DNA of 64,000 nt from a virus. The position numbers and the translations under genes are program-made. The notes under the pieces were generated by a model. That model was not told the DNA's origin. It was given only the letters and a program-made list of their open reading frames with translations, and ran no database searches. Shown one piece after another: positions 1-64,000 of the stretch (positions within the stretch are counted from its first letter, which is position 1; every line of letters starts with the position of its first letter). The stretch spans positions 119,469-183,468 of IMG/VR virus record IMGVR_UViG_3300027806_000001. One strand, 5' to 3'.

Positions 1-120
1 GCGGGCTCGTCGCATTTCACGACGATCCAGGTCCGTGAGCCCCGACGAGGGGCCGGATGTGGCGCAAGGAGGATACGCCCTGCACCCGCCCCTGCCCCTA
101 GGGGATCGTGCCGCGGCGCC

Positions 121-157
121 CCCCGGGCCAGGCGGAAACGTTCCGCCTGGCCCGGGG
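121..157. terminator. GC-rich intercistronic hairpin
   Basis: A perfect 17-bp inverted repeat with a 3-base loop lies 16 bases beyond the stop of the leftward gene ending at 173. There is no T-run on either side, so it is not a classical intrinsic terminator. It belongs to a set of similar hairpins placed just after stop codons here (3002, 7713, 10784, 44836, 46994). Bases 1-120 to its left hold no gene I can support. Confidence 0.5.
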
Positions 158-172
158 TGTCACGAAAGGATG

Positions 173-409
173 CTACTGCACCTCGAGGATGCCGATCCGG
201 GACGCCCCGGACTCACCCTCGAGTACTGCGCTGTCCCACACGTCCAGGGCCTTGGAGGCCTGGGCCGGCACCTGGGTGCCGACGATGTGGGGGTTGGACA
301 GCCGCCCACGGGCGGCCGCCAGCAGGCCGGCGACGTCGCCGGCCTGCAGCTCCAGGGACTGGCCGGTGCGGTTGCCGGCCGGGTCGGTCAGATGGAGGAC
401 GCCCTTCAT
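173..409 (-). CDS. Small hypothetical protein, 78 aa
   Basis: Begins MKGVLHLTDP and ends RIGILEVQ. It contains no motif I recognise; the composition is that of a small soluble domain with hydrophobic strands near both ends. The ATG overlaps the stop of the upstream gene by four bases (ATGA), which suggests translational coupling and fixes the start. A GC-rich hairpin follows the stop, so this looks like the last cistron of the group starting at 1041. Function unknown. Confidence 0.6.
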   Translation of the reverse strand: MKGVLHLTDPAGNRTGQSLELQAGDVAGLLAAARGRLSNPHIVGTQVPAQASKALDVWDSAVLEGESGASRIGILEVQ

Positions 410-1041
410 GAGACCTCCTCCTCTTCCATGGCCAGGTCGTGCTGGCCTGCGGACGTCTTCGCGGGGGCCTTCGCCCCCCGAGGCTCCCCCGCGGAGGACT
501 TCTCCTCCTGAGGGATGTAGAGGCGCCCTTCGGAATCCCGGCGCATAGCCTGGACCACCTGAAACACGTTGTTCAGCCTCTGGCGCTGAGCATCTCGGTC
601 GGCCAGCTCGCCGAGCCGACGGTCCTGGGCGTCGGCCGCGGCCTGCCGCTGGGCCGGCGTGTTGAGCTGCTCCTTGCGGCCGGCCGGGGTCAGGCACGCG
701 GCGATGAGCCACACGCCTCCCAGCACCGCCGCGACCGTCATGGCGACGGCCGTGAGGCTCATGCTCGTGATCGAGCTGTTGAAGCTCGATGCGACGGCCT
801 GAGCCCCGGCGGACTCAGCGACGAGGACCGCTGTCTCGGCGGCCTCGGTGGCGCCCCAGGTGCTGGGCGACCACCAGGACTCCTCGATCTTCGGCATCTC
901 GACCTTGGGCATCGCCGGCTTCGTGTCGGCGAACATCGCGAGCGCGATCCACATCGGGATCGCGACGGCTGCGGCCATCGGGATGACCACCAGAAGCGCC
1001 CATCCGAGCCCTGACTTTCCGCTGTCCTTGAAGTTTGCCAT
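406..1041 (-). CDS. Membrane protein with two transmembrane helices, 211 aa
   Basis: Two clear hydrophobic helices (about residues 13-37 and 94-117) flank a region rich in Pro, Glu and Trp; the C-terminal half is charged and helical (many Gln, Arg, Asp) and ends in an acidic stretch. I chose MANFKDSGKS because an AAAGGAAG Shine-Dalgarno sits at good distance; a longer open frame upstream lacks one. Both ends of the second helix carry charged segments, so the tail is probably cytoplasmic. A copy of the repeated intergenic element (1111-1150) precedes it. It could act in lysis or superinfection exclusion, but nothing proves that. Confidence 0.65.
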   Translation of the reverse strand: MANFKDSGKSGLGWALLVVIPMAAAVAIPMWIALAMFADTKPAMPKVEMPKIEESWWSPSTWGATEAAETAVLVAESAGAQAVASSFNSSITSMSLTAVAMTVAAVLGGVWLIAACLTPAGRKEQLNTPAQRQAAADAQDRRLGELADRDAQRQRLNNVFQVVQAMRRDSEGRLYIPQEEKSSAGEPRGAKAPAKTSAGQHDLAMEEEEVS

Positions 1042-1110
1042 TTGTCTTTTTCTTCCTTTCTTGAAGGCACCCGGGTCCGGCAACGCGCCTTTCCCGGGTG
1101 CTATTGACGT

Positions 1111-1150
1111 GGCATGTAATACTCACACGCAAACGCCCGTTGTTTAGCCC
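1111..1150 (-). promoter_or_regulatory. Repeated intergenic element, copy C
   Basis: On the minus strand a GGGCTAAACA box is followed after about 20 bases by GAGTATTACATGCC. It matches four other copies (2257-2295, 2011-2050, 1956-1996, 12051-12088) in order and spacing. It lies just after a terminator and 70 bases before the start of the membrane protein gene at 1041, the position expected of a promoter or leader element. The box is preceded by its inverted copy (TTTAGCCC). Confidence 0.5.
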
Positions 1151-1164
1151 GCCCCTTGAGGGCT

Positions 1165-1198
1165 AAAAGAAACCCCCGGCGCCACATGGCGCCGGGGG
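1165..1198 (-). terminator. Intrinsic terminator after the secreted-protein gene
   Basis: An 11-bp GC stem with an ACAT loop (1173-1198) is followed on the minus strand by TTTCTTTT. It lies 22 bases past the stop at 1220 and is one of the few textbook rho-independent terminators here. Confidence 0.85.
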
Positions 1199-1219
1199 AT
1201 CTCGGTGGGGGAACTCAGC

Positions 1220-1855
1220 TCAGCTGTTCCACCACCACTTGATCCGGGCGATGATGCCCGGATTCGACATGCTCTCAATCTCGCGCTCGTCCTCCAGACG
1301 AGCGCGGATGACCTCCTCGGTCATCTGGATATCGCCGCTGATCGCGGCGAGCACCTGCGCCTCGGCGTATGCCGGGACGTGCAACTGATCCTGGCCGAGG
1401 GTGTTCTTGATGAACACCTCTCCTCGGACCTCGGCCGCCTGCAGGCGTCCAGCCTGCAGGTGATCCGGGGAGGACACAGCCTTCGCCGTGTCCTGGACGA
1501 TGACCGTGCCCGCCAGGGCACGGTCGGTGATCACTTCGCCCCGGTAGACCGGGACAAGGTGATTAAGGGTCTGCCCCGCGGTCGGGGCAGTCTCGAGGGA
1601 CTTGAGGAGGTCGATGACCTCATTCGCCTTCGACTCAGCCGCGGCCTTCTTGGCCGCCGCCACCGCCGCGGCCTTCTTGGCCTTGGCGGTCTCCGCGGCC
1701 GTAGCCGCGGGAGTGGCGGCCGGAGCCGCCGGGGTGGTGGCGGCCGGAGCCGCCGCGGGAGTGGCGGCCGGAGCCGCCGGGGTCGTCGCCGTCGCGGCGC
1801 TCCCCATGGCCAGGAAGGCGAGCGCGGCGACGACGGTACGGATGAGAGTCTTCAT
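1220..1855 (-). CDS. Secreted or envelope protein with Ala/Pro/Thr repeats, 211 aa
   Basis: The N-terminus (MKTLIRTVVAALAFLAMGSA) is a typical Sec signal peptide, with probable cleavage near ATA-TTP. Next come repeats of the type TPAAPAATPAA (about residues 24-52), a Lys/Ala helix resembling histone-like tails (KAKKAAAVAAAKKAAA), and a C-terminal region of about 120 residues without a recognised fold. The ATG at 1855 has a GAAAGGAA Shine-Dalgarno. Its leader (1856-1996) is exceptionally structured and its own terminator follows, so this is a separately controlled, probably well expressed transcript. The repeats suggest an extended linker across the periplasm or wall. Specific role unknown. 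Confidence 0.7.
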   Translation of the reverse strand: MKTLIRTVVAALAFLAMGSAATATTPAAPAATPAAAPAATTPAAPAATPAATAAETAKAKKAAAVAAAKKAAAESKANEVIDLLKSLETAPTAGQTLNHLVPVYRGEVITDRALAGTVIVQDTAKAVSSPDHLQAGRLQAAEVRGEVFIKNTLGQDQLHVPAYAEAQVLAAISGDIQMTEEVIRARLEDEREIESMSNPGIIARIKWWWNS

Positions 1856-1870
1856 TGTGTTCCTTTCGTG

Positions 1871-1996
1871 AACAGGGTGCCCCCGAGGTCTAGGCAGCCG
1901 GCACCCCGGCTGCCAGGAATAGACCTGCAGGCAACGTGCCAACAGGTATTCCCGACCTATGTATGGATACCACGGAAAGGCACCCTGTTTAGGGTG
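1871..1996 (-). ncRNA. Structured 5' leader with mutually exclusive helices (candidate cis-regulatory RNA)
   Basis: The minus-strand leader of the 1855 gene can form a closed multi-branch fold: an 11-bp perfect outer helix (1871-1881 with 1979-1989), a hairpin of 7+9 bp with a 5-base bulge and CACC loop (1886-1926), a 4-bp hairpin (1930-1940), and a 5-bp hairpin (1945-1949 with 1967-1971) whose loop shows the CCATACATAGG core. The outer helix competes with a 6-bp hairpin with a 4-base loop (1981-1996). The 3' strand of the outer helix ends 7 bases before the Shine-Dalgarno region. The pairing is visible in the sequence; the switching role is inference. Confidence 0.55.
1956..1996 (-). promoter_or_regulatory. 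Repeated intergenic element, copy F
   Basis: Reads CACCCTAAACAGGGTG, then after about 12 bases GGTATCCATACATAGG on the minus strand. The 14-base core TATCCATACATAGG is identical to copy A. The CTAAACA box sits within a perfect 6-bp palindromic stem. It is the copy nearest the 1855 gene and overlaps the structured leader. Confidence 0.5.
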
Positions 1997-2010
1997 GAAC
2001 CGGTGCGGAC

Positions 2011-2050
2011 CCACATAGAATAATAACACAAAAAGGGCCCTTATTTAGCC
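2011..2050 (-). promoter_or_regulatory. Repeated intergenic element, copy B
   Basis: GGCTAAATAAGGGCC followed by TTTTTGTGTTATTATTCTATGTGG on the minus strand aligns base by base with copy A, with substitutions in the core. It lies right after the terminator at 2076-2117 and upstream of copy F, so copies B and F are tandem in front of the 1855 gene. Confidence 0.45.
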
Positions 2051-2075
2051 CCCTCCGGGACCCCCTCCAAGGGCT

Positions 2076-2117
2076 AAAAAAGAGGGTTGGCGCCTGCAGC
2101 GCCTGCCTATCCCTCTT
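2076..2117 (-). terminator. Intrinsic terminator in the 2.1-kb gap
   Basis: On the minus strand AAGAGGG pairs with CCCTCTT, an inner GGCGC/GCGCC stem closes the loop, and a run of six T follows (forward A-run 2076-2081). It separates element A and its downstream stretch from elements B and F. Confidence 0.7.
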
Positions 2118-2256
2118 AGCCATCATCCGGCCAGGCTCACCCATTTGGTTACCCGGTGGTATTCCGGGCCCGGCTCATGGTGCCGGGGCTGTCATTGTAA
2201 GTCCCTGTTTGTTGGATCCCAGTTGGGCCTCTGGGCAGGAGCAACTGGTAATTGCT
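2076..2256 (-). ncRNA. Candidate small RNA between element A and a terminator
   Basis: About 180 bases without an open frame lie between element copy A and an intrinsic terminator. The minus strand holds successive hairpins: GGAGCAA/TTGCTCC right after the element core, a CCCA/TGGG-type stem, CCGGC/GCCGG, CCCGG/CCGGG, then the terminator. If element A is a promoter this would be a discrete structured transcript. Inference from layout only. Confidence 0.35.
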
Positions 2257-2295
2257 CCTATGTATGGATAACGCAAAACAGGCCCCTATTTAGCC
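2257..2295 (-). promoter_or_regulatory. Repeated intergenic element, copy A
   Basis: GGCTAAATAGGGGCC then TTTTGCGTTATCCATACATAGG on the minus strand. The CTAAATA box overlaps the last codons and stop (GCT AAA TAG) of the gene at 2286. The core is identical to copy F over 14 bases. With copies B, C, D and F it defines a phage-specific element of about 40 bases. Confidence 0.5.
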
Positions 2296-2969
2296 TCCTC
2301 CGGGCTGGTCCGGTTCCTGTGCAGGGGCAGGGGCCAGGGGCACGGAGGCACGTCCTTGCGGACCAGGAACTCCCGGCGGATGGTCCTCCAGTTCAGGCTC
2401 CCGGAGTGCTGGTCGCCTTTCGGGGTCCGGGCCCTGGAGTACCTGCGGTCCTTGGGCCTGGGGCAGCAGGCGTGGTAGGCGCCCAGGTCGAAGTCCTGCG
2501 GCAGCTCCACGGCCACGAGCAGCCCTGCCATGGGGATGGACCTGGACGACAAGAAGATTCCGGTCGGCATCGGCAGCGGAGCCTGGCGGTCCGAGGCCTT
2601 GAAGCACAGATCGTAGGCGGGCAGGTTAGGCGTCCAGTGCATGGGCAGGCACCGCTTCATGACCGCGTGGACGGCGGCCTTCTTCCGGGCGATGATCTCC
2701 TCCTCGCGCTTGAGCCCGCGGCGCCGCCTTCGCCCGGAAGACGTCACCCAGGGCTGCCATTTCTGCAAGGCCCCCGTCCACTGCCCCAGGTCCGCCCACA
2801 CGGTGTCCCCGTCGTAGTGCAGCAGCGGGTAACCGTGCAGCATCAGCACGGAGCCCCTGTCGCCCACCTCCACGTACATGTTCAGGTTGCGGCTGTCGGC
2901 GTAGTCGACCGGGCGCATCCAGCAGAAGCCGCGGCCCAGGTTCGTGATCTTCTCGTCTAGATCGGTCAC
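2286..2969 (-). CDS. Hypothetical protein, 227 aa
   Basis: GTG start chosen for its AAGGAGG Shine-Dalgarno. The N-terminal half has a mixed alpha/beta look with many aromatic residues (several Trp near residues 58-74); the middle is strongly basic (SSGRRRRRGLKREEE), and the C-terminus is basic and Pro-rich. The basic patch suggests nucleic-acid contact, but no family is recognised. It lies between the portal gene upstream and the structured non-coding region downstream. Confidence 0.6.
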   Translation of the reverse strand: MTDLDEKITNLGRGFCWMRPVDYADSRNLNMYVEVGDRGSVLMLHGYPLLHYDGDTVWADLGQWTGALQKWQPWVTSSGRRRRRGLKREEEIIARKKAAVHAVMKRCLPMHWTPNLPAYDLCFKASDRQAPLPMPTGIFLSSRSIPMAGLLVAVELPQDFDLGAYHACCPRPKDRRYSRARTPKGDQHSGSLNWRTIRREFLVRKDVPPCPWPLPLHRNRTSPEEAK

Positions 2970-3001
2970 TCCGATCCTCCTTGAGGTTGGTTCATGCTAC
3001 A

Positions 3002-3033
3002 GCAAGGCCCGGGGTTTTACCCCCGGGCCTTGC
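3002..3033. terminator. GC-rich hairpin after the portal gene
   Basis: A perfect 13-bp stem with loop TTTTAC lies 28 bases past the portal stop. There is no T-run on the minus strand. It shares the CCCGGGCC motif with the hairpins at 121 and 7713. Confidence 0.5.
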
Positions 3034-3060
3034 CGAGAAAGGGAAGAGTCCTTGTCGCGG

Positions 3061-4953
3061 TCACTGCGGAGGCGGCACCGGCTGCCTCAGCTGGTCGCGG
3101 CCCTGGCCTTCGGCCTGGGCTGTGGCCTGGTCGAGCATGCTCTTGACGACGGCGTGCATGTTCGGATCCTGGCTCTTGATCTGGTCGAGTATCTGCCTGC
3201 GCTGCGGGCTGCCCAGCGGCGCCGTGGCCATGATCTCCTGGACCCGGGCGTTGGCGTCCGCGAAGAAGCTGTCGATGTCCCTGGACGGTCCCGCCGCGGT
3301 GGGGCCCGCGACGCCGTTCTGAGGCATGGACTGGGGCGCCGCGGCCGGAGGAGCCCCAGGGCCGCCCATCATGAGGTTCGGCCCGCCGGGCACGCCCTCG
3401 CCCGCCATGGCCTGGCCGGGGGCGGCTATGAAGGCTCCCGGAGGAGCGCCGAGCACCTGCTCGTTCTCCTGGGCCTTCTGCATGCGGTCCATGTAGGCCT
3501 TCTCCGCCTTCATCTTGAACTCCTGCTCGGCCTGGCGCTTCTTGTAGGTGTCCTTCCAGTCCAGGTTGAACAGGTTGAGGACGTCCTGCTCCGCGGCCAC
3601 GCCCTGCATCATCATCTGGAGCATGATCATGCGGCGCTCCATGTCGTCGGCGTGCGTCGGGCGGACCAGCCGGGCCTCGCAAGGCAGCCAGCTGAGGATG
3701 GCCGAGACGCGGTCGACGATCCAGGAGAGGACGTCCTGGATGCCGTGCAGGAAGATGGACTCGCCGGCCTCGAACAGGCGGGCGGCGAAGGGCGCCGTCT
3801 GGGCGCTGAGGTTCTTGCGGTAGAGCTCCACCGGAATGCCGAGGCCGTTCAGGAAGTCCGCCTGGGCGTTCTGGAGCAGCTCGGGGGTGACGAAGTTCTT
3901 GCCCTCGCCGCCGAGCAGCTGGTAGTTGACCGGGGTGGGCAGCCACTGCCAGCCGGTGGGGTCCTTGCGGGCGCGCTCGATCGAGCGGGTCACCTGCTGG
4001 CCGAAGCTGCCGATGTTGACGCCCTTCATGACGTCGCCGCCCGCACCGACGGACTGGGGGCTGATGAGCCTGATGGGCAGCATGTGGTCGAGGGCGATGC
4101 ACTCGTTGTTGCGCTTCAGGATCTGCGCCAGGTAGGCGTCGCGGAAGCCTGCGATGACCGGGGGCAGGCCCCAGGGGCCCAGCTTGATGTCGCTGAGGTT
4201 GCCCAGGCTGGTGTGGTGGACCATGCCGGGGCTGAACTTGAACATCCTGCCCTGGCGGACCGACTGCACGATGCCCCACGGCACCGACTCCAGGTAGGCG
4301 CGGTCGGACTTGGAGATGGAGCCGATCTCGGCCGTGGGTACCTCGTAGTAGTACTCGGGCTGGCCGCCGTAGTCGTGGGCCACGATGCGCATCTGCTTGA
4401 CGTGCCACCGCTTGAGGTGGACGCGGTTCTCCTCCCTGGTGGGCATGTCGCTGGGATCCAGGACCTTGACCTCCTGGCCGCACTGGCAGCGGAACCTGAA
4501 GCCGTGCTTGAGCTCGAACCTGTAGTCGACCTGCTCGATAGGGGCCGCAAAGCCGCACTCGGGGCACTGCAGCATGCGCTTGAACGGCGCCAGGACGGAG
4601 ATGAAGCTGTTGCCGTAGACCTTGACGTCCCTGCCGATGGAGAACAGGGCCGACTTGAGGGACATCTTCTCGAGCAGGAATTTCTTGTATTCCTGCTGCT
4701 TGTCCTCGTCGAGGGAGTCGTTGGCACCGCCGATCTCGATGTCGGTGCCGACGAAGTAGGACACGACGTACTCGATGGCCTGGGCGAAGGTCCGGTTGCT
4801 GTAGTACATCAGCTCGGCGATCTCGAACGCCTCGTTGAGGTTGGTCGGCAGGTAGAGGGACGCGTAGTCCAGGAACGGGCTCGGAGCATGCTCGGAGTGC
4901 TCCAGCATGCGCTTGCCGCCGCCTCCGGAAGGGTTCATGGATCCCATCGTCAT
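3061..4953 (-). CDS. Portal protein with an embedded zinc ribbon, 630 aa
   Basis: Forms the dodecameric DNA channel at the head vertex and docks the terminase. The fold signature is typical: an N-terminal helical region naming a YLP...EAFEIAELMYYSNRTF stretch, a clip/wing region, then HHTSLGNLSDIKLGPWGLP and the stem/crown helices with GLGIPVELY (about residue 390) and AARLFEAGESIF. Length fits the family. Unusual is a CxxC (130, 133) and CxC (156, 158) pair inside the wing that looks like a zinc ribbon. The C-terminus is a Met/Gln/Pro/Gly-rich tail. I chose the ATG at 4953 (GAGGG about 9 bases upstream); a second ATG lies 15 bases downstream. Confidence 0.85.
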   Translation of the reverse strand: MTMGSMNPSGGGGKRMLEHSEHAPSPFLDYASLYLPTNLNEAFEIAELMYYSNRTFAQAIEYVVSYFVGTDIEIGGANDSLDEDKQQEYKKFLLEKMSLKSALFSIGRDVKVYGNSFISVLAPFKRMLQCPECGFAAPIEQVDYRFELKHGFRFRCQCGQEVKVLDPSDMPTREENRVHLKRWHVKQMRIVAHDYGGQPEYYYEVPTAEIGSISKSDRAYLESVPWGIVQSVRQGRMFKFSPGMVHHTSLGNLSDIKLGPWGLPPVIAGFRDAYLAQILKRNNECIALDHMLPIRLISPQSVGAGGDVMKGVNIGSFGQQVTRSIERARKDPTGWQWLPTPVNYQLLGGEGKNFVTPELLQNAQADFLNGLGIPVELYRKNLSAQTAPFAARLFEAGESIFLHGIQDVLSWIVDRVSAILSWLPCEARLVRPTHADDMERRMIMLQMMMQGVAAEQDVLNLFNLDWKDTYKKRQAEQEFKMKAEKAYMDRMQKAQENEQVLGAPPGAFIAAPGQAMAGEGVPGGPNLMMGGPGAPPAAAPQSMPQNGVAGPTAAGPSRDIDSFFADANARVQEIMATAPLGSPQRRQILDQIKSQDPNMHAVVKSMLDQATAQAEGQGRDQLRQPVPPPQ

Positions 4954-4957
4954 CGAA

Positions 4958-5284
4958 TCAGCCCTCGCGGCGCACCCTGGCAAGCAGGTTGGCGCCGAAT
5001 CCGTTGTTGCCCAGGACCGCCCAGTCGTAGGCGGTCAGGCCGTCGTGATCCTCTGCCGCGGGATCGAGGTCCCTGGAGGCGATCACATGGAAGGAGATCA
5101 GGTAGGTCAGGATGGCGGGGTCGCCGTGGTAGGCCGCGTGCATGAGCAGGGTGCGACCCTGCTTGTCCCTCAGCGAGAGCAGGCGGGGGAACCTGTTCAG
5201 CAGCATGTTGGCGCCGACCAGATCTCCGTCCACGAGCGTGCGGACCATCGCCGGGATGGCCTCCTGGATGTTCTTGATGGTCAT
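4958..5284 (-). CDS. Ankyrin-repeat-like protein, 108 aa
   Basis: Contains at least two ankyrin-type units: LLSLRDKQGRTLLMHAAYHG (about residues 35-54) and a looser DHDGLTAYDWAVLGNNGFGA, each with the G-x-T-x-L-x-x-A pattern. These mediate protein binding. The start at 5284 is set by AGGAGG and a four-base overlap with the upstream gene. It sits directly upstream of the portal gene, four bases from its start, and may be co-translated; whether it is a virion partner or acts on a host protein is open. Confidence 0.65.
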   Translation of the reverse strand: MTIKNIQEAIPAMVRTLVDGDLVGANMLLNRFPRLLSLRDKQGRTLLMHAAYHGDPAILTYLISFHVIASRDLDPAAEDHDGLTAYDWAVLGNNGFGANLLARVRREG

Positions 5285-5457
5285 CGCGCCTCCTGGTCCA
5301 GGGCCGCCCTGCGGCAGCCGCACCGGCCGCAGCAGCCGGCCTTGGGAGGCGGGACCTCCGCAGCGGCCTTGACGGCCTGGTCGGAGTCGGTGACGACTGG
5401 CGTCTCCTCGGTCTCCCCCTGCACGACTCCCTGCTTGATGAAAGGCTCGTTGTTCAT
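5281..5457 (-). CDS. Small Cys-tailed protein, 58 aa
   Basis: The acidic, flexible N-terminus is followed by a compact GCCGRCGCRR cluster at residues 41-50, a possible metal site or disulfide knot. The ATG at 5457 is preferred; an in-frame TTG 12 bases upstream is also possible. The stop overlaps the next start (ATGA). The upstream spacer (5458-5517) is AT-rich for this genome. Confidence 0.5.
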   Translation of the reverse strand: MNNEPFIKQGVVQGETEETPVVTDSDQAVKAAAEVPPPKAGCCGRCGCRRAALDQEAR

Positions 5458-5517
5458 GTTTATAATCAACTTTCGTGGAATTTTTGGCGAAGAGGCCGTT
5501 TTTCAGGTCAGAATTTT

Positions 5518-6174
5518 TTACGGGCTAAGTTCTTTTATCACCCGAAGAACAAGCAGGTATCTTGCCTCGGACCTGTCGAACAGCTCCACGTTGAGCATCT
5601 CGCATCGTAGCCGTCGTCCGTGCACCAGGCAATCGAATTCCGGCACCGACATTCTACCATCTTCCTCCAGCACCGATACGGGGGGCAGCCAGCCCGGACG
5701 GCCCGTGGAGAGGTCCAGCTCCAGCTCCAGCATCAGCCAGCCCTGGCCGCCGCGGGACGTGCCCTCGGACTGGAAGACCGCCCTGACGCACGGGATGGAC
5801 AGCTTGGCTCCGTGCCAGTCGATCTGCACCGTCACGGATGCAGTCCTCGGCTCCACCCGTGCAGGCCGGGCGACCGGAGCCGCCTGGACCTCGGCATCCT
5901 CCTCCGCTTCCTCCTGCCCGGACTCCGGATGGGCTTCCTGCGGCACGGCCGCCGGAGGGGGCAGGACGCCCCCTCCGACGAGCACAGGCCTGAACCCCAG
6001 CGGAGCGCGGAAGTTCCTGAACTGGGAGTCCGGGGGAACCGCGGTGCCGCGCACCTGCGACCATCCGTCGGAGTTGTCGGTGACCTTCACCGGCTGCTTG
6101 CCGGAGGAGGCCCGCATCGCGGGCTTCATTCCAAGTGGTGCTTCCGGCTTAGGTCTCTTCATGGCAGGTATCAC
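5518..6174 (-). CDS. Hypothetical protein with disordered linker and C-terminal beta domain, 218 aa
   Basis: The first 65 residues are basic, a Pro/Glu/Ala-rich linker follows (about 70-105), and the last 105 residues alternate hydrophobic strands (for example VTVQIDWHGAKLSIPCV, WLMLELELDL). No family recognised. The GTG start overlaps the upstream stop (GTGA); an ATG 12 bases downstream is an alternative. It is co-transcribed with the MoxR/VWA module. Confidence 0.55.
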   Translation of the reverse strand: MIPAMKRPKPEAPLGMKPAMRASSGKQPVKVTDNSDGWSQVRGTAVPPDSQFRNFRAPLGFRPVLVGGGVLPPPAAVPQEAHPESGQEEAEEDAEVQAAPVARPARVEPRTASVTVQIDWHGAKLSIPCVRAVFQSEGTSRGGQGWLMLELELDLSTGRPGWLPPVSVLEEDGRMSVPEFDCLVHGRRLRCEMLNVELFDRSEARYLLVLRVIKELSP

Positions 6175-7694
6175 TCGTCGTCCGCGGCGGCGCTCGGCGA
6201 AAGGTCCGCCTGGCTGAGGGGAGCGAGGATCCCCTCCTGCGCGATGGCCGTGGACAGCGCCTTCCTGGCCACACTATACCACGACTCCCTGGGCAGGAGC
6301 GCCGTGACCAGCGGACCCATTCCGACAGTGACGTGCCCGGCCTCCAGCGCCGGATCGTGCTCCTCCAGGGACTTGCCCATCAGGTTCCTGAAGTCCTGTG
6401 CGGAGATCAGGCCGCAGGAGTACATGACGACGCAGGCCACCTTCGGATCGCTGCTGTTGATCTGCTGGGGAGTCAGGCGGCAGTAGAACCTCTCGGTGTT
6501 GGAGATCAGGTTGCTCTCGGCCGGCACGAACCCCTTGAAGTTCCTGCCGTCGAGCTTGGGCCTGACGCCCAGGACCAGGCACATGACCGCCGGAGACTCC
6601 TCGGGCCCCGTGGGCGACATGGAGTACCGGCTGGTGCCCACCCACCGCAGGTCGTTGTTGGACCTGTGCCACTCGCCGTAGCGCGGGTTGGAGGAGTCGA
6701 TGGTCGCCGCGATGTCCTGGAAGTACGCCTCCATGAGCTTGCGCATCTTGTCCATGGTCAGCTGGTCCTGCACCATGGGCAGCCGGCGGCAGACGTCGGC
6801 CGCCTTGTTTTCGGAACCGCCGTTGCCTCCGAACTTGTCGGAGGGATCCATCAGGGCCATCATGGAGTGGTGTGCCGTGGCGATCGGGCTGCTCTCGCAC
6901 AGGAACCAGTGGTGGTCCATGGTCCAGGGCCACATGGAGCTCTGCGGAGGCTTGCGCCACTTGTGCACCTGGCTCTTGTCGACCTCCGAGGCCGTGCGGA
7001 TGATGCGGTGCGGCAGGCGGGGCGCCACCCTGGAGCCGATCAGGCCCTGGGACAGCTGGTTCGACTGGGGGTCGACGACGTACCACGCCCCGTCCGTGTA
7101 TTCGCCGCCTCCGTAGGGACTCGTCTTCTTGCTGCCGTAGCCCTCGCGCGGGATCGAGTTGTTCCTGCAGGCATCCAGCACCAGGCGGGCGCGGCCGGAC
7201 CACGGCATGTTCTTGACGTGGTTCTCCATCCTGCTGTCCACGAGCAGGAAGGCCGTCACCACGGCCTCGGAGTCCAGCGCCAGCAGCCCCATGGCGAGCG
7301 CCTTGACGACGTCGTCAGGACGGCAGCGGAACGCCCGGGCTCCTCTGCCCGGCGAATTGAAGGCCGTCGAGCCCGGGTCGAGCTGCCTGAGCAGGTTCTC
7401 GCACTGGGACGAGATCTTCAGGCCGGCCTTGGCGACGGCCGCGGCGTCGGGCAGCGAATGGAAGCCGGAGTGGAACGACGGGGCGCAGGACACGCTCGCA
7501 TGGAGCAGGCCGACGGTCTTGCCGTCGACCGACAGCGGGACGTAGAGCACCTTGTCGAAGATGAACGGAGCGGCGGGGTCCGGCCCGTCGAAGTAGGCCG
7601 GGTTCTGGAGCGAAATCCTTCCGGCGACGATGAACGACCGGCGGAAGGAGTCGAAGGTGATGAACGAGTTGTCGAGGTTGACCCTGGTATTCAT
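6171..7694 (-). CDS. Large hypothetical protein of the MoxR/VWA gene group, 507 aa
   Basis: Start fixed by an AGGAG site before ATG 7694. The protein opens with beta-rich sequence (SFITFDSFRRSFIVAGRISL) and continues as a mixed alpha/beta protein with many His and Trp in the middle (WPWTMDHHWFL). I see no catalytic signature and do not recognise the family. Position directly after the metallopeptidase gene, and before a linker protein, suggests these genes work together; it might be the substrate or scaffold of the MoxR/VWA pair. A hairpin at 7713 separates it from the upstream gene. Confidence 0.55.
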   Translation of the reverse strand: MNTRVNLDNSFITFDSFRRSFIVAGRISLQNPAYFDGPDPAAPFIFDKVLYVPLSVDGKTVGLLHASVSCAPSFHSGFHSLPDAAAVAKAGLKISSQCENLLRQLDPGSTAFNSPGRGARAFRCRPDDVVKALAMGLLALDSEAVVTAFLLVDSRMENHVKNMPWSGRARLVLDACRNNSIPREGYGSKKTSPYGGGEYTDGAWYVVDPQSNQLSQGLIGSRVAPRLPHRIIRTASEVDKSQVHKWRKPPQSSMWPWTMDHHWFLCESSPIATAHHSMMALMDPSDKFGGNGGSENKAADVCRRLPMVQDQLTMDKMRKLMEAYFQDIAATIDSSNPRYGEWHRSNNDLRWVGTSRYSMSPTGPEESPAVMCLVLGVRPKLDGRNFKGFVPAESNLISNTERFYCRLTPQQINSSDPKVACVVMYSCGLISAQDFRNLMGKSLEEHDPALEAGHVTVGMGPLVTALLPRESWYSVARKALSTAIAQEGILAPLSQADLSPSAAADDE

Positions 7695-7712
7695 TGGTTG
7701 TGTCTCCTGTGG

Positions 7713-7742
7713 GCCCCGGGCCGGGCGGACCCGGCCCGGGGC
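7713..7742. terminator. GC-rich hairpin after the VWA metallopeptidase gene
   Basis: Perfect 13-bp stem, CGGA loop, 14 bases past the stop at 7756 and 19 bases before the next start, without a T-run. It could reduce readthrough or protect the upstream mRNA end. Confidence 0.5.
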
Positions 7743-7755
7743 TGCATGGCTGTGC

Positions 7756-9099
7756 TCAGCCCTTGACGTGGATGGTGGTGCCGTATGGCGCGATGACCTG
7801 GCTGTTGATGACCCAGATGACGTCGAAGTCCGGCGGCTCGCCGAACTCGCCGTACCCGTCGGTGAAGTAGACCAGCACGTCCGGCCGGTCGTGCCCCATG
7901 TCCGAGATGTGGCGCATGACCGGCACGAAGCTGGTGCCTCCGCCTCCGGTCACCCTGGGGATGTCCTCGTAGGGACCGATCCAGCGGTTTCCGTAGACCT
8001 CGGCGTCGCACTCGAGCAGGTACGTGGGCAGGCCGTAGAGCTTGCGCACGCCGTCGAACTCGGACAGGCCCTTGAGGATGTCCTCCTCGGACATGGATCC
8101 CGAGGTGTCGATCGAGAAGCCCACCGACGGAACCTTGCCGGCCCTGCGGCTGGGCAGGAGGATGTCCTGCCACAGGTGCCTGCGGGACGGAGGCACGAAC
8201 GTGGACCTGCCCTTGACCTTGGTGCAGTACTTGCTGCGCATGCAGTAGGCCAGGGCTTCCTCCCACCTGACCTGAGGCTTGAGCAGCCTGCCGACCGCCC
8301 GCTCCATGTGCGCCGGCAGCTTGCCCTGCAGCTTGGCCCGGGTGGCCGCCTGCGCGGCCGCCTCGGTCCACCCGCCGTTCTCCTTGTTGGGGACCTCCTC
8401 GGTCCTCTCCTTGAGGGCCTGGCCTCCGTCGGGCTGGGGATCGCCGGGCTCGAGGATGTCCTGGCCGATGCCGTCGCGCTCCTGGTCGTCCTGCTCCTGG
8501 TCGCCATTTTCGCCTGAACCAGCCTGGGCGCCGACCTTGCCCTTCTTCCCGTCCTTGCCTTTCCCCTTTCCGTCGCACTGGCGCACAAGCATCTCGTAGA
8601 CGATCTCGGCGGTCGCCAGGTCCAGGTCGACCTCCAGGGCCGCGCAGGTCTCCTGGTCCCAGTAGCAGCCCCGGCTGACCAGCCTGCGCAGGTTGTCGAC
8701 GCCTCCGAAGTGGTTGACCAGCAGGTGGTTGATCATGATGTCGGCGGCGGTGTTCCAGATCTTCCGGTCGCGGGCATGCCTGCGCACGTTGTGGCCGAGC
8801 AGCGGGTGCATGATCTCGTGGGCCAGCAGGAACGCCTTGCTGCGCATGTCCAGGGAGTTCCAGAATCCGAAGTTGAGGTAGATCTTGCCCTCGTAGGAGA
8901 CGCCCGCGGTCGGGACGTACGGATTGTCCGCCGGCAGCATCACCAGCTCGAACTTCTCGATCAGGAAGCCCCAGAACGGGAACTCCCTGAACATCCAGAA
9001 TATGAGCTTCGACAGCCCCCTCCGGGCCGCCTCCAGCTCCTGCTCGGAGATGGAGGCGGCCTTGCCGGAGACGGGGGCCTTGGTTTGCATCGCTGTCAC
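7756..9099 (-). CDS. VWA domain-containing putative zinc metallopeptidase, 447 aa
   Basis: The N-terminal domain carries HEIMH (94-98) plus a following LLGH, the zincin pattern of the putative metallopeptidase family found with VWA proteins. A Lys/Gly/Asp/Gln-rich linker (about 176-245) leads to a C-terminal VWA-like domain with a MIDAS motif DTSGSMS (331-337) and downstream GGGGTS and TDGYGE metal-binding loops. It forms a pair with the MoxR-type ATPase just upstream, as such proteins do in bacteria, where the pair remodels target proteins. I favour the GTG at 9099 (AGGAGG five bases upstream) over ATG 9090, whose spacing is poor. Confidence 0.8.
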   Translation of the reverse strand: MTAMQTKAPVSGKAASISEQELEAARRGLSKLIFWMFREFPFWGFLIEKFELVMLPADNPYVPTAGVSYEGKIYLNFGFWNSLDMRSKAFLLAHEIMHPLLGHNVRRHARDRKIWNTAADIMINHLLVNHFGGVDNLRRLVSRGCYWDQETCAALEVDLDLATAEIVYEMLVRQCDGKGKGKDGKKGKVGAQAGSGENGDQEQDDQERDGIGQDILEPGDPQPDGGQALKERTEEVPNKENGGWTEAAAQAATRAKLQGKLPAHMERAVGRLLKPQVRWEEALAYCMRSKYCTKVKGRSTFVPPSRRHLWQDILLPSRRAGKVPSVGFSIDTSGSMSEEDILKGLSEFDGVRKLYGLPTYLLECDAEVYGNRWIGPYEDIPRVTGGGGTSFVPVMRHISDMGHDRPDVLVYFTDGYGEFGEPPDFDVIWVINSQVIAPYGTTIHVKG

Positions 9100-9128
9100 T
9101 TGTCCTCCTCTTTCTCGTGACCCTCGGG

Positions 9129-10160
9129 TCAGACCTTGTAGTCGGCGAGCAGCTGCTTGTGCTTCTCGTTCCAGCTCTTGAAGCTGGCGGACTTGATGAG
9201 CATGGGCATGATCTTCGGATCCTTCTGCGCCAGCATGCCGGCGAAGAACAGGGACGCGATCTCGGGCCGGATGCGGCAGCCGTTCGTCCCGGCCATCACG
9301 CCCGCGGCCTTCTCGAAGATGGAGAGCTTGCGCACGGTGCGGTGCAGGATGTTCGACACGACCGCGTAGGTCAGCGACATCTTGCTGGGGCCGTCCTCGT
9401 AGGACGCCTTGCCGTCCAGCAGGGCGTCGATGTCGGGCAGGTTCTTGGCCTCCCGGCGGTACTCCAGGAACCAGCCCGCCGCGGCCTTGCCCACGGCGCC
9501 CTCGACGGCCTGGCGGTCGTCGATCCCGGCCTTCAGGAGCTTGGACACGGTGGCCCAGGCGCGCGGGGTCGGGAAGTTGCCGTACTCGTCGACCGGCGGC
9601 TGGTACAGGTGCTCGCCGGAGCAGTAGGACATGAAGCCGAGGACGTCGGGCTCGATGGCGCCGATCGTCATGGCCCAGTTGCGCCACTGGTTGAAGTCCG
9701 GCTCCATCTCCACGATCACGAACCGGTTGCGCAGCGGGGCGCTGAGCGGGTTGACGTGGGCCTTGTGGCTGCTCTTGTTGCCGCAGGCCACGATCCACCA
9801 GCCGTCCGCGAGCTTGTGCGGGCCGCACCGGCGGTCGAGGATGAACTGCAGGGCGGCGTTCTGGACCGACGGGTCGGCGGTGTTGATCTCGTCGAACAGG
9901 ATGATGCCGCTGCCCGAGGTCGGCAGGAAGTCGGGCCGGGCCCACGCCACGGTGGGGTCCGAGTCCGAGGTGCGGTTGACGAGCGGCATGCCCCGCATGT
10001 CGACCGGCTCGAGCATGCTGAGGCGGACGTCCTTGACCTCGTCGCCATCGGCGGCCTGCTTGCAGATCTCGGACTTGCCGATGCCGGGGGCGCCGAAGAT
10101 CAGGAGGGGCACTCCTGCGCGGCGGTAGCTCTTGATCATCTCGACGTAGTTGCTGTTCAT
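9129..10160 (-). CDS. MoxR-family AAA+ ATPase, 343 aa
   Basis: Walker A GAPGIGKS (23-30), Walker B ILFDEI (87-92), and a sensor/arginine region after NPLSAPLRNRF identify an AAA+ ATPase of the MoxR group. These ATPases act as remodelling chaperones with VWA-domain partners; the partner is encoded directly downstream, with a 29-base gap. The C-terminal lid is helical. A phage copy could mature virion proteins or disarm a host complex. Start ATG has a GAAGGAA site. Confidence 0.85.
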   Translation of the reverse strand: MNSNYVEMIKSYRRAGVPLLIFGAPGIGKSEICKQAADGDEVKDVRLSMLEPVDMRGMPLVNRTSDSDPTVAWARPDFLPTSGSGIILFDEINTADPSVQNAALQFILDRRCGPHKLADGWWIVACGNKSSHKAHVNPLSAPLRNRFVIVEMEPDFNQWRNWAMTIGAIEPDVLGFMSYCSGEHLYQPPVDEYGNFPTPRAWATVSKLLKAGIDDRQAVEGAVGKAAAGWFLEYRREAKNLPDIDALLDGKASYEDGPSKMSLTYAVVSNILHRTVRKLSIFEKAAGVMAGTNGCRIRPEIASLFFAGMLAQKDPKIMPMLIKSASFKSWNEKHKQLLADYKV

Positions 10161-10206
10161 GGTCTCTGTTCCTTCTTTCTCTGGTTTCTCGTCGTTCCAG
10201 GGGCGG

Positions 10207-10716
10207 TCAGGCGACCGCCTCCTCCATGCTGTCCTCGGTCTCCTGCGCCTCCTCGGGCTGGTCCGCGTCGGCCACGCCGACCACGAACGCCATGCCCATG
10301 CAGCGATCGATCAGCTCCGAATACCCCTTCGACTGGGCCACGGCCTCGGACGAGCAGGCGGAGTTCTTGCCGAAGTCCTCGTTCCCGCCCAGCAGCATCC
10401 TGTCAGCAGTGTCGCTCAGCCTCTGCAGCAGGGGGCCCTCCTTGTCGCCTTTGCTGGACCGGCGGTTGTGTATGCGCCAGTCGTCCTCCGAGTTGCCGAC
10501 GGTCGTCAGGAAGCCGGTCTCGTAGAGGCGGCAGCCGAAGAACCTGGTCAGCGCCTCGATGTGGCGGAGCTCCAGGGCGGACGAGACGGCCGGCCGGCCG
10601 AACAGCTCGTCGAACTCGGCCTCGCGGATCGCCATGATCTCGGCCAGGTTGCGGCGGCTCATGATGTCGCAGGCGACGATGGAGCGGACGACGTGCGTGA
10701 TGTACTCAGACAGCAT
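10207..10716 (-). CDS. Hypothetical protein, 169 aa
   Basis: Mostly helical, with an acidic C-terminus (EEAQETEDSMEEAVA). Near the centre is NSEDDWRIHNRRSSKGDKEG. No family recognised. A GAAGGAAGG Shine-Dalgarno sets the start. It is the first gene before the MoxR ATPase and probably shares its mRNA. Confidence 0.55.
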   Translation of the reverse strand: MLSEYITHVVRSIVACDIMSRRNLAEIMAIREAEFDELFGRPAVSSALELRHIEALTRFFGCRLYETGFLTTVGNSEDDWRIHNRRSSKGDKEGPLLQRLSDTADRMLLGGNEDFGKNSACSSEAVAQSKGYSELIDRCMGMAFVVGVADADQPEEAQETEDSMEEAVA

Positions 10717-10783
10717 TCTTCACCTTCCTTCATTCATTTGATTGCTAACGATGGGAAAAGCGCATCTCGAACCCTCGGCCCGG

Positions 10784-10819
10784 CCGCCCCGGGTCCTCCT
10801 CGCGGAGGACCCGGGGCGG
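10784..10819. terminator. GC-rich hairpin
   Basis: A 16-bp stem with TCGC loop lies 27 bases beyond the stop at 10846. No adjacent T-run. It bounds the gene group to its right. Confidence 0.5.
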
Positions 10820-10845
10820 GCCAAGACCTTCGAAGAGGCCGGACG

Positions 10846-11958
10846 TCAGGCAGGCTGATGTCCGCCGGTGGCCTCCAAGCCCCCGGCCATCGGTGTCCGG
10901 TCGCCGGCGGCAGGGTGCACCTGCTGCCGCAGCGCCGCCGTCATGGAAGACGGCAGACCCAGCGACCGGGCCGAACGGTCCCTGCCCTCCATGACGTGCC
11001 AGGTGTCCACGCGCCTGGCCAGGATCAGCGACTCGGTCGGCAGGGGAGCTACGTATTTCTCCCTGCAGTTGACCGCGTCGTGGAACCACCAGGGCACGTA
11101 GTCCGTCAGCCCGGCGGCGCCCTGGGCGCCGATCCAGACCTTGGCCCGCTCCCGCTCCGAGGAGTCCAGCCCCAGCATGCCGAGCGGATCGGCCAGCAGC
11201 TGGGTCAGGGTGCGCGTGAACGCATCCTTGACCTTGGCTCCGGCCTGCTCGATCACGCTGACCAGTCCGGCCGCGCACGTGCCCGACCGCCGGAACACTT
11301 CCCACGGCGTCAGGGTCGAGATCGACTCCAGTATCCGCCGGACCTGCCGGTACAGCGGACTGGAGCTGATGCCGCATCCGCTGAAGACGTGGTCGATGGC
11401 CGGATGCGCCAGGAACGCCGGGTGGTCGACCAGCTGGCACGTCTCCTTCTTAACCAGCAGCAGCGGCTGGCTGGGGCACGTGATCTTCGTGCCGGCCGCC
11501 TGGATCAGCTCGTGCTGGCGCATGAGCAGCTGCAGGGCCCCGGGAGGGGTGCTGCAGCCCACATTGACCAGGGAGGCGAAGTTCTGCTGCACGTACGCCC
11601 GGCGCATCAGCTCGCCGAACCGCACCTGCCCCGACCTGGCGAACTCCCGGATGCAGGGGATCTCCTCCCCCTCGTACATCCAGGCGTACTCCAGGTCAGC
11701 GACGTCGTGCTCCCCCTCCGTGTCCCAGCGGAAGTCCAGCAGCCTGAACTCCCTGGAGCTGACCTCCCAGGACAGGCTCTGCGTGAAGGCCCTCGTGGTC
11801 TCGCCGTCGGTGACGGCCACGAGCGACCTGGCCGAGGAGGCCGGAAGGATGAAGACATCCTGCGGCAGCCTCGACTCCATGATGTACCTCGGAAGGATCG
11901 ATTCCTTCCTCGTGACGAATGCCCTGGTCTCCAGGGCGGTGCCATCCTGTCGGTGCAT
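10846..11958 (-). CDS. Hypothetical protein, 370 aa
   Basis: No family recognised. It is rich in Trp/Phe at the N-terminal half and has a run of helices; Cys are scattered (no zinc pattern). The start needs care: an in-frame ATG at 11973 lies right behind a terminator T-run and has no ribosome site, while ATG 11958 has an ideal GGAGGTG seven bases upstream, so I take 11958. The C-terminal 40 residues are low-complexity. Its leader contains element D and a terminator, which suggests attenuation or simply that the terminator belongs to the upstream gene. Confidence 0.55.
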   Translation of the reverse strand: MHRQDGTALETRAFVTRKESILPRYIMESRLPQDVFILPASSARSLVAVTDGETTRAFTQSLSWEVSSREFRLLDFRWDTEGEHDVADLEYAWMYEGEEIPCIREFARSGQVRFGELMRRAYVQQNFASLVNVGCSTPPGALQLLMRQHELIQAAGTKITCPSQPLLLVKKETCQLVDHPAFLAHPAIDHVFSGCGISSSPLYRQVRRILESISTLTPWEVFRRSGTCAAGLVSVIEQAGAKVKDAFTRTLTQLLADPLGMLGLDSSERERAKVWIGAQGAAGLTDYVPWWFHDAVNCREKYVAPLPTESLILARRVDTWHVMEGRDRSARSLGLPSSMTAALRQQVHPAAGDRTPMAGGLEATGGHQPA

Positions 11959-11974
11959 TCCGTGCACCTCCATG

Positions 11975-12000
11975 AAAAACCCCGGCGAGAGTCGCCGGGG
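11975..12000 (-). terminator. Intrinsic terminator or attenuator before the 11958 gene
   Basis: CCCCGGCGA / TCGCCGGGG 9-bp stem with a 3-base loop followed on the minus strand by TTTTT. It ends only two bases before an in-frame ATG and 17 before the chosen start, and lies 50 bases after element D. Confidence 0.8.
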
Positions 12001-12050
12001 CATTACCCTTACTGCCTCTTGGCCGTGACCGGTTCACGGCGAAGGCGCAG

Positions 12051-12088
12051 CAGGTAATTCTAACGCATGGAGATGCGCTGTTTAGCGC
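12051..12088 (-). promoter_or_regulatory. Repeated intergenic element, copy D
   Basis: GCGCTAAACAGCGC (a 5-bp stem around AAAC, like copy F) then CATGCGTTAGAATTACCTGC on the minus strand. The box overlaps the stop codon of the gene at 12082, exactly as copy A overlaps its upstream stop. An intrinsic terminator follows 50 bases later. Confidence 0.45.
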
Positions 12089-12354
12089 AGCTTGTGGGTC
12101 GCGGGCTCGGTCTTGTCGACGTCCAGGACGCGCGGCTGGCCGAGCTCCTCGAGCACCAGCTTGCCGGTGTCGGTGGCCTTCAGCCTGTAGCTGTGCAGCG
12201 GCTTGCCGCCCTCGGTCGTCGTCGAGATCGGGAAAAGCACGCAGCTCTTGGAGCGGCCGTAGAACACGGGCCGGACCTCGAGCGGAAAGCCCCCTTCCTG
12301 GACGTCCTCGACCTGGACCTCCATCGGATCGGGTTCATGCAGTCTGATCTTCAT
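12082..12354 (-). CDS. Hypothetical protein, 90 aa
   Basis: A small, probably beta-rich protein (MKIRLHEPDPMEVQVEDVQE at the N-terminus). An AAAGGAG site precedes the ATG. It overlaps the upstream gene by 20 bases. Function unknown; it is the last gene of the tightly coupled group starting near 13.5 kb. Confidence 0.55.
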   Translation of the reverse strand: MKIRLHEPDPMEVQVEDVQEGGFPLEVRPVFYGRSKSCVLFPISTTTEGGKPLHSYRLKATDTGKLVLEELGQPRVLDVDKTEPATHKLR

Positions 12355-12736
12355 TCCTTTGCTCCTTTGCTGGCGCCGGCTTCAGTCCGTCGGCGCAGAT
12401 GGCGTTGTGGATGTCCATGTAGCCGGCGTACATGGCCGGGGCGTAGGCCTCCGGGCCGAACCCGAAGACCTGGTAGAGGACGTAGCGGTAGCTGCCCCCC
12501 AGCTCTATCTCGCCCTTGCGGATGCGGCGGCTGACGGCGCAGAACGCCTGCAGCTGCTGCTCCTTCGTCAGGCTCTCCCAGAAGGCCTCCGAGGCGCAGT
12601 CGTCGTGACGCGGGCCCTTCTCGAACAGCTCGCACGGGATGAAGACCGCATTCAGATGGTCCATCGCTTCCTGGATGTCCTGCTTGCTGCCTCGGATGCC
12701 GGGAGGCAGCGGCTCCTCTGTCTGGTCTTCGCTCAT
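12335..12736 (-). CDS. Hypothetical protein, 133 aa
   Basis: Helical, acidic protein; no motif recognised. Contains IELGGSYRYVLYQVFGFGPE followed by Tyr/Met-rich helix. The start ATG overlaps the upstream stop (ATGA) and has GAGGAG upstream. Probably co-translated with its neighbours. Confidence 0.55.
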   Translation of the reverse strand: MSEDQTEEPLPPGIRGSKQDIQEAMDHLNAVFIPCELFEKGPRHDDCASEAFWESLTKEQQLQAFCAVSRRIRKGEIELGGSYRYVLYQVFGFGPEAYAPAMYAGYMDIHNAICADGLKPAPAKEQRNEDQTA

Positions 12737-13188
12737 GCCCTCTCCTCGGTCTTGTCGGAGGTGCGGGTGCCGAAGGTGATCCACGGCCTTTCCGGCCCGA
12801 ATGGCGCCGGGTCGACCCCCGGCCACATAGGAATTGGGACCGGCGACACCGGGTAAGGCGGCAACGGACATCCAGGAACGGACGGACCCCGGAGCTGGGC
12901 GGACTCCAAGGCCGCGACGCGGCATGTCAGGATGGCCAAATTTCTCCTCAGCGAGTCCAGCTCGGCAGCTGTGGCCGGGGCTGGCTGGGGCGGCCGCTCG
13001 GCCCGCGCCTTGCTTTCGGCGGCCAGGCGGTCGTACGCGTCCAGCAGGGCCTGCACCTCCGAGCTCAACTCGATGTCCCTGGGCGCCTGGATCAGCTGGT
13101 GCTCGGCCCATACGCGCAGCATCGTGATCAGCCTCTCGATGACCCCCCGGTCGAACGGCTCGCCGTCTTGCTTCGGTTCATTACTCAA
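12733..13188 (-). CDS. Hypothetical protein with Pro-rich tail, 151 aa (TTG start)
   Basis: No ATG or GTG fits the beginning of this frame; TTG at 13188 has GGAGG nine bases upstream and overlaps the previous stop region by eight bases, so I take it. The first 95 residues are helical with a leucine-rich coiled-coil pattern; the last 50 are Pro-rich (PLPPYPVSPVPIPMWPG). No family recognised. Confidence 0.5.
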   Translation of the reverse strand: MSNEPKQDGEPFDRGVIERLITMLRVWAEHQLIQAPRDIELSSEVQALLDAYDRLAAESKARAERPPQPAPATAAELDSLRRNLAILTCRVAALESAQLRGPSVPGCPLPPYPVSPVPIPMWPGVDPAPFGPERPWITFGTRTSDKTEERA

Positions 13189-13501
13189 GGTGGGTGCCCT
13201 CCACGTTGCGACCCTCGCGCTCCGCCGTGCGGGCCTCGAGCGACGCCAGGGCCGCCTCGAGGTGCTCCAGGGCCTTGGCGTTGTGCGCGCAGGCGAACCT
13301 GCTCTCCTGGTAGTAGCGGATGCGCTGCGCCGCCGCCTCGATGACAGTCTCCACGAACGCGCCGTTGGGCTGCTGCCGGTCCGGCCCGCGGCCAAGGGGG
13401 CCGTTCTGCCAGTTGATGAAGATGCCCTCGCCTACGGCAAAGCCGCCGGCGGGATTGCCGTCGGCGTCGTTCCTGTTCTCGCATTTGATCGATTGCTTCA
13501 T
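13181..13501 (-). CDS. Tad1-like cyclic-nucleotide sponge (anti-Thoeris / anti-CBASS), 106 aa
   Basis: Several landmarks match the Tad1/Acb2 hairpin family: a short beta strand leading to WQNGPLGRGP (31-40) and PNG (45-47), a helix ending near a Cys/Asn-rich turn, then CAHNAKALEHLEAAL (71-85) and the terminal RNVEGTH (98-104), close to the family's R-G-V-E-G-T ending. Tad1 proteins form oligomers that sequester gcADPR-type and other cyclic-nucleotide signals so that host effectors are not activated. Length is typical of Tad1. Start ATG has AAAGGAA. Recognition is from memory of the family pattern, not an alignment. Confidence 0.75.
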   Translation of the reverse strand: MKQSIKCENRNDADGNPAGGFAVGEGIFINWQNGPLGRGPDRQQPNGAFVETVIEAAAQRIRYYQESRFACAHNAKALEHLEAALASLEARTAEREGRNVEGTHLE

Positions 13502-13523
13502 GCTGTGTTCCTTTTGACTGGGC

Positions 13524-14144
13524 TCAGGATTGCCTGAGCTTCTTGAAGAGTTCCGCCGCCTCGCCCTCCCCGGGGCTGTTCTTCTGCACGTAGATGCAGC
13601 TGAAGGGCGGGCCGTTCTTGACGTTGAGGTAGAGTCTGCTGGCCTGGTTGTGGGGCAGGAAGAAGGTGATGTCCACGAACTCCCGGATGCCCACGACCTG
13701 CATCCGCTGCAGCTTGACGGGGTCCCTGACCTGGACGTCCTCCGCGGTGCAGCCGTAGAGGATCTTGCCGTCCTTGCCGTCGCTGGCCAGCCACCGCGAC
13801 GACTCCATCCATGCCCGGAAGCCTGCCCACTGGTCGTGGGGCAGCCCCTGCACGTAGCGCGACCATCCCGGCTCCGGGGGCTTGACCCCCTCCGGATGCC
13901 TGACGTCCTCCTCGAGCAGCGGCTGGGGCAGCTCGAAGTGGACGACGTCCAGGCGGGTGTCGAACTGCCTGGCGTAGAGCTCGAAGAGCGACACCGAGAT
14001 GCGCAGGTACATGTGCATCGTGTTGACGAAGAACAGGGAGTAGTCCTTCGCGAACGACTGCAGGTCCTGCAGCTCCGGCCTGGTCTCCTGGGAGACCGAG
14101 TCGCTCTCCTGGCCGGCCGCTCCTACGTACAGGGGCTCCTTCAT
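13524..14144 (-). CDS. Hypothetical protein, 206 aa
   Basis: Start set by GAGGAG. The N-terminal half is helical and aromatic (DYSLFFVNTMHMYLRISVSL), the C-terminal half more beta-like. No family recognised. It lies immediately upstream of the Tad1-like gene with a 22-base gap, so it is worth considering as a second counter-defence gene; there is no direct evidence. Confidence 0.55.
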   Translation of the reverse strand: MKEPLYVGAAGQESDSVSQETRPELQDLQSFAKDYSLFFVNTMHMYLRISVSLFELYARQFDTRLDVVHFELPQPLLEEDVRHPEGVKPPEPGWSRYVQGLPHDQWAGFRAWMESSRWLASDGKDGKILYGCTAEDVQVRDPVKLQRMQVVGIREFVDITFFLPHNQASRLYLNVKNGPPFSCIYVQKNSPGEGEAAELFKKLRQS

Positions 14145-14154
14145 CTCGCGCTCC

Positions 14155-14472
14155 TCAGTCGTTGGAGGGCTGGGCCTTTTCGGAGGGCTGGCCCTGGTCG
14201 GGCCCGGCCTCGGCCGCCTCGACCTGCCGGGCGACCTCGGCCGCCACGATGGCCTGCACCTGGCCGTGCAGCATCTTCAGGCCGGCGAGGATGGCCGACG
14301 ACTGGTCGGGCCCGAGGATCACGGTCTGGATGTTCTCGTGGCCGACCCCGACCGGAGTGCGGGCCCTGGTGTGGATCTTGACCTCCAGCAGCTCGCCGTC
14401 CTTGGACGGGATGCGGGTGAAGGCGCTGCTCTCCGAGAGGAGGGCGAATTCCTGGTTCTGCTGGCTGCTCAT
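14155..14472 (-). CDS. Hypothetical protein, 105 aa
   Basis: The N-terminal 55 residues look beta-rich with alternating charges, the C-terminal half is one Ala/Gln/Glu helix that may form a coiled coil. The ATG overlaps the resolvase stop (ATGA), with AAGGAG upstream. Function unknown. Confidence 0.5.
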   Translation of the reverse strand: MSSQQNQEFALLSESSAFTRIPSKDGELLEVKIHTRARTPVGVGHENIQTVILGPDQSSAILAGLKMLHGQVQAIVAAEVARQVEAAEAGPDQGQPSEKAQPSND

Positions 14473-15023
14473 TTCCTTAGCTCCTTGTATTTCCTGGTGG
14501 CGGTGGCCGCCATGTAGACGGACACCGCATCGTATGCGTGCTCGTTGACACCTCTGAGCAACTTGCCGCCCTTGCCCTTGATCCATCCGTTGAAGTACGG
14601 GAACCTGGCCAGGACGGAGTCCCGTACCTGGTCCTTGGTGGCGTTGGCGTCACCGGTCGCGGCGCGCTTGGCCTCGAACGGAGTGACCAGCGTGCAGCCT
14701 ATGCCCAGCAGGGTGATGGCCCCGCAGGCCGCCCCGCGGGACAGGGCCATGCTCTTCGCCGCCTTGGCGCTCTTCGATCCTCCGGTCGGGCACTCGATGA
14801 AGATGTGCACCGGCTCCCACCTGCCTATGGCATGCTCCAGGCCCAGGACCAGCTCGGAGGTCCTGCGCCAGTCGTCGTCGGACACCCTGGCCTTGCCGGA
14901 CCCTGCCTCCGTCCTGATCACGTCCACCGCCACCAGCCTGTCCGGCTCCCCGAGGGAAAGCACGGCGACCCCGGTGTTGGCCAGGGCTAGGTCGAGGCAG
15001 AGGATGTGGTCGGGAGCGGGCAT
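14469..15023 (-). CDS. RuvC-like Holliday-junction resolvase
   Basis: RNase H-fold nuclease predicted to cut four-way DNA junctions made by recombination-dependent replication. Key acids are in place: Asp11 in LDLALANTG, Glu77 in IFIECP, and the C-terminal HAYDAV with Asp165 (His162 nearby). A Ser/Lys-rich loop follows Glu77. Length (184 aa) fits RuvC. It supplies the branch-cutting step missing from the UvsX/gp46/gp47-like set further right. The start ATG has only a weak ribosome site and lies four bases after a small membrane ORF, so translation is probably coupled. Confidence 0.8.
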   Translation of the reverse strand: MPAPDHILCLDLALANTGVAVLSLGEPDRLVAVDVIRTEAGSGKARVSDDDWRRTSELVLGLEHAIGRWEPVHIFIECPTGGSKSAKAAKSMALSRGAACGAITLLGIGCTLVTPFEAKRAATGDANATKDQVRDSVLARFPYFNGWIKGKGGKLLRGVNEHAYDAVSVYMAATATRKYKELRK

Positions 15024-15027
15024 GGGT

Positions 15028-15129
15028 TCACCGGCGAGGGAACATGGACTCGAACTCCAGCCAGCCTGCCAGCGCGACCGTGATCGCGAAGACGGGCAGC
15101 ATCAGCTGCGGAGCGAACTGCGTGGCCAT
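15028..15129 (-). CDS. Small single-pass membrane protein, 33 aa
   Basis: ATG with GGAG 11 bases upstream opens MATQFAPQLMLPVFAITVA followed by a Trp-containing end and a basic FPRR tail. It fills the gap exactly between the genes at 15135 and 15023 (5 and 4 bases apart). One hydrophobic helix of about 18 residues. Too short for homology calls; kept because of the spacing and composition. Confidence 0.45.
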   Translation of the reverse strand: MATQFAPQLMLPVFAITVALAGWLEFESMFPRR

Positions 15130-15134
15130 GGGTA

Positions 15135-15572
15135 TCACGCTCCGTCGTCCTTTGGATCCTCGTCGTCCAGGGTGAAGTCCTCCGGGTCGAGCTTGACCTC
15201 CGGGGGCTGCTGCGGAGGCATGCCTCCGAACAGGGCCGAGAGCAGGTCCTTCACGCCTCCCGAGGAGGATTCGGCGTCCGGGCGGCCCAGCCTGACGAAC
15301 TTGATGTCCACGTCCTGCGGGGACGGCGGACCCTTCTCCGGCATCGCGTGGCGGGCCGCGTCGTACATGGCCTGAGGGTTGGCCCTGCCGGAGACGATCC
15401 TCGGCTTCAGCGAGACCCAGTTGCCGTCGCAGTCCATCGGCACGCCGAGGAACACGGTGCGGCCCTTGAGGTCGATCGTCTCGAGGATGAGGCCCAGCCT
15501 GCCGTTCTCGGCGATGGCGAACTTCCCGCAGTCCGGGTGCTCCTTGCTGCTGTCCTGCTTCCTGGAGGTCAT
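15135..15572 (-). CDS. Hypothetical protein with acidic tail, 145 aa
   Basis: The first 90 residues contain RLGLILETIDLKGRTVFLGV and look beta-rich; the last 45 are Pro/Asp/Glu-rich and end LDDEDPKDDGA, an acidic tail reminiscent of DNA-mimicking or SSB-type tails. Start has GGAAGGGGG and overlaps the upstream stop (ATGA). Function unknown. Confidence 0.55.
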   Translation of the reverse strand: MTSRKQDSSKEHPDCGKFAIAENGRLGLILETIDLKGRTVFLGVPMDCDGNWVSLKPRIVSGRANPQAMYDAARHAMPEKGPPSPQDVDIKFVRLGRPDAESSSGGVKDLLSALFGGMPPQQPPEVKLDPEDFTLDDEDPKDDGA

Positions 15573-16087
15573 CCGAGCCCCCTTCCGCCCTTGCGGAGCA
15601 TGTTCTCGGCGGCCTGGTTGACCGGCGAGTCCATGTACTCCTTGAAGTTGCTGACCCGTGCGATGGCTGCCTGGTGCCACATGCGGACCATCACGTCGCC
15701 CAGGTTCTTGAGCACCCAGGTGCGCGACTCCCACGGCAGGTCGGCGAAGCCGGACGCCAGGTAGGCCTCCTCCGGCGTGGCGTGCGACAGGCCCTCGCGG
15801 GACAGGACGTAGCGGAGGGCCAGGACGGCCTTCTCCATGTCCGGCTCCGAGATCTTGAGCACCTGCTCGGCGACGTAGCCGTCCACGTTCTGGATGAGGG
15901 TGCACATGGCGACGAACGCCCCCGGCACGCAGTTGATGATGTCGTGCTGGGGGACGTAGGACTCGTTGACGTTGTTGACTCCCCGCGGGCTGACGGAGAG
16001 CATGTGCCGCGGGTTGAACGGCAGGGGCATTCCGACCGGCATGCTCAGGCTGGCTCGGAGCTGTTCTCTGGCTTCTTCATTGGACAT
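15569..16087 (-). CDS. Hypothetical protein, 172 aa
   Basis: Predominantly helical; Pro-rich beginning (MPVGMPLPFNPRHML) then a run of amphipathic helices. Ends NMLRKGGRGLG. A GAAGGAAG site sets the start. It overlaps the upstream gene's 3' end by 43 bases. No family recognised. Confidence 0.55.
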   Translation of the reverse strand: MSNEEAREQLRASLSMPVGMPLPFNPRHMLSVSPRGVNNVNESYVPQHDIINCVPGAFVAMCTLIQNVDGYVAEQVLKISEPDMEKAVLALRYVLSREGLSHATPEEAYLASGFADLPWESRTWVLKNLGDVMVRMWHQAAIARVSNFKEYMDSPVNQAAENMLRKGGRGLG

Positions 16088-16812
16088 AGGTTTCTTCCTT
16101 CTATCTTGAGGACCACTTCCCTGACCTCGACCCTGGCCGCCGAATGGGGCCGGCACGACCTGTGGCACCGATCATAGCCCGTCGGACAGGAATGGCAAGG
16201 GCCGTCGAGCCCCTTGTCGCATCTTTTCGCACGCTCCTCCGCCAGGGCCTTGTTGCGCCCCTGCTGCGAGGACGTGGCCCTGATGGCGCCGGCCGAGGTC
16301 CTCCTGGAGTCCTCCCGGAGCATCAGGCCTCCGGCCGAAGGTTCCCAGGACAGCACCGGCACCGGATCCGGCAGGACCAGCACCTCGCACCTCACGGCCT
16401 CCTCGGGCCTGGAGATGCGTATGCGCTCCCGGTCCATGAGCGTCCTGGTGCAGCCCAGGATGTCGCTCAACGGCCGCAGGAACCTGGGCACCGGGGCGTG
16501 GAGGTCCAGGCCGGCGGCCGGGCCGTCCAGGACCCGGATCCGGTAGGACTCCACGCCGCCCGCGTCCACCTGCAGCTCGTCGATCCTGGCGGCCATCCAG
16601 CCCATCTCCTCCCTGCGCCCGCCGTACAGCTGGCATAGGGAGTCCTTGAGCCTCTTCCTGTTGCCGGCCACCTGCCAGCACAGGACGTCGACCGCCCTGG
16701 CGTCCATGAAGCAGTGGAGGAACGGCTGCAGGAACGGCCTGGCCACCTCAGGCACGCACCCGGTCGCCTCCGCCGCGGCCCTTGCGCACTCGGCCAGCAG
16801 CGCGGCGTCCAT
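16045..16812 (-). CDS. Protein with C-terminal cysteine cluster, 255 aa
   Basis: The first 195 residues are helical and Arg-rich. Near the C-terminus is a dense cluster, C-x7-C-x2-C-x6-C-x3-C (CDKGLDGPCHSCPTGYDRCH and beyond), suited to zinc or an iron-sulfur centre. I chose the ATG at 16812 (GGGAAGAAG upstream), which overlaps the previous gene by 65 bases; ATGs at 16854 and 16980 are in frame and possible. Family not recognised. Two other genes here (21319, 23607) also carry Cys clusters. Confidence 0.5.
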   Translation of the reverse strand: MDAALLAECARAAAEATGCVPEVARPFLQPFLHCFMDARAVDVLCWQVAGNRKRLKDSLCQLYGGRREEMGWMAARIDELQVDAGGVESYRIRVLDGPAAGLDLHAPVPRFLRPLSDILGCTRTLMDRERIRISRPEEAVRCEVLVLPDPVPVLSWEPSAGGLMLREDSRRTSAGAIRATSSQQGRNKALAEERAKRCDKGLDGPCHSCPTGYDRCHRSCRPHSAARVEVREVVLKIEGRNLCPMKKPENSSEPA

Positions 16813-17668
16813 TCTTCTTCCCGGCACGCTTGCCCTTGCGAGCCTTGCCTTCATCTGGGATGAGATCGACGCGCAGTCCTGGGGCTTGGCGTGCAGCCTT
16901 GCCTTTGGCGTTCGGAGATTTTCCGACGTCGCCGCCAGCCTTCGCCACGCCGAACTTAGGGGGATGAAGGACAAGTCCATCTGCCACCTCCTCGCATTTC
17001 ATGACCTCCTTGCCGTCCCCGTCCACCTGCCTCCAGCCGTGGGACCTCACGCGCATGGACCTGTCAGGCTGGGGCTCGTCGAAGTAGGTCCAGGTGTGCT
17101 CGAAGGCGCCCCGGACCACCTGCCGAACCAGCTGCCGCTCCTCCGGTCCGGTCCCGGTCCTGCTGAACTGGGTGCGCTCGAAGTCCCGGGGACCGGTGCC
17201 AACGGTCACGGTGATCTCCCCGGCGCCGCTGGGCTCCAGGGACGTGACGATCTCGGTCACCGTCGGCCTGCAGGGATCCTCCGACGTGCTGTCGCGGGTC
17301 TCGAACTTGACGTGCCTGATCCGGACCGCGACCTCCTCGAGGACGGTCAGCTCGTCATGGACGAGCGTGCTGGAGACCTCGTGGACGAATCCGGACGGGC
17401 GATGCGTCCTGGTCCACCTCAGCGGCACCACGACCTCGCCCCGGCCCGGCATGTGGACCGTGAAGGACTCCTCCGAGACGCAGTCGGTGTGGGAGGGCTC
17501 CTCCTGCCGCATCGCGGCAGGATCGCCGACCTCCTTGACGGCCGTCTTCGACAGGAGCATTCCACCGCATAGGTCGCAGGCGTAGCCCGATTTTCCCTGC
17601 ACCTCCCCGCAGCCCGAACCGTCGGTTCCGTTGCCGATGCACTCGACAGGGCCGTCGATGTCGCTCAT
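16748..17668 (-). CDS. Zinc-ribbon protein with basic tail, 306 aa
   Basis: An N-terminal C-x9-C and CDLCGG motif (about residues 10-34) suggests a zinc ribbon; the central 160 residues are beta-rich with Arg/Glu pairs; the last 60 are Lys/Arg/Gly-rich (RKGKRAGKKNGRRAAGRVRK), typical of nucleic-acid binding. GGGAGG sets the start, ATGA overlap with the gene upstream. No family recognised. Confidence 0.55.
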   Translation of the reverse strand: MSDIDGPVECIGNGTDGSGCGEVQGKSGYACDLCGGMLLSKTAVKEVGDPAAMRQEEPSHTDCVSEESFTVHMPGRGEVVVPLRWTRTHRPSGFVHEVSSTLVHDELTVLEEVAVRIRHVKFETRDSTSEDPCRPTVTEIVTSLEPSGAGEITVTVGTGPRDFERTQFSRTGTGPEERQLVRQVVRGAFEHTWTYFDEPQPDRSMRVRSHGWRQVDGDGKEVMKCEEVADGLVLHPPKFGVAKAGGDVGKSPNAKGKAARQAPGLRVDLIPDEGKARKGKRAGKKNGRRAAGRVRKGRGGGDRVRA

Positions 17669-18099
17669 GCCTCCCCCTTCCGCATCGCGGCGATGGCGTT
17701 GTCGCAGCACGCAGTCAGCTTCATCTTCGCGTCGTGGCTGTGGGTCATGCTGTGGCACAGCATCACCGTTACCCGGTCCATCCATTCGGTCATGGTTTCG
17801 TTCCGCTCGCGCAGGTCGCTGGCGGCGGGCGGCTGCACGGCAGTACCGCCAAGTACTTCCTGCTTCCAAGTCGGCCAGGTCTGAACGACCCTGCTGGCGT
17901 CCTCAAGGTGCTTGACGAACCTCTGTCGCTCGCCCTCCAGCTCACTCCTGAGCCCGTTCCGCTCCGCGACGAGCGCGGTGAGGGTGGCGTAATAGTTCGC
18001 TGCGATATTGCTCGGGATCGTCGCAAAGGAGCGGTCGGCGGCTAGGCTCAGATACCCGAGCAGTCCCTTGATGTCGTTGTCGTTGGTGGGGTCACTCAT
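17665..18099 (-). CDS. Hypothetical helical protein, 144 aa
   Basis: Mostly helical with a coiled-coil stretch in the middle. Its opening MSDPTNDNDI resembles those of the next two genes upstream (MPDINDK, MPDLTND), suggesting related translation starts or distant duplication. GC content is lower than in its neighbours. Start overlaps the upstream stop (ATGA). Confidence 0.55.
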   Translation of the reverse strand: MSDPTNDNDIKGLLGYLSLAADRSFATIPSNIAANYYATLTALVAERNGLRSELEGERQRFVKHLEDASRVVQTWPTWKQEVLGGTAVQPPAASDLRERNETMTEWMDRVTVMLCHSMTHSHDAKMKLTACCDNAIAAMRKGEA

Positions 18100-18422
18100 G
18101 GCTCGACGCTCCAGTTGTTCCCTACGCTGTGCAGAGCCTTCGATGGGGTTCCATCCGATTTCATGGGATGCCCTCTGATGTACGGCTTGGACGGAGAATC
18201 ATGGAGAATGCCAGTAAGGAGGAACCCATCGATCGATGCGACGAAGTACCTCTTCCCGTTGCAATACACGGTCGATCCGACACGAATCCCAAACCGAATC
18301 TCCACCAGTTCGATCAGTTCCTCTCGGATGATCCTGCGGGTTTCGCTCAACTCCTCGGCGAGTTTTGATTCAATCCCTTGCATGTGTCGGATGCTGGCGA
18401 TCTTGTCGTTGATGTCAGGCAT
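18096..18422 (-). CDS. Hypothetical protein of lower GC content, 108 aa
   Basis: I use ATG 18422 (GAAAGAAAG upstream), not a longer upstream frame. An N-terminal coiled coil (about 1-40) is followed by a small beta domain with FGIRVGSTVYCNGKRYFVAS. The gene is close to half GC, clearly below the surrounding level, suggesting recent arrival. Function unknown. Confidence 0.55.
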   Translation of the reverse strand: MPDINDKIASIRHMQGIESKLAEELSETRRIIREELIELVEIRFGIRVGSTVYCNGKRYFVASIDGFLLTGILHDSPSKPYIRGHPMKSDGTPSKALHSVGNNWSVEP

Positions 18423-18672
18423 TGGCTTTCTTTCGATTCGTAGTCCGAACAGAGCGGACCTTTTTGTTGCGAGGGGTGCGGGCGAGGTGCTCAAGCCGAC
18501 GGAGGAGCTCGGACAAACGGTCGGCCTGACGGGAGAGTTCGCGGATCTCGCTGTCGCTGTCCGAGGAGGCTAGGCGCAGGCGCAGGGCTTCGTGTCCGCC
18601 GGAGAGGGCGTCGATGTATCGGGGGAGGTCTTTGCTGGAGACGATCAGCGTGTCGTTGGTCAGGTCAGGCAT
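18415..18672 (-). CDS. Small coiled-coil protein, 85 aa
   Basis: A heptad pattern of Leu from about residue 25 to 65, then a basic tail (RNKKVRSVRTTNRKK). AGGAGGAGG upstream. Overlaps both neighbours by eight bases. Function unknown; the basic tail may bind nucleic acid. Confidence 0.55.
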   Translation of the reverse strand: MPDLTNDTLIVSSKDLPRYIDALSGGHEALRLRLASSDSDSEIRELSRQADRLSELLRRLEHLARTPRNKKVRSVRTTNRKKANA

Positions 18673-19033
18673 TGGGGGCCTCCTCCTGGTCGTCTCCGTA
18701 CAGCCTGGCCCTGGCGTCCAGGTGGCGGACGACCATCTCCCGGACCGCCTGGCGGCCGGAGCGGGTCGAGCTGAAGAAGTCGCGGATCTCCTCCCGCACC
18801 GCGGCGTTGAGCGCAAGCTTGACCTCCTCGTCGATGACATGCTGCAGGTTCTCGTCGGAGCAGTAGGACTCGACGGCCTTCGCGACCATCGAGTCGACCT
18901 TCACGGTCTCCTCGGACAGGTGCCTGATCATCGTGCTCTTCATGAAGTCGACCTCCAGCTTGATGATCGGCTGCCTCATGAGCTTGGTGGAAAACCTCTC
19001 GGGCAGGAAGGGATTGTTGCGTTCGTCGGTCAC
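18665..19033 (-). CDS. Hypothetical helical protein, 122 aa (GTG start)
   Basis: Acidic, all-helical protein. The GTG overlaps the upstream stop as GTGA and has AAAGGAG upstream. The C-terminal third has REMVVRHLDARARLYGDD. No family recognised. Confidence 0.55.
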   Translation of the reverse strand: MTDERNNPFLPERFSTKLMRQPIIKLEVDFMKSTMIRHLSEETVKVDSMVAKAVESYCSDENLQHVIDEEVKLALNAAVREEIRDFFSSTRSGRQAVREMVVRHLDARARLYGDDQEEAPNA

Positions 19034-19302
19034 GGTGTCTCCTTTTTCTCCAGTCTGGCGAGGGTGTCGGACATCAGTCTGTTAAACAGCCCCAGTTTGG
19101 TCACCAGCTCCTCCGCAGCCTCGGCCCTGCCCTCCTGGAGCCTGGCCTTGTTCTCCATGCACTGGAGCTGCATCTTGGTCAAGGTCAGCTCCTGCTCCCG
19201 CGCGACCTGTTCCGTCAATCGGGAGGCCAGGCGGGCCATCTGCTCAAGCAGCCCTTCAACCTGAGATCGCAACTCCCCGACCTCTTGCTCCAGATCATTC
19301 AT
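19030..19302 (-). CDS. Coiled-coil protein, 90 aa
   Basis: Nearly the whole protein is one charged heptad-repeat helix (MNDLEQEVGELRSQVEGLLE), ending in LARLEKKETP. Such small coiled coils often act as oligomerisation adaptors. The gene overlaps the GroES-like gene upstream by eight bases. Function unknown. Confidence 0.55.
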   Translation of the reverse strand: MNDLEQEVGELRSQVEGLLEQMARLASRLTEQVAREQELTLTKMQLQCMENKARLQEGRAEAAEELVTKLGLFNRLMSDTLARLEKKETP

Positions 19303-19630
19303 CTGCAGGGCTCCTCGCCGCCAGGATCTCCGTGGCCCGCATGATCAGGTACCCCTCGGGCATCGGGGTCTCCATGCCGGCGAAGGCGCTGTACAGCACC
19401 TCGTCTCCCGGCTTGAGCACAGGGACGTAGCCGCCCTTCCTACGCAGGTTGTCGCACGGGCCGACCTTCACGACCACCCCGTGCTTGGACTGGAAGTCCC
19501 TGCGGTCCTCGGGGACGATGATGCCGTGCTCGGTCGTCTCGGGCGCCTTGTTCTTGCGCACGACCACCCAGTCGTGCAGCGGCTGGAAGCGCTCCAGCTC
19601 CTCTTCCGTCAGTCTCGGAACGATAGCCAT
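19295..19630 (-). CDS. GroES-like co-chaperonin (Cpn10), 111 aa
   Basis: The chaperonin-10 fold is recognisable from FQPLHDWVVVRKN at the N-terminus, a mobile-loop region with HGIIVPED (about residues 34-41), GVVVKVGP, and GDEVLYSAFAG plus YLIMRATEILA at the end. Phage co-chaperonins (T4 gp31 type) replace host GroES so that the GroEL chamber folds the major capsid protein. The length is slightly above the bacterial norm. No GroEL partner is in the window, so it must use the host one. Start ATG has AAAGGA. Confidence 0.85.
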   Translation of the reverse strand: MAIVPRLTEEELERFQPLHDWVVVRKNKAPETTEHGIIVPEDRRDFQSKHGVVVKVGPCDNLRRKGGYVPVLKPGDEVLYSAFAGMETPMPEGYLIMRATEILAARSPADE

Positions 19631-19659
19631 GTCCTGGTCCTTTCTTTAAGACGAATTGA

Positions 19660-19914
19660 TCACTTGCCGGCGCGCACGGCGGTCACCCGGTAGGGTCCGG
19701 TCCGGATAGTCTGGCCGACCCCGACACCGAACGACATGTCCACCATGAACGAGTCCTGTTCGCAGGGGACGAACGTCACCGTCGCACCCTCCGAGCTGAA
19801 CACGGAGCGGAGGTACTCCAGCGCCGCGTCGACGGTCCTGAACGTGCTCTTCGAGGGCTGCGGGCTCCACCTGCCGCGCCTCCTGCGCTTCACCATGTAT
19901 ACGGTTCTCTCCAT
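19660..19914 (-). CDS. Hypothetical protein, 84 aa
   Basis: Basic N-terminus (MVKRRRRGRW), then a compact alpha/beta region. GAAGGACGAAGGG upstream. No family recognised. It follows directly on a small membrane ORF. Confidence 0.5.
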   Translation of the reverse strand: MERTVYMVKRRRRGRWSPQPSKSTFRTVDAALEYLRSVFSSEGATVTFVPCEQDSFMVDMSFGVGVGQTIRTGPYRVTAVRAGK

Positions 19915-19927
19915 CCCTTCGTCCTTC

Positions 19928-20011
19928 TCAGCAGAGGGCCGTCGGACCGATGCCGGTCAGCAGCCGCATCCTGGGCGTCATGAAGGGCCATGCGGCCAGC
20001 AGCCATGTCAT
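19928..20011 (-). CDS. Very small membrane peptide, 27 aa
   Basis: ATG 15 bases after the upstream stop, with AAAGGGG about ten bases before it, opens MTWLLAAWPF and ends TGIGPTALC. Hydrophobic with two Arg in the middle. It fills the gap between neighbours, but the length gives little statistical support. Confidence 0.35.
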   Translation of the reverse strand: MTWLLAAWPFMTPRMRLLTGIGPTALC

Positions 20012-20026
20012 TGCTCGGGGCCCCTT

Positions 20027-20329
20027 TCATCCATAGCGGCTGACGCGATCGATGGCCACTTGAACAAGCTTTTGCACGAAATCGTCGGTGACGGCCTTGG
20101 CCAAGGCATCCCTGATCTGCGCCTGGATCTGTTCCTTGTAGGTCTCCCGCAGCTGAGTCTCGATGATGGCCGAAACATGATGCTTGATGACCTGGTCGAA
20201 CGGGTTGTTGTAGGTGGCCTGCAGGTCCTTCATCACTCTGGCGACGCTGTCCTTGACGGCGTTGCCGATCTGGCTTTCCAGCACAGCCTTGGCGACGAAC
20301 TCGTTGATCTGCTCCGGGGTAAGCTGCAT
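20027..20329 (-). CDS. Hypothetical helical protein, 100 aa
   Basis: Helical throughout, beginning MQLTPEQINEFVAKAVLESQ. Resembles the style of the helical protein at 18665 (repeated helices with conserved Asp/Gln), but no clear homology. AAAGGGAA upstream of ATG. Function unknown. Confidence 0.55.
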   Translation of the reverse strand: MQLTPEQINEFVAKAVLESQIGNAVKDSVARVMKDLQATYNNPFDQVIKHHVSAIIETQLRETYKEQIQAQIRDALAKAVTDDFVQKLVQVAIDRVSRYG

Positions 20330-20352
20330 TTGGTTCCCTTTCTTTGTTTTAG

Positions 20353-21276
20353 TTACGGCTTCGGCGGCTCCAGGTCGGCCTTGGTGCGCAGCCCGTTCCG
20401 CTCCTTGATCTTGGCCACGATCTCCTTGGTCAGGTCGCTCTGCACCTTGGAGGCCAGGCCGTCCGGGCCGAAGATCCTGGCCTTCTCGTCGTCCGTCATG
20501 CTCTCCTTGAGGATCTCGATCATCTCGACGATCTCCTTGACCGCGGCCTCCTTGCGGGTGCTGCTCAGGATGGTGCGGGCGATCAGGCCCGCGCCTCCGG
20601 CAAAGCCGATCACGACCAGCACCGCGCCCACCTTGGCGATCTCCTCCATGTAGTAGTGGGAGGCCGCCGCGAACCCCAGCATCATCACGCCGAGCAGGGC
20701 CATGGAGCCGCCGTAGCCCTTGTTGAGGAACAGGGCCACGGCGGCTCCCGCCGCCAGCAGTATGAACCCGATCACCCAGAACATCGTGATGTAGCCGTAG
20801 AGCTTCTCGAGGGCGGCGGCCCTGCCGGCCTCCAGGGCCGACTCGAGCTTGATCAGCTTGTCCTCCAGCTGGTCGACCTTGGTCACCAGCTCGGAGAGCT
20901 TGGCCGTCTCCTTGCGGAGCTTGCCGGCCTCGTCCTCGATGTTCTCCGCCCTGGCCTCGATCTTGTGCATGCCCTCCTGCACCGACTCCAGCGCAGGGCG
21001 CTGAGGCTCGGGCACGGACGGCAGGACCTCCTTGACGGACGCCTTCGCCGCCACGGCGGTCGCCTTGACCTCCACGGCATCCTGCTCGATCGAGCCGATG
21101 GAGGCGTTGGAGTGGTCGAGGACCGACTGCAGGCTGGTGCTGTTGGCCGCCGGCTTGTCGGCAAGCGGAACCGGCGGTTCCTGCTTCGGCGGGCCCTTGC
21201 AGGAGGCGAGGAAGCAGAGGCAGAGGACGAGGGCCGTCAGACCAGCCCGCACGAGAAAGCGATGAGTAGTGCCCAT
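20353..21276 (-). CDS. Lipoprotein with coiled coil and membrane helices, 307 aa
   Basis: A signal sequence ends in a lipobox LASC with Cys26, indicating lipid anchoring in the cell envelope. A Pro-rich linker is followed by a long coiled coil (about 80-160), then three hydrophobic segments (about 165-240), and a charged helical tail. ATG 21276 is chosen because it starts the signal peptide; the ribosome site is weak. A lipoprotein with coiled coil recalls spanins, but three internal membrane segments are atypical; superinfection exclusion or a membrane scaffold are alternatives. Confidence 0.65.
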   Translation of the reverse strand: MGTTHRFLVRAGLTALVLCLCFLASCKGPPKQEPPVPLADKPAANSTSLQSVLDHSNASIGSIEQDAVEVKATAVAAKASVKEVLPSVPEPQRPALESVQEGMHKIEARAENIEDEAGKLRKETAKLSELVTKVDQLEDKLIKLESALEAGRAAALEKLYGYITMFWVIGFILLAAGAAVALFLNKGYGGSMALLGVMMLGFAAASHYYMEEIAKVGAVLVVIGFAGGAGLIARTILSSTRKEAAVKEIVEMIEILKESMTDDEKARIFGPDGLASKVQSDLTKEIVAKIKERNGLRTKADLEPPKP

Positions 21277-21318
21277 GCCAGGAATATACCTGCGGCCCGG
21301 GCCAGAGTCCACCACGGC

Positions 21319-22503
21319 CTACGCATGGGGAGGCTCCTGCCTCGTCCAGGACGGGTCGGCCGTCACCGGGATCTCGATCCACTTCTTCTTGTCGCCCAGG
21401 GAAACCTTGCCCCAGGACTTGCTAGCCACCACCAGGCGCTCGGAGGTCATGCCGCCTTGGCCCTTGCGGAGCGCCAGCTTCTGCTCCAGCTGCCGGGAGC
21501 CGCAGGCACGGCCTCGATAGTCGCTCAGCAGTTCGAGGCTGGTCATCGTGCTGAGCAGCCTGCGCCGCATTTCCTCGACCCTGGAGTCGGGCATGGAGAT
21601 GCGCCGCGACTGGATGCGGCGGGCGGCATGCACCAGGTCCAGCACGCCCTGCAGGGCGTGCACGGGGACAGGAGCCAGGTGATCGCCGGTCAGCAGCAGC
21701 TCCAGCAGCAGCCCGCCCTCCGAAAAGTCGGAGTGCATCAGCGACAACCTGAACGCCATGGGCAGCCTTTCCGACAGACCCGGCTTCCAGCAGTCCAGCA
21801 TCCGGTCGAACGGCTCCAGCACCTCCGCGCATGTCCTCACCTCGTCCGAGATGCCGGGACCGAATCCGGATCCGTCAGGAGCCAGCACGGCGGCCAACAC
21901 GTCAGGATGGCTCAGGGCCCCCCAGAGGATCCCGTCGAAGAGACCCCTGAGGGAGCGTCTCTGCAGGATCTTGGCGGGCACATCGTCGGGACGCGAGGCC
22001 CAAAAGACCCCCATGGTCTGCCGGATCTGCTCGGCGTCGGTCAGCACCTTGCGGTTGCAGAACAGCACGTCGTGCGCAAACCTGAGCTGCGTCGCCCTGT
22101 CCATGTGCACGTTGTGGCAGAGTCCCCGGAAGGTGGTCCAGAAGAACATCGGGCGCCGGTTAGGCTGGTCCTCGGCGGCCCAGGCCGCGGAGATCATCCT
22201 GGAGACGAACTCCGGGTCGCACTCGCATCCGGCCAGGACCTGCCAGATCGACTTCTGCATGGCCGACGAGGAGGACAGCAGCCAGTCCCTGGACTCGACA
22301 GGGATCATCCCCCGCACAGCCTCCGGCAGCTTCACCTTCCGGTGGTCGCCGGGGCGGGCCGAGCACATCGTGTTCGTGAAATTGCAGTCTGGGCACTCCC
22401 CGCTGCATGCCTTATGGTCCGCGCCGATCTTCAGCGCGTAGACCCTCCAGTAGTCCTTGACCGGATAGGAGCACACCGGCGGCTCAGTCTTCGTTGCAGT
22501 CAT
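21319..22503 (-). CDS. Hypothetical protein with N-terminal cysteine cluster, 394 aa
   Basis: Near the N-terminus CSGECPDCNFTNTMC (about residues 33-47) is a likely metal site, followed by a His/Arg segment. The rest is helical with many Leu/Arg; the C-terminal KSWGKVSLGDKKKWIEIPV looks like a small beta domain. AAGGAGGG sets the start. Family not recognised. The gene at 23607 has a comparable layout: helical protein with Cys clusters and similar size. Confidence 0.55.
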   Translation of the reverse strand: MTATKTEPPVCSYPVKDYWRVYALKIGADHKACSGECPDCNFTNTMCSARPGDHRKVKLPEAVRGMIPVESRDWLLSSSSAMQKSIWQVLAGCECDPEFVSRMISAAWAAEDQPNRRPMFFWTTFRGLCHNVHMDRATQLRFAHDVLFCNRKVLTDAEQIRQTMGVFWASRPDDVPAKILQRRSLRGLFDGILWGALSHPDVLAAVLAPDGSGFGPGISDEVRTCAEVLEPFDRMLDCWKPGLSERLPMAFRLSLMHSDFSEGGLLLELLLTGDHLAPVPVHALQGVLDLVHAARRIQSRRISMPDSRVEEMRRRLLSTMTSLELLSDYRGRACGSRQLEQKLALRKGQGGMTSERLVVASKSWGKVSLGDKKKWIEIPVTADPSWTRQEPPHA

Positions 22504-22756
22504 GCGAATCCCTCCTTCTCTCTTTCTCGATCCTGGATATCACGGTCCGGGCCACGGATGCGGCCCCGAGCCTCACCAGGGAGCGCAGCGCCGGCGGAGG
22601 CGCCCGCAGCTCCCCGGATTCCGCCTGCCCCACCAGCTGCTCCATGTAGGAGAGCATGGCGGTCAGGTCGTCGAGCGAGACCGCCTCGAGCTTGGAGTCG
22701 GCGGCGGACACCATCTGCTCGGCGCGGACCATCAGCCTCATCTGGCTGGGCGTCAT
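22484..22756 (-). CDS. Small helical protein, 90 aa
   Basis: Helical; opens MTPSQMRLMVRAEQM and ends in a charged RIEKERRRDSHDCNED tail. Overlaps the next gene by 20 bases. Start has AAAGGAAAG. Function unknown. Confidence 0.55.
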   Translation of the reverse strand: MTPSQMRLMVRAEQMVSAADSKLEAVSLDDLTAMLSYMEQLVGQAESGELRAPPPALRSLVRLGAASVARTVISRIEKERRRDSHDCNED

Positions 22757-22784
22757 CGCTTTCCTTTCGGGTTGTGTGTGCGGG

Positions 22785-23222
22785 TCACCTGGCCGACACG
22801 GCCAGGGAGACCACCTCGGCCCTCACGACGACGGCGTCGGAGGCCCTCTCGACGGCGCAGGCCGAAGCCCGCACCCCGTCCTCCAGCTCCTCGGCCATGA
22901 GCTCGGCGCAGTCCCCGTCCTGCAGGACGGCCTCGACGCACCATTCCTCCAGCCGCGGACCGTGGGGGTCCCTGTACCTGACCACCACCAGATGCAGGAT
23001 GTCCTTGGGCGAGGCCTCGAACTCCAGCTCCAGCTCTATGAAGTCGCCCCTGGGCTCCAGCAAGGTGAGGCCCAGGGGCGTGAAGTCGTGCAGCGGCCGG
23101 CGGTCGGACGAGGCGTCGAAGTCCTCGTCCATGTCGTCCTCCAGGTCGAGGTCGTCGCAGTCCGGCTCCTCTTCTTCGGAGGAGATCTCGGAGTACCTGA
23201 GGTAGACGGTGCTGCTCTTCAT
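22785..23222 (-). CDS. Acidic protein, 145 aa
   Basis: Highly acidic N-terminus (SSEEEEPDCDDLDLEDDMDE, about residues 14-33), then a beta-rich domain. Strong negative charge could mean DNA mimicry or a binding partner for a basic protein. No family recognised. The ATG has no clean ribosome site; the upstream gene ends 14 bases earlier, so coupling is likely. Confidence 0.55.
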   Translation of the reverse strand: MKSSTVYLRYSEISSEEEEPDCDDLDLEDDMDEDFDASSDRRPLHDFTPLGLTLLEPRGDFIELELEFEASPKDILHLVVVRYRDPHGPRLEEWCVEAVLQDGDCAELMAEELEDGVRASACAVERASDAVVVRAEVVSLAVSAR

Positions 23223-23235
23223 CTGATGTCCGCGG

Positions 23236-23604
23236 TCACTTGGTCTTGGACTTCGACTCGGGGACGAAGACCGTGCTCTCCGAGCAGCCTGCCGAGCAGC
23301 TGCCGCGGACGTAGCCGATGGCCTGGGTGGACACCGAGTAGATCCAGCCGCCCTCGACCTTGAGCCGGCGGGTGGTGCGGCGGAACGCGTTGGTGGCGTC
23401 CCCGAAGCGGCCGACGTTGAAGGTCTCGCTCCCGAGGTTCTCCCATTCCGCTTCCGAAGCCGCGGCGGGCTCGGCCTGAGGCTCCGGCGCCGGGGACGTC
23501 TCCGGGGCGAACGCCGCCTTCTCCGTGGGGCTCATGTGCGGCGAGGCCGTCGCCTTGAGCGGGGTCTCAGAGATGTTTCCTGTGGTGATCGACTGCATGG
23601 GCAT
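23236..23604 (-). CDS. Hypothetical protein, 122 aa
   Basis: A disordered Pro/Ala/Glu-rich first half (to about residue 55), then a conserved-looking beta segment with Cys pair GSCSAGCS, ending in a Lys tail. AGGAG upstream of ATG 23604. Function unknown. Confidence 0.5.
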   Translation of the reverse strand: MPMQSITTGNISETPLKATASPHMSPTEKAAFAPETSPAPEPQAEPAAASEAEWENLGSETFNVGRFGDATNAFRRTTRRLKVEGGWIYSVSTQAIGYVRGSCSAGCSESTVFVPESKSKTK

Positions 23605-23606
23605 GG

Positions 23607-24632
23607 CTATTCTCCTGTTTTTCCGAAGGCCGATTCGAGCGGCTCTTGCGCCAGTGTAGCGACTGGCGCCTGGCTTGCAACATCCGTCGCCCGGACCTTC
23701 CGGGGATCGGTGACTAGAAAGATCCTCCTGCGGGCGTGCACGTCGGCCCTGTACCTCTCCAGGCAATGCAGGGTGGAGCTGGACTCCAGCAGGTGGCTCG
23801 AGGCGGCGAGGACCAGGGGACAGCAGTCCATGGCCCTGCGCACCCCGTCGGCCAGGTCGACCGCGGTCCTGACGGTGACCTCGCGGCCGGCCTTCTGCAG
23901 GGCCAGCCGCAGGCGTCCGAGCCTCCTCCTGACCGGCTGGAGCCTGTCGCGGTGCACGAGCACGAGGTACGAGTTGACGTTGTGGGGCACGGTTTCCAGC
24001 AGCGCGGCGCCGGTGGTCCTCGCCGCCAGGGACTCCCTGGAGTCCAGGCAGGCCCTCACGTGCCGGAGGATGTCGGGCTTCCGGGCCGGCTCGTAGCCCG
24101 CCATCGTCTCCCTGAACGGAATCTCCTCGCGGACGACCAGGGCCTCCACCTCCTCGCCCCAGGGCTGCAGCTCGGAGACCTTGTCGAACAGGGCCAGCGC
24201 CGACCGCATGTGGCAGTGCGGGCAGAAGACGGACCGGCAAGGGTGCCCTCCGGTGCCGCCGGCACGGAAGCCCATCGGGGCGCAGGTCTCGAGCCGGACC
24301 ATGTTCTTGTTGTCCTTGCAGTCCATCTTGCTCCAGGCCCGGTACACGAAGCTCCGCCAGAAGGCTCCCATGGCTGCGCGGGTGATCGTGGACCTGCGGA
24401 GGTGCCACGGAGCGTTGGCCAGCAGGGCGGTTCCGCCGGGTATCAGCCTGTCGATGTTGGCCTTCTTCCTGGTGGGCGGCACCAGGTAGCTCTGCACCGC
24501 CAGGTTGGGGCGGCCCTTCAGCGAGTCGAACAGGTCGCTCAGCACGTCGCCGAGCATCGGGGACAGGCCGACGGGCATGCGCACGAGCGACACCGTCGGA
24601 AAGAACGGCTCCGCTTCCTCTTCCACGTTCAT
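23607..24632 (-). CDS. Hypothetical protein with central cysteine clusters, 341 aa
   Basis: Middle of the protein carries C-x11-C followed by C-x4-CPHC (about residues 104-142), likely zinc. Around it are Arg-rich helices, and the C-terminal third reads like an alpha/beta domain (RIFLVTDPRKVRATDV). GAGAGGAAG upstream. I do not recognise the family. It lies just after the fibre-like gene. Confidence 0.55.
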   Translation of the reverse strand: MNVEEEAEPFFPTVSLVRMPVGLSPMLGDVLSDLFDSLKGRPNLAVQSYLVPPTRKKANIDRLIPGGTALLANAPWHLRRSTITRAAMGAFWRSFVYRAWSKMDCKDNKNMVRLETCAPMGFRAGGTGGHPCRSVFCPHCHMRSALALFDKVSELQPWGEEVEALVVREEIPFRETMAGYEPARKPDILRHVRACLDSRESLAARTTGAALLETVPHNVNSYLVLVHRDRLQPVRRRLGRLRLALQKAGREVTVRTAVDLADGVRRAMDCCPLVLAASSHLLESSSTLHCLERYRADVHARRRIFLVTDPRKVRATDVASQAPVATLAQEPLESAFGKTGE

Positions 24633-24648
24633 GCTTCCTCTCTCTTTC

Positions 24649-27225
24649 TTAGGCCGGCAGCTGGACCACGATGATGTTGCCGACTCCTACGTTGTAGTTC
24701 AGGGTGATGGACGTCGCCGTGCCGTAGGCCGCCTGCCTCACCGACGACGCGTTGGCCTGCTTGGCCAGCAGGACGCCCGCCACGTAGACCTGGCACTTGG
24801 GATTCGTCGCGAAGTTCGAAGGCACGACCAGGGCGCCCGGGCTGGACGCGGACTCGTACACCAGCGTCCCCGTGTTCGCCAGGTACACCAGCTGGGTGTC
24901 GAACACCGACAGGGTGAGCGGGTTGGCCGAGGTCCATCCGATCGGCAAGGATACAACGCGGAACGATATCTCGACGATCGCGTTGACGAGTCCGTCGACG
25001 TAGCCCTTGGTGGCGGCGTCGGTGGACGCGGTCGGGGTTCCGACCTCGGAGATCTTGTTGCCGTGCGCCGTGGCGCCGGTGGACGTCGCGGAGAACCTGG
25101 TGGTGCCGTTGACGAACAGCGAGCAGTAGCTGCCTCGGGTCTGCCCCAGGCCGGTGGTGGACTCTCCGGAGAACGAGTAGGTCGGAGTGCCGCTGGTCGA
25201 CGTGCCTCCGTACGTGGCGATCGAGTTGTTCAGGTACACCAGCGGGGTGTTGAATCCCCCGCCGGCTCCGGTGAGGGTCGGACCGGTCATGTTCAGCCGG
25301 AAGAGGGGATTGCCGCTGAGCGAGAATCCGATCTCCGAGCTGGAGTTGGTCATGTACATGGCCAGGGGGCCACGCGACAGCAGGGGATCCGTCGCCGTCG
25401 TGTCGATCTCCACGGACAGGCCGCCCGTGAGGGGCACCGTGCCGTCCGCCCTCAGCAGCCCTGAGGACAGCGTGGAGAACGGCACCCAGGAGGACGTCGT
25501 TCCGGACAGCTGCAGCACGCCGCCGTCCAGGCTGTTCTCCGGCAGCGGGAAGACCGAGTTGGCCGCGGAGACCGGCGCCTTGACCTGGGCCAGGCCGCCG
25601 CCGGACGTCAGCAGGTTGATCCTGCCGGGGCTGGAGACGGAGCCCACGGCCAGGGAACCTCCCTGGTACCGGAGGTTGGGTTCCTCGACGTACCCGGTGC
25701 CGGCGACGGCGATGGCCAGCGCGCCGGCCACCGTGGCGCCCGGGATCCGGCCGTCCACGTACGCCTTGGTGGCCGCGTCCTGGCTCAGCGTAGGGGTGGC
25801 CAGGTTGGAGATCTTGAGGCTCTCCATCGACATGCCGCCGCTGTTGAACTCGACGACCTTGGCGCCCTGGACAGCCACTCCCATGGCATTGGTGGACGCC
25901 CTGAAGACGCCCAGGCCGGTGGCCGATGGGAACGTGTAGGCTGGCTTGGTCGGGTCGTTCTCTCCGACCGTCGCGTCGATGAGGATCTTGGCGGAGGCCG
26001 AGGCGCCCCCGGCGGCCGGCTCGATGCTGGTGGCCGAGATCTTGGCCGTGGCCGCGCCGCCTAGGATCACCTGGACGTCCGTGCCGCCGGAGATGAGGCC
26101 GGCGGTGCCGATGTTCAGCGCCGGCTTGATCACGCTGCCTGCGGCGACGCTCAGGGTCGACGACGGCTGGAGGGCGAAGTCCTTGTTTGCCTCTGCTGTG
26201 TTGACCGTCGAGACGATCGCCTGGCTGCCGATGAAGCGCTGGCCGGAGGCCGAGATCAGCACGATGCCGTCCGAGGACGAGTCGTACCAGATCGATCCCA
26301 CGGGGTTGGAGTTCGGGTCGATCAGGCTGGCGGAGGCCAGGGCCAGGCCGGTGTTCATCTGCAGGTACGGCGCGACGGAGTTGCCTCCCACGTTGGCCGG
26401 CTTGACCGCGCGCCAGACCTCGGCGCCGTCCACCTGCATGACCAGGCGCCGGGCCGCGGCGCCCAGGTTGCCCGGGGTCACGAAGCCGAAGCCGGTGTCG
26501 TACGACGACGAATAGATCGAGCCGTAGCCGCTGAGCACCAGGGACAGCGCCGAGGTCGTGGACGCCGGCAGCGCAAAGGGCTTGGTGTTGGCCAGGTAGT
26601 ACTGGGCCTGGTCGCCGAGCACCGGCTCGGGCATGGGCTGCCAGGACGAGGTGGCCCCGCTGTTCACCAGCACGTAGCCGGGAATCATGGCCGAGGCCGC
26701 AGGCAAGGTGTAGGCCGTGCCGCCCGTGCCGATCCGCAGCCTGTTGACCTCGAAATGGGCGGAGCCGGTCATCGTGACCGACGCCGAGTCAGCCGTGACC
26801 GTCAGGCTGTTGACGACGTGGTTCTCGGCCAGGTCGCCCGAGGTGCTGGTCTGCGAGAACGTGACGCTGTCCACCACGGTGCCGCCGGTGGTGGTGGCGG
26901 CCACCCTCAGGTTCTGCAGGTTGGACGAGCCGTCCAGCAGCCTCAGGGTGAGGTCGGACTCCAGCCTGAGGACCTGGTTGGACGCGAGGTAGGCGTCCAT
27001 CACGGCCTGGACGTTGATCAGGCTGGGCAGCGAGGCGTAGGCCAGGACCGGGCCGGCCGCCACGGACAGCACCTGTCCCACGGACCCGATCGCAGGCAAC
27101 GGGTTCGTCACCTGGTTCAGGACGTAGTCGAAGTTGTCCGCGGCGGCCAGGGCCAGGCCGTTGTGGGCGTCGAGGAGGCCCTTGTCGGACAGCGTGACGA
27201 ACTGCTTGGTCGGGGTCAGTGACAT
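24649..27225 (-). CDS. Tail-fibre-like structural protein, 858 aa
   Basis: Rich in Ser, Thr, Gly, Ala and Val with few Cys, as in phage fibres. Two copies of the fibre-type motif DAATKxYVDG (near residues 488 and 743) are the clearest marker; each follows a conserved Leu/Pro-Thr segment. N-terminal 35 residues are a probable attachment region; the C-terminal 100 form a separate beta domain that may bind the receptor or cap the trimer. No chaperone or peptidase motif is visible at the end. The start has only a weak ribosome site (the gene upstream ends 12 bases away). Confidence 0.75.
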   Translation of the reverse strand: MSLTPTKQFVTLSDKGLLDAHNGLALAAADNFDYVLNQVTNPLPAIGSVGQVLSVAAGPVLAYASLPSLINVQAVMDAYLASNQVLRLESDLTLRLLDGSSNLQNLRVAATTTGGTVVDSVTFSQTSTSGDLAENHVVNSLTVTADSASVTMTGSAHFEVNRLRIGTGGTAYTLPAASAMIPGYVLVNSGATSSWQPMPEPVLGDQAQYYLANTKPFALPASTTSALSLVLSGYGSIYSSSYDTGFGFVTPGNLGAAARRLVMQVDGAEVWRAVKPANVGGNSVAPYLQMNTGLALASASLIDPNSNPVGSIWYDSSSDGIVLISASGQRFIGSQAIVSTVNTAEANKDFALQPSSTLSVAAGSVIKPALNIGTAGLISGGTDVQVILGGAATAKISATSIEPAAGGASASAKILIDATVGENDPTKPAYTFPSATGLGVFRASTNAMGVAVQGAKVVEFNSGGMSMESLKISNLATPTLSQDAATKAYVDGRIPGATVAGALAIAVAGTGYVEEPNLRYQGGSLAVGSVSSPGRINLLTSGGGLAQVKAPVSAANSVFPLPENSLDGGVLQLSGTTSSWVPFSTLSSGLLRADGTVPLTGGLSVEIDTTATDPLLSRGPLAMYMTNSSSEIGFSLSGNPLFRLNMTGPTLTGAGGGFNTPLVYLNNSIATYGGTSTSGTPTYSFSGESTTGLGQTRGSYCSLFVNGTTRFSATSTGATAHGNKISEVGTPTASTDAATKGYVDGLVNAIVEISFRVVSLPIGWTSANPLTLSVFDTQLVYLANTGTLVYESASSPGALVVPSNFATNPKCQVYVAGVLLAKQANASSVRQAAYGTATSITLNYNVGVGNIIVVQLPA

Positions 27226-27237
27226 GGTCCGGCTATT

Positions 27238-27411
27238 TTACTTCTTTTTCATCTTGGCGCGGATCTCGTCCATCACCCGCTCCAGCTCCCGGATCTCCAC
27301 GATCTCTCGGCCCGAACCGCGGACGATCCTGACCGAGTCCATCCTGGAGTCGACCTGGTCCGGATGGGTGGCTCGGTTCTTTTTTCCTTCCACGGCCTGC
27401 TCCTCGATCAT
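27238..27411 (-). CDS. Small charged protein, 57 aa
   Basis: Alternating charges and a helical end (RELERVMDEIRAKMKKK). GGAGG eight bases before ATG; start overlaps the upstream stop (ATGA). Lies directly before the fibre-like gene and may be co-translated. Function unknown. Confidence 0.55.
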   Translation of the reverse strand: MIEEQAVEGKKNRATHPDQVDSRMDSVRIVRGSGREIVEIRELERVMDEIRAKMKKK

Positions 27412-27779
27412 AGGGGCTTCCTCCGGGTCTTCCTGACGTACACCTTTCCGTTCGGCTCCATCACGACCAGACCGGCCGACGAGACCGGCCTGCCGGCCAG
27501 GTCGACGAAGGTGGAGTGCAGGTACGGGTTGTACCTGATGCGGCACCTGGGCCTGCCGGTGCGCGAGCCGGGCTCCAGTACCCCCACCGCTCCGGCATGG
27601 ACGTTCTTCTGCCGCGTGAGCAGGACGCGCTGCCTGCCCGCCTCCGAGACCTTGAACACGGCGTCAGACAGGACCACCCGGGCAGCATGGGCGACTACCC
27701 TCCCCGTCGCCGTGTCCTTCACCGACCAGCACCTCCGGTTGAGGTTCCAGTACACCATCGACGTCTTTCGTGTCGTCAC
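27408..27779 (-). CDS. Conserved phage protein of unknown function, 123 aa
   Basis: The pattern YWNLNRRCWSV ... GRVVAHA ... AGRQRVLLTRQKNVHAGAVG ... YNPYLHSTFV is one I associate with a widespread small phage family of unknown function. Two starts are possible: GTG 27779 (GGAG upstream) and ATG 27758 (GAAAG upstream, six bases). The 5' end overlaps the diphosphohydrolase gene by about 100 bases, unusually long here. Confidence 0.6.
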   Translation of the reverse strand: MTTRKTSMVYWNLNRRCWSVKDTATGRVVAHAARVVLSDAVFKVSEAGRQRVLLTRQKNVHAGAVGVLEPGSRTGRPRCRIRYNPYLHSTFVDLAGRPVSSAGLVVMEPNGKVYVRKTRRKPL

Positions 27780-28260
27780 ATCGCCGCTCCTGTTCTGGCC
27801 TGGTCGCCTGGTAGGCGGGCAGGTCGTTGTATTCCGCAGGCCACAGCCCGCGGGCGATCATCTCCTGGCCGTGCATGATGGCGTCCAGGTTGAATGCGCA
27901 GTGCGCCGCATGGTCCTCGTCCGTCATCCCCATCATGAACTGGAGCAGATGCCGGTTTGCGGACGCCAGGAAGACCGAGAGGGGCATGCCCTTCTCCCAG
28001 TTCCGCTCCCCGTACTTGACCGCACCAAGGGCCATCACCCGGGCCTTCCTCATCGTGGCGAAGGGGCTCAGCAGGTCCGGACGCGGCTTGCCCTCCGCGC
28101 TGTCCCGCTGAGCCCCCGATGAGAACTTCCGGCCGTCGTTGGAGGCGTTGAAGCCGAAGTCCCTGGACGGCGCCTGCGGGCCCCTGAGGGCGGATGTCAG
28201 GCGGCCGGTGGCCATTCCAAGGTCTAGGTGACGGCCCGGCTGTTCCGAATTCTGTGCCAT
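27664..28260 (-). CDS. dATP/dGTP diphosphohydrolase-family protein (MazG-like), 198 aa
   Basis: The core (about residues 60-135) fits the phage family: DLLSPFATMRKARVMALGA, KYGERNW, an Asn-Arg-His-Leu segment (ANRHLL) and TDEDHAAHCAFNLDAI. These enzymes hydrolyse purine deoxynucleoside triphosphates to monophosphates and shape the nucleotide pool. The acidic and His residues of the helical metal site are present. The C-terminal 40 residues, overlapping the next gene, are unstructured. AGGAAG sets the start. Related proteins occur in phages that replace adenine with 2-aminoadenine, but the other genes for that are absent from this window. Confidence 0.75.
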   Translation of the reverse strand: MAQNSEQPGRHLDLGMATGRLTSALRGPQAPSRDFGFNASNDGRKFSSGAQRDSAEGKPRPDLLSPFATMRKARVMALGAVKYGERNWEKGMPLSVFLASANRHLLQFMMGMTDEDHAAHCAFNLDAIMHGQEMIARGLWPAEYNDLPAYQATRPEQERRCDDTKDVDGVLEPQPEVLVGEGHGDGEGSRPCCPGGPV

Positions 28261-28281
28261 TGGGTCTTCCTGAGTGCCGGA

Positions 28282-28497
28282 TCAGTAGAAGTTGTCCTGG
28301 GGGGCGACGTGAACCTGCTCCTGCTTCAGGCCCGGCACGGTGCGCAGAAACAGGACCCAGGCGTCTCCCCGGCGCTCCCTTGCGAGCTCCGGATTATCGA
28401 AAATGTAATCCGGATGCCGCAGATAGTCAACCAGGAAGCCGCCCCTTTCGTAGGCCAGCACCCATTTGACCGGGGTTCGTTCTGGTTTTCTTCTCAT
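28282..28497 (-). CDS. Hypothetical protein, 71 aa
   Basis: Begins MRRKPERTPVKWVLAYERGG and has a small alpha/beta composition. The ATG at 28497 (AGAGG ten bases upstream) is preferred over 28521. The 5' end overlaps the upstream gene by about 70 bases. Function unknown. Confidence 0.5.
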   Translation of the reverse strand: MRRKPERTPVKWVLAYERGGFLVDYLRHPDYIFDNPELARERRGDAWVLFLRTVPGLKQEQVHVAPQDNFY

Positions 28498-28951
28498 CGG
28501 GGAAGGGCCTCTGGCCCGCATGCCTCAGCACCAGCTTGCACTTCTCCTGGAGCTCGGCCAACCTGGCCGCGTCCACGGTCGCCAGGCCATCCTCCACCTC
28601 GGCGCCCGCCCCCATCCGGCACACATCATACAGGATGTCGAAGATGCCGGACATGGAGATCCTGGGCTCCAGGCACAGGTCCTCGTCCTCGTAGGGCTTG
28701 GACCCTACCCGGACGCCGAGGATGGACAGGCCGGTCACGGACGGGGAGTCCAGCCAGCCCGCCAGCTCGTCGAACAGGCAGTTCTCGAGGTTGTGCCTGG
28801 CGGGGTTGCGCCCCAGGGCCATGCGGCCCTGGCACTTCGGCGCGTACTCCTTGAGCACGTAGTGGTTGAACGCCGCGGCGCTGGTGATGGCCCCGTCGAT
28901 CGTGAACCCGATTCCGTCCTTCAGCGCGATGCGCTCCGGTTCATCCGGCAT
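28427..28951 (-). CDS. Hypothetical protein, 174 aa
   Basis: Mixed alpha/beta; contains NPARHNLENCLFDELAGWLD and a Met/Gly-rich segment. No family recognised. GGGGAGGAG upstream of the ATG. The C-terminal 25 residues are basic and lie in the overlap with the next gene. Confidence 0.55.
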   Translation of the reverse strand: MPDEPERIALKDGIGFTIDGAITSAAAFNHYVLKEYAPKCQGRMALGRNPARHNLENCLFDELAGWLDSPSVTGLSILGVRVGSKPYEDEDLCLEPRISMSGIFDILYDVCRMGAGAEVEDGLATVDAARLAELQEKCKLVLRHAGQRPFPDEKKTRTNPGQMGAGLRKGRLPG

Positions 28952-29183
28952 TTGACTCCTCCCCTGTGTCGGCTCGGTGCTGCCTGGAGAGCTGCCTGGC
29001 GAACGCGGTCACAGGCTCCAGCTCGTGCACGTAGACCGGAACGGTGCGCCCGGTCGACTTCCACTCCTCGGTCGCGTGGCACCACTCCTCGATCCAGGCC
29101 TCGCCGACGTGGCATTCGTCTTCGTACTGAACCTGCATCCGCACGCTCTTGTGCTCCTCGCCCAGCGTGAACTTCGCGATCAT
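28941..29183 (-). CDS. Small beta-rich protein, 80 aa
   Basis: MIAKFTLGEEHKSVRMQVQY begins a probable beta sheet with Trp residues; the end is helical and polar. AAGGAGGAG upstream; ATGA overlap with the gene before. Function unknown. Confidence 0.55.
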   Translation of the reverse strand: MIAKFTLGEEHKSVRMQVQYEDECHVGEAWIEEWCHATEEWKSTGRTVPVYVHELEPVTAFARQLSRQHRADTGEESNAG

Positions 29184-29479
29184 GGCTCCTCCTTCACGTC
29201 GGTCAGGGTCTCGGCGTCCAGCACGGGCCGGCGGCCGGCCTGGGCGACCTTTTCCAGGTAATCCATGAGATCCTTCCTCGACTCCGCCGCCAGATGGCAG
29301 GGCCGGCAGGCCCACCCCATCGGCTTGCCGTCCTTCCTGTAGAACACCTCGTGGACGCTGTAGGTCTCCGCGCCCTCCTCGTCGACGGTCCTCATGATCC
29401 TGCAGTTCCAGTGTCCGCTCGAGCAGTCCAGCCCCTGCAGCCTGGGATTGGCAGGAGCCTGGTCGGATTCATCCTTCAT
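29180..29479 (-). CDS. Small protein with possible zinc site, 99 aa
   Basis: Contains CSSGHWNC and, 30 residues later, CRPCH, a spacing suitable for zinc binding; the end is helical. ATG overlaps the upstream stop. Function unknown. Confidence 0.55.
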   Translation of the reverse strand: MKDESDQAPANPRLQGLDCSSGHWNCRIMRTVDEEGAETYSVHEVFYRKDGKPMGWACRPCHLAAESRKDLMDYLEKVAQAGRRPVLDAETLTDVKEEP

Positions 29480-29847
29480 CGTCTCACCTTGTTCCTTCTG
29501 TGCGTCACGTCGCACCACTCCCTGTTGGGTCCCCTGACGCTCAGCCGCACGACCTCCATGGTCAGCGCGTCCGTGGTCAGCTCGATCGAATGCAGGTCGC
29601 TCCGCTCCTTGGCCAGCCTGGCGACCGCCCGGGAGGTCACGACCCAGATGTACCTGCCGTGCTTCTCGCCGTAGTTCCACAGCCAGTCGCGGTCCCTGTG
29701 CGCCTGCGCCACGGAGCCGTACGGCCCCCTGAGCACCTGTTCGGCCTCCGGCAGCATGTCGAGGCTCCAGACGCCGTCGTCCAGCTCCGCAGCCTCCTCC
29801 GCGAACCTCCGGCAGAACTCGATGCCCGGCACTATCACGTTCCTCAC
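29476..29847 (-). CDS. Hypothetical protein, 123 aa (GTG start)
   Basis: GTG with AGGAGG six bases upstream, overlapping the previous stop as GTGA. Contains GRYIWVVTSRAVARLAKER in the middle and a basic C-terminus (REWCDVTHRRNKVRR). No family recognised. Confidence 0.55.
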   Translation of the reverse strand: MRNVIVPGIEFCRRFAEEAAELDDGVWSLDMLPEAEQVLRGPYGSVAQAHRDRDWLWNYGEKHGRYIWVVTSRAVARLAKERSDLHSIELTTDALTMEVVRLSVRGPNREWCDVTHRRNKVRR

Positions 29848-30374
29848 TCCGTCCTCCTTCCTATGGCAGACTCCAGGAACGCATCCATGGTATCCAGCAC
29901 CGCGCCGCCGTCGCCCGAGGACGACGCGCGGACGAGCCTGAAGTACCCCCTGGGGGACTTGGCCCCGATGTTGGTGTGCAGCACCATGTCCTGACCGATG
30001 GCCGCGTTGTAGAAGAACATCGCGGGGAAGCGGCCAGGTGCGCCGCACGCGGCGACGCACCTGGCGAATTCCTCCCACAGCGGCATCGAGTCGAGGGCCT
30101 TGGGGCGGCAGACCAGGTCGTTCAGGCTCCAGGACTGCACCCTGTTGGCCCTCAGGACGTAGGGATGGAGCAGGTCCTCGAGCGCCATCAGGGGCTCGTC
30201 GGACCTCTCCAGCGCCTCCGTCCAGGCCGACTTCTCCACGGGGTTGTCGTGGAAGATCCGGTTCACCAGCTTGCGGCAGACCTTGTTCTCGTAGGAGGCC
30301 TGCCTGTTGGCCTCCCGCTTCTCTCCCAGCCTGCGCACCCCGTCGAAGAAATTCGGTTCGTCTCGCTGCTTCAA
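29844..30374 (-). CDS. Hypothetical protein, 176 aa (TTG start)
   Basis: The only start fitting the frame is TTG at 30374, one base after the recombinase stop, with AGGAGGAG upstream. Helical and basic at the N-terminus; the C-terminal half includes ARCVAACGAPGRFPAMFFYN. No family recognised. Position directly behind uvsX-like gene suggests a replication role. Confidence 0.5.
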   Translation of the reverse strand: MKQRDEPNFFDGVRRLGEKREANRQASYENKVCRKLVNRIFHDNPVEKSAWTEALERSDEPLMALEDLLHPYVLRANRVQSWSLNDLVCRPKALDSMPLWEEFARCVAACGAPGRFPAMFFYNAAIGQDMVLHTNIGAKSPRGYFRLVRASSSGDGGAVLDTMDAFLESAIGRRTE

Positions 30375-30375
30375 G

Positions 30376-31617
30376 TCACTCCTCCTTCGGAGTCTCCTCC
30401 TGGACAGGCCCGCGGTACAGGCTCTGCTCGTACACGTCGGCGTCCTCCTTGGGCAGGCCGAGGCCCTCCCAGACCTTCATGCGGTTGATGCCGAGGGCGT
30501 CCGAGATGCGCTCCCGCAGCTCGACGTTGGCCCGGATGGCCTCCCCCAGCTGCGTGTCCGTCACGGCCACGAGCCCCAGCTCCTTGCAGCTGTACTTGTT
30601 GCCGTTCTCCGTGACGTTCAGGATGTCCGTCAGGCGGCTCTTGACCCCGTTGGGAGACGGATCCGCCAGCATCATGGCCGTGGCGGCGTCCCAGTCGAAC
30701 CAGCACCTGGAGATCTGGCCCGTGCCGGGATCGTTCTCCCAGCGGTACGGGATCTCCAGGTTGCGCTGCGACGTGCCCATGGAGTTCTTGTTCACCTTGA
30801 TCTTGAGGATCTTCTCGGTGAACCCCCGGTTCTTCTTGAACACCGGGGTGGACTTCACCGCGGAGAACCAGAAGTCCAGGACCGCGTGGTAGTCCTGGCC
30901 CGTGCCGCCCGGCTTGCGCTTGGCGCCCGGGATGGGGCTGCCGGGGTCGTCGGACAGGTGGTTGATGTAGATCAGCGAGTAGGGCCGCAGGAAGAGCTTC
31001 TTCGGGATGAACCTGAAGAACTCGTTGTGCGACTTGCACTTGACCATGCCTCCCGTGTTGCGGGGACTGGCCGCGCCCTCCTTGTCGATCCTCTCGCGGC
31101 TCTCCTCGGTGTCGACGCCGCCCAGCGAGTCGACGATGAACATGACCGGGATCTTGTTCAGGCTCTCGTTGACCTCGATGTCCTCGATGGCCTGGGTCAG
31201 CTGCTGCTGCCACTCCTCGGTGTGGAAGGAGAGGAAGTCGATCGTCTTCTGGGTGTTGGCGTATCCGACCACGGCCTGGTACAGGGGCGGGCTCTTCTTG
31301 TTCTCGGTGTCGATGTAGACGCAGATGCCCCCTGCGTCCATGAACAGCCTGGCCATGCTCATGGCGTAGGCGGACTTGCAGCTCTCCTTGGCTCCGGCCA
31401 CGCCGAAGATCTTGCCCATCTGGTAGCACGTGACGTCGGACAGCCAGCGGTACGAGATGTGGTCGCAGGGCAGGCCCCAGACCCTTTCGTGCAGGTCGGA
31501 CGCCAGGCAGACCTGGGAGCCCGACACCTTCGTGGCGCTCTCAATGAGGGCCTTGATGCCCGAGAGCACCGCCGAAGCGGTGCTCTCGGGTGACGGCTTT
31601 TCCTTCTTCTTAGCCAT
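30376..31617 (-). CDS. UvsX/RecA-like recombinase, 413 aa
   Basis: Strand-exchange ATPase for recombination and recombination-primed replication. P-loop GAKESCKS (75-82) has Cys where RecA has Gly; T4 UvsX also deviates there (Phe, from memory), so this fits a phage-type enzyme. Walker B is in PVMFIVDSLGG (about 157-167), with the acid in YIDTEN further upstream as catalytic Glu. A following INHL motif resembles the sensor of UvsX/RecA. C-terminus (last 70 residues) is charged. AAGGAG sets the start. Sits next to polymerase and repeat-tailed protein genes. Confidence 0.8.
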   Translation of the reverse strand: MAKKKEKPSPESTASAVLSGIKALIESATKVSGSQVCLASDLHERVWGLPCDHISYRWLSDVTCYQMGKIFGVAGAKESCKSAYAMSMARLFMDAGGICVYIDTENKKSPPLYQAVVGYANTQKTIDFLSFHTEEWQQQLTQAIEDIEVNESLNKIPVMFIVDSLGGVDTEESRERIDKEGAASPRNTGGMVKCKSHNEFFRFIPKKLFLRPYSLIYINHLSDDPGSPIPGAKRKPGGTGQDYHAVLDFWFSAVKSTPVFKKNRGFTEKILKIKVNKNSMGTSQRNLEIPYRWENDPGTGQISRCWFDWDAATAMMLADPSPNGVKSRLTDILNVTENGNKYSCKELGLVAVTDTQLGEAIRANVELRERISDALGINRMKVWEGLGLPKEDADVYEQSLYRGPVQEETPKEE

Positions 31618-31640
31618 TGCGTGTCTCCTTGTTCAGTTTC

Positions 31641-33209
31641 TCAGGCGTTTCCGCTCGGGTGTTCCTTGCGCATCTTCTCCATCGTCTCCCGCATGCGGGC
31701 CGACAGGTCCATCTTGCCGGCCGTCGGAGCGTTCGGCACCGAGGTCACGCCAGGAACCTGCGGGGCCGGAGCCTGCGGAGTCCTCGGAGCCTGCGGGGCC
31801 GGAGCCTGCGGGGCCGGAGCCTGCGGGGCCGGAGCCTGCGGAGTCCTCGGAGCCTGCGGAGTCCTCGGAGCCTGCGGGGCCGGAGCCTGCGGGGCCGGAG
31901 CCTGCGGAGTCCTCGGAGCCTGCGGAGTCCTCGGAGCCTGCGGAGCAGGCGCCCGGGGAGCCGGGGCGCGCGGAGCCGGAGGGGCCTCCCCATCGAGCTG
32001 CTCCTGCCCGTCCTCGCCGCCCTCGTACGAATCAGGCACGCCGACGGACGATCCCGCCGAGATCACGCCGGCACCCTCGAGCGCCCACTCGTCCCCAGGG
32101 AACGCCTCGAGCAGCCACTGGATCTGCAGCTGCTCGTTGTTGTCCGCCAGGTAGTCCGCGATCGGACGGGCCTTCATCAGGACCTCCTCGGGCAGCTGGT
32201 AGCCGCCCATCGCGTCGGCCAGGTTGTCGACCCGGCAGCAGTAGGCGTCCATCTGCGCGGGGCCGGCCTTGTAGCTGGACCAGGTGACGAGCTTCTGCAC
32301 CGACGCGAAGTCGGAGTGCAGGAAGCCGGCCTCCCAGGCAAGCTGGGCGTCGACGTCCTCGTAGATGTCGCCGAACTGCTCGCGGACGTAGTTCTCGTCG
32401 CAGGCCTGGGAGAGAGCCAGGCCGTCGGTGCGCTGGAACCACACGTCGTAGAAGCCCTCCTTGTCGCGGGCGTTCACCGGGCTCTGGATGCCGGTGACCT
32501 GGTTGACGAGCAGCACGCGCTGCTGGGGCCAGCAGGGCTGGTTGTTCTCGTCGACCGTGTAGCTCTTGCCGACGTTGGAGACCATGAACCCGTTGAGCAG
32601 CAGCGTCCGCTTGCCGCGGGCGATGGCCGCCTTGCTGTCAGGGCCGCCGGTGTCGTTCGGCGGGCAGAGCTCGAGGGCCCGGCGCACCTTGGCCGACCGG
32701 GGGTCGACCTGGATGCTCGGGACCGTGCGCTTCAGCGTCCGGTCGAACTTGTAGCCGCCGGCGGTGCGCCAGAGGTAGTCGTAGAGCTTGTACATGGGGC
32801 TGCGGTAGCCCTTGCCCCACTCGCGCTCGACCTGGATGACGGAGCCGTCCTCCCCCTCCTGGATGTTGATCGCGAGGATGTCGCGGCGATTCTTGCGGTC
32901 CGGGTTGTTGCCCACCTTGCGGTAGACGAGGACGTGGTCGAGGCCGTACTGGCCCAGGGTCGGCACGTAGCCGAACTTCTCGTCGCCCCGGACGCCGCCA
33001 CTGGTCATCGCCTGGCTGGCGCCGTGCGACGGGTGCGGAGGCACGAGGATGAAGCTGCACGGGCCCTGGGTGCCCAGGTAGGAGAGCGGCGGAGCCTCGT
33101 CGTTGAGGATCTTCTGCCACTCGGAGCTGCCGTTGCCGTCGCCCCCGGAGGAGGCGTCGTCGCTGATGCGTCGGTTGATGTCACGGAAATTGCGGTTCTG
33201 GCTGGTCAT
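31641..33209 (-). CDS. Repeat-tailed protein of the replication block, 522 aa
   Basis: About 380 ordered residues, beta-rich in the first half with basic and aromatic patches, are followed by a tail of roughly 75 residues made of repeats APAPQ and APRTPQ, then a short charged helix. Position between uvsX-like and DNA polymerase genes suggests a ssDNA-binding or accessory replication protein, in analogy with the gp32 place in T4-like systems, but no OB-fold motif can be shown. Start ATG is set by the spacing to the polymerase stop; the leader has AAAAAATCC and AGAGAAAG. Confidence in function is low. Confidence 0.6.
   Translation of the reverse strand: MTSQNRNFRDINRRISDDASSGGDGNGSSEWQKILNDEAPPLSYLGTQGPCSFILVPPHPSHGASQAMTSGGVRGDEKFGYVPTLGQYGLDHVLVYRKVGNNPDRKNRRDILAINIQEGEDGSVIQVEREWGKGYRSPMYKLYDYLWRTAGGYKFDRTLKRTVPSIQVDPRSAKVRRALELCPPNDTGGPDSKAAIARGKRTLLLNGFMVSNVGKSYTVDENNQPCWPQQRVLLVNQVTGIQSPVNARDKEGFYDVWFQRTDGLALSQACDENYVREQFGDIYEDVDAQLAWEAGFLHSDFASVQKLVTWSSYKAGPAQMDAYCCRVDNLADAMGGYQLPEEVLMKARPIADYLADNNEQLQIQWLLEAFPGDEWALEGAGVISAGSSVGVPDSYEGGEDGQEQLDGEAPPAPRAPAPRAPAPQAPRTPQAPRTPQAPAPQAPAPQAPRTPQAPRTPQAPAPQAPAPQAPAPQAPRTPQAPAPQVPGVTSVPNAPTAGKMDLSARMRETMEKMRKEHPSGNA
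31751..31981. repeat. Tandem 15- and 18-bp coding repeats
   Basis: Alternating units GCCTGCGGGGCCGGA (15 bases) and GCCTGCGGAGTCCTCGGA (18 bases) encode APAPQ and APRTPQ. A larger block of two 18-base units plus several 15-base units is itself repeated, indicating slippage or unequal exchange. It lies wholly inside the gene at 31641 and keeps the reading frame. Confidence 0.9.
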
Positions 33210-33240
33210 GGGTCTTTCTCTGGATTTTTTTCTTGCGGGT

Positions 33241-36138
33241 TCACTTGACGTACTTCGCGAGGGAAGGATAGCGGGCCACGTCCTCGTCGGAAAGAGGCTC
33301 GCCCCATCTCACGCACACTTCGGGATCAATCGAAAGCAGCAGGTCCGATCCCGGGATCCTGCAGTTCTCGCACATCGCGGTCGAGACGACCTCCATGGTC
33401 TCCTCGACCTGCTCCACCGGACACTTGAACAGGATCTGATCGTGCACTGACATCAGGATCTTGAACCTCAGGTGCGGCCTCTCGAGCCGCCTCGCGAGGT
33501 ACACGTTGACCAGCGCCAGCGACATGAGGTCGCCGACCGTCCCCTGGATGGGGGAGTTCATGGCCTGGCGCTCCTGATGGGAGAGCATCTCCCGGTCCGT
33601 CGTGGGCTCGAACCGCCTGCGGCGGCCGAACCCGTTCTCCACGTGCCCTACGAGCACCACCGCCGCCTTCAGGGTCTCGAGCCAGTTCGCCAGTTCGGGA
33701 AACGTCGTCTTGAACTTGTTGACCGCGTTCTGGGCCTCCTCCTGCGTGATCTCGATGCCCTCCAGCCGGACCGCCCCGGCGACCGCCGCAGCCCCCCGGC
33801 CGTAGGCGATGCCGAAGACGATCGTCTTGGCGATCGTGCGGAACTTGGTCCACCCCTGCTCCTTGAGCCAGTCCTTCAGGCCCTTGGAGTATTCGGCCGG
33901 AGGCCGCTCGAGCTTGAACATCTCGACGGCCACCTCGGAGTGGAAGTCGGCGTCCGGATCGGACAGCTTGACCTGCATGGCGCTGTCCTTGGCGAGCCAG
34001 GCCATCACGAACAGCTCGGCCTGCTTCCAGTCGCAGTCGAGCAGGCACCACCCCTCCTCCTCGGTGAAGCACGAGCGGATCGGGGGAGGAGGCGACGGAT
34101 CGCCCTTGAACGCCTTGGACACCAGGCCCTCGGCGGTCTTGGGCATCTGCGCCATGTTGGGGTCGCTGTGGCCGTACCGGCCGGTCTCGATCGTCTGCCG
34201 GATCCTGCAGTGGATGCGGCCATCCGGCCAGACCTTGGACAGCAGGCCCTTTTCGACCGAATGCACCCCCGCCTCGTCCTCCTGGAACGAGCCGGTGAAG
34301 TTCTTCACGGTCTGCGCGACCGCGGAGTACAGCTGCATCGCCTCCAGGAACGGATCGTCGGGATGATCGAGCCGGAGGGAGGTCAGCGTCTCCTTGTCCG
34401 TCGACGGCGAGGCTGTCTTCAGGGCCTCGGGCTTGCGGACCACCTCCTCCCACTTGCGGCCGTCGGTCGCCAGCACCGGAGTGAACCTGCGCAGCAGGAC
34501 GCCGGGCGGCACGGCGGCCTCCTTGCCGGGCTTCGACCAGCCGAACATCGCCAGGGCCCTCTGCGGCGGCGAGTCGGGGTTGAACTCCGGCCACTTGAGC
34601 AGGCCCCTGAGCCTGTTGGCCAGCTCGTCCCGCTTGGCGGTGTACTTCTGCGCCAGCAGCACGAGCCTCTCCCGGTCGATCAGCATGCCGGTGTTCTCCA
34701 TCTCCAGGATGGGGAGCGTGGCCGGCATGACGATGTCCCGGAACAGGGAGGAGATCCTCTCGTTGCCAGGGGCCGCCATCTCCTCGCGCTGGATGAGGAA
34801 GATCCTGAAGGTGCCGTCGGCGTCGGCCGCCGCGTACGGCTCCAGGATCTCGTCAGGGATGCCTCCGTAGCCCAGCGTCTCGAGGTCGTACTTGTTGGAC
34901 TTGATCCACTGCGACAGCGGCAGGTCGTACCTGCCCAGGTCGGTGTGCCTGGCGATGTAGTTCTCGAGGCCCTGGGGCCAGTTCTCGTCCAGCAGGTGCC
35001 CGGCGAGGCCGGTGTCCCAGCCTCCGAGGACCCCGAGCTCGACGTCGACCCCGTGGTGCTGCAGCCATGGCAGGTCGGCGCGGATGAAGTGCGCGACCAG
35101 ACCCAGGTCCTTGATCAGCCTGCGGATCTCCGCCCAGGTCTCCTCGTGGCGCTCCTGCAGCTCGGTGGGTGTCTTCCCAGCCCCGTGCAGCACTACCACG
35201 AGGGCCTTGCCAGGGGCCCACGAGAACTGGACGCACCTCAGCCAGCCGTCCTGAGGGTTGGAGCCGCCCCACTCGCAGTCGACCGAGACGTACCCGACCG
35301 CCTCCCGCCGGATGCGGTCGACGTGCTCCCTGAGCTGCTCGACGCCGCGGCAGTAGATGTACTCGGTCTCGACTCGCTCCTGAGCCTTGGCGGGCCCGGC
35401 CAGCTCGTTGGCCAGCCTGGAGAGCTCGAGGCCGATCGGACCGCGGTTCTCGGGCGAGTACTGGATGGACGAGAAGTCCATGACCGCCGCGGTGCGGACC
35501 CCCAGCGGGCTCTCCTCGGCGGACAGGGTCCTGCCCCTCATGGAATCGGCCGTGGCCTTGGCGCCCAGCACGGCCTTGAGGACCTTGCTGCCCAGGAGCA
35601 CGACCATCTCCGGCCCGACCACCTCGATCTCGCGCTTCAGCGCCGGCATGAAGGAATCGACCAGGTCCTTTGGGATGGCCGGCTTCTTGCCGTCGACGCT
35701 GTGCTTGACGAGCGTGGTGTAGTAGCAGTCGGACGGGAAGCCGGACTTGGCGGCCAGGGCCTCGAACTCCGGCACCCAGTCTCCGTGCATCAGGCGGCAC
35801 GCCTGGGTCTCGGCCGTGTTGGGCCAGGATCCCACCAGCATGACCCGGGCCTCCCGCGGGCCCTCCTCCTTGGTGGTCACGTGGATGCCCGGCAGCAGCA
35901 CCACCTGCTGCAGCCTCGACGCCTCCTCGGCCGGCACGGTCATGCAGGTCACCTGGCGCAGCATCTCGTCGAACGCCCAGGCCACCTGCTGCCCGGTCTC
36001 CTCGGCCCTGCGGACCGCGATGGCGCCGTAGCGCTCCAGGTCCGGGTTCACCGGCGGCTTCTCGACCACCGCCTTCTTCCTGCCCTTGGACGAAACGGCC
36101 GCCTCTCCGGCGGCCTCAGACTTGCCCTTGGATGTCAT
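33241..36138 (-). CDS. Family A DNA polymerase with N-terminal glycosylase-like region and 3'-5' exonuclease, 965 aa
   Basis: Three parts in order. Residues about 80-250 resemble the uracil-DNA glycosylase fold (VMLVGSWPN, VVLLGSKVLKAVLG), but the active-site motif and Fe-S cysteines are missing. An exonuclease domain follows with VSVDCEWGG, HFIRADLPWL and YAAADADGT. The polymerase domain has motif A DCDWKQAEL (701-709), motif B RTIAKTIVFGIAYG (767-780) and motif C VHDQ (898-901), where most family A enzymes have HDE. Size and fusion fit some lytic phage replicases. Strong AGGAG start. The replicase of this phage. Confidence 0.85.
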   Translation of the reverse strand: MTSKGKSEAAGEAAVSSKGRKKAVVEKPPVNPDLERYGAIAVRRAEETGQQVAWAFDEMLRQVTCMTVPAEEASRLQQVVLLPGIHVTTKEEGPREARVMLVGSWPNTAETQACRLMHGDWVPEFEALAAKSGFPSDCYYTTLVKHSVDGKKPAIPKDLVDSFMPALKREIEVVGPEMVVLLGSKVLKAVLGAKATADSMRGRTLSAEESPLGVRTAAVMDFSSIQYSPENRGPIGLELSRLANELAGPAKAQERVETEYIYCRGVEQLREHVDRIRREAVGYVSVDCEWGGSNPQDGWLRCVQFSWAPGKALVVVLHGAGKTPTELQERHEETWAEIRRLIKDLGLVAHFIRADLPWLQHHGVDVELGVLGGWDTGLAGHLLDENWPQGLENYIARHTDLGRYDLPLSQWIKSNKYDLETLGYGGIPDEILEPYAAADADGTFRIFLIQREEMAAPGNERISSLFRDIVMPATLPILEMENTGMLIDRERLVLLAQKYTAKRDELANRLRGLLKWPEFNPDSPPQRALAMFGWSKPGKEAAVPPGVLLRRFTPVLATDGRKWEEVVRKPEALKTASPSTDKETLTSLRLDHPDDPFLEAMQLYSAVAQTVKNFTGSFQEDEAGVHSVEKGLLSKVWPDGRIHCRIRQTIETGRYGHSDPNMAQMPKTAEGLVSKAFKGDPSPPPPIRSCFTEEEGWCLLDCDWKQAELFVMAWLAKDSAMQVKLSDPDADFHSEVAVEMFKLERPPAEYSKGLKDWLKEQGWTKFRTIAKTIVFGIAYGRGAAAVAGAVRLEGIEITQEEAQNAVNKFKTTFPELANWLETLKAAVVLVGHVENGFGRRRRFEPTTDREMLSHQERQAMNSPIQGTVGDLMSLALVNVYLARRLERPHLRFKILMSVHDQILFKCPVEQVEETMEVVSTAMCENCRIPGSDLLLSIDPEVCVRWGEPLSDEDVARYPSLAKYVK

Positions 36139-36165
36139 GCTTTGCTCCTGTTCCTGATTCCATGG

Positions 36166-36357
36166 TCAGATCTTGATGTCGGTGATGTCGGCCGGACCGT
36201 CGACCATCGTTATGGAGTCCCACTCCTCGTTGAAACCCTCGGTCTCGTGCAGGTAATCGACGAGCCTCTTGACCGTGATGAGCCTGTCGCTCGTCACGCG
36301 GTAGACGAACGAGCCCGCATTGCGGAACTCGACGACCACAAGCGCCTGGTACTTCAC
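36166..36357 (-). CDS. Small alpha/beta protein, 63 aa (GTG start)
   Basis: GTG overlapping the upstream stop, preceded by GGGGGTGGCGC, the same sequence that precedes the GTG of the gene upstream. A small beta-alpha-beta composition (VVVEFRNAGSFVYRVTSDRL). Function unknown. Confidence 0.55.
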   Translation of the reverse strand: MKYQALVVVEFRNAGSFVYRVTSDRLITVKRLVDYLHETEGFNEEWDSITMVDGPADITDIKI

Positions 36358-36494
36358 GCGCCACCCCCAAACAGCAGCCAGCCGATGGCTATGCCGACAA
36401 TGCAGCCGATCGCGAATCCCGCGCCAGCGGCGATGAACCCGAATCGGAGTACCGCGACCCCCATCTCGTCGTACAGTTGATTACCCCAGTTCAC
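36354..36494 (-). CDS. Single-pass membrane protein, 46 aa (GTG start)
   Basis: GTG start inside a GTGA overlap with the gene upstream, GGGGGTGGCGC before it. A short polar beginning (MNWGNQLYDEMGV) leads into a Gly/Ala/Ile-rich helix of about 25 residues ending in a GGGA tail. Holin-like size and topology are possible, but evidence is thin. Both ends overlap neighbours by four bases, which supports a real gene. Confidence 0.65.
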   Translation of the reverse strand: MNWGNQLYDEMGVAVLRFGFIAAGAGFAIGCIVGIAIGWLLFGGGA

Positions 36495-36775
36495 GCGCCA
36501 CCCCCTTCCTTCTTGGCGAAGCAGTTCCAGCCGTTCACCTCAGCCACGTGCTCCGGCTTGACGGGCTCCGTACGAGGCTGGGGGTTGTGCTCGTTCTCGA
36601 TCTCGGCGATGATCTCGCAGGCGGTCCGAAGGTGTGCGGTGCGCTCGGCCAGCTCGGCCTGCAGGCGCTTCATCTCGTCCGCGTACCTTCGCAGGGCCAT
36701 GGCCAGAGGGTAGACGCTCTCCGCGGCGACAGCCCACGCCTGCATCTGGGCAATCATCTCTTTGTCCTTGCTCAT
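36491..36775 (-). CDS. Hypothetical coiled-coil protein, 94 aa
   Basis: Opens with MSKDKEMIAQMQAWAVAAES, a helical heptad region to about residue 60, then a Pro-rich segment and a Gly end. AGGAG upstream; ATGA overlap with ClpS-like gene. Function unknown. Confidence 0.55.
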   Translation of the reverse strand: MSKDKEMIAQMQAWAVAAESVYPLAMALRRYADEMKRLQAELAERTAHLRTACEIIAEIENEHNPQPRTEPVKPEHVAEVNGWNCFAKKEGGGA

Positions 36776-37077
36776 TGCTCCTTGCCTCCTTCTTCCTCAG
36801 GTTCCACGGTCACGGCAAGTCCCTCGGCCTGCAGCCGCTCCGAGATCAGCTCGGCGAACTCCAGGTGCGTGACCTTGACGGTCCTCTTGCCGAACAGGTG
36901 GGTCTCGATGGCCAGGTCCGTCGCCGCGTTGACGTCCAGCCCCAGGACCTCCATCAGGGCGGCCTCGACCTCGTCGAAGGTGTGCTCCTGGTCGTTGTGC
37001 AGGACGACGCGATACTTGCGCAGCTCCGAGGACCTGGCCTGGGGGCTGCCCTTCTTTCCCTTCCGGGGTGTCTTCAT
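36772..37077 (-). CDS. ClpS-like adaptor of the Clp protease, 101 aa
   Basis: Core matches ClpS: YRVVLHNDQEHTFDEVEAAL (about residues 22-41) with the Asn-Asp pair that grips an N-degron, and ETHLFGKRTVKV with the conserved His. ClpS delivers proteins bearing destabilising N-terminal residues to ClpAP. A basic N-terminal extension (about 20 residues) is longer than usual. A phage copy could redirect host proteolysis. AAAGG before the ATG. Confidence in fold is good. Confidence 0.8.
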   Translation of the reverse strand: MKTPRKGKKGSPQARSSELRKYRVVLHNDQEHTFDEVEAALMEVLGLDVNAATDLAIETHLFGKRTVKVTHLEFAELISERLQAEGLAVTVEPEEEGGKEQ

Positions 37078-37080
37078 GTC

Positions 37081-37521
37081 TCAGCCTTTCTTGAGGTCTT
37101 TCAGCAGGCCCAGCAGCTCGTCGAGCCTGTCCAGCACCATCTCGTGCTTCTCGTCGATCTGGTCTATGCGCAGGTTGAGCCGCTCCATCTCGCAGGTCAG
37201 GCTGATTCCTCCGCGTTCGGCGCCGTCTTCAGGACTCTGTACGACCAGGTCGCGGGCCACGATCGTGCAGACCTGGTCTTTGACATTCATGCCGACGTCG
37301 ACCGAGTCTTTTGTATAAGTCGCCGTCGCCCAGTTGACGCCTGCGTCGGTGCAGACAAGCGTCTGCCCCGGCTGCCCACATTGCGGCAGCGTGAACGGTA
37401 CAGTGACATCGAGGCCGACGTTCGACAGCGTGACGCCGTACGAATCCTGCAATCCAGACTTGCCGGAGATCCAGGGGTCATCGCACTCGGGTTGTGGACT
37501 GGCATCCTCAGAGTCGACCAT
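37081..37521 (-). CDS. Hypothetical protein with beta domain and coiled coil, 146 aa
   Basis: Acidic start, then a beta-rich middle (DVTVPFTLPQCGQPGQTLVC) and a C-terminal coiled coil (RIDQIDEKHEMVLDRLDELL). The layout, beta domain plus trimerising helix, recalls small virion or fibre proteins. GGGAGG upstream. GC content is slightly lower than in the polymerase gene. Function unknown. Confidence 0.5.
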   Translation of the reverse strand: MVDSEDASPQPECDDPWISGKSGLQDSYGVTLSNVGLDVTVPFTLPQCGQPGQTLVCTDAGVNWATATYTKDSVDVGMNVKDQVCTIVARDLVVQSPEDGAERGGISLTCEMERLNLRIDQIDEKHEMVLDRLDELLGLLKDLKKG

Positions 37522-37537
37522 CGCGCACCTCCCTTGA

Positions 37538-38632
37538 TCATTGCGGCGCGCCGGAACGTCCCAGCGCATCCTCGATCATACCAAGCAAGGTGTCGGAGTC
37601 AAGGCTCGCGGCGTCCTTTCCTTCCGGCAGCAGCACCGTGGTGCAGCCCCCTGCGACCTGCTTTCGGAGTCGCTCGATGCAGCCGTAGATCCGGCCGTTG
37701 GCCGCGGCCTCGGACTCGATCAGGAAGACGATCCGGCCGTCCTTGAACCGGGCGGCCAGCAGCTCCTCCTGCATGGGCCTGGGGTACATGCCGAAGGTCG
37801 AGACGCCGGCCGCCCCGCAGGCGATCGCCGACAGGGTGCCCTCGGAGACCAGGCAGAAGGATCCGCCCGAGAACGCCGCGGCCTCGTCCAGCCGGTACAC
37901 GGTCGTGCCGGTGGCGTACCCCGGCGCGTTCAGGTACTTCCTGATGACCTGCTTGCCGGTGACGGGGTCCTTAGGGATCTCGCCCACGTACCTGGCCAGC
38001 CATCCGTGCCACGCGCCCTGCTGGATGTTGGGGATGATGATTCGGTTCTCGGGAGTGACCAGGTGCCAGTTGCCGGCGCCGTCCTGGATGCTCCTCTTCC
38101 ACGGGCTGCGGCTGCAGTAGACGAACCCGTACTCGTCGGACAGCAGGTCCAGGTCGAACCCTCGGCCGGCCAGGTACTGCGCCGCCGGATGGTCCGACGG
38201 CAGTCCGTTGACCGGGGTCAGGTCCTGCGGGTCGCCCGGCAGGTCCATCCGGTGGTGCGCGCCGGAACGGGCCTCCTGCAGGGCGTGCTCCTGCAGCCGG
38301 GGACCGCCCCTCAGGATGTCGAACAGGTCGACCTTGCAGTCCTCGTTCCAGCACTTCGTGCAGGAGAAGACCCGCCGGTTGGCCTTGGTGCAGAACACGC
38401 CCCACATGTGGCCGACGTAGAACCGGCCGCGCGTGTCCCCGCACTCCGGGCAGTTGACCGAGTAGGTCTCGCCCCAGTCCCTCCACTCGATGAAGCCGCG
38501 GGGCCTGTCCGCGGCGTACGAGTCCAGGTCGATCCGGATCTCGTACGCCGCGGGGGACCCGGGATTGGTGACGTGCACGTGGCCGAAGCAGTTGCCGAGG
38601 GCCTCGCGCAGGTCGGGGTTCAGGTAGGTCAT
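37538..38632 (-). CDS. DNA primase (DnaG-type), 364 aa
   Basis: Makes RNA primers for the replicase. Zinc-binding region: CPECGD (about residues 60-65) followed 30 residues later by CTKCWNEDC. A TOPRIM-like domain follows: FCLVSEGTLSAIACG supplies the Glu motif, but the usual Asp-x-Asp is Glu-x-Glu (IESEAAANG). The N-terminus is short and the C-terminal helicase-binding region is missing, so the helicase is separate and encoded directly upstream with ATGA overlap. GAGGAG before the ATG. Confidence 0.7.
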   Translation of the reverse strand: MTYLNPDLREALGNCFGHVHVTNPGSPAAYEIRIDLDSYAADRPRGFIEWRDWGETYSVNCPECGDTRGRFYVGHMWGVFCTKANRRVFSCTKCWNEDCKVDLFDILRGGPRLQEHALQEARSGAHHRMDLPGDPQDLTPVNGLPSDHPAAQYLAGRGFDLDLLSDEYGFVYCSRSPWKRSIQDGAGNWHLVTPENRIIIPNIQQGAWHGWLARYVGEIPKDPVTGKQVIRKYLNAPGYATGTTVYRLDEAAAFSGGSFCLVSEGTLSAIACGAAGVSTFGMYPRPMQEELLAARFKDGRIVFLIESEAAANGRIYGCIERLRKQVAGGCTTVLLPEGKDAASLDSDTLLGMIEDALGRSGAPQ

Positions 38633-40068
38633 CCCAGGTTGCTCCTCACCACGTCGTCGTACCACGGCGCCTCGGCCTTCGGGGCCCTGGACCGGGATCC
38701 CTCGACCTTCATGGTCTCCGTGTTGATGTCCCTCTCGTCGACGGTGCGCCACACCGAGTGGGCGCCGTCCATCTGGATCAGCATGTCCCTGAAGGGCTCG
38801 CCGTTGCGGATCTTCGGGGCGTTGATCCAGGCCAGGTGGCTCTCCTTGTCGCGGTTGCCGACGCAGATCACGGTGTCCATGTAGTGGTGCAGGGTCCTGC
38901 ACATGAACGCGTCCGTGGGCTGCGGCTTGTTGCGGGGACCCTTGGCCGAGGCCTCGGTGCCCAGCTGGTGGAACAGGAACATGTTGACCTTGAGGGCGTC
39001 CCCGGTCTTGCGGAGGTCGTCGGCGATGCGGTTCATCGTCTTCGTGGTCTCCGCCTCCGGGATGTTCCTGGCGGCCATGAAGTTGTTGGTCATGGGGCCC
39101 AGCCAGTCGATGCCGATGTACTCGGGGTTGAACCCGTCGTCCTGCGACCGCTTGACGATGTCCGCGATCTCGGCGGCCCCTCCGCAGCCGCCTCCGTGGG
39201 TCCTGGCGGCCTCGAGCTGGTCGACGATCCGGATGCGGCCCCTGAGCTTGCCCTTGATCTCGTCGTACTTCGCGCGCATGGCGCCGTCGGCTCCGAACTC
39301 GCCCGGGCCTATGCCCTGGAACGCGCCGACGGCGTAGCCCATGGCGCAGGCGTAGATGCGGTTCGTGATGCCCGGGGTGGCCCCCTGCTCGTACGTGATG
39401 ATCAGGCTCTTCCGGCCGATCAGGGCCGTCGTGGTCGCGATCTGCACGTTGGTCAGGGTCTTGCCGCCGCCGGACGGGGCGAGGAACAGCGCGGTCTCGC
39501 CTGGGATCGCCCCGCCGCTGGTCACCCTGTCGATGTAGTCCACGCCCCACGGGGTGCGCTTCAGCGCGGACAGCAGCGGCTCGTCCCCGGCGAACGGGTC
39601 GATGAAGGCCGCCTTGCTGATCGACGCCTTGGCGATCTCCCGGTTCAGGTCCGAGATCTGCCCGATCAGGTCCGGGCTGTCCGACAGCGCCGTGGCCATG
39701 GGCCGGATCTTCCTGTCCAGTATGAACCTGGCCAGGCAGTCCAGCACGTGGCCCTGGAGGTCGTCCAGCGGGCCCTGGTGGTCGAAGTAGACCCACCTGA
39801 CCAGGTCGCAGAAGGCCATGGCGTCGTCCTCCCTCACCGAGCCCGACATCACGAAGTCGTTCTCGAAGGTCGAGACCAGCACCTGGTACGGCATCTCCTT
39901 CGCGCAGGACAGGTGCCACTTCTTGCCCATGACGAACGACAGCCTCAGGGCCACCTCGGGGCGCAGGAAGTCCTTCTCGTCCAGCTTCTGCATGGCCGTG
40001 GCCATGACCTCCGGCATCCTCAGGAAACCGAGGGCCAGCCATCTGACGTCAAGATTCGCGGTGTTCAC
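38629..40068 (-). CDS. DnaB-like replicative helicase, 479 aa (GTG start)
   Basis: RecA-fold helicase domain with Walker A APSGGGKT (197-204), the DnaB-type ITYEQGATPG region, Walker B in IGIDWLGPM, and a later FLFHQLG. The N-terminal 150 residues are helical and link to the primase. GTG 40068 overlaps the upstream stop with AAGGAG upstream. Together with the primase it forms the lagging-strand machine. Confidence 0.8.
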   Translation of the reverse strand: MNTANLDVRWLALGFLRMPEVMATAMQKLDEKDFLRPEVALRLSFVMGKKWHLSCAKEMPYQVLVSTFENDFVMSGSVREDDAMAFCDLVRWVYFDHQGPLDDLQGHVLDCLARFILDRKIRPMATALSDSPDLIGQISDLNREIAKASISKAAFIDPFAGDEPLLSALKRTPWGVDYIDRVTSGGAIPGETALFLAPSGGGKTLTNVQIATTTALIGRKSLIITYEQGATPGITNRIYACAMGYAVGAFQGIGPGEFGADGAMRAKYDEIKGKLRGRIRIVDQLEAARTHGGGCGGAAEIADIVKRSQDDGFNPEYIGIDWLGPMTNNFMAARNIPEAETTKTMNRIADDLRKTGDALKVNMFLFHQLGTEASAKGPRNKPQPTDAFMCRTLHHYMDTVICVGNRDKESHLAWINAPKIRNGEPFRDMLIQMDGAHSVWRTVDERDINTETMKVEGSRSRAPKAEAPWYDDVVRSNLG

Positions 40069-40633
40069 GCCTTGCTCCTTCGAATACCTCCGGGGGAACC
40101 ACTTCCGAGAAACAGGCCTGGTAGACCGGGTTCCAGTACGCCTGCCTGCGCGCCTGCACGAGCACCTCCGGCGGCAGCTCCCCGGTCCTGCCGGAGAGCG
40201 ACGCCATCGAGTACACGAACACCGGATCGAAGCAGTGCACAGGATCCAGCAGCGCGCGCAGCTGGTCCTCGCCGGCCGAGACGAGGAGGTCCAGCTTGGA
40301 GGACATGAGGGCCAGGGCCTGCGCCACCTGCAGCCGGCGCACGTCCGGGGCGCCCTCGGCCCCGTACTTGTCGAGCATCTTCTCGTCGGCGAACTTGGCC
40401 GGGGTCGGGTACCCCGGGAACTCGACGTGGAACCTCCACTCGACGTAGCACCGCGGGTCGAACCCCCTGACCCTGCAGTGCGCCGCCACCTTCCTCCAGT
40501 GGGGGTCCGTCTTGACGGATCCCAGCGAGGCGTGCAGGTCGACCGGGTCCCGGGTGACCCGGACCTTGCACTTCCCGAAGACCTCCTTCAGCAGCCTCAG
40601 GCCTGCCTCAGGTCTATCTCGACGGTCGTCCAT
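40049..40633 (-). CDS. Hypothetical protein of the helicase cluster, 194 aa
   Basis: Real frame chosen by composition and the GAGGAG five bases before ATG 40633. It overlaps the SF2 helicase by 37 and DnaB-like gene by 20 bases. Helical with a central aromatic region (VEWRFHVEFPGYPTPAKF). No motif recognised; position between two helicases suggests a loader or accessory protein. Confidence 0.6.
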   Translation of the reverse strand: MDDRRDRPEAGLRLLKEVFGKCKVRVTRDPVDLHASLGSVKTDPHWRKVAAHCRVRGFDPRCYVEWRFHVEFPGYPTPAKFADEKMLDKYGAEGAPDVRRLQVAQALALMSSKLDLLVSAGEDQLRALLDPVHCFDPVFVYSMASLSGRTGELPPEVLVQARRQAYWNPVYQACFSEVVPPEVFEGARREHRES

Positions 40634-42063
40634 TTCTTCTCCTCGTAGCGCTTGAACCTGCTGCGGGACCTGGAGGCCGTCCAGGCGTCGAACCGGTCGG
40701 CGAAGTCTACCTGGATGCCCTTGGACTTGCCGTCGGCGATGCGGCACACGCGGCCCGGCATCTGGGTGTCCTTGATCGGGCTGTTGCCTCCGTCGGCCCG
40801 GACGAGGACCTGGAGCTGCGGGAAGTCCACGCCGGTCGACCAGATGCCAGTGGCGATGGCCCGGCGCACCTTGCCGGAGCTGAAGTCCTGCCGGATGCGC
40901 TCGACCTCCTTGCGGCTGACGGGCTTGCCGTCCGGCAGCAGGCCCTGGTCCTGGAAGTACTTGGCGTTCTCGGCGTCGACCTCGCCGTACACGGCCTTGA
41001 AGTCGGGCAGGAGCTGGGCCAGCCTCAGCGCGTGCTCGACCTTGTCCACCAGGATCAGGATCTGCGGATCGGGATCCGAGAGCCTGGCCGGCACCTCCTC
41101 CTGGACCACCCTGGCGATCGCCGTGTTGCGGGCGACGTTGTTCCAGTAGGCCAGCCGCATCCTGCGCACGTCGGACTTGATGCCGCGCATGGCGTCGGCA
41201 GGGGTGCAGCCCCAGTCCACCCGCCAGACCTCGATCGGGACCACCAGGCCCAGGTCGACGCCCTCCTGGTAGTCCACCTTGCAGACCTTGGTGCCGAAGT
41301 AGGCCTCCATGGCGAGCTTGGTGTTGTCCAGGCGCTGGTCCGGCGATGCGGAGTAGCTGATCAGCTTGCAGCCGCCGAACAGCGGGTAGTAGTCCAGGAA
41401 GCTGGGAGTCAGCAGCTCGTGCACCTCGTCCAGCTGCACGAAGTCGAACTTGTCCAGCTCCAGGCCGCCCAGGGATCCGGACGTGCAGACCATCGGATTG
41501 CCCTGGACGTGCTTGTCCGAGTTCCACACGCCGGCCTGGGGGTGGTTGGCCTTGAGCCGCTGGTGCAGCATGTTGGCCACGGACTTGGACTTGGTCACGA
41601 TCAGGTGGCGCGCCTTGGGGTAGAGCGACACCAGCCTGTCGATGACCACGCCCTTGCCGAAGCCGGTGAGGGCCTCGACGATGCCGTTGTCGGCCTGGAC
41701 GATCGCGTCGATGACCTCCTGCTGGCCGGGCCGGAGCCCGGCCAGGTTCCTGGTCGACGGGACCTGCAGGGCCGAGCACGGCTTGCGCAGGTCGTGCAGG
41801 GCGGGGGCGAACCCGGCCTGCGTCAGCAGGGACATGCACCTTTCCTGCAGGCCGCATGGGAAGTACAGCAGCCCGTTGTCCTCGGCGAACAGCTTCACCT
41901 CGTGCTGCACGAACCGCGGCGCCCTGCCCGGCTTGCGCTCCTGGGTGGAGTGCATGTACCGGAACTTCTCCCTCAGGATGGCGCAGTGCGGGCCGTCCGG
42001 CGTCCGCAGGAACCGCGCGATCCTCTCGATCCTCACCGCATTGCCTTGGCTTGAACTCGACAT
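40597..42063 (-). CDS. SF2 helicase, UvsW/RecG-like, 488 aa
   Basis: Superfamily 2 motifs are clear: TGFGKG (133-138, an atypical P-loop ending in Gly rather than Thr), LDEVH (211-215), SYSAS, and QMPGRVCRI near the end. Such enzymes remodel replication forks and branched DNA. An N-terminal region of 110 residues may recognise DNA. The ATG at 42063 (AAGGAG five bases before) is preferred to an upstream GTG. It belongs with the gp46/47 and UvsX-like proteins. Confidence 0.8.
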   Translation of the reverse strand: MSSSSQGNAVRIERIARFLRTPDGPHCAILREKFRYMHSTQERKPGRAPRFVQHEVKLFAEDNGLLYFPCGLQERCMSLLTQAGFAPALHDLRKPCSALQVPSTRNLAGLRPGQQEVIDAIVQADNGIVEALTGFGKGVVIDRLVSLYPKARHLIVTKSKSVANMLHQRLKANHPQAGVWNSDKHVQGNPMVCTSGSLGGLELDKFDFVQLDEVHELLTPSFLDYYPLFGGCKLISYSASPDQRLDNTKLAMEAYFGTKVCKVDYQEGVDLGLVVPIEVWRVDWGCTPADAMRGIKSDVRRMRLAYWNNVARNTAIARVVQEEVPARLSDPDPQILILVDKVEHALRLAQLLPDFKAVYGEVDAENAKYFQDQGLLPDGKPVSRKEVERIRQDFSSGKVRRAIATGIWSTGVDFPQLQVLVRADGGNSPIKDTQMPGRVCRIADGKSKGIQVDFADRFDAWTASRSRSRFKRYEEKKWTTVEIDLRQA

Positions 42064-42079
42064 TTCCACTCCTTGTTCG

Positions 42080-42418
42080 TCATTTCAGCGTGAAGAGCAC
42101 GTCGTCCACCGCGGAGAGGTCCAGCAGCGTCGTCCTGAGCTGCTGGACCTCCTTGAACGGCTCGAACGGCTCGTCCTCGTACGTGATCAGGCTCCACAGC
42201 CTGCGGCGCTCCAGGTGCTGCCTGAGCTGGGACGACGTGTTGTCTCCGACGAAGCGGTTTACGGCTGTCGCGACCCGCTCCAGCTCGAACTTGTCCAGGT
42301 CCTGCGGAAACATCGCAAAGGGAAGGCTGATGGCCCGGATGAGCTCCCTCTCGTCCCTGGTGAGCTTCACGACGATCCGTCTCCTGGAACGGAACACCCT
42401 GCGGCGCAGCGAGGTCAT
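42080..42418 (-). CDS. Hypothetical protein, 112 aa
   Basis: Basic, helical (LRRRVFRSRRRIVVKLTRDE at the N-terminus); starts at ATG 42418 with AGGAGG, not at the upstream in-frame ATG 42445. ATGA overlap with the gene upstream. A basic DNA-binding role is conceivable; no family recognised. Confidence 0.55.
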   Translation of the reverse strand: MTSLRRRVFRSRRRIVVKLTRDERELIRAISLPFAMFPQDLDKFELERVATAVNRFVGDNTSSQLRQHLERRRLWSLITYEDEPFEPFKEVQQLRTTLLDLSAVDDVLFTLK

Positions 42419-42639
42419 GTCGCCGGCCTCCTGATCGGCTTGCATATCTCCGCCTTCACGGTGGCCTTGCCGTCGTGCCACTGGACCGCGATGCGGGTGT
42501 GGTCGGCCTCGTAGCGGACCGAAAGGGACTCGATCGGCACCGGCTCGCCGTTCGAGAGCCGGGTCTGCAGCAGGGCGGCATGTATCTGCAGCTCCAGCAG
42601 GATGTAGGACAGCGTCGGCAGACTGTCGCACGTGCTCAT
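42415..42639 (-). CDS. Small hypothetical protein, 74 aa
   Basis: Helical start then a beta segment with HTRIAVQWHDGKATVKAEIC. GGAGGG before the ATG, which overlaps the SbcC-like stop. Function unknown. Confidence 0.5.
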   Translation of the reverse strand: MSTCDSLPTLSYILLELQIHAALLQTRLSNGEPVPIESLSVRYEADHTRIAVQWHDGKATVKAEICKPIRRPAT

Positions 42640-44810
42640 GATCCCTCCAGCTCGATGTGGCGGCAGCCGTGGGCGGCCAGCGCCGGACTGTGCGTGATGA
42701 CGATGAACTGGCGGCCGGACGCCTGGCCCAGCCTGGCCAGGTAGCTGAACGCCTCCGCCAGGTCCCTCGAGTTCGACTCCTGCATGGCTCCAGACGGCTC
42801 GTCCAGGGCGAGGACGCCCAGGGTGCTGGCGAAGACGTCGTTGACCGCCAGGAGGTAGCAGACGCTGGCCTGCTGCTTCTGGCCGCCGGAGAGGCGCTTC
42901 GCCGAGTGGACCAGGCCGTCGTTCTTCCTCGCCATGAACTCCAGGCTCTCGTCGATGTAGGCGGTGAAGTCCGCCCGCACCGTCTGCAGGTAGAAGTCCA
43001 GCCGCTCGTTCAGCGCCTGGATGTACTGCATGGAGAGGATCCTCGGCAAGGCGTCCTTGGCCAGGGCGGTGCCCGCCAGGGACAGGACCTGCCTGAACCT
43101 GATGGTCGGCTCGACCGCGGCCTTGCGCTGCTCCTGTACGAGCACCTTGGCCTCGGCCCGCTCCACGGAGGTCTTCAGCTGCTGCAGGACGCCCTTGAGC
43201 CGGATGGCGTCGGCCGCCACCGCATCGGAGTCCTGGCGCGCCTTGAGCAGCCTGGCGTGCTCGTGAGGATCGAACCTGACGTCCGGGATATCGTCCAGCT
43301 TGTCCTGGAGGTCGGCCTGCACCGTCTCGGAGTCGGTCAGGTGGTCCCTCAGGGACGAGATGCCGGACTCCGCCGCCGAGATGCTCCGCAGCAGCATGTC
43401 GTGCAGCCGGGCCCGCTCGGCCAGCTGGGTCTTGATCTGAGGGGTCATGGGGGCGGGCACGCCCACCTCGTCCAGCTCGGCCTGGATCCTGTTGGCCTCC
43501 TCCAGGGCCTTGGCCGCCTTGGCGGAGTAGGAGGCCGAAGCCGAGTCGTGGAGCCGCCAGGCCTCCGCCAGGCCGCGGATCTCCGTCAGCCTGGAGGCCT
43601 CCTCGGCCTTGAGCGCCCGGGATGCCGCCAGCTGGTCGGACATCTCCTGCAGCTGGTCGCCAGGCAGCGCCGTGCTCTGACCGCACTCCGAGCACTGGCC
43701 CTTGGCCGCCAGGGCCACCTTGCGGGCCAGGTCGGCCTCCAGCAGGCGGATGTCCGACAGGCTGTCCAAGCACTGCTGCTCGTCGTCCTTGCTCGGCCTC
43801 TCCTTGGCGGGGGCGACCGGCTCGGCTGCCAGCAGGCCGTCCAGCTCGGCCTGCGACGAGGCGGCCTTGGCCAGCAGGCGGCTCCTGCGCTCGTTGGCCT
43901 GCAGGAGCAGGTCTGCCGAGTACAGGTTGCGCTTGGCCTCCTCGGCCTCCTCGCGGGTCGCCTCCTCCTTGGCACGGTACGAGACCAGGCTGGAGACCTC
44001 GTTCTCAAACCGGGTCTTCAGCTGGGCCTGCCGGGCGGTCTCCTCGCGGATGCGGGAGGCCAGGTCCTTGCGCCGCTGCTCCTGGAGCTGGTCCCGCTGC
44101 ATCTGGTCGAGCCGAGCCCTGATGACGTCGATGTCCAGGGTCTTGAGGGCCTGGAGCGCCTGGTCCAGCTCGCCGCGGCGGCCAGCCTGTTCGCCTAGCA
44201 GGGTGTTGCGCTCATGGATGGCCTCGGCCAGCGGACCCTCGACGTCGGGCACCGTGACGGTCGCCATCAGGTCGCGGACGCCGCACCGGACCTGCTCCAT
44301 CTCGGAAGCCCTGGTCAGGACGTGCAGGGTCTCCTTGAACTTGGCAGGGGTGGCCGAGACGGGAGCCGTGATCGAGTCCTGGTCGACGACCAGGTGCCCG
44401 TCGATGACGGAGGCCGGCAGAGGGATCATCGACTGGGCGCGGTCGAGCGCCTCCTTGGAGCCCTCGACGTCCTCGACCTGGCCCGAGTCGTGCTCGATGC
44501 GCAGGCGGGGAATGCCGAGTCCGGCGAACCGGCGGTCGCCGGCCAGGCACTTGGCGATGTGCAGCACCTTGCTGCCGATGCGCCAGCTGGCCACGAAGTA
44601 CGACAGGTCGCCGGACTCGATGCCCCAGGAGACCCAGCTGGACACGCCGCCGGGAAAGGAGTTGGTGAGGGAGGCCCGGATCATGGTCAGCAGCGTGGAT
44701 TTGCCGCTGCCGATCGGACCGGTGATGACTGTGAGCGAGTCGTCGAACTCGAACTCGAAGTCGCCGCGGAGCAGGCCGACGTTGCGGCCCTTGAGTGAGA
44801 TCAGCTTCAT
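42636..44810 (-). CDS. SbcC/Rad50-like ATPase (T4 gp46 type), 724 aa
   Basis: SMC-type: N-terminal Walker A GPIGSGKS (31-38), long coiled coils interrupted by a zinc-hook-like CSEC near the middle, signature RLSGGQKQQ (639-647) and Walker B VLALDEPSGAM (about 667-677). With the SbcD-like nuclease it makes the exonuclease that resects DNA ends for recombination. The hook differs from the common CPxC only in Ser. ATG has a weak ribosome site. Confidence 0.85.
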   Translation of the reverse strand: MKLISLKGRNVGLLRGDFEFEFDDSLTVITGPIGSGKSTLLTMIRASLTNSFPGGVSSWVSWGIESGDLSYFVASWRIGSKVLHIAKCLAGDRRFAGLGIPRLRIEHDSGQVEDVEGSKEALDRAQSMIPLPASVIDGHLVVDQDSITAPVSATPAKFKETLHVLTRASEMEQVRCGVRDLMATVTVPDVEGPLAEAIHERNTLLGEQAGRRGELDQALQALKTLDIDVIRARLDQMQRDQLQEQRRKDLASRIREETARQAQLKTRFENEVSSLVSYRAKEEATREEAEEAKRNLYSADLLLQANERRSRLLAKAASSQAELDGLLAAEPVAPAKERPSKDDEQQCLDSLSDIRLLEADLARKVALAAKGQCSECGQSTALPGDQLQEMSDQLAASRALKAEEASRLTEIRGLAEAWRLHDSASASYSAKAAKALEEANRIQAELDEVGVPAPMTPQIKTQLAERARLHDMLLRSISAAESGISSLRDHLTDSETVQADLQDKLDDIPDVRFDPHEHARLLKARQDSDAVAADAIRLKGVLQQLKTSVERAEAKVLVQEQRKAAVEPTIRFRQVLSLAGTALAKDALPRILSMQYIQALNERLDFYLQTVRADFTAYIDESLEFMARKNDGLVHSAKRLSGGQKQQASVCYLLAVNDVFASTLGVLALDEPSGAMQESNSRDLAEAFSYLARLGQASGRQFIVITHSPALAAHGCRHIELEGS

Positions 44811-44835
44811 GGTTTTTCTCTGGCGCGAGGAGACA

Positions 44836-44863
44836 GCAGGGCGGCCCTTTCGGACCGCCCTGC
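44836..44863. terminator. GC hairpin with GAAA loop between regulator and SbcC-like gene
   Basis: A stem of about 12 bp with one wobble pair and, on the minus strand, a GAAA tetraloop lies 23 bases past the regulator stop. There is no T-run. It could attenuate transcription from the regulator promoter into the SbcC-like gene. Confidence 0.5.
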
Positions 44864-44885
44864 CGCCGTACCCACGCGAAGGGTT

Positions 44886-45131
44886 TCAGATGGAATGGGG
44901 CCGCTGGCGGCCCTTGGAACGGACGGCCACGCCGCACCGGCGCAGCGTCGAGATCACGCAGGTGACGGAGACTCCGTACTTGGCCGCGATGACCTTGGAG
45001 CTGGCGCCGGCAGCGTAGAGCTCGCACACCTCGGCCTGGACGGAACCGAGCTTGTGCGGCGCGCCGCGGCGGCCTGGACTGGGGGATTCCTGGAGCTGGA
45101 CGTCGGAGTTGGTCTGGTTGAGGTCTTCCAT
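44886..45131 (-). CDS. Small helix-turn-helix regulator, 81 aa
   Basis: After a disordered N-terminal 20 residues, AAGASSKVIAAKYGVSVTCV (about residues 40-59) is a HTH unit of the resolvase/homeodomain type, followed by a basic tail (RSKGRQRPH). Its sigma-70 promoter (TTGACG, 16 bases, TACAAT) predicts transcription starting at the ATG itself, so the message may be leaderless. Two TCCGGA palindromes flank the -10 and may be its operator (autoregulation). It lies between the SbcD- and SbcC-like genes. Confidence 0.65.
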   Translation of the reverse strand: MEDLNQTNSDVQLQESPSPGRRGAPHKLGSVQAEVCELYAAGASSKVIAAKYGVSVTCVISTLRRCGVAVRSKGRQRPHSI

Positions 45132-45165
45132 GTCCGGATTGTAGCTCCGGAAAAGCAGCCGTCAA
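45132..45165 (-). promoter_or_regulatory. Sigma-70 type promoter with TCCGGA repeats
   Basis: On the minus strand TTGACG (45165-45160) and TACAAT (45143-45138) are 16 bases apart. TCCGGA occurs twice (45150-45145 and 45138-45133), one on each side of the -10. The predicted start is at or within a base or two of the ATG at 45131. Confidence 0.7.
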
Positions 45166-45183
45166 CTCATTCCGAAAATTCTT

Positions 45184-46329
45184 TCAGACCAATCCGACCT
45201 TTCGCTTCAGGTCGTCGATCGCGTGATCCAGGCCGGAGTTCACGGCCTGCTCCACGAACTCGGCGGCATCCTTGGCCGCCGGGTCCTGCATATCTAAGAC
45301 CTGGGCCAGCGCCTCGGTCAGGGTGGCCCGTCCGGACGGAGAGCCACCCTGCACGGGCGACTCTCCGTCCGAAGCGGACAGGACCTTGCGGAAGACATGG
45401 GCCTGCTCCTCGAAGTCCTTCAGCGCCGACCGCAGGGCCGGCGTCAGCTCGAGCGGGACGGTCAGGTGCATGCGCGGCAGGACCGGACCCATGAACCTGC
45501 GCATGGCGTCGCAGTCCTCGGGATCGCGGTTCGCCTGCAGCCAGGCCGCAGCCTGCTCCACGTGCTGCTCGTCCAGCAGCATGCCCTGGTAGAAGGGCCT
45601 GCAGCGCAGCGGCCTGCGCTCGACCGACAGGTCGTCGTTGACCACGATGAAGGACTTCTCCTGCGGTTCGCCGAGCCGGTGCATCCACATGGAGCCGCTG
45701 TAGAGGAACCGGGTCCCCTTGGGGCCGGTCCAGTCCCACTCCATGTGGACGTCGCCCATCAGCACGAGCCGGTGGTTGCCGTCGAACCAGGACAGGTCCA
45801 GGTCGCACAGCGGGCCGTCGATGCCGGGCAGGTTGAGCAGCGGCACGGACTGCTGGGCCAGGCCGTGCAGGACCAGGATGTCCGTCTCCGGCAGGGCTCC
45901 GCCCTCCAGCAGGCCCTCCCACTGCTTGCGGGTCCGCCAGTTGTAGCCGGCGATGCTGAAGCCCTGGCCGAAGCCTGCGAAGACCTCGTGGTCGTTCCAG
46001 GCCTCCATGTTCTCGGCGCAGCTGGCGGCCCCTCCCTCGAGGGACAGCCGGCGGAAGCCCCGCTCGTGGTTGCCGTCGACGTACAGGTTGACGTTGCCGG
46101 CGTCCACGTTGCGGCGGAGGATGCGGCGGAGCTCGATGACGTGGGAGTCGCCGATGACCGGAGTGTCGACCTGGTCGCCGCCGAGCACCAGCGGCAGGCC
46201 GTTCCCTGTGCAGTGGTCCACGACCTGGGTCAGGGCGTAGAGGTCGTCTCCGTACAGCTCCCGGACGGCCTTGTAGGCGGATTCGCGGGCCTGGAGGTCC
46301 GCACAGAAGACAAGCATTGGCTTGGGCAT
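45184..46329 (-). CDS. SbcD/Mre11-like nuclease (T4 gp47 type), 381 aa
   Basis: Calcineurin-type metallophosphoesterase motifs in order: CADLQ (9-13, with Gln where the family has His), GGDQVD (50-55), GNHE (86-89), LHG and GDVH (about 193). The Gln replaces one metal ligand, so metal binding may be altered. The C-terminal 130 residues would contact the coiled-coil ATPase encoded downstream. GAGGAAG upstream of the ATG. Acts at DNA ends. Confidence 0.8.
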   Translation of the reverse strand: MPKPMLVFCADLQARESAYKAVRELYGDDLYALTQVVDHCTGNGLPLVLGGDQVDTPVIGDSHVIELRRILRRNVDAGNVNLYVDGNHERGFRRLSLEGGAASCAENMEAWNDHEVFAGFGQGFSIAGYNWRTRKQWEGLLEGGALPETDILVLHGLAQQSVPLLNLPGIDGPLCDLDLSWFDGNHRLVLMGDVHMEWDWTGPKGTRFLYSGSMWMHRLGEPQEKSFIVVNDDLSVERRPLRCRPFYQGMLLDEQHVEQAAAWLQANRDPEDCDAMRRFMGPVLPRMHLTVPLELTPALRSALKDFEEQAHVFRKVLSASDGESPVQGGSPSGRATLTEALAQVLDMQDPAAKDAAEFVEQAVNSGLDHAIDDLKRKVGLV

Positions 46330-46361
46330 TTTCTTCCTCTTTCGATGGGTTGGGGTGCGAG

Positions 46362-46480
46362 GCCGGACCCCTCGACTCCTGCGTACGTTATATGGCCTCT
46401 ATATACCTAGGGGTTCTACCTATGGGTATACCTATTAGGTTATACAATCATCTAACGTACGCAACAGTCGGGGGTCCGGC
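46362..46480. repeat. Long imperfect inverted repeat enclosing AT-rich TACCTA iterons (origin candidate)
   Basis: Arms 46362-46390 and 46453-46480 pair over about 26 positions, including a perfect 11-bp TGCGTACGTTA / TAACGTACGCA at the inner end, with a small internal loop and one bulge. The 62-base middle is very AT-rich for this genome and holds three units of TACCTAnnGG starting at 46404, 46417 and 46429. No gene is present. Layout (iterons, AT-rich core, inverted repeat) is that of a replication origin or a protein-binding control site. Confidence 0.55.
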
Positions 46481-46493
46481 TCCAGGGGTCGTG

Positions 46494-46817
46494 TCAGGGT
46501 TCCTTGGGCTCGTCCAGCAGGCCGACCTTGCGGTTGACGGCCATGGCGCAGGCGTAGATGGCCGCGGTCATGACGAGCCAGGTCCAGAGCCCCCGGTGGA
46601 AGGCCAGGCACTGGGCGGCCGCCAGGGCCATGGAGACCTGCACCGTGAGGCAGGACTCGCAGGACACCATCCTCTGCAGGAAGGTCTCCTGGCGGTCGGC
46701 CCAGGCCATCACGGTGTCGACGAAGATGCTCAGGTTGTGCAGGCTCCAGACGATGGCGTAGGCCGCCAGGCCCAGCACCAGTCCGGACAGCAGGATCTCT
46801 TGCAGCCAGGGGATCAT
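46494..46817 (-). CDS. Small membrane protein, 107 aa
   Basis: Two or three hydrophobic helices (about 7-25, 54-72, 76-94); between the first two is a soluble segment with CESC. The CxxC within a membrane protein of this size recalls the DUF1360-type family, but I am not sure. The start overlaps the small gene upstream (ATGA). Function unknown. Confidence 0.6.
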   Translation of the reverse strand: MIPWLQEILLSGLVLGLAAYAIVWSLHNLSIFVDTVMAWADRQETFLQRMVSCESCLTVQVSMALAAAQCLAFHRGLWTWLVMTAAIYACAMAVNRKVGLLDEPKEP

Positions 46818-46930
46818 TTCTTGCCTCCGAGGACTCCGCGGCCCAGGATGTAGATGCCTGCCGCGGCGATGGCGGTGCAGGGGTAGTTGTAGAGGGCGAT
46901 CAGGAACAGGATCAGGATGATGAAGGGCAT
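46814..46930 (-). CDS. Single-pass membrane protein, 38 aa
   Basis: AAGGAGGGG seven bases before the ATG; MPFIILILFLIALYNYPC then a second hydrophobic stretch and GGKK end. ATGA overlap with the next gene. The strong ribosome site and coupling make this a convincing very short gene. Possible partner of the membrane protein downstream. Confidence 0.7.
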   Translation of the reverse strand: MPFIILILFLIALYNYPCTAIAAAGIYILGRGVLGGKK

Positions 46931-46993
46931 GGGCCCCTCCTTCGGACGGGGTTTCTCTTGCCTGCCCTCGATGGGCGGGTCGGGATTGTTCCG

Positions 46994-47025
46994 CGCCGGC
47001 CCGGGCCGGCGGCTTGGGGCCGGCG
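46994..47025. terminator. GC hairpin after the 1,560-aa gene
   Basis: CGCCGGCCC / GGGCCGGCG 9-bp stem begins three bases past the stop at 47028. No T-run. Similar in style to the other post-stop hairpins. Confidence 0.45.
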
Positions 47026-47027
47026 GC

Positions 47028-50000
47028 TCAGGCGATGTTCGCGGAATATGCCGGCATTCCCGGCACGGTCCTGATCAGCCACACGCCTCGATCGTTGTTG
47101 TCCACGTTGGACGGGGTCATTATCGTCGCAGGCAGGTCCGTCTGGCCGGCGTCGGTCCTGGAGAGGGACACGACGTTCGGAGCAACGGTGATGCGCCAGA
47201 TGTACCTCGGCACCATGGATCCCACGACCATGCCTCCGCTGACGACCATGCGGGCGGCCTGGTTCAGCTGGAGCCGGTCTACGGGCTGCGAGACGCTGCC
47301 GGCCTGGTTGGAGCAGGGCCGGACCTTCTTGTCGTTCGAGATCCTCGACCACTCGTCGATGGCCCGCTGCATGAAGTGGTCGTCGGCCACCGGCTGGTTG
47401 AAGTACTGGATGAACTTCGCCCCCGCCAGGAACGAGTGGTAGCAGATCTCGTTGAAGTACTTGGCTCCGCCGGAGTCCGTGCCGTACCGGCTGAAGCTGT
47501 TCTGCGCCACAGGGGAGCAGATCCACGGCGCCAGGTCCTGCCAGGCCTGCGGATAGGACCGCAGCATGCCTCGAAGCCTCACGCAGTCGGTGACGAACGC
47601 CATGTAGAGGGCGCTGGGCATGGCCGTCGCTCCGGCGGTCCAGGCGTACCTCTGGGCGTCCGTGGTCGGCGACGGGACGTAGCCGTAGCCTGAGTAGAAG
47701 CCTCCCGACAGCTCGCCGTAGAGCACCGGCGCCGCGCCGATGTCCGGCATGGCGTTCACCTTGGGCCCGGAGTAGTGGCCGTTGCTCTCGAAGACGTACC
47801 TGCCCTCCTCGACGCTCAGCGGAAACTTGGCGTAGTTGTAGTACCCAGGCATCTGCCCGGTGGCGTCCAAGTAGGCCGGTAGCCCGGCCCACTTGCCAAG
47901 GTTGTGCTGGATGCAGGTCATCGCCTCCAGGACGGAGGTCCACGCATGCCATATGGCCCTGGACTCGTCCGTGCCGATGCCCCACGGGGACCTGAAGTCC
48001 TGCCTCGAGGAGATGTTGGTGTAGATCCCCATCAGCGACCTGGCCGCGGCGACCTTGTCGGCAGGCGTCGGGATGGTCGCGCCGAACTGAGCCCGGATGG
48101 CCTGGTAGTAGTCGAAGAACAGCTCCGCGAAGGACTTGCCCTGGTACACAGGGGTCGTGCCGAACCTGACGTCGTCGACGATCGCGACCGTCCTGCGGGG
48201 ATCGGGAACGGTCTTCCAGCTCGTGTTCGGGTTGGTCGTCCAGCCGGCAGGCAGGCCGTTGACGTCGAACGTGCCGTCGTAGGCGTTGTACGGCGAACCC
48301 AGGCCCAGGCCGTTCCAGCCCTCCCAGTCGTCGCAGACCAAGTTGATCTCGGCTCCCCGCTGGCGCAGGGCGGACAGGGTGGCCGTGATCGATGCTCCGC
48401 AGTGGGCGGTGCTGGTGTAGGCCCACGGCGTCATGAACCTCAGCGGGCTGGGATCGCCGTAACCGACGATGTTGCCGGTATAGGTCGTGCCGTCGGAGGT
48501 CGCGGCGTAGTAGTTGTTGAGGTTCAGTTCCTCGTTCGGAGGGGACTCGTACATCCAGTAGGTCGGCAGGATCGCCCGCCTGTTTGGCGGCCGGGACATG
48601 ATCTCGTTCACCAGGTTGTCGAGCGCGGTGCCCGAAAGGGCGGCTCCCGGCCCCGGAGGACGGATCCCTGGAACGTTGACCAAGGGCACCACGTCCTTGA
48701 TCGCTGTTCCGTTGGATGTAGTGCCAAGAACGTTGTTGTTGGTCCAGCATGCAGACCAGACCCTCTGGTTCTCGCCGAGGCCGGGACTGGAGGAGTTGAT
48801 GTCGGCGGGCAGTACCTGGATGCTGACGTAGTCGTCGGGGTAGGTGTTGCCTGCCCAGCTGGGGGATTCGATCGAGCCTCCCTGCAGGGCCCGGATGCGC
48901 TGCACCAGATCCAGCATCAGCAGCTCGAGTCCGTCCTTGATTGCCTGGGCCGTGGCGGGCAGGGCCCAGTAGGCGTCGTCCGAGGTCGAGACGGTCTGGC
49001 CGGGCATGAACCTGGCCGCGTAGGCGGCGCGGATGGCCAGCTGGGAGGTCCTGGTGGGATCTCCGACCGGGGCCAGCGCCGAGAACAACAGGGTGCTGTG
49101 CTCGCTCCACGGGTGATGCACGACGACCGCGTCGGCGCCCTTGAGCAGGGCTGGGACGACGCAGTTGCCGATGATCTGGGCCGGGTGGGTGAATGTGTAG
49201 TCCCCGACTCCGGAGTTGGACGAGACGTTCAGCAGCTCGAACGACCTCATGCAGAGCCGGACGACCGCGACGGATTCCTTGGACGGGTTGTCGGCCTTGA
49301 ACGCCTGGATGGCGCCCATGACGTCCTCGGACATCATCCGGTCGGCCTGGTCGTCGTCGACTATGAATGAGGCCATCCGCACGCTCTGCCTCAGCACGGC
49401 GGCCGCGAGGTCGGAGTCCGCCAGGACGTCGGCGGCCTGGTACCCGATCCACCTGGAGGCGGCGTCGCGGGTCGCGGAATCCGCGCGGTCGATGCGGACG
49501 TAGTCGCCCTCGCAGTTGGGGTTGAGCGGAGAGCCGAGGTCGCAGAGCAGGGGCTCCATCCTGGGGACGTCCAGGAAGCCCCACTTCTTGGCCGGGTAGG
49601 CCGCGCGCACCGCCTGCAGGCAGGACTTCATCGAGGCGATCGTCGAGGCCCTGGTGGCGTACGGAGGGACCTGCGGTTCGTAGAGCGGTCCGCCTTGCAG
49701 CAGGGAAACGTACGGGGTGGCAAAGTCCAGCAGGACCATCTCCGAGGAGGCCACGGTCGGCAGCACCCCGAGGGACAGCCCTCCGGTGCCCGCTATGCGG
49801 GCAAGCAGTTCGGCCGAATCGATCGTGCCGAGCGTAGAGTCGTGCGTCTGGTTGGCCTTGGCTTGCGGGATCATGCAGCAGCGCTTCGCCCCGAGGACGG
49901 TGAACTGCGGGAGGCCGGTCTCGTAGGGCAGCTCTGAGACGTAGACGTCGACCTCCCGCATGACCGGGAGCTTCGCGGATGGAGGAGCCGCCAGCGACAC

Positions 50001-51710
50001 GAAGTCCGCCAGGAACTGCACGAAGGCCGAGAACGACGGCCGGCGCACCTGGGTGTCCCAGTAGGTGTTGCCTTCCGGCGTCCAGTAGCCTTCCGAGTAG
50101 GTGGCCGGGTTGGCCAGGAAGCTCGTCTTGTTGAACGCTGGACGATACGAGTCGAAAACGGCGTAGGTCACGCGGGCGTACTGCGTTATGTCGGAGCCGT
50201 TGTAGGCGTAGTGGACGCTGCCTCCGCCGAAGATCTCGTGGCCTACCGCGATCAGCGCCGGCGTCTTGACGTAGACGCCCTTGTGCTGCTCGCGGCCCTG
50301 CTTCAGGTTGAAGTAGTTCCTGTAGTTGTCGGCCAGGTTGTAGAGGGCGTCGAGCCTGTAGTGCGGCGTGTAGTAGGTGACCCTGCCGGCCAGGATCTCG
50401 TCCAGGAGGTTTCTCCTGGCCGCGCCGCTGGCCACGACGTGAGTGCCTCCGAGCGGCTCCTTGGACGCCTGGACCGGGTAGTTGGAGTCCTGCACGTGGA
50501 ACAGCTTGCCGGCCTGCTCGTTCGACAGGAAATCCTTGAACCCCGGATCGCCGAGATCGGGATCGGAGAAGCGCAGCCAGTAGTAGCCAGCCGAAAACTT
50601 TCTCCACTCGGACTGCGTGGCCTGCGGAGATGGAATGGATCCAAGTCCGGAGTTTGGCGCGGTCATAGTCAGGCGAGGACGGGACTCGATGAAGACCTCG
50701 ATGCCCGCCTGCTCCAGCTGGGTGGCGATGTACCAGTCCGACAGCTCGTGGATGTCCGAGCGGCTGTCCGCCAGTTGCCTGAACAGGGACAGGGTGGACG
50801 GGGTGGCCGCCTCGCTGCCGACGTCGAGCGTGACGTACAGCCTGCCCGAGCCGGGGGTGCGGCCCCGCATGGCCTTGAAGTCCTCGACCAGGTCGTCCAG
50901 GAGCGCCTTGTAGGCTGTGTCGCGTTCCGCGGCGGTGGCCCCCAGGGAGTCCCAGATGGCGATCGTCTTGCCCCGCCAGACGGGATCGCCGGCAAACCCC
51001 TCGTGGTAGATCATCACGTTGGACGGTTCGAGGATAGGCGGCCGGCTGCCCGGCACCATGTTTCCCTCGATCAGGGACCGGATGGCCTGCGTATAGCCCA
51101 TCCACATGGCCGGAGACTGGTACAGCGGAGTGGAGACGCCGGCACTGGTGAACGTCCTCTTGCGCATCGTCCTGCCGAGGCCGTTGCGCTCGAGCAGGCC
51201 GCCTCCGGCCTGGAACCCGCCGTTCGGCCAGTAGATGCAGAAGCTCCTGGCTCCCCACTCGTGAAGGGGCTGGAAGGCCTCGTAGATGGCGTTGTGCCAG
51301 GGGCTCGAGACCTCAGGGTCGGCAGGGATCTTCTCGATCGGATAGGCCCGGCCGGCGATTCCTCCGGACGGGTGCGGGCTGCCCTGCAGGAACGAGATGA
51401 TGTCGGCCTGGGTTCCCAGCCAGTCCGACTGCCCTGGATTGGTGTTGTTGCCGAAGAACCGCTGGAAGAAGATGCGGTTGGCTTCCTGCAGCTCTGGATC
51501 GCCCTGGGGGGGCGCCGTGCCGGCCGCCCTCTGCACAGGCGGAGCGAACCGAGGATCGCCCTCCAGGGGCGCCTTGGGCTGCCTGAGCGCGCCCAGGAAG
51601 TCCTGCGAGATGGTCGGTCCGACCGGGGCAGGCGCCACGGCGCCGTCGTAGACCAGGCCGGCGTCTCGGTGCATGGCGTCGGGATTGCCGGATCTATCGG
51701 GGGTCGTCAT
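47028..51710 (-). CDS. Giant protein of unknown function, probable virion component, 1,560 aa
   Basis: One continuous frame with virion-like composition: many Tyr, Trp, Asn, Ser, Pro and few Lys. The middle and C-terminal parts carry motifs seen in TIM-barrel glycoside hydrolases, such as INLVCDDWEGWNGLGLG and WGFLDVPRMEPLL, but catalytic residues cannot be assigned. N-terminal 60 residues are disordered and Pro-rich. Not an RNA polymerase or tape measure (no long coiled coils). A receptor-binding or polysaccharide-acting tail protein is my best guess. Start ATG at 51710 has a poor ribosome site and overlaps the stop of a small upstream gene, so coupling is likely. Confidence 0.6.
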   Translation of the reverse strand: MTTPDRSGNPDAMHRDAGLVYDGAVAPAPVGPTISQDFLGALRQPKAPLEGDPRFAPPVQRAAGTAPPQGDPELQEANRIFFQRFFGNNTNPGQSDWLGTQADIISFLQGSPHPSGGIAGRAYPIEKIPADPEVSSPWHNAIYEAFQPLHEWGARSFCIYWPNGGFQAGGGLLERNGLGRTMRKRTFTSAGVSTPLYQSPAMWMGYTQAIRSLIEGNMVPGSRPPILEPSNVMIYHEGFAGDPVWRGKTIAIWDSLGATAAERDTAYKALLDDLVEDFKAMRGRTPGSGRLYVTLDVGSEAATPSTLSLFRQLADSRSDIHELSDWYIATQLEQAGIEVFIESRPRLTMTAPNSGLGSIPSPQATQSEWRKFSAGYYWLRFSDPDLGDPGFKDFLSNEQAGKLFHVQDSNYPVQASKEPLGGTHVVASGAARRNLLDEILAGRVTYYTPHYRLDALYNLADNYRNYFNLKQGREQHKGVYVKTPALIAVGHEIFGGGSVHYAYNGSDITQYARVTYAVFDSYRPAFNKTSFLANPATYSEGYWTPEGNTYWDTQVRRPSFSAFVQFLADFVSLAAPPSAKLPVMREVDVYVSELPYETGLPQFTVLGAKRCCMIPQAKANQTHDSTLGTIDSAELLARIAGTGGLSLGVLPTVASSEMVLLDFATPYVSLLQGGPLYEPQVPPYATRASTIASMKSCLQAVRAAYPAKKWGFLDVPRMEPLLCDLGSPLNPNCEGDYVRIDRADSATRDAASRWIGYQAADVLADSDLAAAVLRQSVRMASFIVDDDQADRMMSEDVMGAIQAFKADNPSKESVAVVRLCMRSFELLNVSSNSGVGDYTFTHPAQIIGNCVVPALLKGADAVVVHHPWSEHSTLLFSALAPVGDPTRTSQLAIRAAYAARFMPGQTVSTSDDAYWALPATAQAIKDGLELLMLDLVQRIRALQGGSIESPSWAGNTYPDDYVSIQVLPADINSSSPGLGENQRVWSACWTNNNVLGTTSNGTAIKDVVPLVNVPGIRPPGPGAALSGTALDNLVNEIMSRPPNRRAILPTYWMYESPPNEELNLNNYYAATSDGTTYTGNIVGYGDPSPLRFMTPWAYTSTAHCGASITATLSALRQRGAEINLVCDDWEGWNGLGLGSPYNAYDGTFDVNGLPAGWTTNPNTSWKTVPDPRRTVAIVDDVRFGTTPVYQGKSFAELFFDYYQAIRAQFGATIPTPADKVAAARSLMGIYTNISSRQDFRSPWGIGTDESRAIWHAWTSVLEAMTCIQHNLGKWAGLPAYLDATGQMPGYYNYAKFPLSVEEGRYVFESNGHYSGPKVNAMPDIGAAPVLYGELSGGFYSGYGYVPSPTTDAQRYAWTAGATAMPSALYMAFVTDCVRLRGMLRSYPQAWQDLAPWICSPVAQNSFSRYGTDSGGAKYFNEICYHSFLAGAKFIQYFNQPVADDHFMQRAIDEWSRISNDKKVRPCSNQAGSVSQPVDRLQLNQAARMVVSGGMVVGSMVPRYIWRITVAPNVVSLSRTDAGQTDLPATIMTPSNVDNNDRGVWLIRTVPGMPAYSANIA

Positions 51711-51930
51711 GCAGGGAGTCCTGTTGGAATCGGGAGTCGCCGTGCATTTTACGCTTTTCCTCTTGCCGAGGCTTGACGACCGCCGCGTGCAGGCCGTCGA
51801 AGATCAGTTTGCCGACCACGATCAGGCCGACCGCTATACTGCAGACCAGCTGGACCAGCAGCAGGAAGAACTGCCTCAGCAGGCGGAGCATCAGCTCCTC
51901 CGGCCTTTCTCTTTCGGAATTTGAATTCAT
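51694..51930 (-). CDS. Small membrane protein divergent from terminase, 78 aa
   Basis: ATG with GGAG six bases upstream; basic/acidic N-terminus, a hydrophobic helix (FFLLLVQLVCSIAVGLIVVG, about residues 21-40) and a polar tail. Its start codon shares two bases with the terminase start on the other strand, and its stop overlaps the 1,560-aa gene start by 17 bases. Fills the 220-base gap that would otherwise be empty. The strand choice is supported by the ribosome site. Confidence 0.55.
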   Translation of the reverse strand: MNSNSERERPEELMLRLLRQFFLLLVQLVCSIAVGLIVVGKLIFDGLHAAVVKPRQEEKRKMHGDSRFQQDSLHDDPR

Positions 51931-54871
51931 GAGCGACTCCAAGGATCTAGTGACAGAGGGGATGCCCGAGCTGCCGGACTGGCTCAGGAAGATGGTTTCC
52001 GGCATGAAGTCCCTGAGGGAGATCGACCAGCTCGACGACCTCATCATGACCATGCCGGCGGAGAGGCTGAAGGAGCTGCACGGCCGTTTGGACATGGACC
52101 TGTTCAAGAGGTTCATGGAGTGGCACGTGGCGTCGAACCCCTCCTCGCCCGTCAGGCTGACGTCGCTGCTGAGGATCAACGGCAGGCCGTTCACCCTGTC
52201 GAAGCATCCGTTCTTCGAGCCGATGTTCTACCCGGACCTGCCTGATTCCCTGCTGCTGGTGTGCGCCCGTCAGGTGGGTAAAGCCCTGAGCGTCGATACT
52301 CCGGTGCCCACGCCGTCAGGCAGGTGCAGGATCCGCGACCTGAAGTCCGGCGACTTCGTGCTCGGCATTCACGGAACTCCGGTCAAGGTGCTGGCCGTGT
52401 CTCCAACGTTGCCTGCGCCGGTCTCCTTCAAGGTGTCGTTCAACGACGGCCACTCCGTCCTGGCCTGCGAGGACCACCTGTGGACCGTCCACCACCCCGT
52501 GGGTGGCAGGCAGGGCAGGCGGACCATGAAGATCCGAAGGCAGGAAACGCTGACCACCCGTCAGCTGCTGGACCGCGGAGTCATGATGAAGCAGGAATAC
52601 CGGTTCGCCCTGCCGGAGGTCAAGCCGGTCGAATTCCCGGAGGCCGACCTGCCCATCGACCCCTACGTCCTGGGCGTCTGGCTGGGGGACGGACACAGCT
52701 CATGCGGCCGGATCTCCTCCCACATGGACGACCCCGCGGTCGTGGACGAGGTCTCGAGCGTCTACCCTGTCTACACGGTTGGCAGGTGCAGGGGCTCCAA
52801 GGGGATCTACTTCAACGTGCTGGGATTGAAGAGCCGTCTTCGAGGACTGGGGCTGTTGAACGACAAGCGCATTCCGATCGAATACCTGCGGGCCAGCGTC
52901 TCTCAGCGCCTGGCCTTGCTGCAAGGCCTCATGGACACGGACGGAACCGTGACACCCCGGGGCCTGTGCTCGCTGGGATTCTCGAATCAGCGCCTGGCCG
53001 ACGACGCGTTCGAGCTGCTGTGCAGCCTGGGATTGGTCGTCAAGAGGTCGACCAAGCAGCCGAAGTACCCGGGCTCCAAGCTGCATCACAGGATGAACTT
53101 CACGGCCCGCAGGGACGAGCTGCCGGTGTTTCGCCTGCCGCGAAAGCTGATGAGGATGAGGACGGCGGCAGAAGCCAAGGGCAAGCCGACCCAGACGCGA
53201 TGCAAGAAGATCGTCTCGATCGAGCCTGCGGGCCCGGTCCCCATGTGCTGCATCGAGGTGGACAGCCCGGACGGACTCTATCTTTGCGGGGACAGCTGGA
53301 TCCCCACGCACAACAGCACACACCTGGCGGCGCAAGGGGTGCTGCAGGCGGGGGCGCTGCCGCGCTTCAAGATCCTCTTCATGGCGCCGCAGTTCGAGCA
53401 GATCCGGCGCTTCAGCCACCAGTACATCCGCCAGTTCGTCCACGAGTCCTACATCAAGGACGAGCTGATGGACCGCGGCTCGGTCGACTCGGTCATGCAG
53501 AAGGGGTTCCGCAACGGGTCGGAGCTGTGGTTCTCGTTCGCGAAGATGTCGGTGGACCGCGTCCGCGGCCTCTCGGTCGACGCGATCCGCATCGACGAGG
53601 TGCAGGACATGAACCCGGAGTTCCTGGACATCGTCCGGGAGTGCATGTCGGCGTCCGAGCGCAGGTCGGAGATGTACTCCGGCACCAGCAAGACCGTCGA
53701 CAACACCATCGAGCAGCTGCGCCTCAGGTCCAGCCAGGCGGAGTGGTTCATGAGGTGCGAGTCGTGCTCGCACTGGAACATCCCCACGGTCGAGGGGTCG
53801 GGCCAGGGCCTGGGCGTCATGGAGATGATCCGTCCCGAGGGCATGAGCTGCGCCAAGTGCCGGGCGCTGCTCAGCCCGGAGCGGGGCCAGTGGGTGCACC
53901 GGTACGTGGAGCGGGCCAAGACCTTCCCCAGCTACCACATCCCCCAGGTGATCTGCCCCGTCCACTACGCCAACCCCAAGAACTGGCGCAGCCTGCTGGC
54001 CAAGCGGGACAGGACCTCCACGGCGACGTTCGTCAACGAGGTGCTGGGCGAGGCCTGCGACGCCGGGCAGCGGCTGGTGAGCCTGACGGAGCTCAAGCAG
54101 GCCTGCGTCCTGGGCCCCAACACCCCGGACAGCGCGTCGCTCGCCGACAGGTACGTCGACCGGGTGCTGGGGGTCGACTGGGGCGGCAAGGGCACCAACT
54201 TCCAGTCCTTCACGGCCGCCGCGGTGGCCTGCTACTCGCCGGGCCAGGACCGCATCGACGTTCTGTTCGGCAAGGTATTCCAGGCCCTGATGGACCCGGT
54301 CATCGAGACCAAGGAGGTCATCGACCTGTCCAGCAAGTACTCCTGCACGCTGATCGCCCACGACGTGGCCGTCGCAGGAGAGGTGCGCAGGAGCATCATG
54401 AGGAGCATGGGAGTGCACGACGGCCGCCTGGCGAACTGCCGGTATGCGGCCAGCGGCAGCATCAAGGCCATCCTCCAGCACGTGCCGTCGACCGACATCA
54501 ACCCGACCGAGTACTACAACCTGGACAAGAGCCAGGTCGTGTCCGCGGTCTGCCTGGCCATCAAGAACGGCAGCATCCGCTTCCCGCAGTACGAGACCAT
54601 GAAGGACGACTCGGGGAACAACATGCTGGAGCACTTCCTGGCCGTGTACGAGGAATCCTCCGAGAGCATGTTCGGATCCGAGAAGAGGTTCATCAGGCGC
54701 AACCCCGGCATGCCAGACGACTTCCTGCACGCGGTGGCCTTCGCGGTCATCGTGCTGTGGAGGCGCTATCCGGAGCTGGTGCCCGACCTGATGGACGCGG
54801 TGCTCGACGGGGACGAGCTGGCGTCCTTCGGCGACCCCAGGGCCTACTACATGCCGGGCGACATGGATTGA
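51929..54871 (+). CDS. Large terminase subunit interrupted by an intein, 980 aa precursor
   Basis: Packaging motor ATPase and nuclease. The extein P-loop CARQVGK/STHLAAQ is split by the intein (52283-53314); mature length is about 636 aa. Walker B AIRIDEVQD, a zinc-type pair CESC ... CAKC, and nuclease acids in VDWGGKG, HDVAVAGE and DDFLHAVAF follow in order. Splicing is needed before ATP can be bound. ATG 51929 has only a weak ribosome site, and GTG 51950 (AAGGA upstream) is a possible alternative start. A strong promoter overlaps the stop codon. Confidence 0.85.
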   Translation: MSDSKDLVTEGMPELPDWLRKMVSGMKSLREIDQLDDLIMTMPAERLKELHGRLDMDLFKRFMEWHVASNPSSPVRLTSLLRINGRPFTLSKHPFFEPMFYPDLPDSLLLVCARQVGKALSVDTPVPTPSGRCRIRDLKSGDFVLGIHGTPVKVLAVSPTLPAPVSFKVSFNDGHSVLACEDHLWTVHHPVGGRQGRRTMKIRRQETLTTRQLLDRGVMMKQEYRFALPEVKPVEFPEADLPIDPYVLGVWLGDGHSSCGRISSHMDDPAVVDEVSSVYPVYTVGRCRGSKGIYFNVLGLKSRLRGLGLLNDKRIPIEYLRASVSQRLALLQGLMDTDGTVTPRGLCSLGFSNQRLADDAFELLCSLGLVVKRSTKQPKYPGSKLHHRMNFTARRDELPVFRLPRKLMRMRTAAEAKGKPTQTRCKKIVSIEPAGPVPMCCIEVDSPDGLYLCGDSWIPTHNSTHLAAQGVLQAGALPRFKILFMAPQFEQIRRFSHQYIRQFVHESYIKDELMDRGSVDSVMQKGFRNGSELWFSFAKMSVDRVRGLSVDAIRIDEVQDMNPEFLDIVRECMSASERRSEMYSGTSKTVDNTIEQLRLRSSQAEWFMRCESCSHWNIPTVEGSGQGLGVMEMIRPEGMSCAKCRALLSPERGQWVHRYVERAKTFPSYHIPQVICPVHYANPKNWRSLLAKRDRTSTATFVNEVLGEACDAGQRLVSLTELKQACVLGPNTPDSASLADRYVDRVLGVDWGGKGTNFQSFTAAAVACYSPGQDRIDVLFGKVFQALMDPVIETKEVIDLSSKYSCTLIAHDVAVAGEVRRSIMRSMGVHDGRLANCRYAASGSIKAILQHVPSTDINPTEYYNLDKSQVVSAVCLAIKNGSIRFPQYETMKDDSGNNMLEHFLAVYEESSESMFGSEKRFIRRNPGMPDDFLHAVAFAVIVLWRRYPELVPDLMDAVLDGDELASFGDPRAYYMPGDMD
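52283..53314 (+). other. Class 3-like intein with LAGLIDADG endonuclease, 344 aa
   Basis: Starts with Ala (ALSVDTPVPTPSG) in place of the usual Cys/Ser and ends PTHN before Ser+1. A Trp in block B (CEDHLW, W67), Cys in block F (CC at 322-323) and Thr before the terminal His-Asn form the W-C-T set that marks class 3 inteins, which use the block F Cys as first nucleophile. Two dodecapeptides LGVWLGDGH (130-138) and LLQGLMDTDG (212-221) identify a DOD homing endonuclease. Inserted after the P-loop Lys, a conserved motif typical of intein sites. Confidence 0.85.
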
Positions 54872-54896
54872 TAGTTAGCGAGACGGCGGCTATAGT
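54868..54896 (+). promoter_or_regulatory. Sigma-70 type promoter overlapping the terminase stop
   Basis: TTGATA (54868-54873) and TATAGT (54891-54896) separated by 17 bases; each box is one mismatch from consensus. Transcription would start near 54903 and read the structured RNA and then the genes at 55074-55919. Confidence 0.7.
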
Positions 54897-54902
54897 CGTG
54901 CA

Positions 54903-55030
54903 GGCCGGCCGCCCCGTCCACTCGATCCTGATCCTTGGGCTCCCTGGAATGGGGCTGCTTTGGAGATTGAGGATTGAGTGGATTGGGCGGCAGGAAGGTC
55001 CGACTGCGAAGCGGTCGGCAAGATATTTTA
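54903..55030 (+). ncRNA. Highly structured small RNA or leader behind the promoter
   Basis: Bases 54908-54928 pair with 54971-54991 over 21 positions with a single mismatch and two G-U wobbles. Inside is a second 5-bp hairpin (GCTCC/GGGGC). A separate hairpin (55000-55018) follows and then a T-rich stretch. No open frame fits. This fits either a free small RNA of about 120 bases or a leader of the 55074 gene. Confidence 0.55.
55000..55030 (+). terminator. Probable terminator or attenuator
   Basis: CCGACTGC / GCGGTCGG stem with GAA loop followed by CAAGATATTTTA. T-run is weak, so termination may be partial, which would allow some readthrough to 55074. Confidence 0.45.
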
Positions 55031-55073
55031 CCCCAGACCGGGCAGTAATTTAGCCCCTGAAGCGGAGACAGCC

Positions 55074-55322
55074 ATGAACATCGAGATCGTCAAGTTCGAG
55101 CCCCAGTCCGACGGAACCGTCAGCGTGCACCTCTCGGGAGGCTCGGACCTGGCCCTGCAGGGCCCCGACGCCCGCCGGGCGGTCTTCGCCAGGGCCAAGG
55201 AGGCCGGCTATCCGGCCCATGGCCTGAACCGCTACGTGCAGGGTCCCAAGGTCGACGGCAAGTCGACCGGCCAGTGGATCATGGTCAGCAGCCAGTGGCC
55301 GGCAAAGTCGGTGAGGGTCTGA
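55074..55322 (+). CDS. Small hypothetical protein, 82 aa
   Basis: GGAG seven bases before ATG. A beta-rich N-terminal half (MNIEIVKFEPQSDGTVSVHL), then a basic helix and a short C-terminal strand. No family recognised. First gene of the rightward group after the structured RNA. Confidence 0.55.
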   Translation: MNIEIVKFEPQSDGTVSVHLSGGSDLALQGPDARRAVFARAKEAGYPAHGLNRYVQGPKVDGKSTGQWIMVSSQWPAKSVRV

Positions 55323-55324
55323 GC

Positions 55325-55684
55325 GTGCCGAGCATCCTGACGCCTGCCGAGAGGAAGCTCTTCATCCGCAAGCCGGAATGGGCCAAGGCCCTGCTGCCGC
55401 TGTGCGAGGCCATGAAGCAGGCTGAGTTCGAGACGGCTACCGTCGCCGACATCATGGGCGTGCTGCAGGACGAGCCGGAACTCCCGTCAAAGTTTTATAT
55501 TGTTGACAACCGGTACCTGGTGCCATCAAAGAAGACCTGCTACGATCTCAACCTGGCGGAGCGGCTTGACCGCCTGCCCTACTGGCCTCCCCGTATCCTG
55601 AGCGTCACCTTCTGGATCCATCGCGATGAGAGTCAAGCTGCGACAGACTCGTTGGACGCTGGAGAGGATGGACCTTGGTCCTAA
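55325..55684 (+). CDS. Hypothetical protein, 119 aa (GTG start)
   Basis: GTG two bases after the previous stop, GAGGG seven bases upstream. Helical beginning (TPAERKLFIRKPEWAKALL) and an AT-richer middle coding KFYIVDNRYLVP. Overlaps the next gene by about 60 bases. No family recognised. Confidence 0.5.
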   Translation: MPSILTPAERKLFIRKPEWAKALLPLCEAMKQAEFETATVADIMGVLQDEPELPSKFYIVDNRYLVPSKKTCYDLNLAERLDRLPYWPPRILSVTFWIHRDESQAATDSLDAGEDGPWS

Positions 55685-55919
55685 GCTCCGCGGCAACATC
55701 GATCATCCGGACCGGGCGAGAAGGTACATACGCATCTCGACGCGCCTGACGCGCGGCGAGGAGATCCTCGAGGTGCTGCTGCACGAGTTCCTGCACGGCT
55801 GCTTTTGGGACATGGACGAGGAGGCCATCACCCAGGCCGCCAAGGACATGGCCCGCGCGCTGTACAAGTGCGGCGCGAGGATCGACGTGGACAAGATCCC
55901 TGTCCGCAAGCCCAAGTGA
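55626..55919 (+). CDS. Small zincin-like protein (SprT-type HExxH), 97 aa
   Basis: A HEFLH motif (about residues 53-57) in EVLLHEFLHGCFWDMDEE, with the following Glu helix giving the look of a small SprT-like metalloprotein common in phages. Basic N-terminus. Size is too small for a full SprT domain, so it may be a mini version. ATG 55626 overlaps the previous gene; a later ATG (55668) is possible. Substrate unknown. Confidence 0.65.
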   Translation: MRVKLRQTRWTLERMDLGPKLRGNIDHPDRARRYIRISTRLTRGEEILEVLLHEFLHGCFWDMDEEAITQAAKDMARALYKCGARIDVDKIPVRKPK

Positions 55920-55930
55920 AGGCCTAAAGG

Positions 55931-55960
55931 AACAACCCCCGGCGAGAGCCGGGGGTTGTT
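55931..55960. terminator. Bidirectional terminator
   Basis: A 13-bp stem AACAACCCCCGGC with GAGA loop between convergent genes (stop at 55919 on the plus strand, 55975 on the minus). On the plus strand GTTCGTCTTC follows. Confidence 0.75.
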
Positions 55961-55974
55961 CGTCTTCGGGTAGA

Positions 55975-57108
55975 TCAGGCGGTGTTCTTCGGACGGGGGT
56001 CGCCGAGCTGAGTGTTCAGCTCGACGATCTGCTTGTGGAGGGCGTTGGCCTCGGGTCCCGGAGGCGTCGTCGCCAGGGTGTTCAGCATGTCCTGCAGCTG
56101 CTGACTCTTGGCATCACGCTGGAAATCTCCGCCGTGCGCCGGGGTCGGCGAACCCTCCTCCTCCACGGGGGCGCCCTTCGCGAGCAGGTCCATGATGCCG
56201 CGCGTGCCGAGGCCCGCCGCACCGCCGAGGCCGCCGCCGACCAGGGCGCCCTGCGCCACCGACTGATCGCGGAGGTAGTTGACGAGGGCGCCGAGGCCTG
56301 CACCGCCGAGGGCACCTGCTCCGCCGTACATGGCGTAGTCGCCGGCCGAGGAGGCCGACCGCTTGCTGCGAGCCGAGGCTCCCTTGTTCCGAAGACGATC
56401 AAGGGCAGCAGGATCGAATCGATTGTCCAACTGCATGATTTCGGCGCTGCTGTCCCGGCCCTGACGCACTTCCGGACTGTTCTGATAGTCGTTGTACGCC
56501 TTGAGCTGCTTCTCGTACTCGGCATAGGCCCTTGCGGCCTCCAGATCCGCCGCGTCGATCTTGAGCTGACCCTGCAGTGCCTCGAGTCCCGGGAGCCCCT
56601 CTCTGAGATTCTTCAGGCGCTCAGCTCCGGTTTCGCCAGGGATCGTACCCTGGCTGAGCTGATCGACGAGCTGCTGTCCAGGCAAGGCGTCGCGGTACGC
56701 AATCATGTCCTCGAGAGTCTTGACACCTGCGTCGTACTTGGCTTGGATGTAGCGAGGATCCTTCTCAAGATCTCGGAGAACCTTGCGCATCGGATTGGCC
56801 CGGTCCTTCAGAGGACCTGCGCCGGGCAGCTCCTCTTCGCGGGTCTCGGCATTTGACCAAACCCTCTCAGGGCCACTGCGAGCCAGCAGGTCCATGATGC
56901 CGCGCGTGCCGAGGCCTGCCGCACCGCCAATGCCGCCGCCTACCAGGGCGCCTTCGGCGACCGACTTGTCACGGAGGTAGTTGATGAGGGCGCCGAGGCC
57001 TGCGCCGCCGAGGGCGCCTGCACCGCCGTACATGGCGTAGTCGCTCATCGGCGAGGCCTTTGCCGACCGCTTGACCAGGTTCTGAAGGTTGCTCGCAAGC
57101 TTGATCAT
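55975..57108 (-). CDS. Protein with two glycine-zipper modules, 377 aa
   Basis: Two near-identical Gly/Ala-rich modules (around residues 23-80 and 257-315) share DYAMYGGAGALGGAGLGAL and GGAAGLGTRGIMDLLA. They look like membrane-inserting glycine zippers and derive from a recent 158-bp duplication. The stretch between is helical and charged. The opening MIKLASNLQNL resembles that of the next gene upstream. Glycine-zipper proteins are known from DNA-ejection and membrane functions; the location next to structural genes suggests a virion role. ATG 57108 preferred; a GTG precedes it. Confidence 0.65.
   Translation of the reverse strand: MIKLASNLQNLVKRSAKASPMSDYAMYGGAGALGGAGLGALINYLRDKSVAEGALVGGGIGGAAGLGTRGIMDLLARSGPERVWSNAETREEELPGAGPLKDRANPMRKVLRDLEKDPRYIQAKYDAGVKTLEDMIAYRDALPGQQLVDQLSQGTIPGETGAERLKNLREGLPGLEALQGQLKIDAADLEAARAYAEYEKQLKAYNDYQNSPEVRQGRDSSAEIMQLDNRFDPAALDRLRNKGASARSKRSASSAGDYAMYGGAGALGGAGLGALVNYLRDQSVAQGALVGGGLGGAAGLGTRGIMDLLAKGAPVEEEGSPTPAHGGDFQRDAKSQQLQDMLNTLATTPPGPEANALHKQIVELNTQLGDPRPKNTA
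56183..56340. repeat. 158-bp duplicated segment, copy 1
   Basis: Nearly identical to 56885-57042, same strand and frame, both within the gene at 55975. Encodes the second (C-terminal) glycine-zipper module. Confidence 0.9.
56885..57042. repeat. 158-bp duplicated segment, copy 2
   Basis: Second copy, coding the N-terminal glycine-zipper module. Few substitutions separate the two, so the duplication is recent or maintained by recombination. Confidence 0.9.
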
Positions 57109-57761
57109 CACATGAGTCCTTTTCGAATTAGCTGCCTTTGGAAGTCCCGGGCAAGCGCCTGGCGGAACTGGGGGTTGCTGTACAGCTCGATGTCGCCGAT
57201 GTCTGCCCCGACGGGCAGGTCTTCCATTGTATCCTCGATAAGCCTATTTTGCCTGCTGCGGCTGTGATGGCCGTAGATGCCGCCCAGCAGGGCGCCGAGG
57301 GCCGCACCTCCGGCACCGGCCGGAATGGCTCCGATTCCCGACAGCGCCCCTGCGCCCGCGCCGACTCCGCCTCCCAGCAGGGCGCCAAGGGCGCCGGTGC
57401 CGATCGAGGCCCAGGCCGGGCTGGACATCTGGCTGGAGATCGGATCGGCCTCGGTGGCGAGGATGTCCGGGAACATCTGCCTCTTGGCAGCCTCGACCTC
57501 GAGCCGTTCCTGAGGCGTCAGGAGGCGCTTGCAGCCGAAGCCCGGGGTGCATCGGACAGGGACGTCGACGATGGACTCGGAGCTCGAGACCGCGGACTTC
57601 TTCTGAGTCTTCTTCGCCTTGGGCTTGGGCACGCCGCCGGCAGGCACGCAGTTGGGGACCTCGCGGCCGCCCTTCATCTTGGTGCCCACCTGGGTGTAGC
57701 CCTTCCAGCAGGCGTTCTGCTGTTCGGCGAGCTTTAGGAGGTTGGCTGCGATCTTGATCAA
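57108..57761 (-). CDS. Glycine-zipper protein, 217 aa (TTG start)
   Basis: TTG overlaps the upstream stop as TTGA with AAGGG about nine bases before; the start LIKIAANLLKLAE resembles MIKLASNLQNL of the gene downstream, which supports this choice. A CxxxxxC-rich segment (CTPGFGC) precedes a Gly/Ala-rich zipper (about 112-150) that is similar in type, not sequence, to those at 55975. Charged helical tail. Probable membrane-active virion protein. Confidence 0.6.
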   Translation of the reverse strand: MIKIAANLLKLAEQQNACWKGYTQVGTKMKGGREVPNCVPAGGVPKPKAKKTQKKSAVSSSESIVDVPVRCTPGFGCKRLLTPQERLEVEAAKRQMFPDILATEADPISSQMSSPAWASIGTGALGALLGGGVGAGAGALSGIGAIPAGAGGAALGALLGGIYGHHSRSRQNRLIEDTMEDLPVGADIGDIELYSNPQFRQALARDFQRQLIRKGLM

Positions 57762-58459
57762 GCGGAAAGGCCCTTGGAGAACGTGTCTACGAACGAATTC
57801 CAGGACTTGGTGTCCCTGTTCATCAGCGGCGCGCCGTTCAATTGTACCATCAGCCTGTTGGTCTGTCTCTGGACGTAGGACTGGACGTCGTCCCGGAACT
57901 GGACCTGGTTCTGCACGATCATCTGGGCCTCGACCGTGTCGGCGGCGTGCGACTCCATGTTGGCCGTGTAGTCGTCCCTGCCCATGTCGGAGACCTTGGC
58001 CAGGGCTGGCGGCAGCCGGTACAGGCCCTGTTCCTTGCACACCTCGCCGATGTACCGCCTGACCTCCGGGCTCAGCCTGGAGGGCGTCTCGGGGTCGAGC
58101 ATGGTCAGCTCGGTGACCGCCCAGGCGCACTCGTAGACGTCGGCGATGTCGAACACGTCGTAGCTGAGCGGGGTGCCGGACAGCACGTTGGCCGTGTTCA
58201 TGAAGGTCGAGACGTCCTTGTGCACCAGGTCCGTCGTCAGGGAAGACCAGAGAGCCCAGACCTTGTCCGTGTTGACGGCCGGGATGTCGTCGATGCCGAA
58301 CCCCTCCTCGAGCTCCTTGCGGAAAGCCTGGGGATCCTGGTCGAAGATCTCCTGGCCGTACGAGTCGAGGACCAGGGTCAGCAGGACGGTGCCGACGGTG
58401 TCGGCGCTCTGCCACAGCTGCTCGTACGCCTGCTTGGATGCGATGCTCCGGATGGGCAT
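57758..58459 (-). CDS. Hypothetical morphogenesis protein, 233 aa
   Basis: Mostly helical with conserved-looking aromatic residues (LVLDSYGQEIFDQDPQAFRK). GGAGG sets the ATG. It lies between the 462-aa gene and the glycine-zipper genes and probably belongs to virion assembly; no family recognised. Confidence 0.6.
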   Translation of the reverse strand: MPIRSIASKQAYEQLWQSADTVGTVLLTLVLDSYGQEIFDQDPQAFRKELEEGFGIDDIPAVNTDKVWALWSSLTTDLVHKDVSTFMNTANVLSGTPLSYDVFDIADVYECAWAVTELTMLDPETPSRLSPEVRRYIGEVCKEQGLYRLPPALAKVSDMGRDDYTANMESHAADTVEAQMIVQNQVQFRDDVQSYVQRQTNRLMVQLNGAPLMNRDTKSWNSFVDTFSKGLSA

Positions 58460-58477
58460 GCAGGATCCTCCGAGGGG

Positions 58478-59866
58478 TTACTGAGTCGGGGCTGACTGCG
58501 GCATGCCTGGCTGAGGAGCGTTGGCCTGGCCGTACGGAGCCGCGGCGAGCTGCTGCTTGGCCTGACGGGCCTTGGAGGCCGCCAGGGCGGCGTTGGCGTC
58601 CAGGGTCTCGATCTTGGCCATCTCCTTCTTCTCGTTCATGCGCGCTTCAAAGGACTGGTCGTCCTCCCACGGCTCGGGCTTCTGAACGTCTTCCTGAGGC
58701 TGTTCCGGAATCTGGATCGCCGGATGTTCCATCGAGATGGCCGGATCCTGGCTCTCCTTGAACAGGTCCTCGATCAGGTCGTCCGCGGTCGCCGGACGGT
58801 AGCCCGCCTTCTTGACCGCGCTCTCGAAGCGATGGGCCTCCGGCTTGGGCAGGGTGGGCAGGATCTCGGCGGCCTTGGACCGGTCGACGTTGATGCCGTC
58901 CGGCTGGCAGTAGGACAGGAAGTCGTCGCCGGCGACCTTGAGGCCCTTCTCCAGCTGGTGGTCGGTGATGTTGCGCAGGTCGACCGGCGTGCCGGTGGTG
59001 AGGTAGACCACGGTCTCCGTCTGGGAAGCCGCCTTGGAGAAGCTGACGCGGAAGCAGACGTCCACCGGGTGCTGGATGGAAGTGCCCCACTTCGACGCCA
59101 GCTTGTGGCGGACGTCCACGGCCTCGAGGGCCGAGGCGATCAGGTCGCCGCTGCGGCATACCTCGGAGGGCCTGCTGTTGAGGTCCTGCGCGACCTTGAG
59201 CAGCTCGTCCTCGAGCTCGGTCCACTTCGACATGGGGATGGCCGACAGCCGGTCCGTGATGGCCGCCGCGACCTTGGTGTTCAGGTTGAACCAGACCTGG
59301 GGATTGGCCAGGCGGTCCAGGTACATCTTCGCCCGGGTGTCCATGGTCGCCCCCGAGGCGGCCTTGAGCAGCCTGGCGGCGGCCTCCTTCTGGGCGCCGA
59401 TCGGGAACTTGAAGCGGTTCTGGTGGAGCCAGCCGGCGCTGGCCGCCGCGGCCTCCTTGGTGTGGCAGGGGCAGCGCTCGATGCGCTGGCCGCGGTAGTC
59501 GAACGAGAGGGCGTACGAGACGGGGATCTCCTTGACCTCGAAGGCGCGCTTGATCGCCTGCACGTCGTCCACGATGCCCCAGACCTTGGCCGCCTTGACG
59601 AGCCTGTCCTCGGCTTGTGGACTGGCCGGCGCCGAGGTACACTGGTTCCCGTAGAAGTAGAGAGCAGAGCACCAGCAATTGGCCTTGCTGTCCAGGGCGA
59701 ACTTCCGGTTCGACTGGTCCGCGAAGGCCGCCGCAGGCAGCCCGTCGGCCGCCTCGCGGTCCAGGACCTGGGCCGACTTGACGTATTCCGGCATGTCGAC
59801 CCGACGAATGAACGCGTTGTAGTACCTACGGGAGACGTCGTCGGTCATGTCGATCCAGAGGCTCAT
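58478..59866 (-). CDS. Probable structural or head-assembly protein, 462 aa
   Basis: The N-terminal third has a pattern (FADQSNRKFALDSKANCWCS followed by LYFYGNQ) I associate with conserved phage proteins found near head genes. Middle is helical; the C-terminal 110 residues are Gln/Ala/Pro-rich and disordered, as in scaffold-like proteins. Start ATG has AAGGA; it overlaps the rightward gene start by 20 bases. A perfect TATAAT lies 39 bases upstream. Role not proven. Confidence 0.6.
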   Translation of the reverse strand: MSLWIDMTDDVSRRYYNAFIRRVDMPEYVKSAQVLDREAADGLPAAAFADQSNRKFALDSKANCWCSALYFYGNQCTSAPASPQAEDRLVKAAKVWGIVDDVQAIKRAFEVKEIPVSYALSFDYRGQRIERCPCHTKEAAAASAGWLHQNRFKFPIGAQKEAAARLLKAASGATMDTRAKMYLDRLANPQVWFNLNTKVAAAITDRLSAIPMSKWTELEDELLKVAQDLNSRPSEVCRSGDLIASALEAVDVRHKLASKWGTSIQHPVDVCFRVSFSKAASQTETVVYLTTGTPVDLRNITDHQLEKGLKVAGDDFLSYCQPDGINVDRSKAAEILPTLPKPEAHRFESAVKKAGYRPATADDLIEDLFKESQDPAISMEHPAIQIPEQPQEDVQKPEPWEDDQSFEARMNEKKEMAKIETLDANAALAASKARQAKQQLAAAPYGQANAPQPGMPQSAPTQ

Positions 59867-62534
59867 AGACGGTATTCCTTCGGAAGGGTTCTACTCTTCC
59901 CTGCATTATACGAAAGTCCTGGAATTGCTGGGAGCAGGGGAATCCTGCGTCCCGGGTTCCAAGGTCCGGTGCCCTGCGTGCAAGACGGCCACCATGACCG
60001 TCTTCGAGCTGGACCACATCGGCGCCTGGATGCACTGCTCGCGGTGCAGCCTGGCCGGGGACGGGATCCGCATGTACGGTGCAGCTTACAGGATCTCGGA
60101 TCCGGAGGAGCTGCTGGAGCGCGTCGCGGGCGACCTCAAGGCGCGCAACCTGGCCCCCGAGGACCTGTCGGCCTACTGCAAGACCTACGACTTCCTGTAC
60201 AACAGGGTCGACAGGCTGTGGAGCCGGGCCAGGGCGGCCATGGCCGGCCAGGCCAACCGCATGGGCGCCGGCCGGCTGCACGAGCTGAACCTCTGGCTGA
60301 GCCAGGACGTCTTCGACCGCGGGCTGGCCAAGTGGGTCGGCTTTGCCTTCAAGAGCGAGGCCGAGGAGATGCTGGACTGCAAGATCGCCGGGATTCCCAA
60401 GAAGCACGAGGGGCTGCTGGTGGTCCCGTTCCACCTGCGGCCAGGCCTGATGGCCGGCTTCGGCTTCATCGGAGCCTCGGACCAGCTGGCGTACGTCAAC
60501 CTGCTGCAGGGGCACGAGGCGGGGGTCTGCGGCCTGCCGGCCTGCGTCGACGCCGACGACACCAAGGTCTACGTGATGCAGCACCCCATGCAGGCCCTCC
60601 GCATAGCCCACAAGTGCGCCGTGGAGGGCTACCGGAAGATCCGCGCCGTGGCCAAGTCCCCCATGGGCCAGCTGGATCCCGCCACCCTGCTGGGCATGGA
60701 CCAGATCGCCTGGATCGACCTGCCCGAGACGTCGGTGCTCAAGGCCTGCGCCAAGGACCGCAACTTCAAGGTCATGCAGCTGGACACGCCGTACGTGTGG
60801 CGGCCGGCCGAGAAGACGTCCAGGCTCTGGGAGAACTCCCTGATGCCGGTGATCCACAGGACCGTCGACGAGACGCCGCGGCACGGCCCGGTGGACTTCC
60901 TGGCCGGCCACCTGGCGGCCATGGGCGTCCTGGCGGCGCGAGGCGAGGTCGAGGCCATGGAGCTGACCCAGTTCGAGCGGAACCTGCTGCTGGTGTCCTG
61001 CACCAACGAGGATCTGCGGGAGAAGATGAAGGACATCGTCTCGGCGTCGCCGATGGGCTCGGCGCCGATCATGGTCGACAAGAGGATCATCGTCGAGAGG
61101 GACGGCAAGCTCTGGGCCCAGGGATCCCGCGAGGTGTCGGACGAGATGGTGTGCGACGTCATAGTCCGCATCCAGCACATCTGCCGGTCGTCCGTCTCCG
61201 GCGAGGCGTCGCTGTTCGGCAAGATGTCCACGGGGGCGGTAGAGGTGGAGTTCCAGCTGCCGGAGGCCTGGCTGCGGGACGAACCGGCCAAGACCCTGGC
61301 CCGGCTGGCCGCCAAGGCCAACCTGTCGAGGCAGCCGTTCCTGGCCGACTCGATCGCCAGGAAGTACCTCGACATCCTGGTGCGCATCAGCTGCCCGGAG
61401 GTCCACTCGGTGCAGGAGCACGTCGGGTTCGACCAGGACGGCCTGCGGTTCAGCCTGCCGAGGATGTGCATCTCCTCCGACTCGATCCGGGCCGGCGTGC
61501 CGTTCGTCATGTCGGACGGGGAGCTGCCCGCGGCCTCGGCCGAGATCGACCCCCAGGCCAAGCTCACGTCCATAGCCGGGATCTTCCGCCCCGGGGCCGA
61601 GAACGCCTGCTACCTGGCCGCCATGGCCTCGGTCATCTCGGGCTGCCACGCCGCCAGGTCGGGCCCCAGGGGGGCGGGTACGATGCTGGTGGGCGAGAAG
61701 GGCGAGCTGGCCGAGTACGTCTTCGACCTGATCCGGATGGACCTGGGCCTCGAGGCGGTGGTCCTGGGGTCGCGCGCCGAGATGGACGCAGCCCTGCGCA
61801 TGTCGGCCGGGCACCACGTCCCGGTGGCGATCGACGCCCTCAGGTCGGCTCCGCGGCTCGTCGCGGACTGGCTGGAGGGCTCGGGCCGCAGCACCCTGAT
61901 GCTCGCCTCGCCCATGACGGCGTGCAGCCTCGGGGCCGATCCCGACTGGAACTTCGTCAGGGCCAACGTGGAGTTCCGCGCCGAGGGCAGGGGCCTGCTG
62001 AACAGCGAGCTCTTCTTTCCCTTCGCCATGCAGTACTCCATCACCATGGGCGGAGGTCCGGCGAGGCAGCTGCTGGAGTCGCTGAAGTACCTGTCGGACT
62101 CCCTCGGCGGCGACAGGTCGGCCCTGGACCAGGCCGCCCGGTGCCTGTCCTCGTGCGGGCTGGTCAACGCCCGGTCCCCGGGCATCCAGCTGATGAGCTT
62201 CCTCAACGAGGGCGTCGAGGCCGGCATGTTCAAGACCTTCACCGGCGAGGCGTCGGCCAAGCGGAAGTACGTCGTGCTGCGCGGCATCGACGACACCGTG
62301 TCCATCGACCTGACGGCCCTGCTGGGCCAGATGAGGTTCTACCACCTGCCGGTGCGCACCTGGACGGCGTCCGTCGAGCATCTCAAGATGCTCGGCGCCG
62401 AGGAGCTGCAGCACGAAGGCGGCACCCTGCTGAGGTTCAGGAAGCCGCTGTGGAACACCCTGGTGGCCGCGGTGAAGCGCATGAAGTCGCTGCGCCGCGC
62501 CTTCCTGTCGGAGCTGGCCGCTACCTCTCGATGA
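59847..62534 (+). CDS. Zinc-ribbon primase/helicase-like protein with degenerate ATPase site, 895 aa
   Basis: N-terminal zinc ribbon CPACK ... CSRC (about residues 42-65) like those of phage primases. A middle part (about 160-350) has the alternation of a TOPRIM-like region with VYVMQHPMQALRIAH; the C-terminal 500 residues resemble a helicase fold but the P-loop region reads LVGEKGELAEY, lacking GKS/T. So it may be a primase-related protein without ATP hydrolysis. The ATG at 59847 has a modest GGGAGA 11 bases upstream. Function uncertain. Confidence 0.6.
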   Translation: MSIQRLIDGIPSEGFYSSLHYTKVLELLGAGESCVPGSKVRCPACKTATMTVFELDHIGAWMHCSRCSLAGDGIRMYGAAYRISDPEELLERVAGDLKARNLAPEDLSAYCKTYDFLYNRVDRLWSRARAAMAGQANRMGAGRLHELNLWLSQDVFDRGLAKWVGFAFKSEAEEMLDCKIAGIPKKHEGLLVVPFHLRPGLMAGFGFIGASDQLAYVNLLQGHEAGVCGLPACVDADDTKVYVMQHPMQALRIAHKCAVEGYRKIRAVAKSPMGQLDPATLLGMDQIAWIDLPETSVLKACAKDRNFKVMQLDTPYVWRPAEKTSRLWENSLMPVIHRTVDETPRHGPVDFLAGHLAAMGVLAARGEVEAMELTQFERNLLLVSCTNEDLREKMKDIVSASPMGSAPIMVDKRIIVERDGKLWAQGSREVSDEMVCDVIVRIQHICRSSVSGEASLFGKMSTGAVEVEFQLPEAWLRDEPAKTLARLAAKANLSRQPFLADSIARKYLDILVRISCPEVHSVQEHVGFDQDGLRFSLPRMCISSDSIRAGVPFVMSDGELPAASAEIDPQAKLTSIAGIFRPGAENACYLAAMASVISGCHAARSGPRGAGTMLVGEKGELAEYVFDLIRMDLGLEAVVLGSRAEMDAALRMSAGHHVPVAIDALRSAPRLVADWLEGSGRSTLMLASPMTACSLGADPDWNFVRANVEFRAEGRGLLNSELFFPFAMQYSITMGGGPARQLLESLKYLSDSLGGDRSALDQAARCLSSCGLVNARSPGIQLMSFLNEGVEAGMFKTFTGEASAKRKYVVLRGIDDTVSIDLTALLGQMRFYHLPVRTWTASVEHLKMLGAEELQHEGGTLLRFRKPLWNTLVAAVKRMKSLRRAFLSELAATSR
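59905..59910 (-). promoter_or_regulatory. Promoter -10 box for the leftward assembly genes
   Basis: TATAAT on the minus strand, 39 bases upstream of the ATG at 59866. There is no good TTGACA at 17 bases, so it may need an activator or be a weak promoter. A perfect -10 is rare by chance in DNA of this GC content. It lies inside the start of the rightward gene. Confidence 0.45.
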
Positions 62535-62802
62535 ACGTCATGCCCTCGGAGAAGACGAGGGCGTCCACCCCGAGCACGCGCTTGATCCGGTCGATCTCGG
62601 CGTCGGGGGCGCGACGCAGGTTGGCCAGCAGGCCGGACGCGGCCTCGGCCGCCATCTTCCTGCGCTCGCACTTGGAGCAGGTCCCGGGGTGGGCGCCGCT
62701 GGCGTGGGCGTGGGCGTCGCGGACCGACGGCGAGACGCCGCGGACGGCGGCGTTGTTCATCAGGTCGAGCAGGGTGGAGTGGGTGACTGGCTGTCGTCTC
62801 AT
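62521..62802 (-). CDS. Hypothetical protein with CxxC, 93 aa
   Basis: A central CSKCERRK motif and His-rich DAHAHASGAHPGTC suggest metal binding; the rest is helical. Ribosome site is weak, and it begins two bases after the previous stop, so it is likely coupled. Overlaps the end of the rightward gene by 14 bases. Confidence 0.5.
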   Translation of the reverse strand: MRRQPVTHSTLLDLMNNAAVRGVSPSVRDAHAHASGAHPGTCSKCERRKMAAEAASGLLANLRRAPDAEIDRIKRVLGVDALVFSEGMTFIER

Positions 62803-62804
62803 GG

Positions 62805-63218
62805 TCAGAATGCCGGGGAGATGTAGGTCTCGGTCCGCTGCGCCTCGAACTTGGACAGGATCCTGACATCCTCCGCCAGGTCCTTCACCTGGGCGCGCAT
62901 GAGGGCCAGCGACTCCTGCATGGTCTCGAGATTGTAGAAGACCAGCGTCCATGCGTGCGCCCTGTAGAGCACCTGGCCCTCGGCCGGGCCGCCACGCTGG
63001 AACGCCGCGAAGTCGCCGGCCTTGACGATGCCGTAGAACTCGTCGACGTAGCCGTCCGTGGTCGACTTCCTCTCGATGAGCAGGATGTCCTGGTCGAAGG
63101 ACGTGTTCGCGTAGAGGGGAGTGCCCACGGTGCCGGTGACGATGCCGACCCGGTAGATCGGGGTGGGGCGGGCGTCGCCTTCGTTGGAGATGGTGAAGTT
63201 GATGGTGAAGTTCGCCAT
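62805..63218 (-). CDS. Probable structural protein, 137 aa
   Basis: Beta-rich N-terminal two thirds (MANFTINFTISNEGD, Thr/Val rich) and a helical end (MRAQVKDLAEDVRILSKFEA). The composition fits a small virion protein. Start ATG has AGGG upstream, two bases after the previous stop. Family not recognised. Confidence 0.55.
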   Translation of the reverse strand: MANFTINFTISNEGDARPTPIYRVGIVTGTVGTPLYANTSFDQDILLIERKSTTDGYVDEFYGIVKAGDFAAFQRGGPAEGQVLYRAHAWTLVFYNLETMQESLALMRAQVKDLAEDVRILSKFEAQRTETYISPAF

Positions 63219-63220
63219 GG

Positions 63221-64000
63221 TCAGACCCTGCCTTCGGTGCTCGAGCTTCCGTAGAACTCGCCGGCTGAGAGGAGATTGCGGCTTGGCATGAGGGACTGCT
63301 GGCCGCCGGTGGCCGGGCAACTGCCCTGGAACGTGAGCTGCTCGTCGAAGAACCACACGATCTTGCACGAGCAGTCGGCCTGGGTGGCTTCCTTCGCCCA
63401 CGGCACGTAGCCGTAGAGCAGGATCGGGGTGTCGTTCATCACGGGCACGGGGTAGTAGCCCTTCTCGTACATAGCCACCAGGTCCGTGCCCGGAGGGAGA
63501 TGGGTCGCCGTGCCTGTCCTGGGCAGCACCGTCTCCTTGATGTTGAAGGCGGTCATCTCGCCTGGGCTGGTGCCGGGCGGGACTATGCCGTGACCAACCT
63601 CGCCCTGCTCGTACCACTTGTCCGCAGTCGTGCAGGTGGCGTTGTCGATGGAGCCCAGGTTGCTTCTCAGGATGTCCCTGATGTTGCCCACCAGCTCCGC
63701 CTTGTACTCCCAGGTCGTGATTATCGACACGCCTCCGGGCCCCGGAACGCCGCCTATGCTGCTGGAGCTCTTGACCTTGGCCAGCATGGGGCCGATGATG
63801 CTGTAGTTCGAGACCTGGGAGCCGAACGCCTCCTTGCCGTTGCACTGGTTGCAGTCGTACTCCTCGGTCCAGGGGGTGACGGGGATGAAGCTCTCGGCGC
63901 CGAACTCCTCGGCGAAGAACGCCTCCGGCGTGGTGTAGTCGTCGAAGTCGGGCCCGAGGTTGCCGATGCGGTAGCCCCTGCCGAGCGAGGTGTAGCCGCA
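63221..64000 (-). CDS. Probable structural protein, partial at the window edge, 259 aa visible
   Basis: The frame is open from the stop at 63221 to the right edge, so the start lies outside. Near the visible beginning is ESFIPVTPWTEEYDCNQCNG with a CxxC. Beta-rich, Gly/Thr/Pro-rich, with several Cys (CTTADKWYEQG, ADCSCKIVWFF), typical of a virion decoration or tail protein. No family recognised. Confidence 0.6.
   Translation of the reverse strand, partial: CGYTSLGRGYRIGNLGPDFDDYTTPEAFFAEEFGAESFIPVTPWTEEYDCNQCNGKEAFGSQVSNYSIIGPMLAKVKSSSSIGGVPGPGGVSIITTWEYKAELVGNIRDILRSNLGSIDNATCTTADKWYEQGEVGHGIVPPGTSPGEMTAFNIKETVLPRTGTATHLPPGTDLVAMYEKGYYPVPVMNDTPILLYGYVPWAKEATQADCSCKIVWFFDEQLTFQGSCPATGGQQSLMPSRNLLSAGEFYGSSSTEGRV

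Follow-up and report, generated by a model that had tools for sequence, protein, structure and literature searches.

Between an SbcD-like gene and a small membrane-protein-like gene of a GC-rich phage lies a 119-bp palindromic stretch without any gene, which raises the question whether it is a chance repeat or a functional site and, if so, of which kind. The sequence-only reading of this locus had proposed a possible replication origin made of AT-rich iterons inside a long inverted repeat. We analyzed a window of 64,000 nucleotides that covers positions 119469-183468 of a phage record of 183,468 bp; genes outside the window were called by a simple in-house prediction. The record is classed linear and carries an exact direct repeat of 127 bp at both ends (window 63874-64000 and record positions 1-127) and is therefore probably complete. 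As far as 171 kb, almost every gene is on the minus strand. Features are collected in Table 1.

Table 1. Coordinates of the palindromic element, its neighbors and the compared loci (window positions unless stated otherwise).
Feature	Position	Strand	Remarks
Whole palindromic element, copy 2	46362-46480 (record 165830-165948)	.	Inverted repeat; folds; matches copy 1
Unit common to copies 1 and 2	46370-46476		
Outer stem, left half	46362-46369	.	GCCGGACC; copy 2-specific; pairs with right outer half
Left arm	46369-46394	+	Contains TGCGTACGTTA; exact arm in copy 1 is 15 bp
AT-rich core	46395-46448	.	54 nt; holds three TACCTA units
Right arm	46449-46474	+	TCTAACGTACGCAACAGTC; resembles TCTAACATAGCAAACGTCA of relatives
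Outer stem, right half	46473-46480	.	GGTCCGGC; based on sequence and folds
Copy 1	record 63913-64020 (outside the window)		
SbcC-like ATPase	42636-44810	-	PHROG 77, E=1e-22; AAA_23 over cut-off
SbcD-like gene, 381 aa	45184-46329	-	Start lies at 32 nt from the element; four relatives have an orthologue (56% identity)
Small membrane-protein-like gene, 107 aa	46494-46817	-	Order with SbcD-like gene kept in relatives without the element there
Terminase large subunit	51962-54871	+	In relatives, element site B directly downstream
Site A (relatives)			Upstream of gene X or a gene X relative
Site B (relatives)			Between convergent genes: large terminase subunit and 891-aa protein with N-terminal zinc-finger-like stretch
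Salmonella phage Arash, five loci (L174-L177)	26628-26785, 66375-66532, 100131-100288, 138476-138637, 173252-173409		26.7, 66.5, 100.2, 138.6 and 173.3 kb
Vibrio phage D69, three loci (L170-L173)	67356-67690, 125060-125447, 185200-185589		

The element is an inverted repeat in a gene-free gap, as had been described. Its two arms of 26 nt are 85% complementary, the pairing extends outward via GCCGGACC and GGTCCGGC with an offset of one base, and the gap (46330-46493) is enclosed by two minus-strand genes. Compared with dinucleotide shuffles, the two strands gave fold z-scores of -6.2 and, for the sense strand, -8.9, and none of 200 shuffles reached the native folds. In a genome-wide comparison, an ungapped arm score of 14-15 with a loop of 40-80 nt falls within the range of Markov-resampled genomes, so that the arms alone are weak evidence. 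The AT-rich core in GC-rich DNA was likewise borne out: it is 61% AT in a genome of 66% GC and is near the top in AT content among 60-bp stretches genome-wide. The supposed iterons held up in part. Three TACCTA units are present at 46404, 46417 and 46429, spaced by 13 and 12 nt, but 10-14% of dinucleotide shuffles also contain some 6-mer three times (P 0.10-0.14), and neither TACCTA nor any such repeat unit is repeated in the cores of relatives. Repeats beyond chance that are also conserved, as would mark an iteron-type origin, were thus not found in the TACCTA triplet. Rfam gave no match within the window at gathering thresholds, no sigma-70-type promoter was called on the element, and no intrinsic terminator was called on either copy, the loop being as long as the core.

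Outside the window, the genome holds a second copy (copy 1) that is 97% identical over 108 bp and has the same orientation. Chance cannot account for it. The two copies lie about 102 kb apart on one contig (distances 101.9 and 81.4 kb), and they are the most similar pair of dispersed repeats among the matches listed in the self-comparison, the terminal repeat aside. No further copy exists in the genome; a 12-mer from the core that recurs at record position 117157 is isolated, has no palindrome around it and was taken as chance. Both copies are located at or just past the upstream stop codon, ahead of a metallophosphoesterase-type gene. The gene after copy 1 matches PHROG 547 (E=5e-50), while the SbcD-like gene at copy 2 is named by context only; it has no HMM match, and its protein has no PHROG or Pfam match at E<=0.01.

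The proximity to replication and recombination genes, also noted in the sequence-only reading, proved correct and comprises polymerase A, a UvsX-like protein, a primase, a DnaB-like helicase, a second helicase and SbcC. Several other features of this genome deserve mention. A gene of 1560 aa (window 47028-51710) between the neighborhood of copy 2 and the terminase has no PHROG match, and a fragment alone is recognizable in relatives. The large terminase subunit has 969 aa compared to 641 aa in relatives and contains an inner LAGLIDADG-like stretch (E 3e-4, just under the cut-off); the length difference together with this stretch indicates that the insertion is probably an intein. The block by the terminase at record positions 174-182 kb (window 54.8-62.5 kb) is rearranged relative to the related contigs G001 and G003; compared with these two, the homologue of the 891-aa zinc-finger gene is encoded on the other strand and has a changed place in the gene order. 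Large arrays of diverged, partly coding repeats were seen outside the window at record positions 65.9, 72, 80-82, 84-87 and 104-110 kb.

Replication proteins used as IMG/VR queries matched the same virus only. With the RNA-polymerase beta'-like protein we obtained nine related IMG/VR contigs, eight of them at 77-84% identity; related IMG/VR phages that carry the element have capsid proteins up to 90% identical. The contig G001 (174,569 bp) has end repeats and looks complete, and it matches 107 genes of the present genome, largely in the same order. The sequence-only reading had suggested a search for the same element in relatives, and the outcome was mixed. Two other metagenomes, 3300005528 and 3300042691, yielded contigs of the same virus (99.96-100% identical) with copy 2, and a family of such elements is found elsewhere in relatives, but the orthologous junction between the SbcD-like and the membrane-protein gene measures about 75-80 nt and is empty in G001, G002, G003 and G005. 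A BLAST-type search did not find the element DNA in the nine related contigs, and phage and plasmid collections held no credible match to it. A partial match in the human-gut phage MT835492 (E 0.05) was rejected, as no inverted repeat was seen there.

The family was detected by scanning for inverted repeats with long arms and long loops, followed by a search with the arm pattern. G001 (43244-43358) and G009 (3907-4024) each contain one element, of 115 and 118 bp, with arms of 22 and 28 bp and an AT-rich core, and both elements lie directly upstream of the same gene X. A further element, L128 (3240-3353), was found via contigs with gene X and shows two compensated differences in its arms. The elements of related phages have conserved arms, with a family arm core of about TGACGTTTGC(G)TAYGTTA, and an AT-rich core of 62-71 nt. 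When the copies described here were compared with the elements of G001, G009 and L128 using palindrome-preserving shuffles, we obtained p values of 0/1000, 0.002 and 0.002. The best alignment is in the right arm, where TCTAACGTACGCAACAGTCA here corresponds to TCTAACATA-GCAAACGTCA in G009, and scores against this genome were reached by none of the shuffled queries (0/40 and 0/40). Ranks of whole-genome windows were dropped and scores used instead: the elements came first in several comparisons, but the AT-rich copies let shuffled queries reach rank 1 as well, in about 10% of trials. A profile built from the nine closest elements (excluding this genome and G001) missed the copies here and in G001 under default filters and, unfiltered, gave weak matches at the G001 element only; homology therefore rests on the pairwise tests. 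On these tests, the copies here are probably, though not certainly, homologous to the elements of the relatives. The consensus RNA fold of all 12 elements was weak, as the arms of different lineages are misaligned by MAFFT. Taken together, these comparisons, in which related phages were found to have one or two matched copies of such an element, indicate that the element is a conserved cis site of this phage group and not a chance repeat.

Two observations made during these searches stand apart. Genomes of Salinicoccus and Jeotgalicoccus contain several copies of a dispersed hairpin of about 78 bp that ends in CGTACGTTAG/CTAACGTACG (L048-L071, e.g., L053:1940-2016). Kinship with the phage elements was considered and set aside, as the common letters are mostly imposed by the search pattern, which probably explains the likeness to the phage arms. 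In L104 (4040-4065) and at site A of L160, the interval from the element to gene X contains an extended -10-like TTTGCTATAAT within a few bases of the start codon, which suggests a nearly leaderless transcript in these relatives.

The arm pattern of the G009 type was found in 12 contigs at two conserved places, sites A and B. Within one apparent genome, to which A and B contigs were assigned by co-occurrence in the same or sister samples and by element identity itself, the two copies are 99-100% identical, whereas identity between lineages is 72-93%, a range that understates the true divergence since the search pattern itself fixes 20 bases of the element. For instance, the elements of L155 (A) and L159 (B) are 100% identical while their flanks are at background, and the pairs L157 (A)/L164 (B) and L161 (A)/L163 (B) are 100% and 99% identical. 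Conversely, the B sites of L156 and L159 have flanks that are 92% and 78% identical and elements that are just 75% identical. In the virus described here, both copies lie on one contig. Because A and B are nearly identical within a genome and yet diverge between lineages, these alignments indicate that the two copies evolve in concert. The core of the A/B elements keeps its length (62-63 nt) and its AT content (71-81%) while its sequence drifts. Six pairs of the outer arms show compensatory changes, with both sides altered, and 1 of 500 shuffles attained the covariation score; the inner 14 arm pairs are invariant, ten of them being demanded by the search pattern. Site occupancy differs: site B is empty in G001 and G003, with an unrelated small hairpin in its place in G001, and site A is empty in G000. 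The gene contexts of the copies are upstream, convergent or co-directional, and such differing contexts fit poorly with a regulator of a single gene. Moreover, the unrelated contexts, the conserved inverted arms, a spacer that keeps its length while its sequence drifts and the small copy number argue for a site that serves the genome rather than a single gene. A DNA-level site for genome maintenance, perhaps an origin, fits these observations best.

The sequence-only reading had pointed to GC skew as a check on its proposal, and this check did not favor it. The raw cumulative skew has its maximum near 62 kb and a local minimum near 161 kb, close to copies 1 and 2. We rejected these turns as support for an origin, as the skew at four-fold-degenerate sites shows no change of sign at either copy, these sites staying G-rich on the plus strand at each of the two. 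This constant sign, together with a genome in which one strand carries nearly all genes, means that the raw turn near 62 kb reflects gene content. Four-fold-degenerate skew does not change sign at site A of G001 either, so that an inflection of strand composition, a common but not universal trait of origins, is absent from all three places. No initiator was recognized among the proteins scanned. What is generally expected of an origin, an AT-rich unwinding region beside a conserved sequence that resembles binding sites, is present both here and in the relatives, in the form of the core and the conserved arms.

Known replication origins offer several parallels. Phage SPP1 has two origins of similar organization, oriL and oriR, which consist of repeats and an AT-rich unwinding element and of which one is intergenic; their direct repeats are bound by gp38, and they are about 13 kb apart (PMC6316719). 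Two sites of one organization per genome and an AT-rich element are found here too, and the A/B pairs of the relatives repeat this arrangement, although G001 has one copy only. The inverted arms and the separation of 102 kb are different from SPP1, and the origin role is a candidate one here. OriS of herpes simplex virus consists of inverted binding boxes with an AT-rich spacer between them (PMC12543377). The element shares with OriS/OriL the inverted boxes, the AT-rich spacer, the palindrome-like form and the presence of several redundant copies per genome, but this is an animal virus without sequence relation, so that the architecture alone is compared. Phage T4 uses at least five origins on a genome of roughly 170 kb, with minimal origins of about 100 bp that contain an A+T-rich unwinding element (PMC3016281). 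A genome of similar size can therefore use several origins; T4 origins, however, have no common motif and involve promoter R-loops (PMC3016281), whereas the copies here are near-identical palindromes. In Cluster O mycobacteriophages, AT-rich intergenic candidate origins in a GC-rich genome were proposed without experiment (PMC4351075). These resemble the present element in composition and intergenic position but are not a palindromic unit in two copies.

Based on the comparison with SPP1 and herpes simplex OriS, initiation of replication would be the most natural function, and an origin is plausible. We envisage that a phage protein binds both arms symmetrically, that the easily melted AT-rich core of roughly constant length opens, and that helicase and primase load there. 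The element would then be one of a few redundant start sites, like oriL/oriR and OriS/OriL, and its copies would be homogenized via recombination by the phage's own machinery. We view the element as a conserved non-coding site of this phage group that is present here in two matched copies, and tentatively assign it a role as replication start, with a confidence that stays somewhat below even.

Other explanations account for parts of the data. MITE- and REP-type prokaryotic repeats are short, non-coding, palindromic and dispersed, and the element could be a small non-autonomous palindrome of this sort, MITE- or REPIN-like, which is copied between intergenic sites, tends to land in existing hairpins and brings no benefit to the phage. 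Like such repeats, it is a short non-coding dispersed palindrome with empty sites in relatives: it occupies at least four genomic sites among them, the copy-2 junction and site B (G001/G003) as well as site A (G000) occur without it, copies within a genome are near-identical, and outer palindromes specific to the site enclose the unit in copy 2 and at site A. However, there are only one or two copies per genome and never more, and no partner transposase was found; the four families searched, integrase (PF00589), Y1 transposase (PF01797), TnpB zinc-ribbon (PF07282) and serine recombinase (PF00239), are absent from the phage genome. By inspection, the ends of neither copy show a target-site duplication in register, and lineages with elements that differ by up to 28% have the same two sites, A and B, at which the elements change together. 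Mobility is the best explanation for the shifting positions and the empty sites, but not for joint evolution at two fixed sites, and we consider it rather unlikely as the account of the whole.

The strong fold of the sense strand would also suit an element that acts as RNA, that is, a transcribed long hairpin with the role of a terminator, a processing site or a regulator in the 5'-UTR of the gene downstream. In this genome a metallophosphoesterase-type gene begins shortly after each copy, site B is placed between convergent genes, and in G009 and L128 an A-run and a T-run border site A in the manner of a bidirectional terminator. Yet most site-B copies have no T-run, and neither terminator calling at the two copies nor Rfam at gathering thresholds supported such a function. 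Furthermore, the loop of 54-71 nt drifts in sequence while arms and length are kept, the identity of the element tracks the genome and not the downstream gene, and the G001 element lies between divergent genes. A function as RNA therefore appears clearly unlikely. More improbable still is a site for recombination, packaging or segregation in two copies, for example one related to terminase or partition. Site B adjoins the terminase gene, concerted evolution implies recombination between the copies, and the even spacing of comparable loci in two distant phages (see below) would suit genome organization or segregation. On the other hand, site A is tens of kilobases away from the terminase, none of the recombinase families searched was found, and pac sites are usually single.

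To return to the reading as matched sites that may act as origins, a comparable layout was found in two distant phages, chosen by a polymerase subunit of 26-28% identity and read over their full genomes. Salmonella phage Arash has five AT-rich inverted-repeat loci of 160-240 bp that are 84-98% identical, lie in one orientation and are the sole dispersed repeats of such quality genome-wide. Vibrio phage D69 has three AT-rich inverted-repeat loci of about 390 bp that are 76-82% identical. The Arash loci are separated by gaps of 33.8-39.7 kb, an evenness equaled by 5 of 100,000 random placements (P=5e-5), and those of D69 are 57.7-68.8 kb apart (P=0.007), both values coming from a test chosen after the positions were seen. 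In the same test, the spacing of the two copies described here was not significant (P=0.11). Only small steps in skew are seen at the Arash copies. Rhizobium phage RHph_TM21B, our negative control, has no dispersed repeats and was rejected as a further case. We also rejected the Arash and D69 loci as homologues of the present family, as one comparison alone gave a low value (p 0.008); since sequence homology is not established, they are taken as an analogy. A term search of the description of Arash (PMC10585845) found no mention of its repeats, and in the literature searched we found no description of an evenly spaced layout of matched palindromic AT-core loci for phages. It is conceivable, though on balance improbable, that several lineages of large phages carry near-identical, homogenized palindromic AT-core loci at roughly equal distances (two here, three in D69, five in Arash), which would be regularly spaced redundant origins or genome-organizing sites kept alike via recombination.

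If the copies are origins, they would provide a sequence signature for replication start sites in large uncultivated phages, for which GC skew is of no help. The joint change of matched copies within each genome also offers a natural experiment in how distant sites of one phage chromosome recombine. Importantly, Arash is a cultivated phage with an evenly spaced set of five copies, which makes the idea directly testable.
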